Below are positions 1 through 64,000 of a DNA stretch of 64,000 nucleotides, in pieces (position 1 is the first letter of the stretch; every line of letters begins with the position of its first letter). This DNA is from an alpha proteobacterium AAP38 (lineage in GTDB: Bacteria; Pseudomonadota; Alphaproteobacteria; Azospirillales; Azospirillaceae), in assembly GCA_001296005.1 (NCBI GenBank), contig LJHR01000024.1:1-64000 (forward strand). The letters are read 5' to 3'. Under the pieces are notes generated by a model. The model did no database searches, was not told the DNA's origin, and saw only the letters and a program-made list of their open reading frames with translations. A program made the translations under genes and the position numbers.

Positions 1-21
1 GGCTGCGGCGGGTTTCGTAAG

Positions 22-405
22 TTACGGCCCCTCCGCCCGCCACACATCCTTCACATGCCGGGGCAGACGCCGGGGCAGGACGGCCATCAGGTCAAAGCGG
101 ATGGCGTAATGGGCCAGATGCGGGCGGTGGGCCACGAACTGGCTGATTGCTGCATAACGCCGCCGCCAGCTGGTGCGCGGCAGGGAGGACAGGGCCAGGA
201 CCATGTTCCGCCGCGCCTTCACCTCCACCACCGCCAGCACGTTGCGCTTGGTGGCAATGATGTCGATCTCACCCATGGGCAGGCGCAGGCGCGTGGCCAG
301 GATACGGTAGCCCTTCAGCCACAGGACCAGACAGCACAGCCATTCGGCGATGCGGCCCAGCCGTTCGGCGCGGCGGCGGTCAAGCTGGTCACGGGACCGC
401 GCCAT
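22..405 (-). CDS. yraN: YraN/UPF0102 family putative endonuclease-like protein
   Basis: The 127-aa protein carries the UPF0102 core seen in restriction-endonuclease-like folds: the G-E-I-D-I-I segment, then V-V-E-V-K-A-R. These supply the acidic and lysine residues of a PD-(D/E)XK-type site. The start is the ATG at 405, which overlaps the end of rsmI by 17 bp; the longer open frame upstream reads as unstructured sequence and would run far into rsmI. The rsmI-yraN pairing and the divergent LpoA-like gene match the yraL-yraM-yraN neighbourhood known from enterobacteria. The molecular role of the family is not settled; Holliday-junction or nuclease activity is only suggested by the fold. Family call is firm, function is not. 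Confidence 0.85.
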   Translation of the reverse strand: MARSRDQLDRRRAERLGRIAEWLCCLVLWLKGYRILATRLRLPMGEIDIIATKRNVLAVVEVKARRNMVLALSSLPRTSWRRRYAAISQFVAHRPHLAHYAIRFDLMAVLPRRLPRHVKDVWRAEGP

Positions 406-1348
406 CGCCCCCCGTCCCCAGTTGCAGGGCCCGCGCATAGACCTGTTTCTTGGGCTGGCCCGTGATGGTGGCGACATGGGCGGCAGCGTCACGCACACTC
501 ATCCCGCCGGATAGAGCCTGTTTCAGCAGGCTGTCCATGTCGGCGGCGTCGCTGGCGGCGGCGCCTTCGGCGGGGGGGCCGATGACCACAACCACCTCGC
601 CCTTGGGCGGCCCCTTCTCGGTATAGTGCGCGGACAGGTCGGATGCCGGACCTCGTCGCACCTCCTCGAACAGCTTGGTCAACTCCCGCGCTACCGCGAC
701 CTCGCGGTTGCCCAGGCTGGCGGTCACATCGGCCAGCATCTCGGCCAGACGCTGGGCCGATTCATAGAAGATCAGGGTGGCGGGAAGGGTGCGGAACAGT
801 TCCAATTCTGTCCGCCGCGCCGCCGATTTGGCGGGCAGGAAGCCACCGAACAGAAACCGGTCGCTGGGCAGGCCCGACAGGACCAGGGCCGTGATGGCGG
901 CATTTGCGCCGGGCAAATGGGTCAGGGCAAGACCCCTGTCCTTGGCCTCGCGCACCAGCTTGAAGCCAGGATCGCTGACCAGCGGGGTGCCGGCATCGCT
1001 GACCAGGGCGATGGATTGCCCGCCGGCGATGCGGTCCAGCAGCACGGGCCGCATCTTTGCCGCGTTATGGTCATGATAGGGCAGCATACGGGTGCGGATG
1101 CCGTATCGGCGCAGCAATTTACCGGTGACGCGCGTATCCTCGCACGCGATGGCATCGACACCGCGCAGGATGTCGAGCGCGCGCAGGGTGATATCACCGG
1201 CATTGCCGATGGGGGTGGCGACGATGTAAAGCCCCGCCCCAGGTTTACGGATGGCGCTGCTGCCGGTAGGCTGCGCCACCACATCATCATCGCCTTCCTC
1301 GGGGAATTCCCCGTCCAGGTCGGCGTCTTGGTCGGGTTGGTCGTCCAT
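389..1348 (-). CDS. rsmI: 16S rRNA (cytidine-1402 2'-O)-methyltransferase
   Basis: RsmI 2'-O-methylates C1402 of 16S rRNA, using SAM, in the decoding centre. The 319-aa product has the tetrapyrrole-methylase fold of the family: an early G-L-Y-I-V-A-T-P-I-G-N segment, then L-R-A-L-D-I-L, A-C-E-D-T-R, S-D-A-G-T-P and L-P-G-A-N-A. An acidic tail-like stretch (about residues 3-20, D/E-rich) precedes the conserved domain. The ATG at 1348 was chosen because the open frame further upstream is antisense to the LpoA-like gene and has no family similarity. It is divergent from that gene with 31 bp between start codons, so both promoters must lie in or beside the coding starts. yraN follows with a 17-bp overlap, so the two are co-translated. 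Confidence 0.95.
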   Translation of the reverse strand: MDDQPDQDADLDGEFPEEGDDDVVAQPTGSSAIRKPGAGLYIVATPIGNAGDITLRALDILRGVDAIACEDTRVTGKLLRRYGIRTRMLPYHDHNAAKMRPVLLDRIAGGQSIALVSDAGTPLVSDPGFKLVREAKDRGLALTHLPGANAAITALVLSGLPSDRFLFGGFLPAKSAARRTELELFRTLPATLIFYESAQRLAEMLADVTASLGNREVAVARELTKLFEEVRRGPASDLSAHYTEKGPPKGEVVVVIGPPAEGAAASDAADMDSLLKQALSGGMSVRDAAAHVATITGQPKKQVYARALQLGTGGDGAVP

Positions 1349-1379
1349 GCTGGGTGACGTCAAAGGGAAGGGGTTCCGA

Positions 1380-2711
1380 ATGCGTGGGATGGAAGATCGG
1401 CGCGGGGCGTCGTGGCTGGTGACGCTGGCGGCCTGCGTCGGGCTGCTGGCGGGGTGCGCCAGCCCTGGCAGCGTACCGGCCCCGGCCCCCACCCCGCAAC
1501 CCCCGCCGCAGGTGGCCCCGCCCCCCGTTGCCCCGCCGCCGCCCGTGACCGCACAGCCGACGGCCCCCAAGGATGACAAGATCCGCGTCGGCCTGCTGCT
1601 GCCCTTGACGGGTGCCAATGCTGCCCTGGGCCAGTCCATGCTGGACGCCGCACAGATGGCGCTGTTCGATCTGGGGGACGATAAATTCACCCTGTTGCCC
1701 CGCGATACGCAGGGCAGCCCCGGCATCGCCGCCACTGCTGCACAAGGTTTGATCGAGGAAGGGGCGGGCGTGATCCTGGGGCCCCTGTTCGGCGCGGAAG
1801 CCGCGGCGGTCAAGCCTGTGGCGGCCCAGGCCGGCAAGCCTGTCCTGTCCTTCTCCAGCGACTGGAACGTGGCGGGCGGCGGCGTCTGGACGCTGGGTTT
1901 CCAGCCGCAGGAACAGGTGCGGCGTGTGGTCGGATTGTCGATGGCGCGCGGCCTGATGCGGTTCGGCGTGGTGGCCCCGTCCACCCCCTATGGCGATGCG
2001 GCGGTGCAGTCGCTGCGCGACGCGGTGGAGCAGGCGGGCGGCACGGTGACCAAGGTCGAACGCTACACGGCGGGCGCCACCAACTTGACGGAACTGGTCA
2101 AGAACCTGTCGGATTTCGATCAGCGTCAAGGCGCACTGGGTGCCGAACGGGCACGCCTGACCGCACTGGGTGATCCCGAGTCGCTGGCGGCATTGCGCCG
2201 CTTGTCCAATGCCGACACGTTCGGGCCGCTGCCTTTCGATGCCGTTTTGATTGCCGAAGGCGGGCAGACGCTGCGCGAACTGGCGGCCCTGTTCCCCTTC
2301 TTCGACATCGATCCGGGTCCCGTCCGCATGCTGGGCACGGGCCTGTGGGATGAGGCGGGGCTGGGCCGGGAGGCAGCACTGGTCGGTGGCTGGTTCGCGG
2401 CCCCCGCCCCGGAAGGGCGCGACGCGTTCGAGGTGCGGTTCCAGCAGACCTTCGGCTATCGCCCGCACCGACTGGCCACGCTGGCCTATGACGCTACGGC
2501 GCTGTCCGCCGTGCTGGCCAAGGGTGGGGCGGGCTTTACCGTGCCGGCCCTGACCAATGCCAACGGCTTTGCCGGGGCGGAGGGGATTTTCCGCCTGCTG
2601 CCGACCGGCACGGCGGAACGCGGTCTGGCCGTGATGGAGGTGACGCGCACCGGCACCACCCCGGTCGACCCCGCCCCGCAGACCTTCGCCCCCGCCGCCC
2701 CGACTTCTTGA
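1380..2711 (+). CDS. LpoA/YraM-like penicillin-binding protein activator lipoprotein
   Basis: A 443-aa lipoprotein with a type II signal: hydrophobic stretch then L-L-A-G-C, giving an acylated Cys at about residue 24 from the ATG at 1380. A proline/alanine-rich linker (about residues 30-60) leads to a type I periplasmic-binding-protein fold (I-R-V-G-L-L-L-P-L-T-G onward), as in LpoA/YraM and leucine-binding proteins. In enterobacteria LpoA activates PBP1A from the outer membrane; here only the C-terminal-like domain is present, as is usual in alphaproteobacteria. A purine-rich RBS at 1363-1373 supports the ATG at 1380 over the one at 1389. Divergent from rsmI and followed 8 bp later by a YkuD-family gene, which also points to peptidoglycan work. 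An amino-acid-binding role is a less likely alternative. Confidence 0.8.
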   Translation: MRGMEDRRGASWLVTLAACVGLLAGCASPGSVPAPAPTPQPPPQVAPPPVAPPPPVTAQPTAPKDDKIRVGLLLPLTGANAALGQSMLDAAQMALFDLGDDKFTLLPRDTQGSPGIAATAAQGLIEEGAGVILGPLFGAEAAAVKPVAAQAGKPVLSFSSDWNVAGGGVWTLGFQPQEQVRRVVGLSMARGLMRFGVVAPSTPYGDAAVQSLRDAVEQAGGTVTKVERYTAGATNLTELVKNLSDFDQRQGALGAERARLTALGDPESLAALRRLSNADTFGPLPFDAVLIAEGGQTLRELAALFPFFDIDPGPVRMLGTGLWDEAGLGREAALVGGWFAAPAPEGRDAFEVRFQQTFGYRPHRLATLAYDATALSAVLAKGGAGFTVPALTNANGFAGAEGIFRLLPTGTAERGLAVMEVTRTGTTPVDPAPQTFAPAAPTS

Positions 2712-2719
2712 GGGTGCCC

Positions 2720-3289
2720 ATGGATATCCATGTCGCCAAGGCCGCTGACGGCCAGCACATCCTGACCTGGAACGGCACCAGCGTGCGCTGTGCCGTGGGG
2801 CGGACGGGCATCCGGCTGGATAAGCGGGAAGGGGATGGCGGCACGCCTGTTGGGGCCTTCACCCTGCGCCGCGTGCTCTACCGCGCCGACCGGCTGACCC
2901 CACCTGTGACAGGCTTGCCCGTATCGGTGATCAACCGGGATGATGGCTGGTGCGATGATCCCGCCCATCCTGACTATAATCGCCCGGTGAAGCTGCCCTT
3001 TGCGGCCAGCCGGGAGGAATTGTGGCTGGACAGCCTTGTTTACGACATCGTCGTCATCCTGGGTCACAATGACGACCCGCCGGTGCCGGGCATGGGCAGT
3101 GCGGTGTTTTTCCACCTGACCGACGCCGGCTACGGCCCCACGGCGGGCTGCGTGGCGGTACAGTTGGGCGACATGCTGCCCATCCTTGCGGTGACCAAAC
3201 CGGGTGATCGTATGGTCATTGCACCGTCACCGCAGGCCATGGCGGCTTGTGATCCAGCGGGTGGGCGGGGGCCTGACTGCTTTTTGTAG
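2720..3289 (+). CDS. YkuD-family L,D-transpeptidase-like protein
   Basis: A 189-aa protein matching the L,D-transpeptidase catalytic domain: a G-D-G-G-T-P-V-G-A-F region early, then H-L-T-D-A-G-Y-G-P-T-A-G-C-V, which supplies the catalytic His and Cys of the YkuD motif. These enzymes make or edit 3-3 cross-links in peptidoglycan. I see no signal peptide, so either export is non-classical or this subfamily acts inside the cell; that is odd for an L,D-transpeptidase. The ATG at 2720 was preferred over TTG 2708 because GAGGG at 2710-2714, overlapping the stop of the preceding gene, is well placed for it. Probably co-transcribed with the LpoA-like gene. Confidence 0.8.
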   Translation: MDIHVAKAADGQHILTWNGTSVRCAVGRTGIRLDKREGDGGTPVGAFTLRRVLYRADRLTPPVTGLPVSVINRDDGWCDDPAHPDYNRPVKLPFAASREELWLDSLVYDIVVILGHNDDPPVPGMGSAVFFHLTDAGYGPTAGCVAVQLGDMLPILAVTKPGDRMVIAPSPQAMAACDPAGGRGPDCFL

Positions 3290-3295
3290 GCGGGG

Positions 3296-4459
3296 TCAGA
3301 CCCAGCTTTCCCGATACAGCGCCACCATCTCCGCCACGGTTGGCACGCGTGGGTTGTTGTTGGGGCTGCCCGATGCCAGGGCCTGTTCGGCCATGAGGGG
3401 CAGCAGACTGTCCCAGCGGGCGGCATCGATGCCGTACTGTTTGGGTGTGGGGACCTGCAGGTCCGCGTTCAGGCGGCGCAGGGCCGCGACCAGTTCGCCT
3501 GCCGCCGCCTTATCATCCTGTCCCGGTTCCGCCGCCCCGATGGCGCGGGCGCAGTCGGCATAGCGGGTGATGGCGCCCGGCAGCGACCAGGCCGTGACGG
3601 CAGGCAGCAGCATGGCGTTGGACAGGCCGTGCGGCACGTGGAAGAAGGCGCCGATGGGCCTGCTCATTCCATGCACCAGGGCGACCGACGCATTGGAAAA
3701 GGCCATGCCGGCCAGGGTGGCGCCCAGCATCATATTCTCCCGTGCGGCCCGATCGGCGGGATCGGCGCAGGCGGTGCGAATCCAGGGCGCGATGCGGCCC
3801 ATGGCGGCGATGGCCATGGCATCGGTGAAGGGGCTGGCCTTCACGCTGACATAGGCCTCGATGGCATGGGTCAGGGCGTCGATGCCGGTATCGGCGGTCA
3901 GGCGCGGGGGACAGGACAGGGTCAGCTCATAATCGATGATGGCGGCGGCGGGCACCAGACCCGGCCCCGCAATCAGCATCTTCTCATCTGTTTCGGTGTC
4001 GGTGATGACGGTGAAGCGCGTCACCTCCGACCCGGTGCCGGCGGTGGTGGGGATGGCGATGACGGGCATGCAAGGCGTCGGGATCGGGTTCGGCACCTTG
4101 TAGTCGCGCATGCGGCCGCCATTGGCGGCCAGCACGGCCATGGCCTTGGCGGTGTCGATGGGCGACCCGCCGCCCAGCGCGATCATCCCGTCATAGCCGC
4201 CATCGCGCAGCAGGGTGGCACCGGCGGCGATGACATCGGTGGTAGGATCGGGCACGGTGTCGGCGAACAGGCCGGGATTGAGGCCCGCGTCCCGCAAAGG
4301 GACCAGCACCCGGTTGGCATGGCCATGGTCGCGCATGAAGGGATCGGTGACCAGCAGGGGCCGGCGCACACCCAGCCGGGCCAGAACCCCCGCCAGCCGC
4401 TGCACGGCCCCGCCGCCGATTTCCATGATGGGTGGCACCAGGATGGTGGCGATCATCAT
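3296..4459 (-). CDS. Iron-containing (group III) alcohol dehydrogenase
   Basis: A 387-aa member of the Fe-ADH family (FucO/DhaT/AdhB group), NAD(P)-dependent. Visible motifs: G-G-G-S-P-I-D-T-A-K for the dinucleotide site, T-T-A-G-T-G-S-E, then D-A-L-T-H-A-I-E-A-Y (Asp and His metal ligands), L-V-H-G-M and H-V-P-H-G (two further His ligands). In FucO a His follows the L-V-H-G-M-A stretch; this protein has Arg at that place. Start is the second ATG of a tandem ATG pair read from 4459, with a GGGGAG RBS just upstream. It ends 6 bp from the end of the convergent YkuD-like gene. The substrate (lactaldehyde, propanediol, short alcohol) cannot be read from sequence. Confidence 0.88.
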   Translation of the reverse strand: MMIATILVPPIMEIGGGAVQRLAGVLARLGVRRPLLVTDPFMRDHGHANRVLVPLRDAGLNPGLFADTVPDPTTDVIAAGATLLRDGGYDGMIALGGGSPIDTAKAMAVLAANGGRMRDYKVPNPIPTPCMPVIAIPTTAGTGSEVTRFTVITDTETDEKMLIAGPGLVPAAAIIDYELTLSCPPRLTADTGIDALTHAIEAYVSVKASPFTDAMAIAAMGRIAPWIRTACADPADRAARENMMLGATLAGMAFSNASVALVHGMSRPIGAFFHVPHGLSNAMLLPAVTAWSLPGAITRYADCARAIGAAEPGQDDKAAAGELVAALRRLNADLQVPTPKQYGIDAARWDSLLPLMAEQALASGSPNNNPRVPTVAEMVALYRESWV

Positions 4460-4633
4460 TTGCTCCCCTGCCTTGTCTGATTTCCGCCTGGCATGTTCGG
4501 CCCTGCCGGCAGGCTTGCCAAGTCCCCGGTGCCGGGAATGGCACATCGGGTGATGAGGTTTGTTCATGTATGGAACGTGGCGGCCCGAGCGCCTATGCTG
4601 CGCCCCTGACCATTTCGATCCCTCAAGGTTCTC

Positions 4634-5047
4634 ATGACCAGTCCTGCCCCCGACCTGTTCGCCGCCGCCCTCGCCACCCGCGCCCATTCCCATTCCCCCT
4701 ATTCAGGGTTCAAGGTGGGGGCGGCGATCCGGTCGGAAAGCGGGCGCATCCATGCCGGCTGCAATGTCGAGAATGCTGCCTATCCGCAGGGCCAATGCGC
4801 CGAGGCCACGGCCATCGGTCTGATGGTGGCCGCCGGCGACCGCCGCATCGCCGAGATCGTGGTGGTGGGTGGGGAAGCCGGGTCCGGCCTGATGTGCACG
4901 CCCTGCGGCGGTTGCCGTCAGCGCATCCGGGAATTTGCCGGCCCCGACACGCCCATCCATGTCTATGATGCCGGCGGCCATCGCCGCAGCTTTACCCTGG
5001 GCGAGTTGCTGCCCTTCAGCTTTGGTCCCGACAATCTGGGATTCTAA
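4634..5047 (+). CDS. cdd: Cytidine deaminase
   Basis: Deaminates cytidine and deoxycytidine to uridine and deoxyuridine in pyrimidine salvage. The 137-aa length fits the small homotetrameric class. Residues 42-57 read G-C-N-V-E-N-A-A-Y-P...C-A-E, with Cys55 a Zn ligand and Glu57 the proton shuttle; P-C-G-G-C at about 94-98 supplies the other two Zn cysteines. deoC starts one base after its stop codon, so the two form a nucleoside catabolic unit. Divergent from the alcohol dehydrogenase across 174 bp. Confidence 0.96.
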   Translation: MTSPAPDLFAAALATRAHSHSPYSGFKVGAAIRSESGRIHAGCNVENAAYPQGQCAEATAIGLMVAAGDRRIAEIVVVGGEAGSGLMCTPCGGCRQRIREFAGPDTPIHVYDAGGHRRSFTLGELLPFSFGPDNLGF

Positions 5048-5048
5048 T

Positions 5049-5828
5049 ATGTCCGGTACCGAAATGACTCTTGTTGATATTGCCCTTCGTGTCCTACCAT
5101 TGTTGGATCTGACCAGCCTGAATGACGCGGATGACGCCGACAGCACCGCCGCCCTGTGCGCCAGGGCGGTGACGCCGGCGGGGAATGTGGTGGCGGTCTG
5201 CCTTTGGTCATCCTTTGTTCCGCAAGCGAAACAAACATTGATCGGCAGTACTGTGAAGGTGGCGACGGTGGTCAATTTCCCCGGCGGGTCGTTGCCGGCG
5301 GAAAAGGTCGTGGACCAGATCGCCCGTGCCCTGGCCGATGGGGCGGACGAGATCGACGTGGTCATGCCCTATGCCGCCGTCATGGCCGGGATGGGCGGTG
5401 ACCAGCGGGCCTTGGACCATCTGGCCGCCTGCCGGGAGGCCTGTGGGCCTGCGACTATGAAGGTCATCCTGGAAAGCGGGGTGCTGGCCAAGCCGGCCCT
5501 TATCGAACGCGCCGCCCAGGTGGCGGTGACCGCCGGGGCGGATTTTCTGAAAACCTCCACCGGCAAGGTGCCGGCGGGCGCCACGCCGGGGGCGGCCCGC
5601 ATCATGCTGACCGCCTGTCGCGAGGCCGGGCGGCCCGTGGGCTTCAAGGCGTCGGGCGGCATCCGCGATGTCGAGACGGCGGCGCAGTATCTGGCCCTTG
5701 CAGATGATATCTGCGGGCCGGGCTGGGCCTCGCCCGCGACCTTCCGCTTTGGCGCATCGGGTCTGCTCGACGCGCTGCTGGGGGTGCTGGGGCATGGGCC
5801 AGAGACGAGGGTGACGGTGGGTTATTGA
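5049..5828 (+). CDS. deoC: Deoxyribose-phosphate aldolase
   Basis: Splits 2-deoxyribose-5-phosphate into glyceraldehyde-3-phosphate and acetaldehyde, the last step of deoxynucleoside breakdown. The 259-aa protein shows the class I aldolase lysines in F-L-K-T-S-T-G-K (Schiff-base Lys) and G-F-K-A-S-G-G-I-R (partner Lys), as in the E. coli enzyme. The ATG at 5049 sits one base after the cdd stop; an internal ATG at 5064 is an alternative because neither has a strong RBS, and translational coupling to cdd is likely. Its 3' end overlaps the convergent modC stop by 7 bp, leaving no room for a conventional terminator. Confidence 0.95.
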   Translation: MSGTEMTLVDIALRVLPLLDLTSLNDADDADSTAALCARAVTPAGNVVAVCLWSSFVPQAKQTLIGSTVKVATVVNFPGGSLPAEKVVDQIARALADGADEIDVVMPYAAVMAGMGGDQRALDHLAACREACGPATMKVILESGVLAKPALIERAAQVAVTAGADFLKTSTGKVPAGATPGAARIMLTACREAGRPVGFKASGGIRDVETAAQYLALADDICGPGWASPATFRFGASGLLDALLGVLGHGPETRVTVGY

Positions 5829-6466
5829 TCCATCGCCACCACCCCCTGTTCGACCCGCAGCCACGCCGTGGCCAGGGCCGCCACCTCCTCGCGTTGGTGG
5901 GTGACGTAGAGCATGGGCAGGCCGGTGCCGTCGCGCAGGCGCTGCAGGTAGGGCAGCAGTTCGGCCTTGCGGGCCGGGTCCAGGGCCGAAAGGGGCTCAT
6001 CCAGCAGCAGCAGCGCGGGGTTGGACAGCAGCGCCCGTCCGATGGCCACGCGTTGGCGTTCCCCGCCCGACAGGTCGCGGGGGCGGCGGTGCAGAAGCGG
6101 CGCGATGTCCAACAGATCGATGATGGTATCCAGGGTCGGCCCGTCCCGCCCGCGCCCGCCGAACAGCCGTCCATAGAGAAGATTGTGGCGGACATTCAGG
6201 TGGGGGAAAAGGCGCGCCTCCTGAAACACCTGCCCGACATGGCGGCGGTGGGGGGGCAGCCAGGTCCGGCTGTCGGTATCGACCAGAACCTTGCCATCCA
6301 GGACGATCCGCCCCGCCGAGGGCCGCGACAGGCCCGCGATCAGGGATAGAAGCGTGGTCTTGCCGGCACCCGACGGGCCGGTGATGGCCGTGACGCCGGG
6401 GCCGATGGAGAGGTCAGCGGTCAGGGTAAAGGTGCCGATCCGGTGGGTCAGCGACAGGTCAAGCAT
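5822..6466 (-). CDS. modC: Molybdate ABC transporter ATPase, short form
   Basis: ATPase of the molybdate importer. Walker A is G-P-S-G-A-G-K-T-T (about 30-38), the ABC signature is L-S-G-G-E-R-Q, and Walker B is L-L-L-L-D-E-P. At 214 aa it stops right after the ATPase core and lacks the C-terminal MOP/TOBE molybdate-binding domain that makes typical ModC about 350 aa. The gene neighbours make the assignment: modB overlaps its start by 8 bp and modA precedes modB. Loss of the MOP domain would remove the substrate-dependent transinhibition described for full-length ModC (inference). No frameshifted MOP domain is visible downstream because deoC occupies that sequence on the other strand. Confidence 0.92.
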   Translation of the reverse strand: MLDLSLTHRIGTFTLTADLSIGPGVTAITGPSGAGKTTLLSLIAGLSRPSAGRIVLDGKVLVDTDSRTWLPPHRRHVGQVFQEARLFPHLNVRHNLLYGRLFGGRGRDGPTLDTIIDLLDIAPLLHRRPRDLSGGERQRVAIGRALLSNPALLLLDEPLSALDPARKAELLPYLQRLRDGTGLPMLYVTHQREEVAALATAWLRVEQGVVAMDQ

Positions 6467-7157
6467 CGCGTCCCTCCACCCGCCGGCGCACGCGCCGTGC
6501 CAGTAATTCGCTGGCCGTTACCGCGATGATGGCGATCAGGGCGGCGACCAGGGTCAGGCGCAGGGCCGCCGCGTCGCCGCCCGGCACCTGCGTCAGCCCG
6601 TAAATGGCGGCGGGTAGGGTCTGTGTGACGCCGGGAATGGCCGCGACGAAGGTGATGGTGGCCCCGAATTCCCCCAGCGCCTTGGCAAAGCACAGGATGG
6701 CGCCGGACAGGATACCGGGCAGGGACAAGGGCAAGGTGACGGTCAGGAACACGGCCCAGGGCGGGGCGCCCAGCCCGGCCGCCGCATCCTCCAGCCGTGT
6801 ATCCACCGCCTCCATCGACAAGCGGATGGCGCGGACCAGCAGGGGGAAGGCCATGACCGAACAGGCCAGGACCGCCCCGGTCCAATTGAAGGCGAACACG
6901 ATCCCGAATTCGGCCAGAACCTGCCCCACCGGCCCCTTGCGCCCGAACAGCAGCAGCAGCAGATAGCCCGTGACAACCGGCGGCAGGACCAGGGGCAGGT
7001 GTACCAGCGCATCCAGCAGGATACGCCCCGGAAAGGACCGGCGGGCCAGCAGCCAGGCGACCAGGATACCCGGCCCCAGGCTGACGGCGGTGGCCCAGCA
7101 GGCCACCTTTACCGACAGCCAGATGGCCGTCATTTCCTCCGCCGTGAAGGTCCCCAT
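6459..7157 (-). CDS. modB: Molybdate ABC transporter permease
   Basis: A 232-aa inner-membrane permease with about five or six hydrophobic segments and the binding-protein-dependent transport motif: E-D-A-A-A-G-L-G-A then the L-P-L-S-L-P-G-I region that contacts ModC. Its ATG shares one base with the modA stop (TAATG at 7155-7159) and its end overlaps modC by 8 bp, so modABC is a tightly coupled operon read on the minus strand. Start is set by that coupling. Confidence 0.95.
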   Translation of the reverse strand: MGTFTAEEMTAIWLSVKVACWATAVSLGPGILVAWLLARRSFPGRILLDALVHLPLVLPPVVTGYLLLLLFGRKGPVGQVLAEFGIVFAFNWTGAVLACSVMAFPLLVRAIRLSMEAVDTRLEDAAAGLGAPPWAVFLTVTLPLSLPGILSGAILCFAKALGEFGATITFVAAIPGVTQTLPAAIYGLTQVPGGDAAALRLTLVAALIAIIAVTASELLARRVRRRVEGRDA

Positions 7158-7924
7158 TATTTGGTCAGCACCGTGAAGCCCTGATTGATGAAGTGACGCC
7201 GCCCTTCGTCTGTCTTCAGGAAATCCAGCAGCGGCTGGCTGGCGGCCTGGTCTGCCCCCTTCAGCAGGGCAACAGGATACTCGATCGGGGCGTGGCTGTC
7301 GGCGGGGAAGACGCCGACAATGGCCACGCCGGGTTCAACCCGCGCGTCGGTGGCATAGACGATGCCGGCCCCGGCCTCCCCCCGCGCCACCAGCGCCAGG
7401 GCGGCGCGGACATTCTCGGCGGGTGCCAGCTTGTCCGATACCTGGGACCACAGGCCCAGCTTGGTCAGCGCCGCCTTTGCATAGCGGCCCGCCGGTACGG
7501 CCTTGACATCGCCCACGGCCAGCCGCCGGCCATTCAGCAGGGCGGCGATATCCAGATTGCCGTCAATGGTCAGGCGCCTTGCCTGCGACCGTTCCATGAC
7601 CAGCACCAGTTGATTGCCCAGGAAGGTGAAGCGGCTGTCGGCCTGTACCAGCCCGGCCTTGACCAGATGATCCATCCATTCCTGATCGGCGGAGATGAAG
7701 ATATCCGCCGGTGCCCCCGCCTCGATCTGTTTGGCCAGGGCAGAACTGGCGGCATAGGCGGCGGTGGCGGTGCTGCCCGTCTGCGCCTTGTAGGCCACCA
7801 ATGCCTCATCCAATGCCGTCTTCAGGCTGGCTGCGGCATAGACGGTGGTGTCCTTTGCCCAGACCGCCGGTGCGAAGGCCAGGGACAGGGCAAGGAGGAG
7901 GGAGGAAAGGCGGAAACGGGCCAT
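7157..7924 (-). CDS. modA: Molybdate-binding periplasmic protein
   Basis: Captures molybdate or tungstate in the periplasm and delivers it to ModB. The 255-aa protein has a Sec signal peptide (M-A-R-F-R then a Leu/Ala-rich core, cleavage after A-V-W-A). A-A-A-S-L-K-T-A-L starts the mature protein and holds the oxyanion-binding serine of the family; A-S-S-A-L-A-K-Q-I-E and A-D-I-F-I-S-A-D follow. The ATG at 7924 begins the signal peptide; the open frame upstream is only translated intergenic repeat. First gene of modABC, with a ModE-box-like dyad 39-62 bp upstream. Confidence 0.95.
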   Translation of the reverse strand: MARFRLSSLLLALSLAFAPAVWAKDTTVYAAASLKTALDEALVAYKAQTGSTATAAYAASSALAKQIEAGAPADIFISADQEWMDHLVKAGLVQADSRFTFLGNQLVLVMERSQARRLTIDGNLDIAALLNGRRLAVGDVKAVPAGRYAKAALTKLGLWSQVSDKLAPAENVRAALALVARGEAGAGIVYATDARVEPGVAIVGVFPADSHAPIEYPVALLKGADQAASQPLLDFLKTDEGRRHFINQGFTVLTK

Positions 7925-7962
7925 GGTGCATCCTGACCTGACGGAAGGTAGCAGCAGATTAT

Positions 7963-7986
7963 CGTTATGTCTGGTAGAATACAACG
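7963..7986. promoter_or_regulatory. ModE-box-like operator upstream of modA
   Basis: Two half-sites, CGTTATGT (7963-7970) and ATACAACG (7979-7986), form an imperfect dyad with an 8-bp spacer. Its outer C-G-T-T and inner T-A-T steps resemble the ModE operators known upstream of mod operons. It lies 39 bp from the modA start, where a repressor would cover the promoter. No ModE gene is in the window, so regulation is an inference from sequence and position. Confidence 0.5.
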
Positions 7987-8012
7987 AGGCTGTTGGCGCG
8001 ATCATGATCCCG

Positions 8013-8049
8013 TGCAACCAGATGCAACAGAAAACATAGGGGTGTTTCA
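8013..8049. repeat. 37-bp direct repeat, copy 1
   Basis: Begins T-G-C-A-A-C-C-A-G-A-T-G and ends G-T-G-T-T-T-C-A. It matches the copy at 8087-8123 at 33 of 37 positions by eye, in the same orientation, 74 bp apart. It sits in the otherwise empty 330-bp interval between modA and the DUF938 gene. It is neither a tandem repeat nor a CRISPR; a dispersed element or duplicated regulatory stretch is possible. Confidence 0.75.
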
Positions 8050-8086
8050 GAGTTCGGGCCTTCGCCCCTCCGAGTGCGGGTGCCCC

Positions 8087-8123
8087 TGCAACCAGATGTA
8101 ACAGAAAATAAAAGGGTGTTTCA
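8087..8123. repeat. 37-bp direct repeat, copy 2
   Basis: Second copy of the element at 8013-8049, differing at four positions. The sequence from 8124 to 8254 after it holds nothing I can recognise. Confidence 0.75.
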
Positions 8124-8254
8124 TGGTTCATGCCTTACCCGATCCGAACGCCAAGCGCGTCGGATTGCAGCGGACAGGGGAAGGGCGTTGAGAAAGCCAT
8201 TGTAGCAGAGACCGGCCAGAAAGTCAGCCATTCCACCGCCTCTGCCGTCCCCGG

Positions 8255-8863
8255 TCAGGTGCGGCGGAAGATGACGGTCAGGTTGTTGGCGGGCATCTGA
8301 ATGATCTCCGGCCCGGTGAAACCGTTGGCGGCGGCGAGGTCCGTCACCTGCTCCAGATCGCGCACGCCCCAGGCCGGGTTGCGGGCCTTCAGATCGGCAT
8401 CGAAGGCGGCGTTGCTGTCAGCCGTATGATGCCCACCCCGTTTATAGGGGCCATAAAGGCAGAGCGGCGCACCTGGTTGCAGCAGACGGCCCGCACCCGT
8501 GAACAGGCCGATGGCGGCATTCCAGGGTGCGATATGGATCATGTTCACGCACAAGATAGCGTCGGGCCGTATATCGGGCCAAGTATCGGGGCGGGCGGCG
8601 TCCAGGGCCAGCGGTGGGCACAGGTTGGGCAGGCCGGATTCCCCCGCCCAGGCGCGAATGCTGGCGCGGGCATCTTCGTCGGGGTCGCTCGGCTGGAAGG
8701 TCAGGGCTGGCAGGTTCTCGGCCAGGAAAACCGCATGTTCCCCGCTGCCGCTGGCAATTTCCAGCAGCAGGCCGGTTTCCGGCAGATACGGGCGCAGGGC
8801 ATCCAACAGCGGTTGCCGGTTACGCAGCGTGGCGGGGGCGTGGCGTTTTTCATCGATCATCAT
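8255..8863 (-). CDS. DUF938 family SAM-dependent methyltransferase-like protein
   Basis: A 203-aa class I methyltransferase fold: [13 protein letters not shown] is motif I (SAM binding), and S-D-P-D-E-D the acidic end of strand 2. The family (DUF938) is widespread in proteobacteria and its substrate is unknown. The ATG at 8863 puts the conserved R-H-A-P-A-T-L-R-N start near the N-terminus; the frame extends to 8917 but the extra residues look non-coding. It stands alone, divergent from fdxA. Confidence 0.8.
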
Positions 8864-9019
8864 GGGGCCAAAGGTAGGGGGCGGGGGCCGGTGCGCCAAG
8901 CCCATTTCGTCCTGCATGCCGGGTCAGACCAAGCAAGCAGTTGCGCGCGTCTGCCGGATTGTCTACCTGTGGCGCTGATTATATCGATTGCGTGCGTCAC
9001 GCTTTTTGGAGTTCCGGGG

Positions 9020-9352
9020 ATGCCCTACGTCGTTACCGAGGCCTGCATCAAGTGCAAGTACACTGACTGCGTTGAAGTCTGCCCCGTCGACTGCTTCTAC
9101 GAGGGTGAGAACACGCTGGTCATCCATCCCGATGAATGCATCGATTGCGGCGTTTGCGAGCCGGAATGCCCGGCGGAGGCCATTCTGCCCGACACCGACC
9201 CGCGCGCCGAACAGTGGCTGGCCATGAACCGCGAATATGCCGGGCAGTGGCCCGTCATCAATCGTCGCAAGGACCCGCTGCCCGACGCCGACGCCTGGAA
9301 GGGCGTGCCCGACAAGTTCGAGAAGCATTTCAGCCCCAAGCCGGGGAAGTAA
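9020..9352 (+). CDS. fdxA: Seven-iron ferredoxin
   Basis: A 110-aa soluble electron carrier of the FdxA type. The first cluster region has [14 protein letters not shown], the second [12 protein letters not shown], the layout that binds one 3Fe-4S and one 4Fe-4S cluster. The ATG at 9020 follows a GGGG run and starts right at the conserved M-P-Y-V-V-T-E. The long frame upstream is antisense to the DUF938 gene and unrelated. A hairpin follows the stop, then carD. Confidence 0.96.
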
Positions 9353-9362
9353 GGATATGGAC

Positions 9363-9387
9363 GGGCCACCGGTTTCCCCGGTGGCCC
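9363..9387 (+). terminator. Hairpin after fdxA, terminator without T-tract
   Basis: A perfect 10-bp GC-rich stem (9363-9372 with 9378-9387) and a 5-base loop lie 11 bp after the fdxA stop. No T-run follows, so termination here would be weak or factor-dependent. Confidence 0.5.
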
Positions 9388-9407
9388 GCGCGCACCGGCA
9401 AAAATTA

Positions 9408-9435
9408 TTGACCGGTCGTTAAGAAGTCCGCTAAT
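9408..9435 (+). promoter_or_regulatory. Candidate sigma-70-type promoter for carD
   Basis: TTGACC (9408-9413), 16 bp, then GCTAAT (9430-9435) resemble -35 and -10 elements. They are about 270 bp upstream of the carD start, so the 9353-9705 interval would mostly be an untranslated leader. Two inverted repeats lie inside it (CATGCG around 9438-9454, and GCGGAAC/GTTCCGC around 9476-9508). A second possible -10, TATATT, is at about 9532-9537. Confidence 0.35.
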
Positions 9436-9705
9436 GCCCATGCGATGGGCGCATGACCGACATAACGCGCTCTGCGCGGAACTTATGGCGAACAACGCGT
9501 TCCGCCTCTGTCATGTGGACGTAACATCGACTATATTCAGTCGAGCGAGGATCGGCACGGCGCCCGTGATCGTGGCTTGATGTGCCGACCGCTTTCGCCA
9601 TCGTAGTGTTTCGTCAGGAGAGGTCCCGCTGCCTGTGCGGTCGGGGCCCCTATCATTTTTGTTCCCGTGGCGCGCAGCCCCGCGCGGAAGAAGAGAGCAA
9701 CCGAC

Positions 9706-10206
9706 ATGTCCGAAAGCCTAGATTTCACCACCGGGGATCACGTTGTGTATCCGGCCCACGGCGTGGGACAGATCATCGGGATCGAGACCCACAGCATCGC
9801 CGACATGAGCGTGACGCTGTACGCCATCCAGTTCGAAAAGGAACGGATGACGTTGAAGGTTCCGGTGGCGAAGGCCAAGGCCTCCGGCCTGCGCCGCCTG
9901 TCCACCAAGGACCGGATCAAGGCCGCCATGGAGACCCTGCAGGGCCCCAGCAAGATCAAGCGCATCATGTGGAGCCGCCGCGCCCAGGAATATGAAGCGA
10001 AGATCAATTCCGGCGACCCGGTTTCCATCGCGGAGGTCGTGCGCGACCTGTATCGCGGTGAAGACCAGTCCGACCAGTCCTACAGCGAGCGTCAGATTTA
10101 TCATGCCGCTCTGGAGCGTCTGGCCCGTGAGCTGGCCGTCGTCGAGAAGATCGACGAGCGCAAGGCCACCGAAAAGCTGGAAGCCGTGCTGAGCAAGGCG
10201 GCTTGA
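9706..10206 (+). CDS. carD: CarD-family transcriptional regulator
   Basis: A 166-aa CarD/CdnL-type protein. CarD binds the RNA polymerase beta subunit and stabilises open promoter complexes, mainly at rRNA and other growth promoters. The N-terminal Tudor-like RNAP-interaction domain is visible as D-H-V-V-Y-P-A-H-G-V-G-Q-I, followed by a helical DNA-binding half (D-L-Y-R-G-E-D...S-Y-S-E-R-Q-I-Y). The ATG at 9706 has an AAGAGAG RBS; an in-frame extension to 9667 lacks family similarity. fdxA just upstream is a pairing I associate with alphaproteobacteria. A strong intrinsic terminator follows. Confidence 0.94.
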   Translation: MSESLDFTTGDHVVYPAHGVGQIIGIETHSIADMSVTLYAIQFEKERMTLKVPVAKAKASGLRRLSTKDRIKAAMETLQGPSKIKRIMWSRRAQEYEAKINSGDPVSIAEVVRDLYRGEDQSDQSYSERQIYHAALERLARELAVVEKIDERKATEKLEAVLSKAA

Positions 10207-10268
10207 TCGGGGTACACCCACAAGATCAAGCATCCCGCTGTTAAAAAATCGGGATATTTAGTATGAAA

Positions 10269-10300
10269 GGGGCGTTCACTTGTTGAACGCCCCTTTTTTT
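10269..10300 (+). terminator. Intrinsic terminator of carD
   Basis: A perfect 10-bp stem (10269-10278 with 10284-10293), a 5-base loop and a run of seven T at 10294-10300. It is the clearest single-direction terminator in the window. Confidence 0.92.
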
Positions 10301-10353
10301 GCGCCGCCGCACGCCCTACACTGGCTTTGCCAAGAAAAACCTGCCGGGACCCC

Positions 10354-11172
10354 ATGTCGGATGATCGCAAATATGCCTTGCTGGGTCGGCCACGCCGCGT
10401 GTGGGCGGTGGGTGCCATCCATGGCGAGGCGGCGCGTCTGGCGGCCCTGCATGATGATGTCGGCAAGCGCTTCCTGCCCGGTGACCGTCTGGTCTATCTG
10501 GGTAACATGATCGGCCGGGGCGTGGCCGTGCGCGAGACGATTGAGGAATTGCTGTCCTTCCGGCGCGAGATCATGGCGCGGCGCGGCGTGGTGGCGACCG
10601 ACATCGTTTACTTGCGCGGCGGGCAGGAGGAGATGTGGCAGAAGCTGTTGCAGCTTCAGTTCGCGCCAGACCCCGCCGCCGTGCTGCAATGGATGATCGG
10701 GCAGGGGCTGGACACCACGCTGGCGGCCTATGGCGGCAATGCCCAATATGGGCTGGTGTCGGCCAAGGAAGGGGCCGTGACGCTGGCCCGCTGGACCGGG
10801 GAACTGCGCGCCGCCATGCGCGCCGCGCCGGGCCATGACAATCTGCTGAGTGCGGTGCGCCGCTGCGCATATACCAGCGCGCCGGACGGGGCACCGACGG
10901 AGCTGCTGTTCGTTAATGCCGGGCTGGACCCGGCCAAACCGCTGCATATGCAGGCCGACATCTTCTGGTGGGGCGGCAGTTCCTTTGCCCGCATCGTGGA
11001 ACCCTATAATGGTTTTCGCCGTGTCGTGCGCGGTTATGACCCGACCCATGGGCCGGGCCCGACCGTCACCGATTTCACGGCTAGCCTGGATGGTGGGGCC
11101 GGCTTCGGTGGCCGCCTGATCTGTGCCTGCTTTGCCCCCGACGGGCAGATGCTGGAATTGGCCGAAGCCTGA
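10354..11172 (+). CDS. PPP-type metallophosphoesterase homologue, probably catalytically dead
   Basis: A 272-aa protein that follows the order of motifs of bacterial serine/threonine (PPP) phosphatases but with most metal-binding residues replaced. Expected G-D-x-H-G reads G-A-I-H-G; G-D-x-x-D-R-G reads G-N-M-I-G-R-G; R-G-N-H-E reads R-G-G-Q-E-E; the V-H-A-G-L motif reads V-N-A-G-L; and the last G-H-T reads G-Y-D. The fold is therefore conserved while di-metal catalysis should be lost. The ATG at 10354 starts at M-S-D-D-R-K; upstream sequence to 10327 is terminator-proximal. It lies between the carD terminator and rpoH, in the same direction and 99 bp before rpoH. A scaffold or phosphoprotein-binding role is a guess; a diverged substrate class is the alternative. 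Confidence 0.75.
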   Translation: MSDDRKYALLGRPRRVWAVGAIHGEAARLAALHDDVGKRFLPGDRLVYLGNMIGRGVAVRETIEELLSFRREIMARRGVVATDIVYLRGGQEEMWQKLLQLQFAPDPAAVLQWMIGQGLDTTLAAYGGNAQYGLVSAKEGAVTLARWTGELRAAMRAAPGHDNLLSAVRRCAYTSAPDGAPTELLFVNAGLDPAKPLHMQADIFWWGGSSFARIVEPYNGFRRVVRGYDPTHGPGPTVTDFTASLDGGAGFGGRLICACFAPDGQMLELAEA

Positions 11173-11181
11173 AAAATTTTC

Positions 11182-11204
11182 AGGACGGTTGATCCAACCG
11201 TCCT
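11182..11204 (+). terminator. Hairpin between the pseudophosphatase gene and rpoH
   Basis: A perfect 10-bp stem (11182-11191 with 11195-11204) and a 3-base loop sit 10 bp after the stop. No T-run follows, so it may be a weak terminator, a processing site, or part of the rpoH leader. Confidence 0.5.
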
Positions 11205-11271
11205 TCGCCTCCGTACCAAGGATCAAGCAAGGGCACATGCCCCCCCCTGTTCCAGCGACGGAGAGTGACCG

Positions 11272-12159
11272 ATGGCGTCCATCGACGATCCCGAAACCCA
11301 GCGTGCCAACCTGGCTTTCATCCGCGCCTCGATGAAAGAACCGCTGCTGGCCCGTGATCACGAGCTGGATCTGGCCCGCCGCTGGCGGGAGAAGGGGGAC
11401 GAGAAGGCGCTGCATGAGCTGGTGCGTTCCTACACCCGTCTCGTGATCTCCACCGCTACGCGTTTCCGCCATTACGGCATTCCCATGGGCGATCTGGTGC
11501 AGGAAGGCAATGTCGGCCTGATGCAGGCGGCGGGCCGGTTCGAGCCGGAACGCGACGTCCGCTTCTCCACCTATGCCGCTTGGTGGATACGGTCGGCCAT
11601 GCAGGATCATATCCTTCGCAACTGGTCCATCGTGCGTACCGGAACCACGGCGGCGCAGAAGTCGTTGTTCTTCAACCTGCGCCGCTTGCGCGCCAAGATC
11701 GCCGACAATCCCTCGTCCGATCATCTGTCCACCGACGCGCGCCAGCAGATTGCCCGAGAACTGGATATCGACGCCCGTGAGGTGGAGACGATGGAGATGC
11801 GGCTGGCCGCCTGTGACCAGTCGTTGAATGCCACCATGGTCATGGATGGCGAAGCGGAATGGCAGGACATCCTGCCCGACAGCCGCCCCAACCCCGAGGA
11901 TGTGGTGATCGGCATGCGCGACGGGCGCATGCGGTCCAAGTGGCTGGCCGAAGCGCTGGGCGAACTGTCGCCGCGTGAACGCCAGATCATCGCCGAACGC
12001 CGCCTGCGCGACGAAGGGGCGACGCTGGAAGAGTTGGGCCGTGCGCTTGGCGTGTCCAAGGAACGCGTCCGCCAGTTGGAAAGCCGCGCCATGAACAAGC
12101 TGCGCGCCAGCATGATGAAGCGCGTGGCCGATGGCCGCGATCTGTTTATGGAAGCGTGA
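11272..12159 (+). CDS. rpoH: RNA polymerase sigma-32 (heat-shock) factor
   Basis: Directs RNA polymerase to heat-shock promoters. The 295-aa protein has region 2 (V-Q-E-G-N-V-G-L-M-Q-A, then F-S-T-Y-A-A-W-W-I-R), the RpoH-specific box Q-K-S-L-F-F-N-L-R between regions 2 and 3, and region 4 with L-S-P-R-E-R-Q-I-I and the V-S-K-E-R-V-R-Q-L-E helix-turn-helix. GGAGAG upstream of the ATG at 11272 sets the start. Alphaproteobacteria often have several RpoH paralogues; which one this is cannot be told. It converges with the VWA-like gene, leaving 7 bp between stops and no visible terminator. Confidence 0.95.
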   Translation: MASIDDPETQRANLAFIRASMKEPLLARDHELDLARRWREKGDEKALHELVRSYTRLVISTATRFRHYGIPMGDLVQEGNVGLMQAAGRFEPERDVRFSTYAAWWIRSAMQDHILRNWSIVRTGTTAAQKSLFFNLRRLRAKIADNPSSDHLSTDARQQIARELDIDAREVETMEMRLAACDQSLNATMVMDGEAEWQDILPDSRPNPEDVVIGMRDGRMRSKWLAEALGELSPRERQIIAERRLRDEGATLEELGRALGVSKERVRQLESRAMNKLRASMMKRVADGRDLFMEA

Positions 12160-12166
12160 GGGGCGG

Positions 12167-12937
12167 TTATTCCCCGCCACCCCCATACCAGAGGCCGATG
12201 CTGATGCTGCTGGCGCCGCTGGCCTTCAGATAGGCGGTCCAGAAATCCCGCACCCTGTTCTCCACGGGGCGGGACAGGGCCTTGCGGCCAGGGTCATGGC
12301 CCCGGCCAAAGCCGAACATGTCGACCTGCACCTGTGTCAGCGGCGCCAGAAGCCGTTGATCGGTGACGGTGCGCAGGTTCTTCGCGGGCTGCCCCTCCGA
12401 GAGCGCCGTATAGGGTAGCAGGTCGGAATGTTCCAGAAGATCGGAAAAGACGATCATCCGGTTCAGCCCGCGCGGTTTCCAGGTTTCGGCGACATTGCCG
12501 ATGGTGCGCAGGATTTCAGAGCGCGGATAGGCCTGCTTCTCCTTCAGCATGCCGATCAGAACCTGGGCCAGCCGGCGTTTGAACTCCCGGTTTTCCGCCT
12601 TGGCGACGGTCGGCTTGCAGGTGGCCATGATCCAGTCCGTCAGACCACCGCCTTCGGGGCAGCCGGGCACGCATTCCTCGAACTTGCGGGCCGACGCCGC
12701 ATAATCGTCGGTGATGGTATGGACCACCAGCCGGTCACCGGGCTTCAGTTCGCCCACGAACCGGTCAAGGCCCGCAATCAGGATGTCGATATCCTGCTGA
12801 TCATATGGGGTGGTGCGGTCCACCAGCAGGGCGACGGTGCCCGTGCCCTGCTTGCAGTAATCCTGCCGCGCGGCCAGGGCGGCGGGCGCCAGACCGGCCA
12901 GCAGCGCCAGGAGAAGCAGGAGCCGGCCCAGCCTCAT
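12167..12937 (-). CDS. Exported VWA-like protein of unknown function
   Basis: A 256-aa protein with a Sec signal peptide (Leu-rich core, A-L-A-A near residue 23). The mature part opens with V-A-L-L-V-D-R-T-T-P-Y, which resembles the first strand and D-x-T/S metal-site region of von Willebrand A domains, and later N-R-M-I-V-F-S-D-L-L-E, like the VWA strand-4 aspartate. Cysteines in the first part (Y-C-K-Q, E-C-V-P-G-C, T-C-K-P) may form periplasmic disulfides. Its start overlaps the end of the upstream membrane protein gene by 4 bp (ATGA), so the two are translationally coupled. I do not recognise a named family. Confidence 0.75.
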   Translation of the reverse strand: MRLGRLLLLLALLAGLAPAALAARQDYCKQGTGTVALLVDRTTPYDQQDIDILIAGLDRFVGELKPGDRLVVHTITDDYAASARKFEECVPGCPEGGGLTDWIMATCKPTVAKAENREFKRRLAQVLIGMLKEKQAYPRSEILRTIGNVAETWKPRGLNRMIVFSDLLEHSDLLPYTALSEGQPAKNLRTVTDQRLLAPLTQVQVDMFGFGRGHDPGRKALSRPVENRVRDFWTAYLKASGASSISIGLWYGGGGE

Positions 12938-14214
12938 CCCCGCACCGCCCGCAGCAATTGCGCGCTGATCTGCAAGGCGGATGGGATTTCGCGCAGGCAG
13001 GCGGGTGTGCCGTCGCTGCGGGCGCGCAGATTGCCGATGCGGTAGTTGATCAGCCGGTTATGGCTGTTCATGCCCAGCTGGCGCAGGCTCTGTTCATAAT
13101 CGGCGCCGGCGGATTTGCGGTCGGCCTGGATGGTGGCGATGTCCTTTTCCAACTGTTCGATCTGCCGGTTCAGGGCGGCGATCATGTCGTCATATTTGCG
13201 CGTCGCCTGCATGCGCTGCTTGTTGTAGTCGGCTTCCCGACCGGTCACACGCTTGCGGGCCTTTTCGGCCTTGCGGGTCAGGCGTTCATAATCCGGGTGC
13301 GGATCATGCCGCACGAAGGACGCGACGACGCCGACCGTCAGGATCACCAGATTGATGACCAGCAGGGTCCAGCCGGTGGAACCCAGTTCCGTGCCCGTCA
13401 CCTGTGCTGCCGTGCTGGTCAGGTCGCCCTGGCGCAGCAGATCGGCGAAGGAGCTGTTGGTGTCCGCCTCCAGCAGGCGCAGGAAATGTTCGCGCACCGC
13501 CGCGATGAAATAGACCAGCGTGCCCGACAGTCCGGCCAGAACGGCGGCACCGGCATAATAGGAAAGCCGCGCCTGCATCCGTTCATGCTGGTTCGCCTGC
13601 TTCAGCCACAGGCCGATGAAATGCGCGAACAGGGCCAGCACCCCGCCGATGATCAGCGAGATGAACAGGGACAGAAGCGGCGTCTCCTGAAAGAAGAACT
13701 CGAACGCCATGCGGTTGACCGGCACCTCGGCCAGACAGACCAGCAGCATCAGAAACGGATAGGCCCAGACCATGGAGACGCGCAGGGGCCGGGCCAGTTC
13801 CGCCTGCAACCTGGCGACGGCGGCGACGGCTTCCGACTTGCGTTCGGTCAGGTCACGGAATTCGGGGCTGTCGGGCCCGACCTTGTGCGACAGGTCGTTC
13901 AGGGCGCGCTGTTTTTCATCCTGAAGGGTGCGGCGGCGATTGACCAGATCCTCGTCCCGTTCCTTCAGCTTCTGCTGCTCGGCGATGTCCAGTTCCGACA
14001 GATAGGTCAGGCGCGCCTTCTCATAGGCGGCGAAATCGGCGGTGACCTGGGCCAGAACCTGATCCTGCACGGGGTTCTGTGGCGCATCCAGCGGCGGAAA
14101 ACCCTTCTCCCCGTCGCGGGCCCCGCGCGTCTCATCCGCCCGCCGCTCGCTGTCGCTATAGCTCAGATGCCGGCCGATATGCATGTCGGCCATCTGCTTC
14201 ACCCGGTTCGCCAT
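12934..14214 (-). CDS. Membrane protein with flanking coiled coils, unknown function
   Basis: A 426-aa protein. Residues about 50-145 are charged and helical (coiled coil), then two hydrophobic stretches (about 145-190), two more (about 220-250 and 285-305), then a second long coiled coil (about 310-380) rich in Lys, Arg, Glu and Gln. About four transmembrane segments with cytoplasmic or periplasmic helical arms are implied. It is coupled by an ATGA overlap to the exported VWA-like gene, so the products probably form a membrane-periplasm pair. I recognise no family and give no function. Confidence 0.75.
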   Translation of the reverse strand: MANRVKQMADMHIGRHLSYSDSERRADETRGARDGEKGFPPLDAPQNPVQDQVLAQVTADFAAYEKARLTYLSELDIAEQQKLKERDEDLVNRRRTLQDEKQRALNDLSHKVGPDSPEFRDLTERKSEAVAAVARLQAELARPLRVSMVWAYPFLMLLVCLAEVPVNRMAFEFFFQETPLLSLFISLIIGGVLALFAHFIGLWLKQANQHERMQARLSYYAGAAVLAGLSGTLVYFIAAVREHFLRLLEADTNSSFADLLRQGDLTSTAAQVTGTELGSTGWTLLVINLVILTVGVVASFVRHDPHPDYERLTRKAEKARKRVTGREADYNKQRMQATRKYDDMIAALNRQIEQLEKDIATIQADRKSAGADYEQSLRQLGMNSHNRLINYRIGNLRARSDGTPACLREIPSALQISAQLLRAVRG

Positions 14215-14373
14215 CCCGCTCCCCCGAAGGTCGAGGCGTGGTGCCCCTTTGAGGAAAAGAGCATTTCATGTCGATTATGGGGCGGCAAGGATGGGGCCGG
14301 GCCGGAAGGGGCCATTTAAGCCGGTATCCGGGAGGCCTTCCGCCATGATTTGGACGGATTTGGGGGATGCCCG

Positions 14374-14541
14374 TCAGGAGGCTGTCGTCTTCTCTTCGCG
14401 GTAACTGGCGTTCAATTTGCCGTCGCGGTCATAGATGCCTTCACGAACCAAGGTTTTGCGGGCCTGCTGCGCCGATGCGGTCGCCTTGCGGGTATATTCC
14501 GCCAGCGCGTCCTTGATGGTTTCAAACTGGGTCTTGGTCAT
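14374..14541 (-). CDS. Small conserved-looking hypothetical protein
   Basis: A 55-aa protein beginning M-T-K-T-Q-F-E-T-I, with a helical, charged body and a V-R-E-G-I-Y-D-R-D-G-K-L turn that looks selected rather than random. The frame is open to a GTG at 14601, but the ATG at 14541 starts the regular helix. No strong RBS is visible. It stands between the coiled-coil operon and typA on the minus strand, downstream of the typA terminator. Function unknown. Confidence 0.5.
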   Translation of the reverse strand: MTKTQFETIKDALAEYTRKATASAQQARKTLVREGIYDRDGKLNASYREEKTTAS

Positions 14542-14610
14542 TTCTGAACTCGAATGTCCCGCTGGCGTTCTCAGGATATCACTGGCGCCGGTTTGCGTCA
14601 CCTGCCCACC

Positions 14611-14648
14611 AGAAACAAAAAGGGGAGGCCTGTTTCCAGGCCTCCCCT
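14611..14648 (-). terminator. Intrinsic terminator of typA
   Basis: A perfect 12-bp GC-rich stem (14621-14632 with 14637-14648) and a 4-base loop, followed on the minus strand by TTTTGTTTCT (14620 down to 14611). It lies 26 bp after the typA stop. Confidence 0.88.
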
Positions 14649-14673
14649 TGTCTTATTAAACCAAACCCGGTGA

Positions 14674-16497
14674 TCAGCCGGCTTCGGCCTGACGCTCGGC
14701 GCGCTTGCGGTCGTTCGGGTCCAGCAGCTTCTTGCGCAGGCGGATCGACTTCGGCGTAACCTCGACCAGCTCGTCGTCCTGGATGTAGGACAGGGCCTTT
14801 TCCAGGGACATGCGGATGGGCGGCGTCAGAACGACGGCTTCATCCTTGCTGGTGGTGCGGATGTTCGTGAGCTTCTTGCCCTTCTGAACATTCACTTCCA
14901 GGTCGTTCTCGCGGGTATGCTCACCCACGATCATGCCTTCATAGACCTTCCAGCCGGGCTCGATCATCATGGGCCCGCGATCTTCCAGGTTCCACAGGGC
15001 ATAGGCCACGGCCTCGCCCTCGGCGTTGGAGATCAGCACGCCGTTGCGGCGGCCGGGGATCGGGCCCTTGTAGGGGGCGTAATCATGGAACAGGCGGTTG
15101 ATGACGCCGGTGCCACGGGTGTCGGTCAGGAACTCGCCCTGGTAACCGATCAGGCCGCGCGAGGGGACGTGGAACACCAGACGGACCTTGCCGGCGCCCG
15201 ACGGACGCATTTCCAGCATCTCGCCCTTACGCTCGGCGATCTTCTGCACGACGACGCCGGAGAAATCCTCGTCCACGTCGACGACGACTTCCTCGATCGG
15301 CTCCAGACGCTGACCATTGGTGTCGGTCTTCATGACCACGCGCGGACGGCTGATCGACAGCTCGAAGCCTTCGCGGCGCATGGTTTCGATCAGGATGCCC
15401 AGCTGCAATTCGCCACGGCCCGCCACTTCGAACGCATCGGCATTCTCGGTTTCGCGGATGCGCAGGGCGACATTGCCTTCGGCTTCGCGCATCAGACGGT
15501 CGCGGATCATGCGGCTGGTGACCTTGTCACCTTCGCGACCGGCCAGGGGTGAGTCATTGACCGAGAAGGTCATGGCCAGGGTCGGCGGGTCGATCGGCTG
15601 TGCCGGCAGGGCGTTCTCGACGCTCATGTCGACGATGCTGTCGGCAACAGTGGTCTTCACCAGACCGGCGATGGCGACGATGTCACCGGCCTGCGCCTCT
15701 TCGACCGGCACGCGCTCCAGACCGCGGAAGGCCAGAACCTTCGACGCGCGGCCCTGCTCGATCAGCTTGCCGTCGCGGGACAGGGCCTTGATGGCCATGT
15801 TGGTCTTGACGCGACCGGACTGGATGCGGCCCGTCAGGATACGGCCCAGATACGGGTTGGCTTCCAGGGTGGTGGCCAGCATGGTGAACGGCTCGTCCAC
15901 GCTGCCGACCTTGGGGGCCGGTACGTGGTTGACCACCAGCTCGAACAGCGGGGTCAGATCCTTGCGCTCGTCATCCAGGCTGTTGACGGCCCAGCCATTG
16001 CGACCGGAGGCGAACAGGGTCGGGAAGTCCAGCTGCTCGTCGGTGGCGTCCAGCGAGGCGAACAGGTCGAAAATCTCGTTATGCACTTCGTCGGGACGCG
16101 CATCCTGACGGTCGATCTTGTTGACGACGACCATCGGGCGCATGCCCAGCTTCAGGGCCTTGCCCAGCACGAACTTGGTCTGCGGCAGCGGGCCTTCGGC
16201 GCTATCCACCAGCAGGCAGACGCCGTCCACCATGTTCAGGATACGCTCCACCTCGCCGCCGAAATCGGCGTGGCCCGGCGTATCGACGATGTTGATGCGG
16301 ACGTCGTTCCAGACAACGGACGTGCACTTGGCCAGGATCGTGATGCCGCGCTCACGCTCCAGGTCGTTGCTGTCCATGGCGCGCTCGGCGACCTGCTGGT
16401 TTTCACGGAAAGTGCCGGACTGCTTCAGCAGCATGTCGACGAGGGTGGTCTTGCCATGATCGACGTGGGCGATGATGGCGATATTGCGCAATTGCAT
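14674..16497 (-). CDS. typA: Ribosome-associated GTPase TypA/BipA
   Basis: A translational GTPase related to EF-G and LepA that acts on the ribosome in stress and large-subunit assembly. The 607-aa length is typical. G1 is A-H-V-D-H-G-K-T-T near residue 14, G2 region R-G-I-T-I-L, G3 D-T-P-G-H-A-D-F, G4 N-K-I-D-R; the domain-V/C-terminal part contains the family stretch S-R-G-L-I-G-Y-Q. The ATG at 16497 (M-Q-L-R-N-I-A-I-I) matches the usual start; the frame upstream to 16572 includes the leader hairpin. Monocistronic, with its own terminator. Confidence 0.97.
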
Positions 16498-16573
16498 GGG
16501 TACGGTCCTGCGTGCCTGGTGCTGGTCGCGCGCCGCCCAATGACTATGTCCGCCGGATCGGGGTTCGCGCATG

Positions 16574-16631
16574 AAAAACGCCCGGCCACCCTGTCAGCGT
16601 TCGAAGGGAACGGGAACAAGGGTGGCCGGGC
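16574..16631 (-). terminator. Terminator-like hairpin in the typA leader
   Basis: Arms 16580-16590 and 16621-16631 are perfectly complementary over 11 bp, with a 30-base loop. On the minus strand the stem is followed by TTTTT (16578-16574). It lies about 80 bases upstream of the typA start and in its direction. It could end an upstream minus-strand RNA or act as an attenuator in the typA mRNA. The rest of the interval, to 16876, shows nothing else clear. Confidence 0.6.
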
Positions 16632-16876
16632 TGTTTCGCGACGCAATATAATCGTTTCGCAATGGCTTCGGTAGGGTGCAGAAGGTGGGGCTGCCCTGCG
16701 TTTCGTCGGATCGCGGTTAAGGTTCCTTCAAGGGGTTGGCGGGAAAGGCGTCAGGCATGCCACCATCCCCCGCCAGCCCATCCCATGCCCGTTGGCCTAA
16801 CACCAAAGCGCCTGTGCCTTACCCCTGGAAAGCCGCCCCCGGCCCATGCCACCATGGCGGCAACCGGGGGAGGATA

Positions 16877-18688
16877 ATGAGCCAAGGCAGATGGCAAAAA
16901 TGGATGCTGATGGCGGCGGCTGCCCTGGCGGCGGAGCCCATCCATGCCCAGGAGACGAAGTATGAGGTGGTGATCGAAGGGGTGGATGATCATCCGCACC
17001 TTTCGAAACTGCTGACCGAAGTCTCCAGCCTTGTCGCCTTGAAGGAAGACCCGCCGCCTTCGCCCATCGGCCTAGGCCGTCGGGCCGATGCCGATCTGGA
17101 CCGGTTCCGGGCCGCCTTACGGTCCGAAGGGTTCTATGACGCCATTGTCGATGCGGAGATCGATGTCGATGTGGTGCCCGCCAAGGTCCTGATCCGGGTG
17201 GAGGAGGGGGCACGGTACAAGGTGACAACGGTCGCCATTGCCGGGCCAAATGAACAGCCCCTGCCCGATGGCGCGCCCACACCGGACGCGCTGGGTCTTG
17301 CCATCGGGTCGGATGCGCGTGCCCCGGCAGTGGTGGATGCCGAAGGCCGCATCCTGCCGCGCCTGGCGGAAAAGGGCTATGCCTATGCCCGCCTGCTGGA
17401 CCGCAAGCTGATTGTGGATCATGCCAAGCAGGGCATGGACGTCACCTATGTCGTTGATCCCGGCCCGAAAGTGACGTTCGGCGATGTCACCTTCAACGGT
17501 CTGGACGAGGTATCGCAGCGCGCGGCCCGCCGCCGGCTGCCCTGGCGCGAGGGTGATGCCTATCACCCGGCCGCCATGGAGGAGGGGCGGCAAGCCCTGG
17601 CCGATCTGGGTGTCTTCTCGTCGGTCCGATTGCGGCTGGCCGATCAGCCGTCGGGTGACCAAAAGGCACCCGTCCTGGTCGATCTGGCCGAACGGGAAAT
17701 GAACTATGTCGGTTTCGGTGCCGATTACGGGACCGAGGACGGGTTCGGGGCCAATGCCTATTGGGGTGATCGCAACCTGATGGGCAATGCCGAGAAGCTG
17801 CGGGTCGATGCCTCGGTCGCCGGCATTTCCCGACGCGGCGAAACCAGCGCCAGCGATTTCGATTACCGTCTGGCCAGCACCTATCAGCAGCCGGATTTCC
17901 TGTCCCGCCGCCAGTCGCTGAACCTGTCGGCGGAGGCGCTGTCGGAACGGCCCGATGCCTATCGCCGTCAAGCACTGGTCCTGACGGGTGCCGTGGAACG
18001 CAAGCTGGGCAAAGGCTTGAAGGCCAGCCTGGGCATGACGGCGGAACAGTCCAAGATCGAGGAAAGCCAGCAGACCACGCGCAACACCCTGGTCGGTATT
18101 CCCGCCGCCATCACGCTCGACCGGTCCAATGATCTGTTGAACCCGACCAAGGGTTTCCGCCTGTCAGGCGCCGTCACCCCCTATCTGGCGGCCTTCGGGG
18201 ACAGCAACAGTTTCACGGTCGCGCGGGTCGGCGGCAGCGCCTATTTCGATTTCAAGGATGATGGCTGGTATGTGGGCGCGCTGCGCGGCGTCTATGGCGC
18301 GGTGATCGGCGGCGGGCTGCTGGATGTGCCGGCTGACAAGCGCTTCTTCGCGGGTGGCGGCGGGTCGATCCGTGGCTATGGCTATCAGGAAGTGGGGCCG
18401 CGCGATGACAAGGGCGAGCCGCTGGGCGGCGTCTCGCTGCTGGAAATGTCCGCCGAGATGCGGGTGAAGGTGACGGAGGATATCGCGGTCGTGCCCTTCG
18501 TTGACGCCGGTAATGTCTACACGACTGAGTATCCCAAGCTGGGCCAGGGCCTGCGCTATGCCGCCGGTATCGGCGGACGCTATTACACCGTTATCGGCCC
18601 CATCCGCCTGGATGTGGCGGTGCCGCTGAACAAGCGCGACGGGGACAAGGCGTTCCAGTTCTACATCTCCATCGGCCAGGCGTTTTGA
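16877..18688 (+). CDS. tamA: Outer-membrane translocation/assembly protein TamA
   Basis: Omp85-family beta-barrel that works with TamB across the periplasm, now linked to phospholipid transport and autotransporter assembly. The 603-aa protein has a Sec signal (A-A-A-A-L-A-A-E-P-I-H-A), about three POTRA-like units (residues about 28-270), then a C-terminal barrel with the Omp85 R-G-Y-G-Y-Q motif and a terminal aromatic residue (A-F). GGGGGAGG just before the ATG at 16877 sets the start. tamB follows after 7 bp. The partner gene makes TamA more likely than BamA. Confidence 0.92.
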   Translation: MSQGRWQKWMLMAAAALAAEPIHAQETKYEVVIEGVDDHPHLSKLLTEVSSLVALKEDPPPSPIGLGRRADADLDRFRAALRSEGFYDAIVDAEIDVDVVPAKVLIRVEEGARYKVTTVAIAGPNEQPLPDGAPTPDALGLAIGSDARAPAVVDAEGRILPRLAEKGYAYARLLDRKLIVDHAKQGMDVTYVVDPGPKVTFGDVTFNGLDEVSQRAARRRLPWREGDAYHPAAMEEGRQALADLGVFSSVRLRLADQPSGDQKAPVLVDLAEREMNYVGFGADYGTEDGFGANAYWGDRNLMGNAEKLRVDASVAGISRRGETSASDFDYRLASTYQQPDFLSRRQSLNLSAEALSERPDAYRRQALVLTGAVERKLGKGLKASLGMTAEQSKIEESQQTTRNTLVGIPAAITLDRSNDLLNPTKGFRLSGAVTPYLAAFGDSNSFTVARVGGSAYFDFKDDGWYVGALRGVYGAVIGGGLLDVPADKRFFAGGGGSIRGYGYQEVGPRDDKGEPLGGVSLLEMSAEMRVKVTEDIAVVPFVDAGNVYTTEYPKLGQGLRYAAGIGGRYYTVIGPIRLDVAVPLNKRDGDKAFQFYISIGQAF

Positions 18689-18695
18689 GGAGGGG

Positions 18696-21600
18696 ATGAT
18701 GAGCGATTTCAACCGCCTTCGCCCCATCCTGATCTGGATCGCCGCCGGTGTGGCCGGTCTGATCGGTCTGATCGTGCTGATCGCCGTATCGGCGGGCATC
18801 TGGCTGTCCACCCCGTCGGGCCGTGATTTCGTGCTGTCAAAGGCCGGGGAGGCCGCGCCGGAACTGACCGTGGAGGGCGCGGACGGGTCGATCTTCGACC
18901 TGCGCGCCGCCCGGATCACCATGTCTGATGCCAATGGTGTCTGGTTGACGGTGGACGGCGCGCATCTGGCATGGAACCCCTGGGCCCTGTTCTCCCGCAC
19001 TCTGTCGGTGGCGGATCTGTCGGCCAAGGCCGTGACGGTATCGCGCCCGCCGCTGCCGAAACCGTATGATCCCAATGACAAGGGCGGTTTGCCGCGCCTG
19101 CCCGTTGCCGTCACCTTGTCGCGGCTGGCGGTGGAGAAGGTGACGCTGGGGCCAGACCTGCTGGATGGCAACCCGGCGGTGCTGACCCTGGCCGGGCAGG
19201 GGCGGTTGCCGGCGGGGGAGCTGGGCGGATCGGGGTCGCTGGACATCAAGCGCATCGATGACCGGCCCGGCACCCTGACCATTGCCGGCGATTACCGGCC
19301 CGGTCGCCGCCTGACCCTGACGGCGGAAGCGCTGGAACAGGGTAACGGGCTGATTGCCGAATTGCTGGACATTCCGGGCCGCCCGCCCGTGACCCTGACC
19401 CTGAAGGGCGATGGCCCGTTGACCGATTGGACGGGGACGGCCACGGCCAAGGCCGGCGATGCCGCCGATGCCAAGGCCGAATTCAGGATCAGGCCGTCGG
19501 GTACTAAGTTGACCTTCGGTCTGGACCTTTCGGGCAATGTGCAGGCCCTGCTGCCGCCCGATATCCGCCCCCTGGTGGGGCCGGACCTGCGCATCGGGGC
19601 CGGTGGTCTGATCGATCCGGGGGTGAAGCTGGCGCTGGATGGTGTCGGCATCCAGACGGCCGTCGGCAAGCTGTCAGGCGGCGGTGCGTTCGATATCAAG
19701 ACCCGCGTCATCAATGTCGGCGCCTGGGTGGAGCTGCCGGATGCGGCCATCCTGTCACCCCTGCTGGGGCCGGCGCGGATGAAGGCGGCGCGCGGCAGCA
19801 TCACCCTGACCGGTACGCCGGAGGCACCGGAACTGGCCACCGATCTGACCCTGGATATGGTTGGCCTGCCGGACCTGACGCTCAACAGTCTGGGCGTGAA
19901 GCTGTCGGCCAAGGGATTGGAGCAGACAGCGGTCATTGCGGCCCTGCATCTGGACGGCGCGTCAGGGGCGCTATCGGCCCTGACGGGACGCACATCCGAT
20001 CTGGCCGCCGAACTGACCGTGACCCGCGCTAAGGGCGGGATCGATATTGCCAAGGCCGGATTCATCGGCACGGCGCTGTCGGCCACGGCCAGCGGATCGC
20101 TGACCGGCTGGGGCCGGGATGGCGAACTGGCCCTGACCCTGTCGGCCAAGGATCTGGCGCCGCTGTCCGGGGTGGCCGGGCGCAAACTGTCCGGATCGCT
20201 GGCGGTGGAGGGCAAACTGCGCCGGGCGGGCGGAAAGACGGCGGTAACGCTGCAGGGGGAGGGCAAGGAACTGGCGGCGGGCGTCGCGGTCCTGGACCCG
20301 CTTCTATCGGGCCTGACGGAGATTTTCGCCGATCTGGAGGTGGCGGGTGACGAGATGGCGCTGCGTCGCCTGTCGCTGACCAACCCGCAGCTGAAGATCG
20401 GCGGGGAGGGGCGGTACGGTCCCAAGGGCATCAATGCCGATGCTGTGGTGGAGGTGGCGGACCTGTCGCCCCTGTCGCCGGCGCTGGGCGTGGCGATGGC
20501 GGGCGGGGTCACGGCCCGGCTGAAAAGCCCCGGTGCCGACACGATGACGCTGGAAATGGTGGCGGACGGGCTGACCATGGATGGGTTGCGGCTGATCGAT
20601 ACGCGCCTGGATGCACGGCTGTCGGGCCTGCCCAAGGCGGCGAAGGGCCGGATTGACGTGGCCAGCAGCCTGAACGGGCAGCGCATCGCCCTGGGCAGCG
20701 AGCTGTCACAGACTGGTTCCACCCTGTCGCTGGCCGGGATCGAGGCGGTGATCGGCCTGAACCGATTCAATGGCGACCTGTCGCTGGATACCAGCACGGG
20801 GCTGGCGGCGGGGCGCCTGACCGGTACCGTGCCCGACCTGGGCATCCTGGCCTTCATCGCGGGGGATGAGGTCTGGGGCAATGGTACCGTCAATATCGCG
20901 CTCAGCCATGACAAGGGCCGGCAGTTCGCGGATGTGAAGGCCGATTTTAAGGAAATCTGGCGGCGCTGGCATGGGCAGAAGGTGGCTTCCATTGCCCTGT
21001 CGGCCCGTCTGGACGGGACCGACAAGGTGCCAAGCGTCGATGCGGGCTTCACCGTTACCGGTGTCGATGCCGGAACCCTGGACCTGGACAAGATTACGGG
21101 GGCGGCGCGCGGTCCGTTATCCGCCGTTTCCCTGTCCTTTGATCTGTCGGGCAAGCGCGGGTCGGCGCCGGTACGCTTGTCCATCGCGGGGCAGCTGGCG
21201 ACGGGGGCCAAGGACGCGATCACGCGGGTGGGGCTGGGCACCCTGTCGGGGGCCTATGGTGATACGGAATTCCAATTGGCCAATCCCGCCACCCTGTCCT
21301 TTGGCGAGGGCGTGGTGGGCGTGCAGGGACTGGTGGTTCTGGCCGGTGACGCGCGGGTGGAGGTGACAGCGGACCTGTCGCCCAGGGCGCTGGGCGGGCG
21401 GGTGTCGCTGACCAAGCTGCCGCTCAACTGGGTGCGCCTGATCGATCCGACACTGACGCTCTATGGCCATCTGGACGGCACGGCCAGCCTGTCGGGCACC
21501 GTGGCCGATCCCAAGGGTGTGATGTCGCTGAAACTGTCGGAATTTGCGCTGGCCCCGCAGGTCCTGAAAGGACCGTCGCCGCTGGGCGCCACCCTGAATG

Positions 21601-23057
21601 CCGATTGGCAGAAGGGGCGTGTGGCGCTGAATGCCAGGATCGACAGCGCGGGATCGGGTGTCGGCCTGTCGGCGCGTGCCGACCTGCCGCTGGAAATGCG
21701 AGGGTCGGCGACAAGCATCGCCATGCCCACCGACAAGCCGGTCAGCGGCCGGCTGGAGGGCAATGTCGCGCTGCGCCGGCTGAACGATCTGCTGGCGACA
21801 ACGGGTGACCGGCTGGGCGGGCAGATGGTGCTGGACCTGACCTTGGGCGGCACCCTGGCTGACCGGCAACTGACGGGCAGTGTCATGCTGAACAATGCCC
21901 GCTACGAGAATCAGCGCTGGGGCACGCAGATCACCGATATCGAGGCGGTGTTGAAGGGTGATCCCGAAGGGCTGGTGATCGACCGGTTTGAGGGCAAGAC
22001 GCCGGGCGGCGGCACCGTCACCCTGGCCGGCAGCGTCGGCCTGCGCCCCGAACGCGGCGACCGGCAGATCGACCTGCGCCTGACCGCGAAAAAGGCCAAG
22101 CTGGCCGGGATCGACATGGTGGAGGCGGTGGCCGGTGCCGACATCACTGTCACCGGCAAGCCGACACAGATGATGATCGCGGGACGCGTGGATGTGGCCA
22201 ATGCCCATATCCGCATCCCGGACAAGCTGCCGCCCACAGTGGTGGAGGTGAAGGTGGTGGAGATCAACCATCCCCGCCGCATCGCCCCGCCCGGTGCCGT
22301 CAGCAGTGCCAATGCCAAGGCGGAGGGAGAGGTGCCACCGGCCCTTGTCATCGGCCTGAATATCGATGTGGAGGCGCCCAACCAGATCTATGTCGCAGGC
22401 CGTGGGCTGGACGCGGAACTGAAAGCGTCGTTGAAGCTGCGCGGGACAGCGGATCTGCCGCTTTTGTCGGGCAACGTGTCGCTGGTCAAGGGTGAGATGG
22501 GGCTGCTGGGTCAGACCTTCAACCTGTCGCGGGCCAATGTCACCTTCCTGGGCGATGGCACCTTTGACCCCTCGCTTGATCTGGAGGCGCGCACGCAACG
22601 CGGTGACCTGACGGCCATTGTCACCGTCACGGGCCGCCCGTCGAAACCGACGGTGAAACTGTCGTCGCAGCCGCCCTACCCGGAAGACGAAGTGTTGGCC
22701 CGGCTGCTATTCAACCGGGGGGCGGGGCAGTTGTCGGCGTTGGAGGCGGTGCAACTGGCGCAGTCGGCGGCGCAATTGTCGGGCCTGTTCGGCGGGGGTC
22801 CTGGCTTTGTTGACAATGTGAAACGCTCGCTCGGCGTGGACCGGCTGGAATTCCGGGGCAGCGAGGATGGCACGGGGGCCGGCACCGTGGCCGCCGGCCG
22901 CTATATCGGCGATAACATCTATGTCGGGGTGGAGCAGGAGCTGGGCACCGGGCAGAGCAAGGCGACCGTGGAATATGGCATCACCGACCATATCAAGGCG
23001 CGTGGCGAGGTCGGGACCGAGAGCAAGGTCGGCGTGCAGTTCCAATGGGATTATTGA
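18696..23057 (+). CDS. tamB: Translocation and assembly module TamB
   Basis: A 1453-aa AsmA-like/DUF490 protein. An N-terminal membrane anchor (about residues 10-38) holds it in the inner membrane; the long body is a repetitive beta-rich, Gly/Leu/Asp/Ser-rich sequence expected to form the hydrophobic groove that spans the periplasm; the C-terminal about 350 residues hold the conserved TamB domain (T-F-N-L-S-R-A-N-V-T-F, Y-P-E-D-E-V-L-A-R-L-L-F) and end near L-G-T-G-Q-S-K. Tandem ATGs at 18696 and 18699 follow a GGAGGGG RBS. Coupled to tamA. Confidence 0.95.
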   Translation: MMSDFNRLRPILIWIAAGVAGLIGLIVLIAVSAGIWLSTPSGRDFVLSKAGEAAPELTVEGADGSIFDLRAARITMSDANGVWLTVDGAHLAWNPWALFSRTLSVADLSAKAVTVSRPPLPKPYDPNDKGGLPRLPVAVTLSRLAVEKVTLGPDLLDGNPAVLTLAGQGRLPAGELGGSGSLDIKRIDDRPGTLTIAGDYRPGRRLTLTAEALEQGNGLIAELLDIPGRPPVTLTLKGDGPLTDWTGTATAKAGDAADAKAEFRIRPSGTKLTFGLDLSGNVQALLPPDIRPLVGPDLRIGAGGLIDPGVKLALDGVGIQTAVGKLSGGGAFDIKTRVINVGAWVELPDAAILSPLLGPARMKAARGSITLTGTPEAPELATDLTLDMVGLPDLTLNSLGVKLSAKGLEQTAVIAALHLDGASGALSALTGRTSDLAAELTVTRAKGGIDIAKAGFIGTALSATASGSLTGWGRDGELALTLSAKDLAPLSGVAGRKLSGSLAVEGKLRRAGGKTAVTLQGEGKELAAGVAVLDPLLSGLTEIFADLEVAGDEMALRRLSLTNPQLKIGGEGRYGPKGINADAVVEVADLSPLSPALGVAMAGGVTARLKSPGADTMTLEMVADGLTMDGLRLIDTRLDARLSGLPKAAKGRIDVASSLNGQRIALGSELSQTGSTLSLAGIEAVIGLNRFNGDLSLDTSTGLAAGRLTGTVPDLGILAFIAGDEVWGNGTVNIALSHDKGRQFADVKADFKEIWRRWHGQKVASIALSARLDGTDKVPSVDAGFTVTGVDAGTLDLDKITGAARGPLSAVSLSFDLSGKRGSAPVRLSIAGQLATGAKDAITRVGLGTLSGAYGDTEFQLANPATLSFGEGVVGVQGLVVLAGDARVEVTADLSPRALGGRVSLTKLPLNWVRLIDPTLTLYGHLDGTASLSGTVADPKGVMSLKLSEFALAPQVLKGPSPLGATLNADWQKGRVALNARIDSAGSGVGLSARADLPLEMRGSATSIAMPTDKPVSGRLEGNVALRRLNDLLATTGDRLGGQMVLDLTLGGTLADRQLTGSVMLNNARYENQRWGTQITDIEAVLKGDPEGLVIDRFEGKTPGGGTVTLAGSVGLRPERGDRQIDLRLTAKKAKLAGIDMVEAVAGADITVTGKPTQMMIAGRVDVANAHIRIPDKLPPTVVEVKVVEINHPRRIAPPGAVSSANAKAEGEVPPALVIGLNIDVEAPNQIYVAGRGLDAELKASLKLRGTADLPLLSGNVSLVKGEMGLLGQTFNLSRANVTFLGDGTFDPSLDLEARTQRGDLTAIVTVTGRPSKPTVKLSSQPPYPEDEVLARLLFNRGAGQLSALEAVQLAQSAAQLSGLFGGGPGFVDNVKRSLGVDRLEFRGSEDGTGAGTVAAGRYIGDNIYVGVEQELGTGQSKATVEYGITDHIKARGEVGTESKVGVQFQWDY

Positions 23058-23124
23058 GGGGGGTGACAGGCGGCCCGCCGCACCCCCAGAATGCCGCCGG
23101 ATATGATCAAGGTGGCGGACACCC

Positions 23125-24303
23125 ATGGCCGACAGGCTTTCTCCCTTCATCGATGCGGTGCGCGCCGGCCAGTCCCTGCGCCTGACCGGCGGCGGCAGCA
23201 AGCCGGGTCTGGGCCATGCGGTCGCGGGCACGGCCCTGTCGCTGTCGCCGCTGTCGCAGGTGGTGTCGTATGAGCCGGCGGAACTGATCCTGGTTGCCGA
23301 ACCGGGGGTGCGGATGGCGGAGCTGCGGGCCTTGCTGTCGGCCAAGGGCCAGGCCCTGGCGTTTGAGCCGCCGGACCTGGGCCCGCTTTATGGCCGTCCC
23401 GCCGGCACGGATACGCTGGGCGGGGTGGTGGCCACGGGCCTGTCGGGGCCGGGGCGGGTGAAGGCCGGGGCCGTGCGCGACCATGTTCTGGGCATGACCG
23501 CCATTGCCGGCGACGGGCGTGTTTTCCGGTCGGGCGGCAAGGTGGTGAAGAATGTCACCGGTTTCGACCTGCCCAAGCTGCTGACCGGGGCGCATGGCAC
23601 GCTGGGCCTGATGACGGAGATTGTGGTCAAGGTGCTGCCGGCCCCGCCCTTGTCCAAGACCATGGTCCTGGCGGGGATCGAGGGCGCGGAGGCCAGCCGC
23701 GTCCTGGCCGATGCGCTGGGTTCGGCGGCGGAGGTGGGGGCGGCGGCGTTCACGCCATCCTACCTGCCGCTGGATGGGTTGCTGCCCGACCGAACACCCT
23801 GTGTGCTGCTGCGGCTGGATGGGGTTTCGGTGTCGGTGGCGGAACGGCTGTCCGCACTTGAACGGCTGCTGGAGGGGCGGGCGGCCATGGCGGTGCTGGA
23901 GGGGGACGAATCGGCCGCGCTGTGGGCATGTCTACGCGATGCGATGCCGCTGGCCGAACGGCCCGATCTGGATGTCTGGCGCCTGTCGGTGCCACCCATG
24001 ACGGGGATGGGGGTGCTGTCCGCCATCCGGGCCGCGATCCCGCGTGCGCTGGGCTGGCTGGATTGGGGCGGGGGCCTGATCTGGGTCGGGCTGCCGGGCG
24101 GGATGGCGGATGCGGGGGTGGGTATCGTGCGGGGGGCGCTGGGCGGGGATGGGCATGCGACCCTGATGCGGGCACCCGATGCGGTGAAGGCGCGGGTGCC
24201 GGTGTTTCAGCCGCTGCCCGGCCCGTTGGCCGCCCTGACGGCGCGGGTGAGGGCACAGTTTGACCCGGCAGGCATCCTTAATCCCGGCCTGATGGGGGTG
24301 TGA
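23125..24303 (+). CDS. glcE: Glycolate oxidase FAD-binding subunit GlcE
   Basis: Second subunit of the membrane-associated glycolate dehydrogenase that makes glyoxylate from glycolate. The 392-aa protein has the FAD_binding_4 (VAO-type) core: G-G-G-S-K-P-G-L-G early, P-G-V-R-M-A-E-L, G-R-P-A-G-T-D-T-L-G-G-V-V, and G-G-K-V-V-K-N-V-T-G-F-D-L. glcF overlaps its stop by one base. The catalytic subunit GlcD is absent: tamB lies directly upstream and nothing similar is in the window, so GlcD must be elsewhere or this FAD subunit serves another dehydrogenase. Confidence 0.9.
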   Translation: MADRLSPFIDAVRAGQSLRLTGGGSKPGLGHAVAGTALSLSPLSQVVSYEPAELILVAEPGVRMAELRALLSAKGQALAFEPPDLGPLYGRPAGTDTLGGVVATGLSGPGRVKAGAVRDHVLGMTAIAGDGRVFRSGGKVVKNVTGFDLPKLLTGAHGTLGLMTEIVVKVLPAPPLSKTMVLAGIEGAEASRVLADALGSAAEVGAAAFTPSYLPLDGLLPDRTPCVLLRLDGVSVSVAERLSALERLLEGRAAMAVLEGDESAALWACLRDAMPLAERPDLDVWRLSVPPMTGMGVLSAIRAAIPRALGWLDWGGGLIWVGLPGGMADAGVGIVRGALGGDGHATLMRAPDAVKARVPVFQPLPGPLAALTARVRAQFDPAGILNPGLMGV

Positions 24304-25586
24304 TGCAGACCCATTTCACCCTGGCACAACTGGCCGACAGCGGTACCGCAGAGGCGGAGAAGATCCTGCGAACCTGTGTGCATTGCGGGTTCTGCACGGC
24401 CACCTGCCCCACCTACCATCTGACGGGGGATGAACGCGACAGTCCGCGCGGTCGCATCTATCTGATCAAGGATATGCTGGAAAGCGGACGGGATGCGGGG
24501 CCGGTGGAAACCCACCATATCGACCGCTGCCTGTCGTGCCTGTCCTGCATGACCACTTGTCCATCTGGCGTGCATTACATGCATCTGGTCGATCACGCCC
24601 GCGCCCATATCGAGAAGACGGCCAAGCGCCCGGTGAAGGTGCGGCTGACGCGGGCGGCACTGGCGCTGATGTTGCCGCATGCGGGGCGGTTCCGGGTGGC
24701 GATGGGGCTGGCGAAACTGGCCCGCCCGTTCCGCGCCCTGCTGCCGCCCGACCTGCGGGGTATGCTGGACCTGGCGCCCGACCGTGTGCATCCGCGGCAG
24801 GCGCAGGAGGGGCCTAGCGTGTTCCCTGCGCAGGGAACACGGCGCATGCGGGTGGCGCTGCTGCCCGGCTGTGTGCAGCCGGCGCTGAACCCCGCCATCA
24901 ATGAGGCGGCCATCCGGTTGCTGACCCGGTTGGGGGCGGAGTTGGTGGTGGCGAAGGGGGGCGGCTGCTGCGGGGCGCTCACCCACCATATGGGGCGCGA
25001 CGGGCACGGGTTCGCGGCGGCCAATATCCGCGCCTGGATGGCGGAGGTGGAGGGCGATGGTCTGGACGCCATCATCGTGACGGCCAGCGGTTGCGGCACT
25101 ACCGTCAAGGATTACGGCCATATGTTCCGCGATGATCCGGTGCTGGCGGGGCCGGCAGCGACCGTGTCATCCCTGGCGCGGGATGTGACGGAGGTCTTGG
25201 CGATGCTGGGCCTGCCGGCGGAGGTGAAGGTGCCCCGGCCCCTACGCGTGGCCTATCACGCGGCCTGTTCGTTACAGCACGGGCAGAAGGTGAAGGACCC
25301 GCCGCGCGACCTGCTGCGCCAGGCCGGGTTCACATTGCTGGAGGTGCCGGACGGGCATCTGTGCTGCGGGTCGGCGGGCACCTATAATTTGTTGCAGCCG
25401 GAGCTTTCAGGGCAGTTACGCGATGCCAAGGTGGCGGCGATCGAGGGGACGCGGCCCGACGTGATCGCCGCCGGCAATATCGGCTGCATGACCCAAATCG
25501 GGACGGGTACCGCCCTGCCTATCGTGCATACGGTGCAGTTGCTGGACTGGGCGACCGGTGGGCCGGCGCCGGATGGGTTGTCCTAA
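24303..25586 (+). CDS. glcF: Glycolate oxidase iron-sulfur subunit GlcF
   Basis: A 427-aa Fe-S/heterodisulfide-reductase-type subunit that passes electrons from the flavin subunits to the quinone pool. Two ferredoxin motifs are present: C-V-H-C-G-F-C-T-A-T-C-P and C-L-S-C-L-S-C-M-T-T-C-P. Two CCG domains follow, with G-G-G-C-C-G-A-L and H-L-C-C-G-S-A-G-T-Y. The ATG at 24303 shares its A with the glcE TGA (TGATG). A perfect 24-bp DNA palindrome falls inside the gene, in the linker after the 4Fe-4S region. Confidence 0.93.
   Translation: MQTHFTLAQLADSGTAEAEKILRTCVHCGFCTATCPTYHLTGDERDSPRGRIYLIKDMLESGRDAGPVETHHIDRCLSCLSCMTTCPSGVHYMHLVDHARAHIEKTAKRPVKVRLTRAALALMLPHAGRFRVAMGLAKLARPFRALLPPDLRGMLDLAPDRVHPRQAQEGPSVFPAQGTRRMRVALLPGCVQPALNPAINEAAIRLLTRLGAELVVAKGGGCCGALTHHMGRDGHGFAAANIRAWMAEVEGDGLDAIIVTASGCGTTVKDYGHMFRDDPVLAGPAATVSSLARDVTEVLAMLGLPAEVKVPRPLRVAYHAACSLQHGQKVKDPPRDLLRQAGFTLLEVPDGHLCCGSAGTYNLLQPELSGQLRDAKVAAIEGTRPDVIAAGNIGCMTQIGTGTALPIVHTVQLLDWATGGPAPDGLS
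24818..24841. repeat. Perfect 24-bp palindrome inside glcF
   Basis: Arms CGTGTTCCCTGC and its exact complement meet with no spacer. It is read in glcF as S-V-F-P-A-Q-G-T-R, in the variable linker between the ferredoxin part and the CCG domains, so protein constraint is low there. It may be a chance, a regulator site or an inserted short palindromic element. Confidence 0.7.
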
Positions 25587-25589
25587 ATC

Positions 25590-25627
25590 AAAAAGCCCCG
25601 TGAATGCGGACATCCACGGGGCTTTTT
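25590..25627. terminator. Bidirectional terminator between glcF and suhB
   Basis: A 13-bp perfect stem (25590-25602 with 25615-25627) has five A on the left and five T on the right, so it works for both convergent genes. Confidence 0.9.
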
Positions 25628-25643
25628 GGGGTAAAGGCTTGTG

Positions 25644-26474
25644 TCAGGCCTTCGGCTTTTCCGCCGGGGCCACCTTGGGCTTGCCGGCGTTGCGCAGGAC
25701 GACGGCCAGGTGGGAATGCAGGTTGGCGTTGGCGGCCAGGATGGAGCCGCTGGCCAGCGGGCTCTTGCCAGGGCCGATCTCGCTGACGAAACCACCGGCT
25801 TCGGTGACCAGCAGCAGGCCGGCGGCCATGTCCCAGGGCTTCAGGTCGGCTTCGAAGAAACCGTCAAAGCGGCCGGCGGCGGTGTAGGCGAGGTCGAGCG
25901 AGGCCGCACCCCAGCGGCGGATGCCCGCCACCTGGCCCATCAGGGCCTCCAACTGCTGCAGGAATACCGGCGCATTGCCATGGCCGCGGAAGGGGATGCC
26001 CGTGGCAATCAGGCTGTCGGCCAGCTGACGGCGCGAGGAAACGCGCAGGCGGGTATGGTTCAGGAAGGCACCTGCACCCTTTTCGGCCCAGAACATCTCG
26101 TCATGCACGGGTTCGTAGACGACGCCGGCAATGATCTCACCCTCACGCTCCAGCGCGATGGAGATGGCCCAGTGCGGCAGGCCGTGCAGGAAGTTGGTGG
26201 TGCCGTCCAGGGGATCGACGATGAAGCGGTGGGCGGTGTCCTTGCCCTTGATCTCACCGGTTTCTTCCAGCAGCAGGCCGAAATCGGGACGCGCCTTCTG
26301 AAGCTCCTCGCGCACGATACGCTCGGCCTTCTGGTCGGCGGCGGACACGAAGTCGGACGGACCCTTGCGAGAGACCTGCAAGTGCTCGACCTCGCCGAAA
26401 TCGCGCAGGATGGCCTTGCCGGCCTTCTCGGCCGCACGGGTCATGACGTTCAGGATGGCCGAACGGGCTGCCAT
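25644..26474 (-). CDS. suhB: Inositol monophosphatase family protein (SuhB type)
   Basis: A 276-aa Mg-dependent, Li-sensitive phosphatase fold. Metal ligands are visible in L-L-E-E-T-G-E, in D-P-L-D-G-T-T-N-F, and in K-P-W-D-M-A-A-G near the C-terminus. SuhB hydrolyses inositol-1-phosphate and in E. coli also binds the rRNA antitermination complex; which role applies here is not visible. The ATG at 26474 has GGAG about 9 bases upstream. The C-terminus carries an extra Lys/Pro/Ala tail. efp lies upstream in the same direction but is separated by its own terminator. Confidence 0.92.
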   Translation of the reverse strand: MAARSAILNVMTRAAEKAGKAILRDFGEVEHLQVSRKGPSDFVSAADQKAERIVREELQKARPDFGLLLEETGEIKGKDTAHRFIVDPLDGTTNFLHGLPHWAISIALEREGEIIAGVVYEPVHDEMFWAEKGAGAFLNHTRLRVSSRRQLADSLIATGIPFRGHGNAPVFLQQLEALMGQVAGIRRWGAASLDLAYTAAGRFDGFFEADLKPWDMAAGLLLVTEAGGFVSEIGPGKSPLASGSILAANANLHSHLAVVLRNAGKPKVAPAEKPKA

Positions 26475-26520
26475 GGTCGAACACTCCACAATGACGAAGA
26501 AACTGCGGGATCAATGCCCG

Positions 26521-26564
26521 CCTATTAAAAGCGAAACGCCCGCGCGTTTAAACCCGCGCGGGCG
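26521..26564 (-). terminator. Intrinsic terminator of efp
   Basis: A perfect 10-bp GC stem (26537-26546 with 26555-26564) surrounds TTTAAACC; on the minus strand it is followed by TTTCGCTTTT. Confidence 0.8.
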
Positions 26565-26591
26565 CTGCAACGGTAAGGGTCCGGGAAGACC

Positions 26592-26629
26592 CGGGAGGCT
26601 TTGCCTCCCGAGGCCGGCGACTGCCGGCC
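26592..26629. repeat. Two adjacent short hairpins downstream of efp
   Basis: CGGGAGGC/GCCTCCCG with a TTT loop (26592-26610) is followed at once by GGCCGGC/GCCGGCC with a 4-base loop (26612-26629). They lie between the efp stop and its terminator and look like a small REP-type or mRNA-stabilising structure. Confidence 0.5.
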
Positions 26630-26697
26630 CGCGCCTCGTGGCGCGCAAGCCAAGCCCGCGGATGCGGGCGCCCGGCGCCTGAGGGAGCGTGTAACCC

Positions 26698-27264
26698 TTA
26701 ATCCTTAAAGCGTTCCATGTACTCGCCGGTTTCGATGTTCACAACGATCTTGGTGCCAGCCTCGATATGCGGCGGGACCATGACGCGGGCACCATTTTCC
26801 AGAACGGCGGGCTTGTAGGAGGAAGAGGCCGTCTGGCCCTTCACCACCGGGTCAGCCTCGGTGATCGTCAGGACCACGGACTGCGGCAGTTCGACCGACA
26901 GGGGCGCGCCTTCGAAGGACTGCACCACGACTTCCATGCCGTCGGCCAGGAAGATCTTGCCGTCGCCGATGATGTCGCCGGAGATGGTCACCTGTTCGAA
27001 GGTTTCCTTATCCATGAAGGTGAAATTGTCATCTTCAGCGAACAGGAACGTCATCTCGTGATCGTCCAGACGGGCGCGTTCCACGGCTTCGCCGGTGCGG
27101 AAGCGCTCGATATTCTTGTTGCCGGTCTTGACGTCCTTCATTTCCAACTGGATGAAGGCGCCGCCCTTGCCGGGCTGCACAATCTGGGTGCCGGTGATCA
27201 CATAGAGACGGCCGTTATGCTCAAGGATATGACCCTTGCGCATGGTGTTCGCATTGACCTTCAT
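26698..27264 (-). CDS. efp: Elongation factor P
   Basis: A 188-aa, three-domain factor that enters the ribosomal E site and relieves stalling at polyproline. The tip loop of domain I reads Q-P-G-K-G-G-A-F, with Lys33 as the residue that is beta-lysylated when EpmA/EpmB are present. The C-terminal G-E-Y-M-E-R-F-K-D is a typical ending. ATG at 27264 is the conserved M-K-V-N-A-N start. Divergent from lspA across about 240 bp. Confidence 0.97.
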   Translation of the reverse strand: MKVNANTMRKGHILEHNGRLYVITGTQIVQPGKGGAFIQLEMKDVKTGNKNIERFRTGEAVERARLDDHEMTFLFAEDDNFTFMDKETFEQVTISGDIIGDGKIFLADGMEVVVQSFEGAPLSVELPQSVVLTITEADPVVKGQTASSSYKPAVLENGARVMVPPHIEAGTKIVVNIETGEYMERFKD

Positions 27265-27506
27265 GACAGGCTTCTCAAACTTTATAGGAATCGAGCGGCG
27301 CGGAACCTAACAGGTTGCCTCTCAACAGGCAAATGGCCAGTGTCCCCGCCCGCCGCATAGGCAACCGGCGGGCCGTGCAAGGGCCGCAGGGCGGAATTTT
27401 AACACATCCCCCGACCATTTGCCGCCTTTCCGCCGTGTTTAGGGTATAAGGCAGCGGGAAAGATGATGTGCTGCGCGGATGGATGATGGTTGCGGGTGAA
27501 GGGGTG

Positions 27507-28034
27507 ATGAACGCGGCGCTGGTGCGCAAGTTGCGGCTGGTCACGGGCATCGTGGCGTTGGTGGCGCTGGTCCTGGACCAGATCAGCAAACAATGGGTGC
27601 TGACCAGTCTGCTGCCCTGTCTGTCGGGGCCGGCGGGGCCGGAATGCGCCGTCAACTCCCCCTTCATCGAGGTGACGGGCTTCTTCAACATGGTGGTGGC
27701 CTGGAACTTTGGCGTCAGCTTCTCAATGTTCTATAGCCAGCATGATCTGATGCCGTTCGTGCTCAGCCTTTTGGCTATCGGTATTTGTGGCGCGCTGCTC
27801 TGGTGGAACCGCAGCAATGACCGCAAACTGGTGGCGCTGGCCACCGGCATGGTGGTGGGCGGCGCCATCGGCAATGTCATCGACCGGTTCCGGTTTGGGG
27901 CCGTCGCCGATTTCCTTGACTTTCACGTCGCGGGCTGGCACTGGCCGGCATTCAACGTGGCGGATTGCTGCATCGTGGTTGGGGTGGGCCTGTTGTTGAT
28001 CGACGGGCTGTTCTCCGGCGACGAGCGGCGTTAG
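27507..28034 (+). CDS. lspA: Lipoprotein signal peptidase (signal peptidase II)
   Basis: Cleaves prolipoproteins ahead of the acylated cysteine in the inner membrane. The 175-aa protein has four hydrophobic segments and both catalytic aspartates: G-N-V-I-D-R and F-N-V-A-D-C-C-I. The ATG at 27507 has GAAGGGG directly upstream; GTG 27504 and earlier ATGs are alternatives. A DUF3035 lipoprotein, itself a substrate, follows. Confidence 0.94.
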   Translation: MNAALVRKLRLVTGIVALVALVLDQISKQWVLTSLLPCLSGPAGPECAVNSPFIEVTGFFNMVVAWNFGVSFSMFYSQHDLMPFVLSLLAIGICGALLWWNRSNDRKLVALATGMVVGGAIGNVIDRFRFGAVADFLDFHVAGWHWPAFNVADCCIVVGVGLLLIDGLFSGDERR

Positions 28035-28107
28035 AGTGCGAACCGGCAATCGCGCGGGTCGGCCTCTGTTAGACTCTGCTCCTCGTTCAAAGGGTACGGA
28101 TCGGACC

Positions 28108-28611
28108 ATGGTTGTGTTGAAGCAAGTGCGCAAGGCGGCCGTTCCGGCCATCACCGTCCTGATGATGGGCGGCCTGCTGTCGGGCTGTGGCCTGTTTGGC
28201 GGGCATGACGCGCCGGATGAGTTCATGGTCGTGTCGCGCGCCCCGCTGGAGGTGCCGCCCGACTTCTCCCTGCGTCCGCCGCAGCCGGGCAGCCCGCGCC
28301 CGCAGGAAATGGAACGCGACACCCGTTCGCAGTCCAGCGTGTTCGGTGCCAGCGGCGCCGGTTCTGCCGCCCTGGTCGATCCGCGTACCAGCCCGAAGCA
28401 GACCTCGGGCGAGGGTGCGTTGCTGGCCCAGGCCGGTGCCGACGGTGCCAGCCCCGATATCCGCGCCATTGTCGACCGGGAGAATCCGGGCGTGGTGGTC
28501 GGCAGCCCGACCTTCCTGGACAAGCTGATGTTCTGGAAGGATGACCAGAACCCGGAAGTGCTGCCCCCGCCCGGCGGTGCGTTGTCCACGACGCGTGAGA
28601 GTGGCAAGTAA
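28108..28611 (+). CDS. DUF3035-family lipoprotein
   Basis: A 167-aa lipoprotein: signal core then L-L-S-G-C, acylated Cys at about residue 24. The mature part is Pro/Ser/Ala-rich and low in predicted structure, with the family core D-E-F-M-V-V-S-R-A-P-L-E-V-P-P-D-F. The order lspA-DUF3035 is common in alphaproteobacteria. Function unknown. The ATG at 28108 was chosen to give a proper signal peptide. Confidence 0.85.
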   Translation: MVVLKQVRKAAVPAITVLMMGGLLSGCGLFGGHDAPDEFMVVSRAPLEVPPDFSLRPPQPGSPRPQEMERDTRSQSSVFGASGAGSAALVDPRTSPKQTSGEGALLAQAGADGASPDIRAIVDRENPGVVVGSPTFLDKLMFWKDDQNPEVLPPPGGALSTTRESGK

Positions 28612-28639
28612 GTTTGGTTGCCGTCACGGTTGATTGAAC

Positions 28640-28675
28640 CAATGCCCCGCCCAACCGGCGGGGCATTGTGATTTT
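28640..28675 (+). terminator. Intrinsic terminator after the DUF3035 gene
   Basis: A perfect 12-bp stem (28640-28651 with 28657-28668), a 5-base loop, then TGATTTT. Confidence 0.85.
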
Positions 28676-28757
28676 GTGGGTTCAGGCAACCCAAACATGC
28701 CATGGCGCGGCATCGCGCCCGCTTCCCAAGGGGCGCTGTCCGGCCTATGTTCCGGCC

Positions 28758-29561
28758 ATGACCGACGCGAACACCACCCGCCCCGCCGCCGCCACAGGCA
28801 CGCCCCCCAGGCCCCCCGCCGGGGATGAAGGGCGTTTCTTCGGTTATCGGGAAATTGACCCGACCGAAAAGGCATCCCTGGTCCAGGGCGTGTTCGGCAG
28901 TGTGGCCGGCAAATACGATCTGATGAACGATCTGATGTCGATGGGCGTCCACCGGCTGTGGAAGGATGCGTTCGTCGATCTGGTCCGCCCGCGTGATGGC
29001 GAAGCGCTGCTGGACGTGGCCGGTGGTACCGGCGATATCGCCTTTCGCCTGAAGAAGAAGGCGCCCGGCGCCAATGTCACCGTCTGCGACCTGACCGAAT
29101 CGATGGTGCGGGTGGGGCGCGACCGGGGCCTGGATGGCGGCATGCTGTCGGGCATCGACTGGACCGTGGGCAATGCCGAGGATCTGCCGTTCCCGTCGCG
29201 GTCCATGGATGCCTATACGATCGCCTTCGGCCTGCGCAATGTGACCCGCATCGACAAGGCCCTGGCCGAGGCCCGGCGCGTATTGAAGCCGGGCGGGCGT
29301 TTTTACTGTCTGGAATTCAGCCATGTCGTGATCCCCGTCCTGCGGGATATCTATGACGGCTATTCCTTCCACCTGCTGCCGCGCCTGGGCCAGATGGTGG
29401 CGGGCGACAAGGACAGCTATCAGTACCTGGTGGAAAGTATCCGCCGGTTCCCCGAACAGCAGGCGCTTTGCCGCCGGATCGAGGCCGCGGGCTTCACCGG
29501 GGCCAGGGCGCGCAACCTGTCGGGTGGCATTGCCTGCATCCATTCCGGCTGGCGCGTCTGA
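28758..29561 (+). CDS. ubiE: Demethylmenaquinone/ubiquinone C-methyltransferase
   Basis: SAM-dependent C-methylation in ubiquinone synthesis. The 267-aa protein has the UbiE signature Y-D-L-M-N-D-L-M-S-M-G-V-H-R, motif I L-L-D-V-A-G-G-T-G-D-I-A, and N-A-E-D-L-P-F with R-V-L-K-P-G-G-R-F. A Pro/Ala-rich N-terminal extension of about 20 residues follows the ATG at 28758. ubiB starts 2 bp after its stop. Confidence 0.95.
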   Translation: MTDANTTRPAAATGTPPRPPAGDEGRFFGYREIDPTEKASLVQGVFGSVAGKYDLMNDLMSMGVHRLWKDAFVDLVRPRDGEALLDVAGGTGDIAFRLKKKAPGANVTVCDLTESMVRVGRDRGLDGGMLSGIDWTVGNAEDLPFPSRSMDAYTIAFGLRNVTRIDKALAEARRVLKPGGRFYCLEFSHVVIPVLRDIYDGYSFHLLPRLGQMVAGDKDSYQYLVESIRRFPEQQALCRRIEAAGFTGARARNLSGGIACIHSGWRV

Positions 29562-29563
29562 GG

Positions 29564-31111
29564 ATGCTGCGCGCCATCCGCAATCTGGGCCGCATGGTCA
29601 GCATCGGTCGCACGCTGGGCCGCCATGGCGCCCTGCCGGTCGATCTGTTCCGCGACAGTGCCCCGTTCCTGGCCTTCATCCTGTCGCTGGGCAACCGCAA
29701 CAAGGCGCCGGGGCGGCCCGGTCAGCGGCTGGCGGCGGCGTTGCAGGCGCTGGGCCCCAGCTTCATCAAGCTGGGTCAGGTCCTGTCCATCCGCGCCGAT
29801 CTGGTGGGCGAGGAGGTGGCCAACGATCTGGCCGAACTGCGTGACAGGCTGCCGCCCTTTCCCGCCGACGATGCCCGCGCCATCATCGAGGCGGAACTGG
29901 AGCGGCCCATATCGGAACTGTATGCCCGGTTCGATGATCAGGCCGTGGCGGCGGCCAGCATCGCGCAGGTGCATTTCGCCGAGACGCCTGACGGGCGGCT
30001 GGTGGCCGTCAAGGTCCTGCGCCCCGGCATTGAGCGGGCGTTCCAACAGGATATCGACCTGCTGCTCTGGCTGGCCGATTGGGCTGTGCGGGTGCAGCCA
30101 AAACTGAAGCGGTTGAAACCCGTGGCGGTGGTGGAGACATTCGCCCGCACGGTTGCCCTGGAAATGGACCTGCGGATGGAGGCGGCGGCGGCCTCAGAGC
30201 TGGCCGGCAATTTCACGGGCGACGCCACATTTGGCGTACCTACCATCGATTGGGACCGCACGGCCAAACGCGTGATGACGCAGGAACGCATCATCGGCTT
30301 TTCCATCGACAAGGTGGAGGAGATTCGCGCCGCCGGTTTGCAGACGGACGAGCTGCTGGCCCATGCGGCGGATGCGTTTTTCAATCAGGTGTTCCGCGAC
30401 GGCTTTTTCCATGCCGACATGCATCCCGGCAATATGTTCGTGACGCCGCAGGGGCGGCTGGTCGCCGTCGATTTCGGCATCATGGGCCGCATCGACCGGC
30501 AGACGCGCCTGTACCTTGCCGACATGCTGATCGGGTTTTTGAACCGCGATTATGATCTGGTCGCCAAGGTGCATTTCGATGCCGGCTTCGTGCCCGCGAC
30601 CCAGGATCAGGAACTGTTCAAGCAGGCTGTGCGGTCCATCGGGGAGCCGCTGCATGGAAGGCCTTTGTCCGACATTTCCGTGGGCCGGCTGCTGGCCCAG
30701 CTTTTCGCGGTGACCGAGAAGTTCCAGATGGAGACGCAGCCGCAATTGCTGCTGCTGCAAAAGAGCATGCTGACGGCGGAGGGGATGGGCCGCGTCCTGA
30801 ACCCGCATGTGAATATGTGGGACCTGTCGCGGCCCCTGATCGAACGCTGGATGATCGAGAACCGGGGGCCGGAGGCGCGCGTCGCCGACCTTCTGTCCAA
30901 TGTCGCGGGCATTGCGCGCCGGTTGCCGACCCTGGTCCGCGACCTGGAACGCACCGCCAATATGCTGGCCGAGGGCGGGGGCCTGCGTCTGCACCCCGAG
31001 TCGGTTCTGGCCCTGGCGGCGGTGCGCGAGCGTGAGGGCCGGCGCTGGCGGCGGCTGGGCTGGGCGGCACTACTGCTGGCGGCGGTGGCGCTGGGCGTGG
31101 CGTTGAGCTGA
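29564..31111 (+). CDS. ubiB: UbiB-type atypical kinase/ATPase for ubiquinone synthesis
   Basis: A 515-aa ABC1/ADCK-family protein needed for ubiquinone synthesis, probably by extracting lipid intermediates. The family K-x-G-Q motif reads F-I-K-L-G-Q; the A-rich loop A-A-A-S-I-A-Q-V-H and the metal site D-F-G-I-M-G-R follow, with H-A-D-M-H-P-G-N-M as the catalytic loop. Two hydrophobic C-terminal segments (last about 25 residues) give the membrane anchor. ATG at 29564 directly after ubiE. Confidence 0.95.
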   Translation: MLRAIRNLGRMVSIGRTLGRHGALPVDLFRDSAPFLAFILSLGNRNKAPGRPGQRLAAALQALGPSFIKLGQVLSIRADLVGEEVANDLAELRDRLPPFPADDARAIIEAELERPISELYARFDDQAVAAASIAQVHFAETPDGRLVAVKVLRPGIERAFQQDIDLLLWLADWAVRVQPKLKRLKPVAVVETFARTVALEMDLRMEAAAASELAGNFTGDATFGVPTIDWDRTAKRVMTQERIIGFSIDKVEEIRAAGLQTDELLAHAADAFFNQVFRDGFFHADMHPGNMFVTPQGRLVAVDFGIMGRIDRQTRLYLADMLIGFLNRDYDLVAKVHFDAGFVPATQDQELFKQAVRSIGEPLHGRPLSDISVGRLLAQLFAVTEKFQMETQPQLLLLQKSMLTAEGMGRVLNPHVNMWDLSRPLIERWMIENRGPEARVADLLSNVAGIARRLPTLVRDLERTANMLAEGGGLRLHPESVLALAAVREREGRRWRRLGWAALLLAAVALGVALS

Positions 31112-31191
31112 CGCCCGCGACCATCTTACCGTTGCCCTGTCTTTCCCCACGTCCTACCGTCATTCCCAATGGTGACGCATCGGGGGTGTGG

Positions 31192-31713
31192 ATGATGGGG
31201 CTTCCCCCAAACCTGTTCGGACTGGCCGGGTGGAGCGGCAGTGGCAAGACCACGCTGATGGCGCGGTTGATCCCGGCCTTGTCGGCGCGGGGCCTGACGG
31301 TGGCCACCATCAAACATGCCCATCACGCGTTCGATATCGACCAGCCGGGTAAGGACAGTTATGTCCACCGCATGGCGGGCGCGCAGGAGGTGCTGGTGGC
31401 GTCGGCCAACCGTTGGGCCCTGATGCACGAAAACCGGGATGGGCCGGCACCGACCCTGGGCGAACTGGTCGCCAAACTGTCGCCTGCCGATGTCATTCTG
31501 GTGGAAGGGTTCAAGCGCGACGCGCACCCCAAGCTGGAGGTGCATCGCCCGTCCAATGGCAAGCCGCCGCTTTGGCCCGATGATCCGCGCATCGTGGCGG
31601 TGGCCAGCGATGAGACCCTGCCCGACTGCCCCTTGCCCGTGCTGGATTTGGGGGATGTGGAGGCGGTGGCCGACCTGATCCTGCGCACCATCGGGGTGGG
31701 GCATGGCGGGTAA
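31192..31713 (+). CDS. mobB: Molybdopterin-guanine dinucleotide biosynthesis protein MobB
   Basis: A 173-aa GTP-binding partner of MobA in making the bis-MGD cofactor. The P-loop is G-W-S-G-S-G-K-T-T-L near the N-terminus; K-H-A-H-H-x-F-D-I-D and V-E-G-F-K follow, both family motifs. The ATG at 31192 follows GGGGGTG. moeA overlaps its end by 11 bp. No mobA is in the window. Confidence 0.93.
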   Translation: MMGLPPNLFGLAGWSGSGKTTLMARLIPALSARGLTVATIKHAHHAFDIDQPGKDSYVHRMAGAQEVLVASANRWALMHENRDGPAPTLGELVAKLSPADVILVEGFKRDAHPKLEVHRPSNGKPPLWPDDPRIVAVASDETLPDCPLPVLDLGDVEAVADLILRTIGVGHGG

Positions 31714-32929
31714 GGATTGCTTTGATACCGGATCAAGGGTGCTGACCGTCGCCCAGGCTCTGGATCTTATCGCGTCGCGGTTCACGGCTGTTTCGGAACC
31801 GGAACAGGTGCCGTTAGGGCGGGCGCTGGGGCGGGTGCTGGCGGCGGATATTATCAGTGTGCTTGACCTGCCGCCCTTTGATAATGCCGCCATGGATGGC
31901 TATGCGGTGCGGGCCACCGATCTGGGCCGCCGGCTGCCGGTGGCGGGTACGCTTTATGCCGGGTCGGCCCCGGTGGCGGCACCGAAGCCGGGGGCAGCCC
32001 TACGTATCTTCACCGGTGCCGTGATGCCCGATGGGCTGGATACGGTCGTCATGCAGGAAGAGGTGCGGGTGGAGGGCGATTTTGTCCACCTGCCCGCCGG
32101 CCTTTCCCCTGGCCTCAATGTGCGGCGGCGGGGGGAGGATGTGGCAGTGGGGCAGGTGGCCTTGCCCACCGGGCGGCGGTTGCGCGCGGTCGATATCGGG
32201 CTGGCGGCGGCGCTGGGGCAGGATTTTCTGACCATACGCCGGCCCCTGCGTGTGGCGCTGTTTTCAACGGGGGATGAGGTGACGGCACCGGGCCGTGCGC
32301 TGGCCCCTGGTGGGATTTATGACGCCAACCGGCCCTTGCTGTCGGCGCTGCTTTCGCAGATGGGCTGCGCCGTTACCGACTTGGGTATCCTGGCCGATGA
32401 TGAGGGGGTGATCCGGGCGGCATTGGCGGCGGCGGCAGCGGATCATGATCTGATCCTCACCTCCGGCGGGGTGTCGGCGGGGGATGCCGATCATGTGAAG
32501 GCGGCGGTGAGGACGCTGGGCGGGCTGGACCTGTGGAAGCTGGCCCTGAAACCCGGCAAGCCGCTTGCGCTGGGCCATGTCGGGGCGGCGGCCTTTGCTG
32601 GGCTGCCCGGCAATCCCGTGGCCATGCTGGTCAGTTTTCTGGTCCTGGTTCGGCCCTTGATTGATCGTCTGTCGGGTGCCGTGCCCGCGCCCCTGCCGTT
32701 GCTGACGGCCCCCGCCGGCTTTGCGCATGCCAAGAAGGCGGGCCGGCGGGAATATCTGCGGGTCAGCATCGGGCCGGACGGCGTGGCCCATGCCGATCCG
32801 ACGGAAGGGGCCGCCATGCTGGGCCACCTGACCCGCGCGGATGCGCTGGCGGAGTTGGGGGAAGAGGTGACGGCGGTGCGTCCGGGGGACCCGGTGCGGG
32901 TGCTGCCGTTGGGGATGCTGGGGACTTGA
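31703..32929 (+). CDS. moeA: Molybdopterin molybdenumtransferase MoeA
   Basis: Inserts molybdate into adenylylated molybdopterin. The 408-aa protein has the MoeA start of the body P-F-D-N-A-A-M-D-G-Y-A, the domain III signature F-S-T-G-D-E-V, T-S-G-G-V-S-A-G-D, and L-P-G-N-P-V-A. The start overlaps mobB by 11 bp, so the two are coupled. The substrate is imported by modABC further up the window. Confidence 0.95.
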   Translation: MAGKDCFDTGSRVLTVAQALDLIASRFTAVSEPEQVPLGRALGRVLAADIISVLDLPPFDNAAMDGYAVRATDLGRRLPVAGTLYAGSAPVAAPKPGAALRIFTGAVMPDGLDTVVMQEEVRVEGDFVHLPAGLSPGLNVRRRGEDVAVGQVALPTGRRLRAVDIGLAAALGQDFLTIRRPLRVALFSTGDEVTAPGRALAPGGIYDANRPLLSALLSQMGCAVTDLGILADDEGVIRAALAAAAADHDLILTSGGVSAGDADHVKAAVRTLGGLDLWKLALKPGKPLALGHVGAAAFAGLPGNPVAMLVSFLVLVRPLIDRLSGAVPAPLPLLTAPAGFAHAKKAGRREYLRVSIGPDGVAHADPTEGAAMLGHLTRADALAELGEEVTAVRPGDPVRVLPLGMLGT

Positions 32930-32934
32930 TTATC

Positions 32935-32967
32935 TATCCGTAAGCGGATATATTCCGATATCCGCTT
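32935..32967. promoter_or_regulatory. Operator-like inverted repeats upstream of yjhX
   Basis: TATCCG (32935-32940), CGGATA (32945-32950) and TATCCG (32959-32964 in the larger arm) form overlapping dyads. The longer one has perfect 10-bp arms, AAGCGGATAT (32942-32951) and ATATCCGCTT (32958-32967). It stands in the 195-bp gap after moeA, just before an AGGAG RBS and a tiny open frame. The bound regulator is unknown. Confidence 0.5.
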
Positions 32968-32981
32968 CAATAGGAGCTTTG

Positions 32982-33008
32982 ATGTTCGGGATTGTTGTCA
33001 TCCGCTGA
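32982..33008 (+). CDS. Possible 8-residue leader peptide or gene remnant
   Basis: An ATG six bases after a clean AGGAG (32972-32976) opens M-F-G-I-V-V-I-R and stops at once. The RBS and the dyad just upstream suggest real initiation, either of a leader peptide or of a gene whose remainder has been lost. The following 116 bp to yjhX hold nothing I recognise. Confidence 0.25.
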   Translation: MFGIVVIR

Positions 33009-33124
33009 CCCGCCGCTGTTGGCCGGTCAGTTTTCGCGTAAGTCCATGCCCTGCCCCGCGGTTTGCCGGTGGTCGCGCATGGCTGCGTCAGCCCCTATGC
33101 TGAACGGACGACGACATCCCCATC

Positions 33125-33388
33125 ATGAATATCTCAAAGCCGGAGCAGCGGACGCTGCACGCGCTGGCCCAGGGTGGCCGCATCAACCTGATCCGTAATG
33201 AGGCCGATTATCGCGATGTGAAGGCCGTGGAATGCCTGACGCGCGATGGCTGGCTGCTGGTGGATTGCACCCTGCCGGTGTTCCGCAAGCTCAAGTCCCG
33301 CCGCCTGATCGCATCGCGCGATGGCGGGCCATACCGCATTACCCGCGACGGTCTGGCGGCGCTCAGGTCGCAGCTGGATAACCGCTGA
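33125..33388 (+). CDS. yjhX: YjhX/UPF0386 family protein (TopAI-like)
   Basis: An 87-aa protein that closely follows E. coli Yjh[13 protein letters not shown] near the start, [23 protein letters not shown], and the end Q-L-D-N-R. In E. coli YjhX (TopAI) inhibits topoisomerase I and is neutralised by YjhQ, a GNAT. No GNAT is adjacent here: moeA lies upstream and ETF-QO downstream. So either it is a solitary, non-toxic member, or its partner is elsewhere. Family call is firm, activity is inferred. Confidence 0.85.
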
Positions 33389-33392
33389 AATG

Positions 33393-33430
33393 AAAAGCCC
33401 CGGTGCTGACAACGGCACCGGGGCTTTTTT
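33393..33430. terminator. Bidirectional terminator between yjhX and ETF-QO
   Basis: A 14-bp perfect stem (33393-33406 with 33415-33428), an 8-base loop, AAAA on the left and TTTTTT on the right. Confidence 0.92.
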
Positions 33431-33435
33431 ACCCG

Positions 33436-35103
33436 TCACATATTCGGGTAGTTCGGCCCCCCGCCGCCTTCCGGCACCGTCCAGGTGATGTTCTGGAGCG
33501 GGTCCTTGATGTCGCAGGTTTTACAATGGACGCAGTTCTGCGCGTTGATCACGAAGCGCGGATGCTGGCCATTATCGTCGCGCACCACCTCATACACGCC
33601 GGCGGGGCAGTAGCGCTGGGCCGGTTCGTCGTAATTGGGCAGATTATGCTCAATGGGGATCGACGGGTCCTTCAGCTTCAGGTGGGCCGGCTGGTTTTCC
33701 TCATGATTGGTGTTGGAGATGAACACCGAGGACAGGCGGTCAAAGCTGATCACGCCATCGGGCTTGGGGTACTTGATCTTCTTAGCCATGTTGGCCGGGG
33801 TCAGGCTTTCATGGTCGGCCTTCGTGTGGTGCAGGGTGTAGGGCAGGAATTTGCCCAGGCCCAGATCATGCGCCCACATCTGAATGCCGCCATGGATATT
33901 GCCCAGCAGCAGGCCGGCCTTCAGGCCCGGCTTGACGTTGCGGACCTTGAACAGGTCCTCATGCACCCAGCTGTCCTTCCACGACGCCTCATAGGCGGAC
34001 AGGGTGTCGCCATTGCCGACACCACCCGCCAGCTTGTCGAACGCGGCCTCGGCCGCCAGCATGCCGGTCTTCATGGCATTGTGGGTGCCCTTGATGCGGG
34101 GCACGTTCACGAAGCCGGCGGAGCAGCCGATCAGGGCGCCGCCGGGGAATGTCAGCTTCGGCACCGACTGCAACCCGCCCTCATTGATGGCGCGGGCGCC
34201 ATAGGACAGGCGCTTGCCACCCTCCAGGTACTTGCGCACGAACGGGTGCTGCTTGAAGCGCTGGAATTCCTCAAACGGCGACAGATGCGGGTTGGCGTAA
34301 TCCAGGTTCACCACGAAGCCGATGGAAACCTGGTTATCCTCCAGATGGTACATCCAGGAACCACCAGCCGTGCTGCTGTCCAGCGGCCAGCCCTGGGTGT
34401 GCATGACCAGACCCTGTTGATGCTTTTCGGGGTCGATCTGCCACAATTCCTTGATGCCGATGCCGTATTTCTGCACATCGCAGTCCGACCGCAGGTCGAA
34501 CTTTTCCATCAACTGCTTGGACAGGTTGCCGCGCACACCTTCGGCAAAGAAGGTGTATTTGCCGTGCAGTTCCATGCCGGGGGTGAAGTTATGCGTCGGC
34601 TCCCCATCCTTGCCGATGCCCATGTCGCCCGTGGCGACACCCTTCACGCTGCCATCCTCATGGAACAACACCTCGGCGGCGGCGAAGCCGGGATAGATCT
34701 CCACGCCCAGCTCTTCGGCCTGCCCGGCCAGCCAGCGGCAGAGATTGCCCAGGCTGATGGCGTAGTTGCCGTCATTATGCATCAAGGGCGGCAGCAGGAA
34801 GTTGGGCACGCGGATGCCGCCCTTGTCCGACAGGATATAGAACCGGTCGTCGGTGACGGGCGTGTTCAGCGGCGCGCCCTTTTCCTTCCAGTCGGGGATC
34901 AGCTCGTTGAGCGCGCGCGGGTCGATGACATTGCCCGACAGGATGTGGGCACCCACTTCCGAGCCCTTTTCCAGCACGCAGACGCTGACCTCCTGCCCCT
35001 TTTCCGCCGCCAGCTGTTTCAGCCGGATCGCCGCTGACAGGCCCGACGGGCCTGCGCCAACGATCACGACATCATATTCCATCGATTCGCGTTCCATACC
35101 CAT
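33436..35103 (-). CDS. Electron transfer flavoprotein-ubiquinone oxidoreductase
   Basis: Passes electrons from ETF (fatty-acid and amino-acid oxidation) to ubiquinone. The 555-aa protein has the [13 protein letters not shown] near the N-terminus, the ubiquinone-domain region, and at the C-terminus C-P-A-G-V-Y-E and [12 protein letters not shown], the 4Fe-4S ligands. Start could be ATG 35103, 35097 or 35082; all precede M-E-Y-D-V-V-I-V-G and differ by few residues. No etfAB in the window. Divergent from the UDG gene across 151 bp. Confidence 0.95.
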
Positions 35104-35254
35104 CCCACCGCTTGTTTTCAGCGCGCCTTTCGACCGTTCGTGCCTTTTTTGCAGGCCCGTATAATCCAGTCGCCGCGCCGCTGCCGGCCCGTCCAGCGGG
35201 GCCGATCCTCTACGACGCTGTTAAGACAGCATAGGCCGGTGGTAGGGTCAAACC

Positions 35255-36130
35255 ATGATTGGCGTCGTCGAATCCGTCTCCGCCCTGCGGTTCCTGCTGG
35301 ATTGTGGGGTTGATGAGGTGATCGGGGAGGAGCCGACCGATTGGTCGGCCCTGTCACCGCGTCCGCGCACCCAAAGTGCCGTAGCGTCACCTGCACCCGC
35401 CCGACCGGCACCGGGGGCGGCAGCACCACAACCGGCCCCGCGACAAAATGTGCCGCCACCGGCGCCGACCCGCGCCGCCGACCCCGGCCCGCTGGGCGCT
35501 GCCGAGGCCGGACAGTCGGCGCGCGTGGCCGCGTCTGCCGCCCAGACCCTGGACGCGTTGAAGGAGGCGCTGGCCGCCTTTGACGGCTGTGCCTTGAAGA
35601 AGACGGCCACCAATCTGGTGTTCGGTATGGGCAGCCGGCAGGCGCGCATCATGCTGATCGGTGAGGCGCCGGGGGAGAATGAGGACCGGCAGGGCCTGCC
35701 CTTTGTCGGGCCGGCGGGACAGTTGCTGGACCGCATGCTGGCGGCCATCGGCCTGGACCGGCATGCCGATGATCCGGCCAAGGCCGTCTATATCACCAAC
35801 ATGCTGCCTTGGCGTCCGCCCGGCAATCGCAGCCCGACCGACAGTGAGATTGCCGCCTGCATGCCCTTCATGGTGCGGCATATCGAGTTGATGGCACCCG
35901 ATATCCTGATCTTCGCGGGCGGGATCTCGGCCAAGGCCATGTTGAACCGGACAGAGGGGATCACGCGGCTGCGGGGCCGCTGGTTCGATTATGGCAGTGC
36001 CGGGTTGAAAAAGTCGGTGGCCGCGATGCCGATGCTGCACCCCGCCTATCTGCTGCGCAATCCCGATGCCAAGCGGGAGGCGTGGAAGGATTTGCTGGCG
36101 CTGAAGGTGCGGTTAGACGGGGGCGCGTAG
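35255..36130 (+). CDS. Uracil-DNA glycosylase superfamily protein (family 4-like)
   Basis: Predicted to remove uracil from DNA. The 291-aa protein has a Pro/Ala-rich linker (about residues 35-75) and then the UDG fold: motif G-E-A-P-G-E-N-E-D (active site 1), L-P-W-R-P-P-G-N-R, and H-P-A-Y-L-L-R-N-P (motif 2). Around the cluster region only one Cys (G-C-A-L-K-K) is seen near the N-terminus of the domain and a second further on (A-A-C-M-P-F), so the 4Fe-4S cluster of classical family 4 cannot be confirmed. Its 3' end overlaps the convergent GNAT gene by 18 bp. Confidence 0.85.
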
Positions 36131-36580
36131 CATCCCCCGGTAAAGGCCGGGTTCCGACCCGGCGATGGGGATGGCGTCCACGGCCTTTTGATAGAATTCC
36201 ACCGGCCCGGCCCCGCCGATGACGGCATAGGCGTAACCATCGGCGGCCATGGCGCGCAGGCTGGCCAGTAGCAGCGCCTTGCCCAGGCCGGTTCCCCGCG
36301 CCCCTTCATCCACGCCCGTGGGGCCGAACAGGCCGCGCGCGGTCACGTCATGGCAGGCAAAGCCCAGCAGGGTGCCGGCATCATCATGCGCGATATGGAT
36401 GTGGGTGGGGCAGGCGGACAGGGCCACGGCAGCCTCCGCCCGCCAACCTTCCCCAAACCGGGCCGCGATCCAGGGCAGGATCAAAGGCGCCTCCGGTGCC
36501 AGGGCACGGCGCAGCGTTATGCCGGGCGGCAGCGGATCGGGGCCGGGGGGCAGGGCGTAGAGTTTGACGAGCAGGTCCAT
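36113..36580 (-). CDS. GNAT family N-acetyltransferase
   Basis: A 155-aa single-domain GNAT. The acetyl-CoA-binding motif A is visible as [12 protein letters not shown], after the beta-strand L-F-G-P-T-G-V. The C-terminal A-G-P-V-E-F-Y-Q-K is motif B. Substrate unknown. It overlaps the convergent UDG gene and lies downstream of murQ on the same strand, separated by two hairpins. Confidence 0.8.
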
Positions 36581-36649
36581 GTGTTACGTTACTCCCTCAA
36601 TCGCCGGGCGGGCGCATCCGCGCCCTTGGCTTGCGGCGCACAAGCGACG

Positions 36650-36704
36650 GGCTGGCGGTCGCCAGCCTCCAATCTGCCAAAGGGCAAGCCGTTTGGCAGA
36701 TTGG
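36650..36704 (-). repeat. Two hairpins downstream of murQ
   Basis: GGCTGGCG/CGCCAGCC (36650-36667, 2-base loop) and a perfect 13-bp stem 36669-36681 with 36692-36704 (10-base loop). No T-run follows on the minus strand, so a factor-dependent end or mRNA 3' protection is as likely as intrinsic termination. Confidence 0.6.
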
Positions 36705-36706
36705 CA

Positions 36707-37585
36707 TTACCCCAACGCCCGGCGCAGATTGTCGCCCGCCACCGACAGGGACGCGCGCGCCGCATCCGGCGACAGTCCGCGCAGCAGGACCAGGGCTGCC
36801 GGTTTCAGCGCGCCGTCGCAATCGGCCAGGGCCTTTGCCGCCATGTCGCCATCGGCACCCGTGATCTGGCGCAGGATGTCCAGCGCGCGGGCCTGCAACT
36901 TCACATTATTGACCTGCAGATTGACCATCAGGTTCCCGTAAACCCCGCCGAGGCGCACCATCAGGGCCGTGGAGAACAGGTTCAGCAGCAGCTTCTGCGC
37001 CGTGCCCGCCGCCAGCCGGGTGGAGCCGGCGATCACCTCCTCCCCGCTATCGACAAACAGCGGATGTTCGGCGGCCAGCAGCAGGGGGGAGCCGTCATTG
37101 CTGGCGATGCCGATGGTCAGGGCGCCGCCTGCCCGCGCCACATCCAGGGCGCCGACGGTAAAGGCGCTGCGCCCGCTGGCCGAGACGCCGATAACAATGT
37201 CGGCGGGTCCGGGGGACAGGGCGTGGATGCGGGTCGCGCCAGCATCGCCAGCATCCTCCACCGACCCATCAAATCCCTGGCGCAGGTCACCGATCCCGGC
37301 CAGGACCAGTTCCACCCGCGTCAGGGGGAAACTGAAGGTACCGGGCAGTTCCAAGCCATCCAGGGCAGCCAACACCGCCGATGACCCGGCCCCGACATAG
37401 ATCAGGCGACCGTCGGACCCGATTCGTCCCGCAGCCGCATCCACGGCCCGGCCCAGCGCCGGCAGGGTGGCCAGACAGGCCGACACGGCCCGCGCCTGCC
37501 CGCCCCACAACGCCTCCAGAATGTCGGCCGTGGACCATTGGTCCAGCCCCTGGAAGCGTTGGCCCACCTTCTCCGTCGCGGACAT
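36707..37585 (-). CDS. murQ: N-acetylmuramic acid 6-phosphate etherase
   Basis: Cleaves the lactyl ether of MurNAc-6-P to give GlcNAc-6-P, in cell-wall recycling. The 292-aa SIS-fold protein has G-A-G-S-S-A-V-L-A near residue 65, S-A-S-G-R-S-A-F for the phosphate site, and G-S-T-R-L-A-A-G-T-A-Q-K, the MurQ signature. Divergent from the amino-sugar operon, with the shared operators between. GlcNAc-6-P from MurQ is the substrate of the NagA encoded 3.7 kb away. Confidence 0.93.
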   Translation of the reverse strand: MSATEKVGQRFQGLDQWSTADILEALWGGQARAVSACLATLPALGRAVDAAAGRIGSDGRLIYVGAGSSAVLAALDGLELPGTFSFPLTRVELVLAGIGDLRQGFDGSVEDAGDAGATRIHALSPGPADIVIGVSASGRSAFTVGALDVARAGGALTIGIASNDGSPLLLAAEHPLFVDSGEEVIAGSTRLAAGTAQKLLLNLFSTALMVRLGGVYGNLMVNLQVNNVKLQARALDILRQITGADGDMAAKALADCDGALKPAALVLLRGLSPDAARASLSVAGDNLRRALG

Positions 37586-37622
37586 GTCCTGTCTCTGGTC
37601 TTGTTAAACTGTCTACACGACC

Positions 37623-37631
37623 ATACCAGAT
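37623..37631 (-). promoter_or_regulatory. GntR/NagR-type operator half-site, murQ-facing
   Basis: ATACCAGAT, the exact inverse of the two 9-mers at 37669-37677 and 37680-37688. It lies 38 bp upstream of the murQ start, inside a region rich in A/T. Confidence 0.5.
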
Positions 37632-37668
37632 GATTTTTTGATCGCCAAGTAAGGCTTGGGATATTGCT

Positions 37669-37688
37669 ATCTGGTATTTATCTGGTAT
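37669..37688 (+). promoter_or_regulatory. Tandem GntR/NagR-type operators before the kinase gene
   Basis: ATCTGGTAT occurs at 37669-37677 and again at 37680-37688. The 11-bp period is one helical turn, so bound dimers would sit on the same face. The last bases pass into GGTATCGTACC, a small dyad. The HutC-type GntR gene two genes on is the obvious ligand. Confidence 0.6.
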
Positions 37689-37729
37689 CGTACCTGTCAG
37701 AGATTGGATAGAGACCAAGAGACGCCTTC

Positions 37730-38605
37730 ATGACCTCTCCCCTGTTCCTGGGCATCGATGGTGGCGGCACGCGCTGCCGGGCGCGGCTGGCCGATGCGGG
37801 CGGGCGCACGCTGGGCGAGGGTGTGGGCGGGGCCGCCAATATCCGCCTAGGCCTGGACGTCGCCTGGGGTGCCATCATGGAGGCGGTGGATACCGCCCTG
37901 GCGCAGGCGGGATTGGGACGGGAGGTTCTGTCCAACACCTATATTGGCCTGGGTCTGGCCGGCATCACCAATGCGGCCGATCAGCAGCGGGTGGCCGACA
38001 GCGCGCCGGTGCGCTTTGCAGGCATCCTGTCCGACACGGATGCTTACACCGCCTGTCTGGGTGCCCATGCCGGGGCCGATGGCGGCATCCTGATTTCCGG
38101 CACGGGCAGTGCCGCGCAGATCATCATCAATGGTGTAGGCCGGGGCATCGGCGGCTGGGGGTTTGAGGTGTCGGACCTTGGTTCCGGCGCGTCGATGGGG
38201 CGGGAGGCGGTGCGCGCTGCCCTGCTGGGGTATGACGGGATGGGGCCGCAGACGGATTTGACCCGGGCTGTGATGGCGGCGCTGGGCGGTGATCCGCCAT
38301 CGGTTGTCGCCTGGGTTGGCACGGCCCGGCCGGGCGATTATGGCACGCTGGCGCCGCTGGTGCTGGAGCATGCGCGCAAGGGCGACGTGGTGGCCGAACG
38401 GCTGGTGCGCGAACAGGCGGATTATCTGGTCATGCATATCCGCCGCCTGCTGCAACTGGGCGCGCCCGCCATCTGTTTGATGGGCGGGTTGGGTCCGGTG
38501 CTGCTGGACTGGATGGCGCCCTGGGTGCGGGATGTGCTGACGGAACCCAAGGGCGATGCCATGGCGGGCGGCGTGCTGCTGGCCATGCAGGCGGTGCCGG
38601 CATGA
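37730..38605 (+). CDS. BadF/BadG-type N-acetylglucosamine/glucosamine kinase
   Basis: A 291-aa ASKHA-fold kinase. The phosphate-1 loop is G-I-D-G-G-G-T-R-C, the central acid D-T-D-A-Y, the phosphate-2 loop I-S-G-T-G-S-A-A, and adenosine loop M-G-G-L-G-P. This is the GspK-like group that phosphorylates GlcN or GlcNAc at C6. It starts the operon, and its stop overlaps the GntR gene by 4 bp. A hydratase-activator role is ruled out by context. Confidence 0.88.
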   Translation: MTSPLFLGIDGGGTRCRARLADAGGRTLGEGVGGAANIRLGLDVAWGAIMEAVDTALAQAGLGREVLSNTYIGLGLAGITNAADQQRVADSAPVRFAGILSDTDAYTACLGAHAGADGGILISGTGSAAQIIINGVGRGIGGWGFEVSDLGSGASMGREAVRAALLGYDGMGPQTDLTRAVMAALGGDPPSVVAWVGTARPGDYGTLAPLVLEHARKGDVVAERLVREQADYLVMHIRRLLQLGAPAICLMGGLGPVLLDWMAPWVRDVLTEPKGDAMAGGVLLAMQAVPA

Positions 38606-39369
38606 GCGTGACCGAACCCCTGTTCGATGGCGCGGCATTGTCCGCCGACAGCCCCCTGCCGCTTTACATGCAGCTGGCCCGGCATCTGAAACGGTTGATC
38701 AGCGACGGGACCCTGGCGGTGGAGGATGCGCTGCCCGCCGAGCGCGATCTGGCCGAAGGGTTTGCGGTGTCGCGCGTGACGGTGCGCAAGGCGGTGCAGG
38801 CGCTGGTCGATGAAGGGCTGCTGCATCAGCGCCCGCGCGCCGGCACCTTTGTGGCCAAGGCCCCGCATGTTGAACAGCCGCTGTCGGCCCTGACCGGCTT
38901 TTCGGAGGATATGCGCTCGCGCGGGCTGGAGCCGTCATCGCGCTGGCTGTCGCGCACGGTGGCCCCGGCCAGCCCGGAAGAGGCGATGGTGCTGGGCTTG
39001 GCGCTGGGGGAGAAGGTCAGCCGTCTGTGGCGTCTGCGTCTGGCCGACGATGCACCGATGGCGATCGAGCTGTCGGTGGTGCCGGCCCGCATCCTGCCGG
39101 ACCCGATGCAGGTCACGGGATCGCTGTACGATGTGCTGCGCGGGTTGGGATATCCGCCGCACCGCGCCTTGCAGCGACTGTCCGCAGGCCTGCTGAATCC
39201 CGATCAGGCTGGCATCCTGCATGTGCCGGAAGGTACGCCGGCCCTGTTCATCGAACGCCGCAGCTTCCTGGAAAATGGCCGCCCGCTGGAATTCGTGCGC
39301 AGCCAGTACCGGGGCGATGCCTACGATTTCATTGTGGAGCTGAACCTGACCGCTCCGCCCAACCCGTGA
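38602..39369 (+). CDS. nagR: GntR/HutC-family regulator of amino-sugar genes
   Basis: A 255-aa repressor. N-terminal winged HTH: P-L-Y-M-Q-L-A-R-H-L, E-R-D-L-A-E-G-F-A-V-S-R-V-T-V-R-K-A; the C-terminal UTRA domain (about residues 90-245) binds the sugar-phosphate, ending with the family-like R-Y-R-G-D-A-Y region. ATGA overlap with the kinase gene. Its place inside the operon and the matching 9-mers upstream suggest autoregulation by GlcNAc-6-P or GlcN-6-P. Confidence 0.88.
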   Translation: MSVTEPLFDGAALSADSPLPLYMQLARHLKRLISDGTLAVEDALPAERDLAEGFAVSRVTVRKAVQALVDEGLLHQRPRAGTFVAKAPHVEQPLSALTGFSEDMRSRGLEPSSRWLSRTVAPASPEEAMVLGLALGEKVSRLWRLRLADDAPMAIELSVVPARILPDPMQVTGSLYDVLRGLGYPPHRALQRLSAGLLNPDQAGILHVPEGTPALFIERRSFLENGRPLEFVRSQYRGDAYDFIVELNLTAPPNP

Positions 39370-39385
39370 TGTTTTGAGACCGACC

Positions 39386-40426
39386 ATGACCAAGCCCGAC
39401 AGCACCAGCACCAAGATGGCCGTGGAAGCGGCGGAAAGTGCCGCTGCCATTCAGCGCCAGATCGAACGCTGTGGCCCCCTGTTCAGCGTTCTGGGGACCA
39501 AGCTGCGGGAGTTGAACCCGTCGCTGGTGGTCACCTGCGCGCGCGGCAGTTCCGATCATGCCGCCACCTATGGCAAGTATCTGATCGAAACCCATCTGGG
39601 CCTGCCCGTCGCGTCGGTCGGCCCGTCGGTCGTGTCGCTATACAATACCGACCTGAAGGTCGAAGGCGCCCTGTTCGTGGCCGTGTCGCAGAGCGGGCGC
39701 AGCCCCGACCTGCTGCGTCTGGCGGCGGCGGCGAAGAAGGGCGGGGCCTATGTCGTGGCCTTCGTGAATGACGAGACATCGCCGCTGGCCGAGGCTGCCG
39801 ACCTGTTCATCCCGCTTTGCGCGGGGCCGGAGATCAGTGTGGCCGCCACCAAATCCTATCTGACGGCCTGCTTTGCCTTCCTGTCCATGGTGGCGGAATG
39901 GAAGGATGATAACGGTCTGCGCCAGACGGCAGGCCAGGCCCCGGCGGCCCTGACGGCGGCGGCGGAACTGGACTGGACGCCGGCCCTGCTGAACCTGACG
40001 GACAAGACCGGCCTGTACATTATCGGGCGCGGCGTGGGCACGGGCGCCATCATGGAAATGGCCCTGAAATGCAAGGAGACCTGCCGCCTGCATGCCGAGG
40101 CGTTCAGCGCGGCCGAGGTGATCCACGGGCCGTTGGCCCTGGTCGGCCCTGACTTCCCCGTGCTGGCCATCAACCAGAATGACGCAACGGCAGAGGCGAC
40201 GCGCGCCGCCATCGCCCGCTGTGTGGAGCTGGGGGCCCCGGTCTTCAGCAGCGATGATGGCGTGAAGGGGGTGATCCCGCTGCCGTCGGTGCCGGCGCTG
40301 GCCCCGGAACTGGCGCCGCTGGCGGCGGTGCAGAGCTTCTACATGGCCATCCATACGGTGTCGCAGCGCCGGGGCCTGAACCCCGACGTGCCCGCCAACC
40401 TGCGCAAGGTGACGGAGACCGTGTGA
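39386..40426 (+). CDS. SIS-domain glucosamine-6-phosphate deaminase (NagB-II type)
   Basis: A 346-aa protein with two SIS domains, like the isomerase half of GlmS but without the glutaminase domain. C-A-R-G-S-S-D-H-A and S-Q-S-G-R-S-P-D mark the first phosphate site; E-V-I-H-G-P and a terminal D-V-P-A-N-L-R-K-V-T the second. It would convert GlcN-6-P to fructose-6-P and ammonia. ATG at 39386 follows GAGACC; TTG 39374 is less likely. Confidence 0.88.
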   Translation: MTKPDSTSTKMAVEAAESAAAIQRQIERCGPLFSVLGTKLRELNPSLVVTCARGSSDHAATYGKYLIETHLGLPVASVGPSVVSLYNTDLKVEGALFVAVSQSGRSPDLLRLAAAAKKGGAYVVAFVNDETSPLAEAADLFIPLCAGPEISVAATKSYLTACFAFLSMVAEWKDDNGLRQTAGQAPAALTAAAELDWTPALLNLTDKTGLYIIGRGVGTGAIMEMALKCKETCRLHAEAFSAAEVIHGPLALVGPDFPVLAINQNDATAEATRAAIARCVELGAPVFSSDDGVKGVIPLPSVPALAPELAPLAAVQSFYMAIHTVSQRRGLNPDVPANLRKVTETV

Positions 40427-41604
40427 TGACAGGCACCCTCCTGACCGGTGCGCGGGTCTTTACCGGCACCCGAACCATTGAGGCCGATCTTTTGATCCAG
40501 GGCGAGCGTGTCGCTGCGGTTCTGCCGCCCGGTGCCATGGCCCCTGCCGGCGTTGCGGTACGGCGGCTGTCGTCCGACATGCTCCTGGCGCCCGGTTTCA
40601 TCGATACACAGGTGAATGGCGGCGGCGGGGTGCTGTTCAACGACACGCCGACGCGTGAGGCGGCGCTGGCCATTGCGCGCGCCCATCGCCGGTTTGGCAC
40701 CACGTCCCTGCTGCCCACCTTCATTACCGATGCGGTGGCGGGGATGCAGGCGGCGGCACTGGCGGCGGCATCGGCCAGCGGCGTTGCCGGGTCGGGTGTC
40801 ATCGGCGTGCATCTGGAAGGCCCGTTCCTGACCCCTGAACGGCGCGGTGTCCATAATCTGGACCATGTGCGCCCGGCCAGCGAAAGCGATTTGGATTTCC
40901 TGGAAGGGCTGCCGGACCGGTTTGGCGCGCATGATGCCCGTGTGCTGCTGTCGCTGGCCCCGGACCGGGTGGCCCCGGCGGAGATTGCGCGGCTGGTCGC
41001 GGCGGGCGTGATCGTCGCGGGCGCGCATTCGGCGGCCAGTTTTGCCCAGACCATGGCGGCGGTGGATGCCGGCCTGACGGGCTTCACCCACCTGTTCAAC
41101 GCCATGCCGCCGCTGGCCAATCGCGAACCCGGCATAGCCGGGGCCGCCCTGTCGGCGCGTGATACGGTGTGCGGCATCATCGCCGATGGGGTGCATGTGC
41201 ATCCGGCCATGCTGCGTCTGGCGCTGGCGGCCAAGGGGCCGGGCGGCTTGATGCTGGTCACTGATGCCATGCCGCCGACCGGGACGGACGCAACCAGCTT
41301 CCAGCTGTATGGGCAGACTATCCATCGCCGCGAGGGTCGTCTGGTCACGGATGATGGCACCCTGGCCGGGGCCGATATCGACATGGCGCAGTCGGTGCGC
41401 AATGCCATCCGGTTGATGGGGGTGGATGTGGAGGAAGCGCTGCGCATGGCCTCGCTCTATCCCGCGCGCTTCCTGCATCTGGATCACCGTCTGGGCCGCA
41501 TCCAGGCGGGATGGCAGGCGGATATCGTGCTGCTGGACAGTGCTTTGACGGTTACCGGCACCTGGGTCGCCGGGCAATGGCGGGATGCCAAGGACGGAGA
41601 GTGA
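40426..41604 (+). CDS. nagA: N-acetylglucosamine-6-phosphate deacetylase
   Basis: Removes acetate from GlcNAc-6-P. The 392-aa amidohydrolase shows P-G-F-I-D-T-Q-V-N-G-G-G, H-L-E-G-P-F-L (metal-ligand Glu), A-H-S-A-A-S (His), F-T-H-L-F-N-A-M (His), and T-D-A-M-P-P (catalytic Asp). The ATG at 40426 shares one base with the preceding TGA; GTG 40423 is an alternative. It ends the operon. Confidence 0.94.
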   Translation: MTGTLLTGARVFTGTRTIEADLLIQGERVAAVLPPGAMAPAGVAVRRLSSDMLLAPGFIDTQVNGGGGVLFNDTPTREAALAIARAHRRFGTTSLLPTFITDAVAGMQAAALAAASASGVAGSGVIGVHLEGPFLTPERRGVHNLDHVRPASESDLDFLEGLPDRFGAHDARVLLSLAPDRVAPAEIARLVAAGVIVAGAHSAASFAQTMAAVDAGLTGFTHLFNAMPPLANREPGIAGAALSARDTVCGIIADGVHVHPAMLRLALAAKGPGGLMLVTDAMPPTGTDATSFQLYGQTIHRREGRLVTDDGTLAGADIDMAQSVRNAIRLMGVDVEEALRMASLYPARFLHLDHRLGRIQAGWQADIVLLDSALTVTGTWVAGQWRDAKDGE

Positions 41605-41611
41605 GGAAGGG

Positions 41612-41638
41612 TGTCGCATAAGCATAGCGCATGCGACA
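41612..41638. repeat. Inverted repeat after nagA
   Basis: TGTCGCAT and ATGCGACA pair with an 11-base loop, right after the nagA stop and 39 bp before the IS3-like gene. No T-run follows. It may be a transcription end or a left-over element end. Confidence 0.5.
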
Positions 41639-41676
41639 GCGATTGTGGACAGGACCACCGATCAGGGAGCAGGGGG

Positions 41677-41949
41677 ATGAACAAGCGTCGTTACACCGCC
41701 GAAGAGGTGGAGCAGAAGCTGGCCTTGGCCGATGCGCTGCTGAATGAAGGCTATAAGATCGTGGATATCGCCCGCGAATTGGGCGTGACCCGCGTCACCT
41801 ATTACCGCTGGCGCCAGGATCAGGCGGGCGAAAAGCCGGCCATGGTGCGCCGCCTGGAACAGTTGGAGCGGGAGAATGCCGAGCTGCGTCGGCGTCTGGC
41901 GGAATTGCTGCGGGCCGGGTATCGGTCGGACACGGCGGTGGCGGCGTGA
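41677..41949 (+). CDS. Orphan IS3-type OrfA-like HTH protein
   Basis: A 90-aa protein of the transposase_8/HTH_Tnp_1 type: R-R-Y-T-A-E-E-V-E-Q-K-L, then the helix-turn-helix I-A-R-E-L-G-V-T-R-V-T-Y-Y-R-W-R, then a leucine zipper (L-E-Q-L-E-R-E-N-A-E-L-R-R-R-L). In IS3 elements this is OrfA and a DDE OrfB follows with a frameshift; here the GNAT gene converges directly after, so no OrfB exists. A GGGGG RBS at the ATG 41677 and an intact frame suggest it is still expressed. Confidence 0.75.
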   Translation: MNKRRYTAEEVEQKLALADALLNEGYKIVDIARELGVTRVTYYRWRQDQAGEKPAMVRRLEQLERENAELRRRLAELLRAGYRSDTAVAA

Positions 41950-41952
41950 GGC

Positions 41953-42561
41953 CTACCCCCGCTCATGCAACCCCGCCGCCCAATCATCGCGCAGGATGGC
42001 GTAGAGGATGTGGTCGGCCCATTTGTCATTGATGCGCAGATAGGCCCGCGCATAGCCTTCCTTGGTGAAGCCGACCTTTTCCAGCACGCCGCTGCTGGCC
42101 TGGTTGGACGGCAGGCACGCCGCCTCCACCCGGTGCAGCCCCAACTGCCCGAAGGCAAAGGACAGCATCAGGCGCGCCGCCTCTGACGTGTAGCCGCGCC
42201 GGGCAAAGGGGCGGCCCACCCAATAGCCCATAGACCCCATCTGCGCCACGCCGCGCCGTACATTGGTCAGGCCGATGCCGCCCACCACCAGTTCCGTGCG
42301 CTGTTCGAAGGTCAGGAAGCTGTATGTCTCGTCATCGCGCCATTCGGCGGCCTGGCGGCGCAGGCGGCGGTTGAATGCCGTCTGGGTCAGAGCGTCGGGC
42401 GGCCAGGTTGGTTCCCAGGGCACCAGGAACTCGCGGCTGGCCTCCCGGATTTCGGCCCATTGTTTCCAGTCGCGCGGCTGTGCCGGACGGATGAAGACAT
42501 TGGGGCCGTCAACGCGCAAGGGCGGGGGGCTTAACAGACCATCAGGGATCAAACGGATCAT
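41953..42561 (-). CDS. RimJ/RimL-type GNAT acetyltransferase
   Basis: A 202-aa acetyltransferase of the ribosomal-protein-alanine group. Y-W-V-G-R-P-F-A-R-R-G-Y-T-S-E-A is the CoA-binding motif, and L-G-L-H-R-V-E-A-A-C then N-Q-A-S-S-G-V-L-E-K-V-G-F are the hallmark C-terminal motifs. It follows the M16 peptidase and thrC on the same strand. Target unknown. Confidence 0.85.
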   Translation of the reverse strand: MIRLIPDGLLSPPPLRVDGPNVFIRPAQPRDWKQWAEIREASREFLVPWEPTWPPDALTQTAFNRRLRRQAAEWRDDETYSFLTFEQRTELVVGGIGLTNVRRGVAQMGSMGYWVGRPFARRGYTSEAARLMLSFAFGQLGLHRVEAACLPSNQASSGVLEKVGFTKEGYARAYLRINDKWADHILYAILRDDWAAGLHERG

Positions 42562-42621
42562 CCTGTTCCTGGCCCCCCGGTTCGCGGTTTCTTGTTGGTC
42601 GGTACTTTAAGCGTGATCGCG

Positions 42622-43905
42622 TCAGGCCGCCAGACGGCTTGTCACGCTGTCCAGGCTTTCCAGACCATCCAGAGGCCCCAGCGCCGTCAGGGTCGGCTTG
42701 CTGCCAAATATGCGTTCCGCACAGGCGGCGACGGCGGCCAGATCAACGGCATCCAGCTTTGCCACCGTTTCGGCGGGCGGGATGACGCGGCCATAGGTCA
42801 GCAGTTGCGAGCCCAGCTGTTCGGCCCGGTTGGTGGTGCTTTCCAGGCCCATCAGCTGACTGGCCTTCAGCTGCGCCTTGGCGCGGACCAATTCCTCGGT
42901 CGTCACGGTGCCCGCCAGCTTTCGCACCTCCTCACAGATCACGGGGATCAGTTCGGCGGTGCTGTCGGGACCGGTGCCGGCATAGATGCCGAACACGCCG
43001 CTGTCGGCCATGGACCAGTTGAAACTGTGGACCGAATAGACCAGCCCGCGCTTTTCGCGCACTTCCTGAAAAAGGCGGGACGACATGCCGCCACCCAGCA
43101 GGGTGGACATCAGCATGGCGGCATACAGGTCGGGGCTGTTGTTCGACACCCCGTCAAAGCCCAGCAGTACATGCACCTGTTCCAGGTCGCGATCCTCCCG
43201 GAACTCGCCCCCGTGATAGATGGCCTGCTCCGCCCCTGTCGCTTCCCCCGCACCGGCATAGGTGAACAGGCGGGCGGCCAGTTCCACGACCTGTTCATGG
43301 GTGATGTTGCCGGCGGCGGCCACCACCATGTTGGCAGGCACGTACCGGCCCGTCACATAATCCACCATGGCGGCGCGCGGCAGACTTTCCACCACGTCCG
43401 AGGTGCCCAGGACCGGGCGGCCCAGACGCTGTTTCGGGAAGGCGGTGGCCAGGAAATGGTCATAGACGATATCGTCGGGCGTATCCTCCGCCTGACCGAT
43501 TTCCTGCAAGATCACCTGGCGTTCCTTGGCCAGCTCCCCCTCATCGAACAGCGGGTTCTGCACCATGTCGGCCAGAATACCCAGGGCCAGACCCAGATCC
43601 TCCTTCAGGACCTTGGCGTAGTAACAGGTCTGTTCGCGACTGGTATAGGCGTTCAGATGGCCGCCGACATTCTCAATCTCCGCCGAAATGGCGAAAGCGT
43701 CGCGGGTCGGCGTGCCTTTGAACAGCATATGTTCAACCAGATGCGCCACCCCGTTGGCGGCCAGCGGTTCATGCCGGCTGCCGACGCCGAACCAGACGCC
43801 GACCGATACGGTCTCGACATGGGGCATGCTGTCGGTGGCGACACGCAGGCCGTTGGGAAGGGTGGTGACGCGGGTGCCGGGGGCGGCGGGGAAGCTGTTG
43901 CTCAC
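42622..43905 (-). CDS. M16 family zinc peptidase (processing-peptidase-like)
   Basis: A 427-aa protein like mitochondrial processing peptidase beta. The inverted zinc motif H-L-V-E-H (His, His ligands and Glu base) lies in G-V-A-H-L-V-E-H-M-L-F-K-G-T, with the downstream Glu in E-N-V-G-G-H-L-N-A. Full-length N- and C-terminal halves are present, and no signal peptide is seen, so it is probably cytoplasmic. thrC lies 17 bp upstream in the same direction. Confidence 0.92.
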   Translation of the reverse strand: MSNSFPAAPGTRVTTLPNGLRVATDSMPHVETVSVGVWFGVGSRHEPLAANGVAHLVEHMLFKGTPTRDAFAISAEIENVGGHLNAYTSREQTCYYAKVLKEDLGLALGILADMVQNPLFDEGELAKERQVILQEIGQAEDTPDDIVYDHFLATAFPKQRLGRPVLGTSDVVESLPRAAMVDYVTGRYVPANMVVAAAGNITHEQVVELAARLFTYAGAGEATGAEQAIYHGGEFREDRDLEQVHVLLGFDGVSNNSPDLYAAMLMSTLLGGGMSSRLFQEVREKRGLVYSVHSFNWSMADSGVFGIYAGTGPDSTAELIPVICEEVRKLAGTVTTEELVRAKAQLKASQLMGLESTTNRAEQLGSQLLTYGRVIPPAETVAKLDAVDLAAVAACAERIFGSKPTLTALGPLDGLESLDSVTSRLAA

Positions 43906-43922
43906 GTAATCTCTGATCCGTT

Positions 43923-45356
43923 TCAGGCTTGCGGCTGTGCGACACGGGCGCGGGCCCGCACATAGTCCTTCAATATCTGGATATCGTTGGGAAGGATATC
44001 CAGTCGTTCGGGCCGTTCGTACAGGTCGGCCAGATGGCGGGGCAAGGGCGGGCGCACACCGGTGGCCTTTTCAACGGCATCGGGGAACTTGGCCGGGTGG
44101 GCCGTGCCCATGACAATGACGGGAATGGACCTGTCCAGCCCGGCATGGCGGGCGGCGGCCACACCCACGGCACTGTGCGGATCGACCAGATAGCCAGAGC
44201 CGGCATAGGCGTCGCGCATGACATCCAGGGTCTGTTCGGTGTCGCAGCGATAACCCGCGAACAGTTCGCGCACGCGGGCCAGCTGACCCTGGCTGACTTC
44301 AAACCGGCCCGTTTCGCGGAAGCCGGCCATGCATTGGGCCACGGCGGCGCCGTCCCGGTCCATCAGATCGAACAGAAGCCGTTCGAAATTGCTGGAGACC
44401 TGAATGTCCATGGAGGGCGACAGGGTCGGCACCACACCATCGGCCTTCATCTCGCCAGAGGCAAAGAAGCGGGCCAGGATGTCATTCTCGTTGGTGCCGA
44501 CGATCAGCTTTGCCACCGGCACGCCCATCTGGCGCGCGGCATAGGCGGCATAGACATTGCCGAAATTGCCGGTGGGCACGGCAAAGGCCACTTCACGATC
44601 GGGCGCGCCCATGGCGACAGATGCTGCCACGTAATAGACGATCTGGGCCATGATGCGGGCCCAGTTGATGGAATTCACCGCCGACAGGTTCAACGCATCG
44701 CGGAACGGCTGATCGTTGAACATGGCCTTCACGGCGTCCTGGCAATCATCAAACGTGCCGGCCAGGGCGACGTTATGGACGTTGGATGACAGGACCGTCG
44801 TCATCTGCCGGCGCTGCACCTCCGAGGTGCGGTTATGCGGGTGCAGGATGACAATATCGACGCGTTCGCGATCGCGGCAGGCCTCGATCGCCGCCGAACC
44901 GGTATCACCGCTGGTGGCGCCGACGATGGTGACGCGGCTGTCCTTCTTGGCCAGCAGATGGTCGAACAGCTGCCCCAGCAACTGCAACGCTACATCCTTG
45001 AAGGCCAGCGTGGGGCCGTGGAACAGCTCCATCATCCAGGCATTGCTGTCGATCTGGGTCAGCGGCACGACCGCCTTGTGCTGAAACGTGCCATAGGCGG
45101 CGTTCACCAGACGCGTGAAATCCGCCCGGTCGATGGTGCCGCCCAGGAAGGGCAGCATGACCTCGACCGCCAGTTCCGCATAGGACAGGCCACGGAAACG
45201 GCGCAGATCATCCGGTGTCAGCTTCGGCCACGCCGCCGGGACGTAAAGACCGCCGTCACGGGCCAGACCCGCCAGCAGGACATCGTCAAACGCCAGGGCG
45301 GGCGCCTGGCCGCGCGTGCTGATATAGGACACCTTTACCTCGACCCGATGCGGCAT
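43923..45356 (-). CDS. thrC: Threonine synthase
   Basis: PLP enzyme converting O-phosphohomoserine to threonine. The 477-aa protein has the typical start Y-I-S-T-R-G-Q-A-P, the PLP lysine in T-L-A-F-K-D-V-A-L-Q, and G-A-T-S-G-D-T-G-S-A-A as the phosphate loop. An in-frame GTG at 45332, with GAGG five bases upstream, would start right before Y-I-S-T-R and may be the true start; ATG 45356 has GGAG very close. First gene of the thrC-M16-GNAT run. Confidence 0.95.
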   Translation of the reverse strand: MPHRVEVKVSYISTRGQAPALAFDDVLLAGLARDGGLYVPAAWPKLTPDDLRRFRGLSYAELAVEVMLPFLGGTIDRADFTRLVNAAYGTFQHKAVVPLTQIDSNAWMMELFHGPTLAFKDVALQLLGQLFDHLLAKKDSRVTIVGATSGDTGSAAIEACRDRERVDIVILHPHNRTSEVQRRQMTTVLSSNVHNVALAGTFDDCQDAVKAMFNDQPFRDALNLSAVNSINWARIMAQIVYYVAASVAMGAPDREVAFAVPTGNFGNVYAAYAARQMGVPVAKLIVGTNENDILARFFASGEMKADGVVPTLSPSMDIQVSSNFERLLFDLMDRDGAAVAQCMAGFRETGRFEVSQGQLARVRELFAGYRCDTEQTLDVMRDAYAGSGYLVDPHSAVGVAAARHAGLDRSIPVIVMGTAHPAKFPDAVEKATGVRPPLPRHLADLYERPERLDILPNDIQILKDYVRARARVAQPQA

Positions 45357-45628
45357 AACTCCAAGGCGCGTACCCTAGCCAGGGTGGCCACGGGCCGCAA
45401 GGGGACGGGGCCGGTCGCGTTGTGCCATTGGCTCATGCCTGCCCCGACCCGGCAGGGCACCACCAAAAGCGGTAGGCGCACTCTATTCATCTTGTCGCGG
45501 CCCTGGGCTTAGGTGGTATCGGATCAACGGTTTCCTTCGAGACCGCGAACGTTTATCTTAAATGCTTGGTAGAGTCTGAACCCAACGGTTGCATATTTAT
45601 TGCGCAGACAAAGGGGAGTGCGGGGGCG

Positions 45629-46192
45629 ATGGGGTGGACGCAGGCCTTGATGATGGGGATGGTGATGGGCCTGGGCGCCTATCTCTTCACCTATCTTATG
45701 GGCCGCTATGCCGAAAGTTCCCTGCAGTCCGGTCATGACCTGAAGCGGATTGAGGAAGTCTTGCCGCGCCGGTCCCTGCTGGAGGCGAAGTTCGACCTGC
45801 GCCGCAGCGACCGCAAGGCGCGGCTGACCCAGTTGCAATCCGAACTGGCTGAATTGCGCCGCCGTCGCTTCCTTCAGGAAAAGGCCCTGGTCGATGCACG
45901 GCGGGAGGCGAATGCGCCTGTGCGTATCGTCGGACCGGAGGGGCAGACCCTGTTGAAGTTCCGGGCCTGGATGGTGAACCGGCAGGTGCAGCAGGCCCTG
46001 ACCGACCGCAAGCGTCACCCGACCCTGGACATGGAATGGGCCAATCCGCAGGTGATCGAGATTTGGGCCGATAATCTGTCTGATGCCAAGCGCGATGCGG
46101 GCCGCATCTTCCCCATGCCGTTGGGCTTTTCCCTGCTGAACATCACGCTGGAAAGTGCTGCACCCACGGCGGATGCCGCCGTTGCGGGTTGA
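45629..46192 (+). CDS. Membrane-anchored coiled-coil protein, unknown (first of a pair)
   Basis: A 187-aa protein. One N-terminal membrane segment (about residues 5-25, M-M-G-M-V-M-G-L-G-A-Y-L-F), then a charged coiled coil (about 45-95, rich in Arg/Glu/Leu), then a mixed C-terminal domain with A-W-M-V-N-R-Q-V-Q. No recognised family. The ATG at 45629 follows a GGGGGC tract and opens the membrane segment. The next gene has the same design and starts 8 bp later. Confidence 0.7.
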   Translation: MGWTQALMMGMVMGLGAYLFTYLMGRYAESSLQSGHDLKRIEEVLPRRSLLEAKFDLRRSDRKARLTQLQSELAELRRRRFLQEKALVDARREANAPVRIVGPEGQTLLKFRAWMVNRQVQQALTDRKRHPTLDMEWANPQVIEIWADNLSDAKRDAGRIFPMPLGFSLLNITLESAAPTADAAVAG

Positions 46193-46200
46193 GGGGTGTC

Positions 46201-46734
46201 ATGACCGGTCCCATCATGCTGGTGGTGATGATCGTGGCGGTGGCCTTTGCCATGGCGCTGGAACAATCCATGCGCCGCGTCCGCGATACGCGCCGCCGCG
46301 TCACCCAACTGGTCAATAAAAAGCAGCAGCAGGTGGAACGGTTGCGCGTGGCGGGCCGTGAAAGCCTGACGCTTGGCCGGGAGGTACGCAACCAGCAGCG
46401 TACCGTGGATCACTTGATTGAGGAAATCAGCCAAGTGGAAGGCGAGTTGCTGCGGCTGGCCCACCCGGCCAACCGCACCTTCGTTCTGGATGAAAAGCGC
46501 GGGCCCGCCGATGCCGGCTGGCATGTGACGGTGGAGGCGCCGACCGTTTCCGTCGGTCGCCATGGCCCGCCCTGGGAGGGACAGCGCCGGTTCCGCGTCT
46601 GGGCGCCCGACGAACATGCAGCCCGCGCCAAGGTGGAAAAGCGCTACGGCATGGACCAGGGCTATTCCATCATCGCCGTATTCCCCGCCCCGCCGCCGGT
46701 CGCCAACCGTAATGGCGATCCGGCGATGGTGTAA
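46201..46734 (+). CDS. Membrane-anchored coiled-coil protein, unknown (second of a pair)
   Basis: A 177-aa protein with an N-terminal membrane segment (about residues 4-21), a coiled coil (about 24-90), and a C-terminal domain (about 105-160) with a predicted beta-alpha-beta look (F-R-V-W-A-P-D-E-H-A-A-R-A-K-V-E). The ATG at 46201 has GAGGGG upstream. It shares architecture, not obvious sequence, with the gene before, so the two may form a hetero-oligomer at the membrane. No family recognised. Confidence 0.7.
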   Translation: MTGPIMLVVMIVAVAFAMALEQSMRRVRDTRRRVTQLVNKKQQQVERLRVAGRESLTLGREVRNQQRTVDHLIEEISQVEGELLRLAHPANRTFVLDEKRGPADAGWHVTVEAPTVSVGRHGPPWEGQRRFRVWAPDEHAARAKVEKRYGMDQGYSIIAVFPAPPPVANRNGDPAMV

Positions 46735-46783
46735 CCAGTATCGTTCCCTCAAACGCCGGGCGCTGCCATCCGGCAGCTTGGTG

Positions 46784-47425
46784 TCATCCCGCCGCCTTCG
46801 CCTCCAGCACGGCCTGCTTCAACAGAGGCAGGCGGTCATTGCCGAACACCATCTCGGTGCCATTGACGACAAAGCTGGGCACCCCGAAGCAGCCGGCGGC
46901 CACGGCGGCTTCGACATAGGTGCCCTGGATGCGGGCCGTCTCTGGATCGTCCAGCATCGGCTGGAACAGGTGCGGTTCGATGCCCGCCGTGTCGTTGGCG
47001 ATCTTGATGCACAACGTGTCATCAGCCGGGCTGACCCCATCCACGAAGATGGCCTTCATCAGGGCGCGGGCAAAGACCTGCCCCGCGTCGAACCGGCGGG
47101 CGGCCACACAGGCCAGCGCCAGACGCGGCGGGTTCGGCATCACGACATCCTTATAATCGCGCAGCGGCACGCCATAGAGCTTGGCAAAGCGCGCGAGATC
47201 GGTGCGGCGATAATCGGGGCGGAACTGCCCGGAATGCGGCACGGCCTGTTCAATGTCGTAGCCGGCAGCCTTGATGATGGCGCGGGCCGACACGGGATAC
47301 CAGTCCACCCGGCAGCCGGTTTCGATCTGCAGCTTCATCATCTGCGTCCCGGCCAGATAGGCATAGGGGCTGGCGGGCGAGAAATAGAAATCGACGGTGA
47401 CGGGACCGGGCATGGCGGCCTTCAT
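46784..47425 (-). CDS. DsbA-fold 2-hydroxychromene-2-carboxylate isomerase-like protein
   Basis: A 213-aa thioredoxin-fold protein of the HCCA-isomerase/kappa GST group. F-Y-F-S-P-A-S-P-Y-A-Y is the family start, with Ser in place of the DsbA CxxC, and G-V-P-S-F-V-V is the cis-Pro loop. It may use glutathione in aromatic breakdown, but no naphthalene genes are near, so the substrate is open. ATG at 47425 chosen; 47413 is possible. Confidence 0.85.
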   Translation of the reverse strand: MKAAMPGPVTVDFYFSPASPYAYLAGTQMMKLQIETGCRVDWYPVSARAIIKAAGYDIEQAVPHSGQFRPDYRRTDLARFAKLYGVPLRDYKDVVMPNPPRLALACVAARRFDAGQVFARALMKAIFVDGVSPADDTLCIKIANDTAGIEPHLFQPMLDDPETARIQGTYVEAAVAAGCFGVPSFVVNGTEMVFGNDRLPLLKQAVLEAKAAG

Positions 47426-47603
47426 TTCCTGGGCTGACGGGACGGGTACGTGGCGCAAAGCCTTGCCAGCCTCGGGCCGCCCTTGCAAGGGGGATGCGGG
47501 CAGCCGCCACAGCTTTGACCGGAAAAGGGGAATTGCCGGCCCGAAAATCCCGTATTGCCAGGGCCCGCCCCTTTGGGGCATTGTGCGCCCCCGCGCATGG
47601 TGG

Positions 47604-47679
47604 GGGCCTGTAGCTCAATGGTTAGAGCCGGCCGCTCATAACGGTCTGGTTGGGGGTTCAAGTCCCTCCGGGCCCACCA
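47604..47679 (+). tRNA. tRNA-Ile2 (anticodon CAU), possibly tRNA-Met
   Basis: Cloverleaf: acceptor GGGCCTG with CGGGCCC (one G-U), D-arm GCTC/GAGC, anticodon stem GGCCG/CGGTC with loop CTCATAA (CAU), T-arm with TTCAAGT, encoded CCA. The D-loop, the C-T-G-G-T variable region and the acceptor are much closer to the lysidine-modified tRNA-Ile2 than to elongator Met. 76 nt. Confidence 0.9.
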
Positions 47680-47684
47680 GATCT

Positions 47685-47720
47685 GAAAGGCCGTCGGCAT
47701 CTTGATGCCGGCGGCCTTTC
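47685..47720 (+). terminator. Strong intrinsic terminator of the tRNA gene
   Basis: A 17-bp stem with one G-T pair (47685-47701 with 47704-47720), 2-base loop, then TGCTTTCTG. Confidence 0.8.
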
Positions 47721-48122
47721 TGCTTTCTGCCCTATTTCCGCATCCCTGATATGGCTCTGCATGCCTTTTTGTATACGAAGTTGGGGTTGTTATACCCGTA
47801 TCGCGGGAAGCTGCCTGCTTCGGGGGTTTTAGCACCTTTGGGCGATAGATCGAGGAAAGTGCTTTCCCGGTCCGCCATCCGCGCACCGCATCGCCGCGTC
47901 CACACCGATTTTCCAACGCTTGTTACAAAAAAATTGCTCGACCAGACGATTTGGTCTTGCCGTCATGCATACACAGAACGTATAGAATTTATACACAACA
48001 AGCGATGGCGCCGGATGGATCAGGGGTTTTGCGGATAATTTCTCTTCCGCCCCCGATGTTTCGAGACCGGGTGCCGCACAGGACAGGGCCGGCCTTAACG
48101 GCCCTTCAAGGGGAGGTTCGAG
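47721..48122 (+). promoter_or_regulatory. Gene-free promoter region of the TonB-receptor cluster
   Basis: No gene in 402 bp. An A/T-rich patch at about 47930-48005 holds a near-palindrome, GTATAGAATTTATAC (47980-47994, 12 of 15 positions symmetric), and the word ATACACA on both sides of it. A short dyad, AGGGCC/GGCCCT, lies near 48085-48105, just before the GGGGAGG RBS. A regulator site is likely, its regulator unknown. Confidence 0.35.
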
Positions 48123-50417
48123 ATGTCTATGCGTGCGCAATTGTCGTGGCGTCCGTCCTTGCTGGCCGTGGGCCTGGCGCTGCTTTCGGGTGTGCTGCCG
48201 GCGGGCGCGCAGGAGAAGAAGGCGGATGCCGGCCCCATGCTGGACGAGATCGTGGTGGTCAGCCAGAAGCGTGCGGGTGCCGTGGATGTGCAGGCCGTGT
48301 CGGTCGCCATCACCGCCTTCGACGCCAACGCCATCGAGAAAAGCTTTGCCACCGATCTGGTGGATGTGGGCCGCATGGCGCCCAACATCCAGCTGAACCA
48401 GTCGGGTACCTTTGGCGGCTTCTCCAACTTCTTCATCCGCGGCATCGGGTCGTCCAATACGATCCGCACCGTGGACCCGGCTGTCGGCACCTTCGTTGAC
48501 GGCATCTATATCGGCTTCGGCCCCGCCTCCATGCAGGACACGTTCGACATCGCCTCGGTCGAGGTGCTGCGCGGGCCGCAGGGCACGCTGTTCGGCAAGA
48601 ATGTGACGGGTGGTGCCGTTTCCGTGATGTCCACCCGTCCGACCGGGGAACTGGGTGCCGATATCAAGGTCACCTATGGCAATTATGACCGCATGGACGT
48701 GTCGGCGGCGGTGCAGTTCCCCATCATCGAGGGTGAGCTGGCCGGCAAGATCGCCGCCATGTCGAAAAGCCGCGACGGCTATTTCAAGAACCTGACCACG
48801 GGCCGGACCAAGCCCGATGTCGATACCTCCATCATCCGCCCGACCTTCCGCTGGACACCCAATGAGGTGCTGACCGTCGATCTGATCGGTGAATATTACC
48901 GGGACAAGGGCGGGTCATCGGCGTCGCAGAACCGGGACAGCCGGGTCAATCCGCGCATGCTGCTGGTCAATGGCCAGCTGGTGGCCTCGCCCGCGACCGT
49001 GCAGCGCGTGTTCGGCTATACCCCGCCCACGGACAAGTATGACATCAACCATAATGACCAGGGATATGTCGACACGACGGCGGGTCATGGCATCATCGAT
49101 GCCAGCCTGGACCTGGGCCATGGGATCGTCTCGCTGGTCACCGGCTATCGCGAGGTGAAGTTCAACTCCTCCACCGATTTTGATGGCTCACCCTATGTGG
49201 TGTTCGAATTCCCGGACAACCGGGAGCGTCAGCACCAATATTCGGGCGAGCTGCGCTATGCGTCCAACTTCTCCGATACGGTGGAGTTCACGGCGGGCCT
49301 CTATTACTTCACGCAGGAAATGTACATTGCCGAACGCCGCGCGGCCTATGCCAGCGGTCCGGCAACCGCCCCCGTCATTTCCCGCACGGTCGGCATCGCC
49401 AAGACCGATGACAGTTCCTATGCTGTGTTCGGCCAGGGCTCGGTGAAGTTCACCGATCAGCTGTCGCTGATCCTGGGTGGGCGCTATACGGTGGAGAAGA
49501 AGGAGATCGAGCTTTGCCCCTTCAACGCCGCCCTCTATACCAGCCTGAATTTCAACGCCTGTCCCGTGGCGCGTCTGAACGGCGATGACAAGTGGAACAG
49601 CTTCTCGCCCAAGGTCGGCCTGGACTATAAGGTCGATGATGATGTGCTGCTCTATGCGTCCTGGACCAAGGGCTTCCGCTCCGGCTCCTTCAATGCCCGC
49701 GCCACCAATGCCGCCGTGCTGGGACCGGTGGATCAGGAGACCGTGTCCTCCTATGAGGCGGGTATGAAGAGTGAGCTGATGGGAAGGCGTCTGCGGCTGA
49801 ACACGGCGGCCTTCTTGTCGGATTACACCAATATCCAGCGCACCGTGTCCGATACGGTCATCGTCAATGGCCTGCCGACGGTGACGCAGGTGCCGCGCAA
49901 CGCGGCATCGGCCACCATCTGGGGTCTGGAACTGGAAGGCTCCTTCCTGGTCACCGATGCCCTGACGCTGGATGCCTCGCTGGGCTACACCAATGCCGGT
50001 TATGACAGCTTCGCCAATATCGATACGAACCGGAACGGCGTGTATGAGCCGGCCATTGATGGTCCCATCGCCAAGGATCTGAAGTTCGAGCGCGTGCCGA
50101 AATGGCAGTATGCTGTGTCGGCCAGCTATGAGGTGCCGGTCTCGGACACGTCCTCGCTGCGCTTCCGCACCTCCTATACCTGGGTGGATGATCAGTTCAT
50201 CGACACGCTGAACAGCCCGTCGCTGGCGCTGAAATCCTATGGTCTGTGGGATGCGTCGGTCAGCTACTCCCTCAATGACAGCTACACCGTGTCCCTGTTC
50301 GGGCGTAACCTGAACGATGCTGAATATTATGATTTCGGCTTTGACGGCGGCACGCACCGCGCCGTCTGGGGCGGCACACCGCGCACCTATGGCGTGGAAC
50401 TGTCGGCGAAGTTCTGA
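48123..50417 (+). CDS. TonB-dependent outer-membrane receptor
   Basis: A 764-aa receptor that imports a substrate with TonB energy. Signal peptide ends near G-A-Q-E; TonB box-like L-D-E-I-V-V-V-S; plug domain with F-I-R-G-I-G-S-S and L-R-G-P-Q-G-T-L-F-G-K-N-V-T-G-G; then a 22-strand-type barrel with terminal A-K-F. The class with I-V-V-V-S-Q-K-R is common in alphaproteobacterial catabolism of hydrophobic or aromatic compounds and sugars. No siderophore genes are near. First gene of the cluster ending at the NmrA-like gene. Confidence 0.93.
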   Translation: MSMRAQLSWRPSLLAVGLALLSGVLPAGAQEKKADAGPMLDEIVVVSQKRAGAVDVQAVSVAITAFDANAIEKSFATDLVDVGRMAPNIQLNQSGTFGGFSNFFIRGIGSSNTIRTVDPAVGTFVDGIYIGFGPASMQDTFDIASVEVLRGPQGTLFGKNVTGGAVSVMSTRPTGELGADIKVTYGNYDRMDVSAAVQFPIIEGELAGKIAAMSKSRDGYFKNLTTGRTKPDVDTSIIRPTFRWTPNEVLTVDLIGEYYRDKGGSSASQNRDSRVNPRMLLVNGQLVASPATVQRVFGYTPPTDKYDINHNDQGYVDTTAGHGIIDASLDLGHGIVSLVTGYREVKFNSSTDFDGSPYVVFEFPDNRERQHQYSGELRYASNFSDTVEFTAGLYYFTQEMYIAERRAAYASGPATAPVISRTVGIAKTDDSSYAVFGQGSVKFTDQLSLILGGRYTVEKKEIELCPFNAALYTSLNFNACPVARLNGDDKWNSFSPKVGLDYKVDDDVLLYASWTKGFRSGSFNARATNAAVLGPVDQETVSSYEAGMKSELMGRRLRLNTAAFLSDYTNIQRTVSDTVIVNGLPTVTQVPRNAASATIWGLELEGSFLVTDALTLDASLGYTNAGYDSFANIDTNRNGVYEPAIDGPIAKDLKFERVPKWQYAVSASYEVPVSDTSSLRFRTSYTWVDDQFIDTLNSPSLALKSYGLWDASVSYSLNDSYTVSLFGRNLNDAEYYDFGFDGGTHRAVWGGTPRTYGVELSAKF

Positions 50418-50451
50418 GGGTAAACAGCGCCCCTCGCCCACGATAGTGGGA

Positions 50452-50577
50452 GAGGGAGGGGCCCATCGCTGTGAAGCGATGGGAGGGTGAGGGAGCGGCG
50501 GTGCAAAGCTTGGTCCCCCTCACCCTCCCACCCGCGCAGAACGCGGGCGAGCCCCTCCCTCCCCCTCAAGGGGGAGG
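50452..50577. repeat. Nested inverted-repeat element after the TonB receptor
   Basis: An assembly of perfect dyads fills the 182-bp gap: GAGGGAGGGGC (50452-50462) with its complement at 50550-50560; CCCATCGCT/AGCGATGGG (50462-50483); a 13-bp pair 50481-50493 with 50517-50529; CCCGCG/CGCGGG (50531-50547); and CCCTCCCCCT/AGGGGGAGGG near 50556-50577. It looks like a REP/BIME-type mosaic rather than a simple terminator. Confidence 0.7.
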
Positions 50578-50599
50578 GGTGACATGAGAGGAAACACCC

Positions 50600-51169
50600 A
50601 TGGCAACGACCCTGACCCTGGAACAGCGCATTGCACGGCTGGAGGCGCGGGCCGAGATCAATGATCTGGTGGCCCGGTACGGTCTGACGGTCGATGACCG
50701 CGATCTCGATGGGCTGGCCGACCTGTTCACCGAGGATGGCGCCTTCCGGTCCAAGGATGGGGTGCTGGATGCGCGGGGCCGGGCGGCGGTGATCGAGCAG
50801 TATCGCGGGCGGTTCGCGGCCCTGGGTCCGTGCAACCATTTCACCCATGACAAGATCATCGCCTTTGACGATGCCGACCCGGACCGGGCCACGGGCATCG
50901 TCACCTCGCATGCCGAGGTCTGGCGCAATGGTCAGGCCATGCTGACGGCCCTGCGCTACCAGGATGAGTATCGGCGCGGGAGCGATGGCAAATGGCGCTT
51001 CGCCGACCGTCTGCTGACCTTCTTCTATTATCTGCCCGTGACGGAATATGCCGAGGCGCTGGGCGATCCGTTGCGCCAGCGCGCCTATGGCGACCGCCGC
51101 CCGGCCGATTTCCCGGAGGCGCTGCCGACCTGGCGGCTGTATCACCAGCAGGGGGGGAATGCCGACTGA
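50600..51169 (+). CDS. SnoaL/NTF2-like protein
   Basis: A 189-aa cone-fold protein of the SnoaL_4 type. I-N-D-L-V-A-R-Y-G-L-T-V-D-D-R-D-L-D-G-L-A-D-L-F is the standard start; the Asp in D-D-R-D and the His in T-H-D-K are possible catalytic residues. Family members include dehydratases, isomerases and ring-hydroxylating dioxygenase beta subunits. Its stop overlaps the MFS start by one base. Confidence 0.85.
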   Translation: MATTLTLEQRIARLEARAEINDLVARYGLTVDDRDLDGLADLFTEDGAFRSKDGVLDARGRAAVIEQYRGRFAALGPCNHFTHDKIIAFDDADPDRATGIVTSHAEVWRNGQAMLTALRYQDEYRRGSDGKWRFADRLLTFFYYLPVTEYAEALGDPLRQRAYGDRRPADFPEALPTWRLYHQQGGNAD

Positions 51170-52539
51170 TGACCCACAGCCTGATGTCCGGCATCGAAAC
51201 GCCCGAAACCAAGGCCGCCGCCCGGCTCGTGCCGCGTGACGGGCTTTACGCCTGGTATGTCACGATCCTGCTGACGGTCGCCTATGCGGTCGCCTTCGTG
51301 GATCGGCAGATCCTCAATCTGCTGGTGGAGCCGATCAAGGGGCAGTTCACCCTGTCGGACACGCAGATCAGCCTGTTGCAGGGCCTGTCCTTCACATTGG
51401 CCTATGTGTTGATGGGGCCATTGTTCGGGCGGTGGACGGATATCGGCAATCGCCGCACCATCATCTGGACCGGGGTCACCATCTGGTCGGTCTTCACCAT
51501 CTTCTGCGGCCTGTCCCAGACCTATTGGCAGCTGTTCGGGGCGCGGATGGGCGTAGGCGGGGCGGAGGCGTGCCTGATGCCGGCGGCATGGTCGCTGCTG
51601 TCCGATTATTTCAGCAAGGACAAGCTGCCGCGCGCCATGAGCATCTTTCTCATGGGGCCATATCTGGGCGGCGGATTGGCGTTGATCTTCGGCGGGCTGG
51701 TCATACAGCAGCTGGGCCATGTCGGGCCGGTGGATGCCGGTCCTTTCGGCCTGCTGGCGCCGTGGCATCTGGCCTTCATCGTGGTGGGCGGGCCGGGGCT
51801 GCTGCTGGCGGCCCTGATGCTGACGGTGCGGGAACCGCCACGGGCCAAGGTAGCGGGGCAGGCGGAGCAGGAACGGTTCACGCTGGCACAGATCTGGCAG
51901 TTTCTGAGTGAACGGCGGGCCTTCTATGGCGCGTTCTATGGCGGCATGTCGCTGCATGTCATCGCGCTTTATGCCTTTCCCGCCTGGATACCCAGTTTCC
52001 TGATCCGGCATTACGGGGTGTCCATGGCCTCGGTCGGGCTTGAATATGGGGCCTCGGTTCTGATTGCCGGGTCGCTGGGCGTGTGGTGCGGGCCTTATGT
52101 CGCGAAATTCCTGGCCGCGCGCGGCTATGTTGATGCCGCCTTCCGCACGCCAGCCCTGACCACGCTGGGCGTGGTGCCGTTCGCGGTGCTGTTGCCCTTT
52201 TGCCCGACCTATGAGCTGGCGCTGGCGGCGGCGGTGGGGGTGACCTTCTTCTATACGCTGCCCATGGCCATGGCGGCGTCCTCCATCCAGATGGTAACGC
52301 CCAACCGCATGCGCGGGGTCGTTTCCTCCCTCTATGTCTTCACGGTTTCCATCGTGGGCCTGGGGTTGGCCCCCACCTTCATCGCGCTGATCACCGACCG
52401 GTTGTTTGGTGATCCGGGCATGGTGGGCTGGTCGCTGGCCCTGGTCTGTTCGGTGTCCAGCATCGGCGCCTCGATCCTGATGCTGCGCGGTCTGGGCGCG
52501 TTTCGCGCGGCCCTGGCCGAAGGGGAGAAGGTGTCGTGA
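51169..52539 (+). CDS. Major facilitator superfamily transporter
   Basis: A 456-aa inner-membrane permease with about 12 hydrophobic segments. The MFS loop 2-3 signature is seen as G-R-W-T-D-I-G-N-R-R; F-V-D-R-Q-I-L-N-L-L in TM1 is typical of the anion/organocation groups found with aromatic acid or steroid genes. ATG overlaps the SnoaL-like TGA; the NmrA-like gene overlaps its end by 4 bp. Confidence 0.9.
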   Translation: MTHSLMSGIETPETKAAARLVPRDGLYAWYVTILLTVAYAVAFVDRQILNLLVEPIKGQFTLSDTQISLLQGLSFTLAYVLMGPLFGRWTDIGNRRTIIWTGVTIWSVFTIFCGLSQTYWQLFGARMGVGGAEACLMPAAWSLLSDYFSKDKLPRAMSIFLMGPYLGGGLALIFGGLVIQQLGHVGPVDAGPFGLLAPWHLAFIVVGGPGLLLAALMLTVREPPRAKVAGQAEQERFTLAQIWQFLSERRAFYGAFYGGMSLHVIALYAFPAWIPSFLIRHYGVSMASVGLEYGASVLIAGSLGVWCGPYVAKFLAARGYVDAAFRTPALTTLGVVPFAVLLPFCPTYELALAAAVGVTFFYTLPMAMAASSIQMVTPNRMRGVVSSLYVFTVSIVGLGLAPTFIALITDRLFGDPGMVGWSLALVCSVSSIGASILMLRGLGAFRAALAEGEKVS

Positions 52540-53435
52540 AAGTTCTTGTCTTCGGTGCCACGGGGGATCAGGGCGAGGCGCAGCTGCGTCGACTGATCGC
52601 TGCCGGCCACACGCCCGTTGCCGTCGCGCGCGACCCGTCGAAACTGGGTGTTGCCGGTGTGGACAGCGTGGCGGCGGATTACCGCGACCCCGACAGTCTG
52701 GCTCGCGCCCTGGACGGGGTGGACGCGCTGTTTATCACTATGCCGTCCACATCGTTCCAGGCGGCAGACCCCCTGATCCGTGCCGTGGAGGCTATTGGCA
52801 AGGCCGCAGCGCGGCAGGGGCTGCGCATGGCTGTCTTCAACAGCTCCATGATCATCAAGGATGAGAAGCGGGGTTTCGCCGCCCATGATGCCCGCTGGGA
52901 GATGCGCGAAAGGCTGCGCGACAGCGGCGTGCCGACCGTATCCATCCAGCCCGTGATCTATCTGGATAATCTGCTGCGGGCCTGGGCACGGCAGCACATC
53001 CTGGAGGAAGGGCGCATTTTCTATCCCCATCATCCCGAACTGGATGTCTGCTGGATCTGTCAGGATGATGTGTCGGACCTGATGATCGCCGCATTGGACC
53101 GGCCGCATCTGTCGGGCCGTGCCTATAATGTCGGCGGGGCGGAGGCGATCCGGGGGCCGGATCTGGCCCGGCGGCTGGGTGTTGTGCTGGGCCGGTCCCT
53201 GCGGTTCGACCCGCGCCCGATTCCGGATTTCTGCGAGGCCATGGCCGGCGTGTTCAAGGATGTGACCACGCTTGACCGTGACCGCCTGACCGGCGAACTG
53301 CGCCGCATCTATGAATGGTACAATTTCGGGGAAGAGAAGCCCTTCTCCGTGGATATGGCGCCGATCCTGGCCGATCTGCCTGTGACGCTGACGCGGTTGG
53401 AGGATTGGGCCGTACGTCAGGACTGGCACGCCTGA
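52536..53435 (+). CDS. NmrA-like NAD(P)-binding protein
   Basis: A 299-aa Rossmann protein. G-A-T-G-D-Q-G near the start is the dinucleotide site of the atypical SDR/NmrA group; A-R-D-P-S-K follows. The Tyr-x-x-x-Lys pair of classical SDR enzymes is not clear, so it could be a redox sensor or a reductase. GTG start at 52536, coupled to the MFS gene by a 4-bp overlap. Confidence 0.82.
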   Translation: MKVLVFGATGDQGEAQLRRLIAAGHTPVAVARDPSKLGVAGVDSVAADYRDPDSLARALDGVDALFITMPSTSFQAADPLIRAVEAIGKAAARQGLRMAVFNSSMIIKDEKRGFAAHDARWEMRERLRDSGVPTVSIQPVIYLDNLLRAWARQHILEEGRIFYPHHPELDVCWICQDDVSDLMIAALDRPHLSGRAYNVGGAEAIRGPDLARRLGVVLGRSLRFDPRPIPDFCEAMAGVFKDVTTLDRDRLTGELRRIYEWYNFGEEKPFSVDMAPILADLPVTLTRLEDWAVRQDWHA

Positions 53436-53538
53436 TCCATCCTCTTTCCTCTCCCACCCCGCCCTTGTTAATCTGGATAGGTAGGCAGCGGCGTCCAGGC
53501 CGGCATAGAGTGCCGGCACCGGGTGGGGAGGGGTGGGT

Positions 53539-54261
53539 ATGATCCTGATTGTCGAGGATAGCGAGGAACAGCGCATCATCCTGTCGGCCATCATCGCCCA
53601 TTCCAACCTGGGCCCCAGCCAGACCGTTGGAAGTGCCGAGGAAGCGTTGCAGGCGTTGGAGATTGACAGGATAGAGGGGCCCGCAGCCGATGTGCGCGCC
53701 ATCCTGATGGATATCATGCTGCCCGGCATGGACGGGATAAGCGCTGCTGTCCGGATAAAGGCCAATCCGCGTCTGGCGCCGATCCCCCTGATCGTGATTT
53801 CGGCGCTTGAAGAAAGCGAAAGCCTGGCCGCCGCCTTTGCCGCCGGGGCCGCCGACTATATTGTGAAGCCGGTGCAGCCCGTGGCATTGGCCGCCCGGCT
53901 GCGCACCACCCTGCGCCCGCCGGCAGGAACACGGCTCAAATCGGTGGATTGTCGACAGGCGCTGGACGGGATTTTCGTGTCTGGCGTGCGCCTGGATGTT
54001 TCCATCGCCGACTGGCCGGAACTGAAGCTGGAACTGGGCCAGCATGGGGCCGACGAGATCCGGGAAAAGCTGATCGAGGCTTTTTCATCCGTCCATGAGC
54101 GGGCCGACAAATGGGTCTGCCGGGCGGGAGAGGGCGGCTTCTCCCTGCTGGTGGCGGGGGCGGAGAATGGCGGCGGCCTGTTGCAACTGGCTGAGGAGAT
54201 CGCCTGCGACATGCCCTGGCCGGAAGTGCGCGTGACCCTTTGCCCCGTGGGGGCGGCATGA
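53539..54261 (+). CDS. Response regulator with decayed GGDEF domain
   Basis: A 240-aa protein. Receiver domain at about 1-125: V-E-D-S-E-E-Q, L-M-D-I-M-L-P-G-M-D-G (phospho-Asp), Y-I-V-K-P-V. The rest aligns in order with a GGDEF domain: L-G-Q-H-G-A-D-E-I where the substrate loop G-H-x-x-G-D is expected, R-A-G-E-G-G-F-S-L-L where R-x-G-G-D-E-F is expected, then V-R-V-T-L as V-T-V-S. The active-site signature is lost and the first GGDEF strand is shortened. A GGGGAGGGG RBS precedes ATG 53539 (GTG 53533 possible). Coupled to the next gene. Confidence 0.75.
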   Translation: MILIVEDSEEQRIILSAIIAHSNLGPSQTVGSAEEALQALEIDRIEGPAADVRAILMDIMLPGMDGISAAVRIKANPRLAPIPLIVISALEESESLAAAFAAGAADYIVKPVQPVALAARLRTTLRPPAGTRLKSVDCRQALDGIFVSGVRLDVSIADWPELKLELGQHGADEIREKLIEAFSSVHERADKWVCRAGEGGFSLLVAGAENGGGLLQLAEEIACDMPWPEVRVTLCPVGAA

Positions 54262-55832
54262 GCCCGGACGATATCGGCAAGACTGTCGCGGCCCTGGTTT
54301 CCCGCCTGCCCACCGGTGCGGCCCGCCTGCTCTATGGCGAACTGGCCGGGGCGGGGGAGGCGAATGCCAAGGTCGCCGTTGTCCGCCGCGCCCTGGTGGA
54401 ACGGATCAACGCCTCACGCCAGCAGCATGGACGCCGGCTGTTCACGCAGCTGTTCGAGCCGTTCATCACGGCGGACATGGAAATGCTGCGCCCCGGCCAT
54501 TCCGGCATCGGGGTGCTGCACACGGTCGATATCGGTGCCGTCTGGACCCAGGCGGCGGCGGGTCCGCTGGCCAAGCTGGCGGCGGAGATCGAGGCGAAAC
54601 TACCCTCACTGGTGGCCGAACGACCGCTGGATCTGGTGCTGTCTTTGCCGGAAATTCAGGGATTGCAGGAACAGGCCCGTAGAGGGGTGCTGGAATGGCT
54701 GACCGGCGATGCGGCCCGGCTGCACAAGGTGCTGGCAGCACTGAACAACTGGCGGGCTGCGGAGCTGCGCCGGATGGGGGCGGATTTCACGCCGCGTTCC
54801 CTGACCACCGAAGACCTGATCACCCTGCGCGGCGCCCTGATCCATGGCGCCTCCCTGCGGCCCATCGCGCAGGCGGTGCTGGCCGACAGCGGGTCGGCGG
54901 AAACCATGGTGGAACTGGCCGGCAGCTTCGCGCTCCACCCGATCCAGTCGCTGACCACGCCGGAGGCGCGCATGGCGGCCTATCTGGTGCCGCTTTCGCT
55001 GCTGCACCGGCGGCGCGCCTATCGCTCCGTCGTGCCGTTCCTGCTGGATGGCTCGCCTGCGGTGCAGGCCCGCATTCTGGAGGCGATGGACAGCCATTTC
55101 GCCCGCATCTGTGCCCGGATCGGCAAGGAGGCGGGGATGCTGGCCGGTGCCGGACAGCCCATCAAGGGGCCGCTGGCCGCCACCACCCTGCGCCGGCTGG
55201 TGCTGGGGGAGGAATTGGGCCACCTGGATGCCATCCTCAGCATCTATGAAGAGTTTGAGATTCTGGACGATCCGCGCCTGGGTGCCCAGGCGCGCGATTA
55301 CATGGACCAGATGGTGAAGGCGGTGGAGCGCACCCTCTACCCGGCCCTGATCGACCGCTGTATCGCGGCGGGCCGTGCAGTGGAACGCGCGCTGCCCGAT
55401 CAGGATGCGCTGGAATGGGCGCTGGGCCTGTGTGTGCGCTGGCGGACGGTCATTGGCCGTGTCATGCATTGGGGCACGGGGCACAGCAATTTCAAGGAAC
55501 AGGTGTTGGAGCTGGCCAAGGCGGGTTTCCAATCGGCCCTGTCGGACCCGCGTGCCCTGTCCCCGTCCGACCGGCTGGGTCAGGCGGTGCGCATGCTGCA
55601 AATCTCCAAACCGCTGGGCGGCGGGGCGGAGGGATGGATCACCCTGCTGGACAAGGGCCTGGTCCGCACTGTCAGCGACCGGTTGCGGCAGGAGGACCCC
55701 CTGCGCGATGGCGAGCGCGATCTGGCCGCCGCCCTGATGGTGCTGGTGCGTGACGAACTGCGCCGTACACGCCATTGGCGTGATACGGGGCTGGTCGCGC
55801 TTGACGAGCTGGCGCTGGCGGCGGGGCTTTGA
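54258..55832 (+). CDS. Unknown helical protein coupled to a response regulator
   Basis: A 524-aa, almost wholly helical protein without membrane segments or signal. It is rich in Ala, Leu and Arg; regions such as L-L-H-R-R-R-A-Y-R-S-V-V-P-F-L-L and E-E-L-G-H-L-D-A-I-L-S-I-Y-E-E-F-E-I-L have a helical-repeat look. I recognise no domain. The ATGA overlap at 54258 shows it is made with the receiver protein, so it is a probable output partner or target. Confidence 0.72.
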   Translation: MSPDDIGKTVAALVSRLPTGAARLLYGELAGAGEANAKVAVVRRALVERINASRQQHGRRLFTQLFEPFITADMEMLRPGHSGIGVLHTVDIGAVWTQAAAGPLAKLAAEIEAKLPSLVAERPLDLVLSLPEIQGLQEQARRGVLEWLTGDAARLHKVLAALNNWRAAELRRMGADFTPRSLTTEDLITLRGALIHGASLRPIAQAVLADSGSAETMVELAGSFALHPIQSLTTPEARMAAYLVPLSLLHRRRAYRSVVPFLLDGSPAVQARILEAMDSHFARICARIGKEAGMLAGAGQPIKGPLAATTLRRLVLGEELGHLDAILSIYEEFEILDDPRLGAQARDYMDQMVKAVERTLYPALIDRCIAAGRAVERALPDQDALEWALGLCVRWRTVIGRVMHWGTGHSNFKEQVLELAKAGFQSALSDPRALSPSDRLGQAVRMLQISKPLGGGAEGWITLLDKGLVRTVSDRLRQEDPLRDGERDLAAALMVLVRDELRRTRHWRDTGLVALDELALAAGL

Positions 55833-55834
55833 CG

Positions 55835-55866
55835 CCCTGCCGGATTAGGTCTTTCGGCAGGGTTTC
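55835..55866 (+). terminator. Terminator-like hairpin after the response-regulator operon
   Basis: CCCTGCCG and CGGCAGGG (55835-55842 with 55855-55862), 12-base loop, then TTTCC. The rest, to 56084, is A/T-rich and likely holds the promoter of the manC-type gene; no clear -35/-10 pair stands out. Confidence 0.55.
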
Positions 55867-56084
55867 CGCCTATCGAAATTGCGCTATTTCCAAATAGTTT
55901 CAATTTTACCTATTCTTCTGGATACGCATCCTGCGGTGGTCCTTGACGGTCCAATCCCGTAGAGATGGCGATACACGAAGAGTTCATTTTATTCCTTCCT
56001 GTTCAAAAGGTTAGTGCCTATCCGAAAGGCTCGGGTTTCTTCTCCTTTCCCGCCGTTTTCCCCCATCGACCAAGGTTTCCCCGC

Positions 56085-57503
56085 ATGTCCCAGACGATCA
56101 TTCCCGTCATCCTGTCCGGTGGCAGCGGTACGCGGTTGTGGCCGCTGTCGCGTGAACAATATCCCAAGCAGTTCCTGCCACTGGCCGGCAGCCGCAGCCT
56201 GTTGCAGCAGACGGTGGAACGCTGTCTGGCCGCCGGTCTGGGCACGCCGATCCTGGTGGGGGCGGAGGCGCACCGTTTCGTGCTGGCCGAGCAGTTCCGC
56301 GATATGGGCGTCACCCCGCGCGCCCTGGTTCTGGAACCCGCTGCGCGCAACACGGCACCCGCCATCGCCGCAGCCACCCTGCTGGCGCGGGAGATTGACC
56401 CGGATGCGCTGCTGTTGGTCCTGCCCGCCGATCATGTGATCCGGGATGGGGCGGCCTGGGCGGCGGCCGTGCAGGTTGCGGCCCAGGCGGCGGCGCAGGG
56501 TCATCTGGTAACCTTCGGCATCAAAGCGGAAACGCCGGAGACGGGTTTCGGCTGGATCCGGCCCGGTGCCGCGCTGGACGGGATCGAGGGTGCCTTCAAG
56601 GTGGACCGTTTCGTTGAGAAACCGGCCCTGCCCAAGGCGGAGGAATTGCTGCGCGAAGGCTGTTCTTGGAACAGCGGCATGTTTCTGTTCGCGGCATCCG
56701 CCATGCTGGAGGAACTGACGCGGTTTGAGCCGGCCTTGCTGTCGGCGGTGGCGGCGTCGGTCGCGGGCCGGGCCAGCGATCTGGATTTCGTGCGTCTGGC
56801 CGCCGATGCCTTCAAATCCGCCCCGTCGGTCAGCATCGATGACGCCATCTTTGCCCGCACCGAACGCGCCGCCACCGTGCCCTGCTCCATTGGCTGGTCC
56901 GATGTCGGGTCTTGGTCGGCGCTGCATGAGGTGGTGGAGAAGGACGGGGACGGCAATGCCACGCGTGGCGATGTCATCCTGCGCAATTGCCAAGGGTCCT
57001 ATGTTCGCACCGATGGGGTGCTGACGGCGGTCCTGGGCCTGTCGGATGTGGTGGTGGTCGCAACGTCCGACGCCATCCTGGTGGCGCACAAGGATGCGGT
57101 GCAGGATGTGAAGGGCGTGGTGCACAAGCTGAAGGCCGATAACCGCAAGGAGGCCGAAAGCCGCCCCCGCGTCTATCGCCCCTGGGGCTATTACCAGTCG
57201 GTGCATGCCGGCGACCGGTTCCAGGTCAAGCGCATTACCGTCAAGCCCGGCCACAAACTATCGCTGCAAAAGCATTTCCACCGCGCCGAACATTGGATCG
57301 TGGTGAATGGCACGGCCTTGGTCACCCGCGATGGCGAGGAGATCCTGGTGCGGGAGAACGAGTCCATCTATCTGCCGCTGGGCGCTGTTCACCGGCTGGA
57401 AAATCCCGGCAAGGTGCCGCTGAACCTGATCGAGGTGCAGTCGGGTTCGTATCTGGGCGAGGATGATATCGTGCGCCTGGAGGATACGTATGGGCGGGCG
57501 TGA
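56085..57503 (+). CDS. manC: Mannose-1-P guanylyltransferase/mannose-6-P isomerase
   Basis: A 472-aa two-domain enzyme of the AlgA/XanB/ManC type making GDP-mannose. The N-terminal nucleotidyltransferase has L-S-G-G-S-G-T-R-L-W-P-L-S-R and F-V-E-K-P; the C-terminal cupin has the isomerase metal motif L-Q-K-H-F-H-R-A-E-H-W. ATG at 56085 gives the usual start M-S-Q-T-I-I-P-V-I. It supplies a sugar nucleotide to the polysaccharide genes beyond it. Confidence 0.94.
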   Translation: MSQTIIPVILSGGSGTRLWPLSREQYPKQFLPLAGSRSLLQQTVERCLAAGLGTPILVGAEAHRFVLAEQFRDMGVTPRALVLEPAARNTAPAIAAATLLAREIDPDALLLVLPADHVIRDGAAWAAAVQVAAQAAAQGHLVTFGIKAETPETGFGWIRPGAALDGIEGAFKVDRFVEKPALPKAEELLREGCSWNSGMFLFAASAMLEELTRFEPALLSAVAASVAGRASDLDFVRLAADAFKSAPSVSIDDAIFARTERAATVPCSIGWSDVGSWSALHEVVEKDGDGNATRGDVILRNCQGSYVRTDGVLTAVLGLSDVVVVATSDAILVAHKDAVQDVKGVVHKLKADNRKEAESRPRVYRPWGYYQSVHAGDRFQVKRITVKPGHKLSLQKHFHRAEHWIVVNGTALVTRDGEEILVRENESIYLPLGAVHRLENPGKVPLNLIEVQSGSYLGEDDIVRLEDTYGRA

Positions 57504-57516
57504 AGAACCTCCGGGG

Positions 57517-58554
57517 TTACCGCCCGAAGTGCCGCTTCATCACCGCTTCCGCCGGCTTGCCCTGCAAGGTGAAGTCAGTGTCCTGCGGGCCGCCAGCGTC
57601 GGGATCGCTGAACCAGCGCCAGAGCAGGACATCGCGCAGCCCGTGGCGGTCAAGGGCGGTCAGCCAGTGATCCAGCACGCGGGCCTGCAAATCCACATCG
57701 GGATGGGCGTCGCGCTCTTCCGGGCTTTCCCAGGGTTTGGCCTGTCCGCCAACCGCGCTGCGCAGGCCCAATTCGCCGATCCAGAGCGGGCCTTGGCGGG
57801 CGAGATTGGCGGCCAGGGTGTCGATGCGGCCCGCCATTCCGGCATCATCATCGCCCAGCGGCGGGTAGAGGCTGATGGACGGGATGTCCAGCAGGGTGCG
57901 AAAGGGCAGGCGGTCCAACTCGCCATCCCAATGCGCGACATAGGTCAGGGTTCCCCGGAACCGGCCCCGCACATCGGCAATGATGCCCGCCCAGGCGGGA
58001 TCGCCGCTGACGCCGCGCAGTTCGGTACCCAGGGCCAGCGCGTCGGCCCCTTCTTCCTGTGCCAGACCGGCAAGGTCGAGAAGCAGCGCGCGGTAGCGGC
58101 GCAGCCATTCTGCCTGATCGGCAGCATCACTGAATTCAATGGCCCCGGCCCAGGTCTGCGGCACCCAGACATGGGGCTTCAACAGGACCTTCAGGCCCAG
58201 GCCGCGCGCCCGCCGGATGCCGGCGCGCAGTTGATCCAGGCTGACGGCGTCGCCCAGCACGATCTTCGGATCGGCGGGGGCCGACTGCCACAGGAACGGG
58301 ATCAGGGAAACGGCATTGCCGCCCAGACCGCGCAGATGGCGCAGGGAGCGTTCGCAGGCAGGGGAACCCAGCGGCGCGTCGGGCGTTGCGATCAGGTTCA
58401 CACCCCGCCAGGGCGGCGCACCGGCACCCGTGCACGCCGCCGGCAGCAGGCCCAGCCCCGCCAGACCCGCCCCCAGTTTCAGAATGCCGCGCCGCGAGGC
58501 GTATCGTTCCCGCCGCAATCCGCAACCCTCCGCCCTTTCACCGCCGGACGCCAT
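57517..58554 (-). CDS. Tat-exported lipoprotein glycoside hydrolase-like protein (GH113-like)
   Basis: A 345-aa protein. The N-terminus has S-R-R-G-I-L-K (twin-arginine motif) and then a lipobox, L-P-A-A-C, so it is a predicted Tat lipoprotein. The body is TIM-barrel-like: G-V-N-L at the first strand, K-P-H-V-W, A-L-G-T-E-L (acid/base Glu), and W-I-G-E-L-G (nucleophile Glu). Similar barrels occur in mannan or cellulose hydrolases. It lies on the opposite strand between manC and the BcsB-like gene and may trim the polymer. Substrate not known. Confidence 0.75.
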   Translation of the reverse strand: MASGGERAEGCGLRRERYASRRGILKLGAGLAGLGLLPAACTGAGAPPWRGVNLIATPDAPLGSPACERSLRHLRGLGGNAVSLIPFLWQSAPADPKIVLGDAVSLDQLRAGIRRARGLGLKVLLKPHVWVPQTWAGAIEFSDAADQAEWLRRYRALLLDLAGLAQEEGADALALGTELRGVSGDPAWAGIIADVRGRFRGTLTYVAHWDGELDRLPFRTLLDIPSISLYPPLGDDDAGMAGRIDTLAANLARQGPLWIGELGLRSAVGGQAKPWESPEERDAHPDVDLQARVLDHWLTALDRHGLRDVLLWRWFSDPDAGGPQDTDFTLQGKPAEAVMKRHFGR

Positions 58555-58592
58555 CGGGCACCGGCCACGGCCCCCTGTCAATGGTAAGCCCC

Positions 58593-60632
58593 ATGCGCCA
58601 CGCCCTGATCGCCGCCTTGTTCACTGCAACCGCCCTGGTCGCCCCGGCCCTGGCCGCCGATCCGGCCAAACCCGACACACGCAGCGTCACGCTGCGCGAC
58701 CTGGGCTATCCGGACGGGGTCACCCTGTCCGGCATCTCCGCCCGGCAGGATATCTTCTTCCCGCTGCCGGCCTGGGTTCCGACCGACAATCTGAAGCTGG
58801 AAGCCAAGCTGATCGGGACGCTGGCCGAGGGGCAGCGAGCATCAGTGCAGGTGCAGGTTGATGATAACCCGCGTTGGACCGGCGGGTTGAGCCAGACTTA
58901 CAAGGATTATGCCCTGTCCATGTCCCTGTCGCGGCCCGATATCCGGCAGGGATTCGCCAAGGCCAGCATCATCTGGGGTGCGCAATGGACCGATAATCGC
59001 TGTGTCGATCAGCGGTTGCCCGGTGGCTTCGTCACCCTGTCGCCCGACAGTGCCGTGACCTACAGCATCGATCCGGCAAAGATCGACAGCGTCCGGGCCG
59101 CATGGTCGGCGCTGGGGCCGCGTGTCAGCATCTTCGTGTCGGCGGAAGGGTTGAGCGCCACGCAGTTTCAGGCCGTAACCCGTCTGGCCGCGACCCTGAT
59201 CCGTGAAGGACGCCGCGTCCATATCATCCGTATTCCGTCGGGCAAGGCTGCTGCTGCCGATCCCAATGCCCCGAAGATCGACCTGCCGCCGCCCCCGCCC
59301 CTGCCGACCCAGGCGGAGATGGATACCGGTAGTGTCTTCGTGGCATCCAGGGCTGAGATCGAGAGCTTCATCGGTTTCATGAAGTCCAAGGCTGGTGGAC
59401 AAGCTGATTACGCGCTGGATACCTATGGTGGTGCGGATATCGGGCTGTTGAAGGGCATGGGGGCCCCGTCCATCGCACTTCTGGATGGGATTGATGGCGA
59501 GAAGGTCCGCTTCTTGACCGATGGCTGGTCGCCCCTGGCCGATATGACCGCCAATGCCATCAACGCCGCCAAGCCGCAGCCGGCCAGCCTGATCGGCAAT
59601 GACGGCATTCCCTTTGCCGCCCTGGGTCTAGGCCAGGGGGTGCAGGAGCTGGTGGACCGGGCGGAATGGCCGCTGCGTCTGGATTATGCCCAGGTGCCGC
59701 AGGGACAGCGCCCGGCGGCGCTGGAGATCGAGCTGGCGCCCGGCAGCACCATGGGCGACAAGCCGCAACTGCTGCATGTCTTCGTCAACAACACCCTGCT
59801 GCGCAGCGTTTCCTTGCCCGATGGCGGCAAGGTGCAGCGCATTTCGGTGCCGCTGCCCGATGGTCTTCTGGGCCGGTCGAACGCCATCCGCATCGTGTTG
59901 CAGCGGCAGGCGTCGGGCGGGGATTGCCGGGAGGCGCCGCTGGCCAGCCCGGCGCAGATCCTGCCCGGCAGCCGCGTCACCCTGACGCCCGACAGCACCA
60001 AGCCTGCTGATTTCTACGCCTTGTCGCCGTCCATGGCCAAGGGTGCGACCCTGGTGGTAACGCCGGATCAGTTGAAGGATGTAGCGGCGGTGAACCTTGC
60101 CGCCCGTATCGTGGCCGATCTGGTGCCGGCCCAGGCCCCGCTGTCGGTGATCGTGGGCGATGGCAATGTCAAGCCCGCCACGCCGTTCATCCAGCTGCCG
60201 GGCGCCAGCCTTCCGGGTAAGCCCGACCTGCCTGTGCGCCTGGATGGCGGGGCGGTGACGGTCAAGGACCGGTCGGGCCAGACCCTGCTGGACGTCACGG
60301 GCACCCATGGCCTGATGACGGCGCAGCTGGCCGCCCTGGACGGTACGCCGGGCCTGTCGCTGGCGACCAGTGATGGCCGCATTTCACCCCTGATGCCGCG
60401 TCTGGCCTTTGACAAGGGCAATGTCGCCTTTGCCGATGATACTGGCGTGCTGATGGCCTTTGACACGGTGCGCGACCGCGCCGTGCGGGTCGTGGTGGCC
60501 GATGATGCCGGCTGGGCCGACTGGCTGGACCGGTTCCGCATCGTGCTGGTGCTGGGTGCCTGGGGTCTGTTGACCCTGGTCGGCGTCGGCGCGCTTCGCC
60601 GCTGGTACCGCAACCGCGCGCCGAAGGCTTGA
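58593..60632 (+). CDS. BcsB-like periplasmic subunit of a polysaccharide synthase
   Basis: A 679-aa protein with a Sec signal (A-L-I-A-A-L-F then A-L-A), long beta-rich periplasmic part, and one C-terminal membrane helix (I-V-L-V-L-G-A-W-G-L-L-T-L-V-G-V-G), like cellulose synthase BcsB. Visible family stretches include V-N-N-T-L-L-R-S-V-S-L-P and N-A-I-R-I-V-L. E. coli BcsB is about 779 aa. A possible earlier ATG is at 58581. The glycosyltransferase starts 6 bp on. Confidence 0.85.
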   Translation: MRHALIAALFTATALVAPALAADPAKPDTRSVTLRDLGYPDGVTLSGISARQDIFFPLPAWVPTDNLKLEAKLIGTLAEGQRASVQVQVDDNPRWTGGLSQTYKDYALSMSLSRPDIRQGFAKASIIWGAQWTDNRCVDQRLPGGFVTLSPDSAVTYSIDPAKIDSVRAAWSALGPRVSIFVSAEGLSATQFQAVTRLAATLIREGRRVHIIRIPSGKAAAADPNAPKIDLPPPPPLPTQAEMDTGSVFVASRAEIESFIGFMKSKAGGQADYALDTYGGADIGLLKGMGAPSIALLDGIDGEKVRFLTDGWSPLADMTANAINAAKPQPASLIGNDGIPFAALGLGQGVQELVDRAEWPLRLDYAQVPQGQRPAALEIELAPGSTMGDKPQLLHVFVNNTLLRSVSLPDGGKVQRISVPLPDGLLGRSNAIRIVLQRQASGGDCREAPLASPAQILPGSRVTLTPDSTKPADFYALSPSMAKGATLVVTPDQLKDVAAVNLAARIVADLVPAQAPLSVIVGDGNVKPATPFIQLPGASLPGKPDLPVRLDGGAVTVKDRSGQTLLDVTGTHGLMTAQLAALDGTPGLSLATSDGRISPLMPRLAFDKGNVAFADDTGVLMAFDTVRDRAVRVVVADDAGWADWLDRFRIVLVLGAWGLLTLVGVGALRRWYRNRAPKA

Positions 60633-60638
60633 TCCGGC

Positions 60639-62552
60639 ATGGCCCCCATTCCACCCTCTGCCACCCCCACCAGCGGCGACATTGTCCCCCCCATTGGCGA
60701 GCTTTTGCTGGCCAAGGGGTTGATGACCGTGGCGCAGGTGGAACGGGCGCTGGAACTGCAACGGCAATGGAAGGTGCCGTTCGGTGATGTCGTCATTTCC
60801 CAGGGCATGGTGAAAGCACGCGAATTCTACCGCACGCTGGCCGACCGTTTCCGCCTGCCCTTCATCGACATGATGGCCGAACGGCCGGAGGACGGGCTGG
60901 CGGACAAAAGCCGGGTGGATGAGTATAGCCGCCTGCTGCTGCTGCCTTGGAAAAAGGAAGGTGACATTGTCACTGTGGCGACCGCGGATCCGGGGCCGAA
61001 GGCCATGCTGTTCGCGCGCCAGACCTATGGTCCCAAGACCCGGATGGTGGTGACGTCGAAATTCGACATCGTCTGGACTTTGCAGCGCCTGTTCGAGGAT
61101 GAGTTCAACCATCTGGCCGTCCACGCGCTGGCCGACATGGACCCGACCAGTTCGGCCCGGACCGTGGTGACGCCAGGCCAGATGCTGTTCCTTTATGGTT
61201 TGCTGTCGGTCTTCCTGCTTGGTCTGGCCTTCGCACCCATCGGTACGCTGATCACGGCCAATGTCATCATGGCCTTGTTCTATCTTGGCAATTTCTTCCT
61301 GAAGACCATCCTGGTCTGGTTCGGGTCGGATGCCAAACAGGTGGATCGCAAGGTGACGGATGCAGAGGTCGCGGCCCTGCATGATGATGACCTGCCCACC
61401 TTCACCGTCCTGGTGCCCATGTACAAGGAGCCGGAGGTGCTGCCCATCCTGGCGGCGGCGCTGCGGCGGCTGGACTATCCCATCGCCAAGCTGGATATCA
61501 AGCTGGTGCTGGAAGCCGGCGACCATGAGACGATCAATGCCGCCAAGTCGCTGGGCCTAGAAGGTATTTTCGAGATCATCCGCGTGCCGCCAACCAAGCC
61601 GCAGACCAAGCCCAAGGCCTGTAACTATGCCCTGCGCTTTGCCCGTGGCGAATATCTGGTGATCTTCGATGCGGAGGATCAGCCGGAGCCGGACCAGCTG
61701 AAAAAGGTGGTCGTCGCCTTCCGCAAGGCCTCGCCCAATACCGCCTGCATCCAGTGCCGTCTGAACTATTTCAATGCCAATGAGAATTGGCTGACGCGGA
61801 TGTTCACGCTGGATTACTCGCTTTGGTTCGATTTCATGCTGGGCGGGCTGGAGCGGCTGAATATTCCGATTCCGTTGGGCGGCACGTCGAACCATTTCCG
61901 CATGGATGTGCTGACCAAGCTCCACGCCTGGGACCCGTTCAACGTGACGGAGGATGCCGACCTGGGCGTGCGCCTGACGCAGAAGGGCTATCGGGTCGGT
62001 GTCGTGAACTCGACCACGTTCGAGGAGGCGAATGTCTCCATCCCCAACTGGGTGCGGCAGCGGTCACGCTGGATCAAGGGCTATATGCAGACCTATCTGG
62101 TGCACATGCGCGACCCGATCCACCTGTACAAGTCGGTGGGGGCGGGCGGCTTCTGGGGGTTCCAGTTCTTCATCGGCGGCACCATGCTGTCGGGCCTGCT
62201 GAACCCCATCTTCTGGGGCTTCTACCTGATCTGGTTGCTGATCGGCGGGACCTGGCTGGACCCGCTGTTCCCCACGGCGCTGTTGTACCTGTCCTTGTTC
62301 AACCTGCTGGCCGGCAATGGGCTGTTCACCTACATCTCCATCATCGCACCGGTAAAGCGCGGCTGGACCAATCTGGCGCCCTGGGGCCTGACGGTCATCG
62401 GCTATTGGGCGCTGATGTCGGTGGCCGCCTATAAGGCGCTGTGGCAGCTGGTGAAGAACCCGTTCTATTGGGAGAAGACGCAGCACGGCCTGTCGCAGAC
62501 CACCAAGCAGGAAGTGGCCAAGGCGCTGGCCAGCATGGGGCAGTCATCATGA
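60639..62552 (+). CDS. Glycosyltransferase family 2 with N-terminal MshEN-like domain
   Basis: A 637-aa processive-type synthase. Residues about 17-75 repeat the pattern of MshEN/GspE-N domains: P-I-G-E-L-L-L-A-K-G-L-M then P-F-G-D-V-V-I-S-Q-G-M, where R-L-G-x-x-L-x-x-x-G is usual; the Arg is missing in both. After two membrane helices (about 180-225) comes the GT-A domain: D-A-E-D (DxD), T-E-D-A-D-L-G and Q-R-S-R-W-I-K-G (QxxRW), then about four C-terminal helices. No PilZ domain. NfrB of E. coli has a similar pair of domains in the opposite order and is c-di-GMP-controlled. ATG at 60639; the next gene overlaps by 4 bp. Confidence 0.88.
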   Translation: MAPIPPSATPTSGDIVPPIGELLLAKGLMTVAQVERALELQRQWKVPFGDVVISQGMVKAREFYRTLADRFRLPFIDMMAERPEDGLADKSRVDEYSRLLLLPWKKEGDIVTVATADPGPKAMLFARQTYGPKTRMVVTSKFDIVWTLQRLFEDEFNHLAVHALADMDPTSSARTVVTPGQMLFLYGLLSVFLLGLAFAPIGTLITANVIMALFYLGNFFLKTILVWFGSDAKQVDRKVTDAEVAALHDDDLPTFTVLVPMYKEPEVLPILAAALRRLDYPIAKLDIKLVLEAGDHETINAAKSLGLEGIFEIIRVPPTKPQTKPKACNYALRFARGEYLVIFDAEDQPEPDQLKKVVVAFRKASPNTACIQCRLNYFNANENWLTRMFTLDYSLWFDFMLGGLERLNIPIPLGGTSNHFRMDVLTKLHAWDPFNVTEDADLGVRLTQKGYRVGVVNSTTFEEANVSIPNWVRQRSRWIKGYMQTYLVHMRDPIHLYKSVGAGGFWGFQFFIGGTMLSGLLNPIFWGFYLIWLLIGGTWLDPLFPTALLYLSLFNLLAGNGLFTYISIIAPVKRGWTNLAPWGLTVIGYWALMSVAAYKALWQLVKNPFYWEKTQHGLSQTTKQEVAKALASMGQSS

Positions 62553-64000
62553 GTGCCGTTGCCCATGCCAGCCGCCCCTATGTGACACCGCAACTGGACA
62601 AGCGTGGGGCGCGGTCGGTTCCGCGCTGGCTGTTCGCGGTGTCGCTGGCCCTGCTGCTGCCACTGATCGGGTTCGTGGCGTCCTGGCCGATGCAGGGGGG
62701 CTGGCTGGGTCCGGCCATGGCCGACCGCTGGACCCGCGCCCTGCTGGCCACCGCTGATGTCGGGGCGTTTCGTGACCTGACGGGCACGGCCTATCCGGTC
62801 CTGCCATTGACCTTCGACATGGGCATCGCCCTGATCCCCGGCCTGGGTGGGGTGCCGGCACCGCTGGTTGTCAATGTCCTGATCCTGTCCATCGCGGCTT
62901 CTCTGTGGGTGCGCATGCTGGTGGCGGGCGGGCACAGGGTGGTGCCGTCGCTGGTGACGGCGGGGCTGCTGGCCTGCGCGCCGTCCCTGGCGCTGACGGT
63001 GGCGGCGGGCGGGGCGGCGCCGCTGGGCGTGCTGGCCTTTACCGTTGCCGTCTCCTCTTCCCTGCGGCTGGTGCGGCGGGGAGAGGTGAATGCCATGATC
63101 GCGCTGGGCGTGTCGCTGGCCTGTCTGGCGCTGTCGGATGCGGCGGGTGCCTATATCGTACTGGCGGCTGTGCCCTTCATCGCCGTGATGCTGCCGGCGC
63201 GCATGGTGGCGACATCGGCGTCGGGCAGCTTGCTGGTGGTGATGTTCCCGCTGATGTTCGCCTCCATGGCCCTGTTCTATGCCAACTGGGTGTTCGGCGG
63301 CTCCCCCCTGGCCTTCGCGGCGGGGGTGGATGCGGCCATCCATGGATCGGCGGCGCATGTAGGGGACAGTTCCTGGCTGATGGGACCGGGCGGGACCATG
63401 GGCATGGCAGTCCTGGCGGGGGCTGCCCTGATCCTTGCCAATGCACCGCTGCTGCCGGTGGGCATGCTGCTGGGCGACAGCGGGGCGCGGCGTGTGTTGC
63501 TGCTGCTGACCGGCATGCTGCTGACGGCCCTGGTCCTGACGTCGGCCACATGGTTCCTGGGTGATCCGGGGCGGTTGCTGGCCTATCTGGCGCCGGTATC
63601 GGTGCTGGCGGCGGCGGTGACGGGGCGCAACCGGCTGCGTGCCGGCCTGATGCCGCTGCTGGCGGCGGCGGGGCTGCTGGCCGGATGGTGGGCGCAAGGG
63701 CAGGTGGGTGATGCCGACACCGCCGGTTGGCGTCAGGCCTTGCTGGGCGTGGGGCAGGTGGAGGGGGATACGCGCGGCGAGCTGGCGCTGGGCCGGTTCC
63801 TGCGCGATCTGGATGATGTCGCCATCGATGGCTTGACGGCAGGCGCCGTGGTGCCGGGACGGGGCCGTGCGGCGGGTCTGGTTCTGCCCAGCAATGACCG
63901 GCTGAAGGCCGATCTGATCGTCCGCCAACTGCGCACGACCTATGTCGCGCTGCGCGACCCGGTCAGTCCCGCCGGCACCCGTGACCGGATCGCACAGGCA
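62549..64000 (+). CDS. Multi-pass membrane protein of the polysaccharide locus (3' cut)
   Basis: The frame is open for 484 codons from ATG 62549 and runs off the window. About nine or ten hydrophobic segments fill residues 25-400, then a soluble-looking part starts (G-E-L-A-L-G-R-F-L-R-D-L). The ATGA overlap with the glycosyltransferase makes it part of the same operon. The topology resembles the many-pass proteins of glycan assembly, or GT39-like mannosyltransferases, but no catalytic motif is seen, so the role is open. Confidence 0.85.
   Translation, partial: MSAVAHASRPYVTPQLDKRGARSVPRWLFAVSLALLLPLIGFVASWPMQGGWLGPAMADRWTRALLATADVGAFRDLTGTAYPVLPLTFDMGIALIPGLGGVPAPLVVNVLILSIAASLWVRMLVAGGHRVVPSLVTAGLLACAPSLALTVAAGGAAPLGVLAFTVAVSSSLRLVRRGEVNAMIALGVSLACLALSDAAGAYIVLAAVPFIAVMLPARMVATSASGSLLVVMFPLMFASMALFYANWVFGGSPLAFAAGVDAAIHGSAAHVGDSSWLMGPGGTMGMAVLAGAALILANAPLLPVGMLLGDSGARRVLLLLTGMLLTALVLTSATWFLGDPGRLLAYLAPVSVLAAAVTGRNRLRAGLMPLLAAAGLLAGWWAQGQVGDADTAGWRQALLGVGQVEGDTRGELALGRFLRDLDDVAIDGLTAGAVVPGRGRAAGLVLPSNDRLKADLIVRQLRTTYVALRDPVSPAGTRDRIAQA

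Follow-up and report, generated by a model that had tools for sequence, protein, structure and literature searches.

In the PPP enzymes the metal site is assembled from five motifs, GDxHG (motif 1), GDxxDRG (motif 2), GNHE (motif 3), HAG (motif 4) and GHT (motif 5), which contribute the six ligands DxH, D, N, H and H. The symmetrical Ap4A hydrolase ApaH uses the same metal residues, and lambda protein phosphatase (1g5b) is presumably active, with Mn and a full set of ligands. Pseudophosphatases of the PPP type are hardly known. PfPPP8 of the apicomplexan Plasmodium was called the first PPP pseudophosphatase by its authors in 2023; their report states that no activity was found and assigns the protein a role in the basal complex (PMC10317984). 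For Caulobacter, another report (PMC11034885) describes CdnL as a target of ClpXP in starvation and keeps open whether an adaptor sensitive to (p)ppGpp takes part. The openly licensed literature, represented mainly by titles and the beginnings of abstracts, yielded no description of the bacterial pseudophosphatase family treated here, nor was a paper found there that joins CdnL with a metallophosphoesterase.

The window, i.e. the whole stretch of DNA that was analysed, comprises 64,000 nucleotides from the alpha proteobacterium AAP38 (assembly GCA_001296005.1, contig LJHR01000024.1). It carries, in this order and on one strand, genes for a ferredoxin, CarD/CdnL, a PPP-fold pseudophosphatase and a sigma-32 factor. 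The stop codon of the pseudophosphatase gene is separated by 99 bp from the ATG of rpoH at 11272. The features are as follows (window positions):

9020-9352, + strand: ferredoxin of the carD neighbourhood, upstream on the same strand at most loci; we take it to be of the FdxA type
9706-10206, + strand: carD/cdnL, the best-conserved neighbour; Pfam CarD domains over the cut-off
10265-10297, + strand: terminator-like 14-bp hairpin running into a T-run 3' of carD; z -3.1 for 10235-10310, not listed by the terminator pattern scan
10354-11172, + strand: PPP-fold pseudophosphatase, 272 aa; ORF with ATG start, supported by homologues, model and dN/dS
10411-10425, + strand: motif 1, GAIHG (residues 20-24) replacing GDxHG; metal Asp gone (Asp in 0/98 family members), His retained (82/98)
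10501-10521, + strand: motif 2, GNMIGRG (residues 50-56) replacing GDxxDRG; both Asp gone (0/98 in both columns), Asn51 in 93/98, Gly54 in 98/98
10615-10632, + strand: motif 3, RGGQEE (residues 88-93) replacing RGNHE; Asn and His gone (2/98 each), Gln91 in 89/98, Glu retained (Glu92 in 98/98)
10912-10923, + strand: motif 4, VNAG (residues 187-190) replacing VHAG; in the family His in 50/98, Asn in 21, Ser in 19, Ala in 5 and Pro in 3
11029-11040, + strand: motif 5, RGYD (residues 226-229) replacing HGHT; motif-5 His in 3/98
11086-11112, + strand: C-terminal LDGGAGFGG, corresponding in the alignment with active relatives to IDTGAxxxG of the active PPPs
11182-11204, no strand assigned: 10-bp hairpin between the pseudophosphatase gene and rpoH, terminator-like on the minus strand only; z -3.75 for 11165-11275
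11272-12159, + strand: sigma-32 factor (NF005693, 379.5 bits, cut-off 315), presumably of the RpoH2 type

The sigma factor passes NF005693, but with TIGR02392 (rpoH_proteo) it scores 284.9 bits, below the cut-off of 323.1. An antisense open frame of 636 codons (10276-12186, - strand) covers the pseudophosphatase-rpoH region; minus-strand frames form one similarity cluster in 86 of 97 related loci, and the 636-codon frame probably stems from GC-rich codon use. Frames at 5644-8131 on the minus strand resemble a molybdate ABC transporter and are, we assume, ModC, ModB and ModA.

The initial annotation had read 10354-11172 as a protein which keeps the PPP scaffold, carries altered sequences at all five motifs, and preserves only the motif-1 His of the metal ligands. 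Alignment with 20 intact relatives bore this out. The five motifs of the window protein fell in the GDxHG, GDxxDRG, GNHE, HAG and GHT columns, and one of the six metal ligands was retained. Two other motif residues are retained besides the His, namely R55 (Arg of DRG) and E92 (Glu of GNHE). All 20 fetched weaker relatives, by contrast with the window protein, possess six of six ligands.

The AlphaFold model of the window protein had a mean pLDDT of 95.5 and a pTM of 0.93. When it was compared with solved structures by Foldseek, the best match was lambda phosphatase 1g5b (E 3e-9), a putative diadenosine tetraphosphatase (2qjc) and human PP5 were among the other top matches, and 181 PDB chains were found at E<=0.001. 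TM-scores to solved PPPs were moderate, approximately 0.5-0.6 on query length (0.55 for 1g5b, rmsd 5.7). Model and matches together assign the protein to the PPP fold of the metallophosphoesterase superfamily. Homology at the sequence level was established by hhalign, which aligned the family with active PPPs at a probability of 99.8% (E 4e-28, 223 columns; the alignment included 19 of the 20 active rows).

The extent of the family was surveyed with a profile made from the window protein and 62 relatives, which was run on 289 genomes sampled evenly across the class. Strong matches, scoring at least 169.8 bits, were obtained in 98 genomes; the scores then dropped to 79.7 bits. The sequences compared were 97 strong loci plus the window, giving 98 members; the 20 weaker matches fetched as active relatives were mostly the best ones. 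In a quick tree with these 20 active rows the two groups were divided by a single branch whose SH-aLRT support was 100. In a separate scan, genome contigs yielded 283 relatives, the best 80 of which were kept.

In a sample of the phylum 8 of 299 genomes matched at E<=1e-30 and all 8 belong to the same class, the share of the 299 lying outside the class being not given. Plasmid records yielded 5 matches at merely 25.7-29.1% identity (2 annotated as metallophosphoesterase, 1 as metallophosphoesterase family protein, 2 without annotation). Two contigs titled Anaerolineae (L041) and Chromatiaceae MAG (L074) contain carD together with the pseudophosphatase gene, in loci close to those of Alphaproteobacteria; they are probably mis-binned. 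With Pfam the window protein had no match at E 0.01 (DUF6257 at 0.28 only), and among 63 members Metallophos_3 was found in 5 and Metallophos in 1 at E<=0.01, the best value being 7e-4. Among NCBIfam models the best match of the window protein was the symmetrical Ap4A hydrolase NF001204 with 15.9 bits (E 0.006); the cut-off is 176 bits, so the protein is not a member. A close active paralogue was sought in its own genome: there were 8 Metallophos matches, and none of the frames read had the PPP motif set.

The possibility that the window contains a single damaged copy of an enzyme intact in its relatives was excluded, since the three metal-site Asp are replaced in all 98 members. Pairwise dN/dS of the gene was 0.028 with its nearest relative, 0.072 with the second and 0.20-0.23 with a further four (L002 and L210 had identical values and were counted once), demonstrating that it is under purifying selection. 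For carD (same six pairs) and for rpoH (the four pairs where it was found) dN/dS was lower still. A chance ORF was likewise ruled out by the 283 relatives and by dN/dS of 0.03-0.23 against six of them. The earlier description of an intact scaffold was thus upheld by 98 degenerate members, an intact sister group, purifying selection and a fold predicted with high confidence.

The family is less uniform than its window member in the motif-4 His, in the Asn and His of motif 3 and in the motif-5 His. None of the ligands was retained in 11 members, one in 39, two in 46 and three in 2; the commonest retained sets were His23 plus His188 (43 members) and His23 alone (35). The only two members with the motif-3 Asn (L215 and L221, RGNQEE) both have His23. 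In the alignment of the window protein with the best 80 of the 283 relatives, in which L001 has the same sequence as the window protein and L003 ends at a contig edge, Trp17, His23, Gly54, Gln91, Glu92, Glu93 and Trp95 are identical in 81 of 81 rows and Asn51 in 79. Among more divergent members the former active-site columns relax, as seen with His23 in the 98-member set. Mean entropy was lower in the motif columns (1.09 bits) than in the remaining ones (1.87 bits; permutation 0.0003), indicating that the former active site is still constrained despite the lost metal ligands. This conservation may be partly structural. Trp17, Arg88, Glu93, Trp205 and Arg226 (the last in 92/98) are conserved in the pseudophosphatase family and not in the active group.

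Of 97 loci, 83 have carD upstream of the pseudophosphatase gene in the same orientation and 14 lack it at that place. The gap between the two, calculated from start positions that were estimated from the profile, had a median of 119 bp; it was shorter than 300 bp in 76 of the 83 loci and was <=20 bp, or replaced by an overlap, in 11. In four loci (L202, L220, L223 and L185) about 1.4-1.5 kb lies between the genes, leaving room for an extra gene. In 72 of the 97 loci a ferredoxin gene also lies upstream in the same orientation. As a control, the carD loci of 20 genomes without the pseudophosphatase were inspected, hand-picked for long contigs and not random. Ferredoxin preceded carD on the same strand in 17 of them. 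Because the neighbourhood of carD is this stable without the pseudophosphatase gene, the latter may sit beside carD by inertia. This caveat is common to carD and rpoH; carD is the better conserved neighbour and its linkage is the stronger one. A search of the 97 loci for fusions revealed no ORF combining the pseudophosphatase with CarD or RpoH.

In the window, carD and the pseudophosphatase gene are probably separate units because the 14-bp stem leading into a T-run follows carD. With a terminator-like stem between the two genes in 44 of the 83 loci as well, they would often be transcribed separately. The hairpin that precedes rpoH has no T-run on the + strand and the terminator pattern scan listed none there on that strand, therefore co-transcription of the pseudophosphatase gene with rpoH is possible in the window species.

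CarD was present in 255 of the 289 genomes and in 96 of the 98 carriers, G166 and G187 being carriers without a CarD match. Mirror-tree correlations were 0.73 (71 loci) and 0.79 (35) for PPP-CarD, 0.76 (35) for PPP-RpoH, and 0.81 and 0.80 on 31 loci; ferredoxin, used as a control, gave inconsistent values (0.07 for 71 loci, 0.50 for 31); the method therefore discriminates nothing and was dropped. A C-terminal AA tail of CarD was seen in 71 of 84 cases with and in 14 of 20 without the pseudophosphatase, i.e. there is no clear link.

The protein is homologous to PPP enzymes, has lost their ligands, is separated from active relatives by one split, is under purifying selection and is frequently linked to carD. 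We interpret it as a member of an old alphaproteobacterial family of dead PPP proteins and as a regulator that works by binding within the CarD/CdnL-RNA polymerase pathway, and give this reading an even chance. The pathway is assigned, with moderate confidence, because of the gene neighbourhood. The conserved site and the five residues conserved in the family and not in the active group point to binding, so that the protein would act by binding and not by catalysis. Three other explanations were weighed against this one. The protein could serve the heat-shock factor RpoH2 as a partner, either as an anti-sigma or as a stability factor, with its gene placed directly ahead of that of its target, much as the initial annotation had supposed in proposing that it tunes RpoH. 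The arrangement in the window agrees with such a role, since rpoH is only 99 bp away on the same strand and the T-run stem stands after carD and not before rpoH. RpoH2-type sigma factors over the NF005693 cut-off (122 of 289 genomes) are also commoner in carriers, 61/98 vs 61/191 (p 1.4e-6, without correction for kinship). Adjacency to rpoH, whose conservation had been named as a check, is not a general trait: of the 97 loci, 36 have a sigma-32 gene downstream in the same orientation, 55 carry none there, 5 stop too soon to tell and 1 is arranged otherwise. Moreover, rpoH came right after carD in 4 of the 20 control genomes; this order exists without the pseudophosphatase, therefore rpoH as a neighbour is weak evidence. 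Thirty-seven of the 98 carriers have no RpoH2-type factor over the cut-off, and G136 (99% complete), G056 (95%), G274 (89%) and G226 (70%) lack any NF005693 match better than ~1e-34, which is not the distribution of a dedicated regulator found only where RpoH2 is and adjoining it. We consider the RpoH2 partnership unlikely. Two RpoH2-type matches (G010:C49:334-1164 and G120:C2:126108-126914) contain one in-frame stop each.

That the protein has kept enzymatic activity, as a phosphoesterase or some other hydrolase using a single metal or other residues such as His23, Gln91, Glu92 and their neighbours, is distinctly improbable. The frequencies of these residues and of Arg226, the unusual conservation of the motif columns, the motif-4 His kept by half of the family and the two members that retain His23 with both later His would fit residual chemistry. 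Against this, no member has more than three of six ligands, and the replaced columns include the bridging Asp of dinuclear phosphoesterases. Dinuclear catalysis seems implausible because Asp21, Asp51 and Asp54 are gone in 98 and Asn90 in 96 of the 98 sequences. A sensor of nucleotide alarmones, derived from an Np4A-type or related hydrolase and signalling to CarD/RNA polymerase through a bound nucleotide, would make sense of the conserved motif columns and of the weak matches to symmetrical Ap4A hydrolase (NF001204; PDB 9t9n, E 0.0025 with the profile). It could also be the kind of factor for which the Caulobacter study leaves a place in CdnL proteolysis (PMC11034885), an analogy that we regard as a lead, not as evidence. 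However, the NF001204 score is far from membership, the Arg of DRG is not conserved (29/98), and the CarD tail shows no clear link to the family, all of which leaves little probability for an alarmone sensor.

The simplest origin of the family is a single loss of the dinuclear metal site from active PPP phosphoesterases. The former active site would have become a conserved pocket, very probably metal-free and comprising His23, Asn51, Gly54, Gln91, Glu92, Glu93 and Arg226. The pseudophosphatase might hold, for instance, CarD or a protein acting on CarD, and a small phosphorylated ligand in the pocket is a possible signal. In the most elaborate form of this proposal, a PPP phosphatase would have been converted in the Alphaproteobacteria to a ligand sensor without metals that controls CarD/CdnL and hence rRNA and stress transcription, possibly as a signal-sensitive CdnL adaptor such as the Caulobacter study allows for; in this form the proposal is doubtful. 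If true, it would mean a transcription-linked pseudophosphatase family in bacteria. The linkage to carD offers a concrete lead on the regulation of an RNA polymerase factor acting at rRNA promoters. The family, with its remade and conserved site in a fold with few known pseudophosphatases, occurs in about one third of the sampled alphaproteobacterial genomes and is scarcely detected by Pfam; our guess is that it has been filed as metallophosphoesterase and taken for an enzyme.

Among the known systems, lambda protein phosphatase 1g5b is the best fold match (TM 0.66 on 1g5b length), with 16-18% identity to the window protein. ApaH shows weak matches in the N-terminal motifs, far below the family cut-off, and the metal residues of ApaH are absent in the window family. 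The active alphaproteobacterial PPP metallophosphoesterases (GDxHG, GDYVDRG, GNHE, HAG, GHT) have the order and spacing of the motifs in common with the pseudophosphatases, as well as the segments W..GG..TL.SYG, HAG..P...Q and IDTGA, in keeping with the hhalign result. They differ in having all six ligands in the 20 sequences read, compared with 0-3 in the pseudophosphatase family, and in forming a separate branch. PfPPP8, compared here by its published description, resembles the window protein in its PPP domain and in the replacement of the motif-2 Asp by Asn (GNLINRG in PfPPP8, GNMIGRG in the window protein), whereas it is eukaryotic and its described loss is in motif 2, while the window family is bacterial, is hit in five motifs and is mostly encoded beside carD (PMC10317984).
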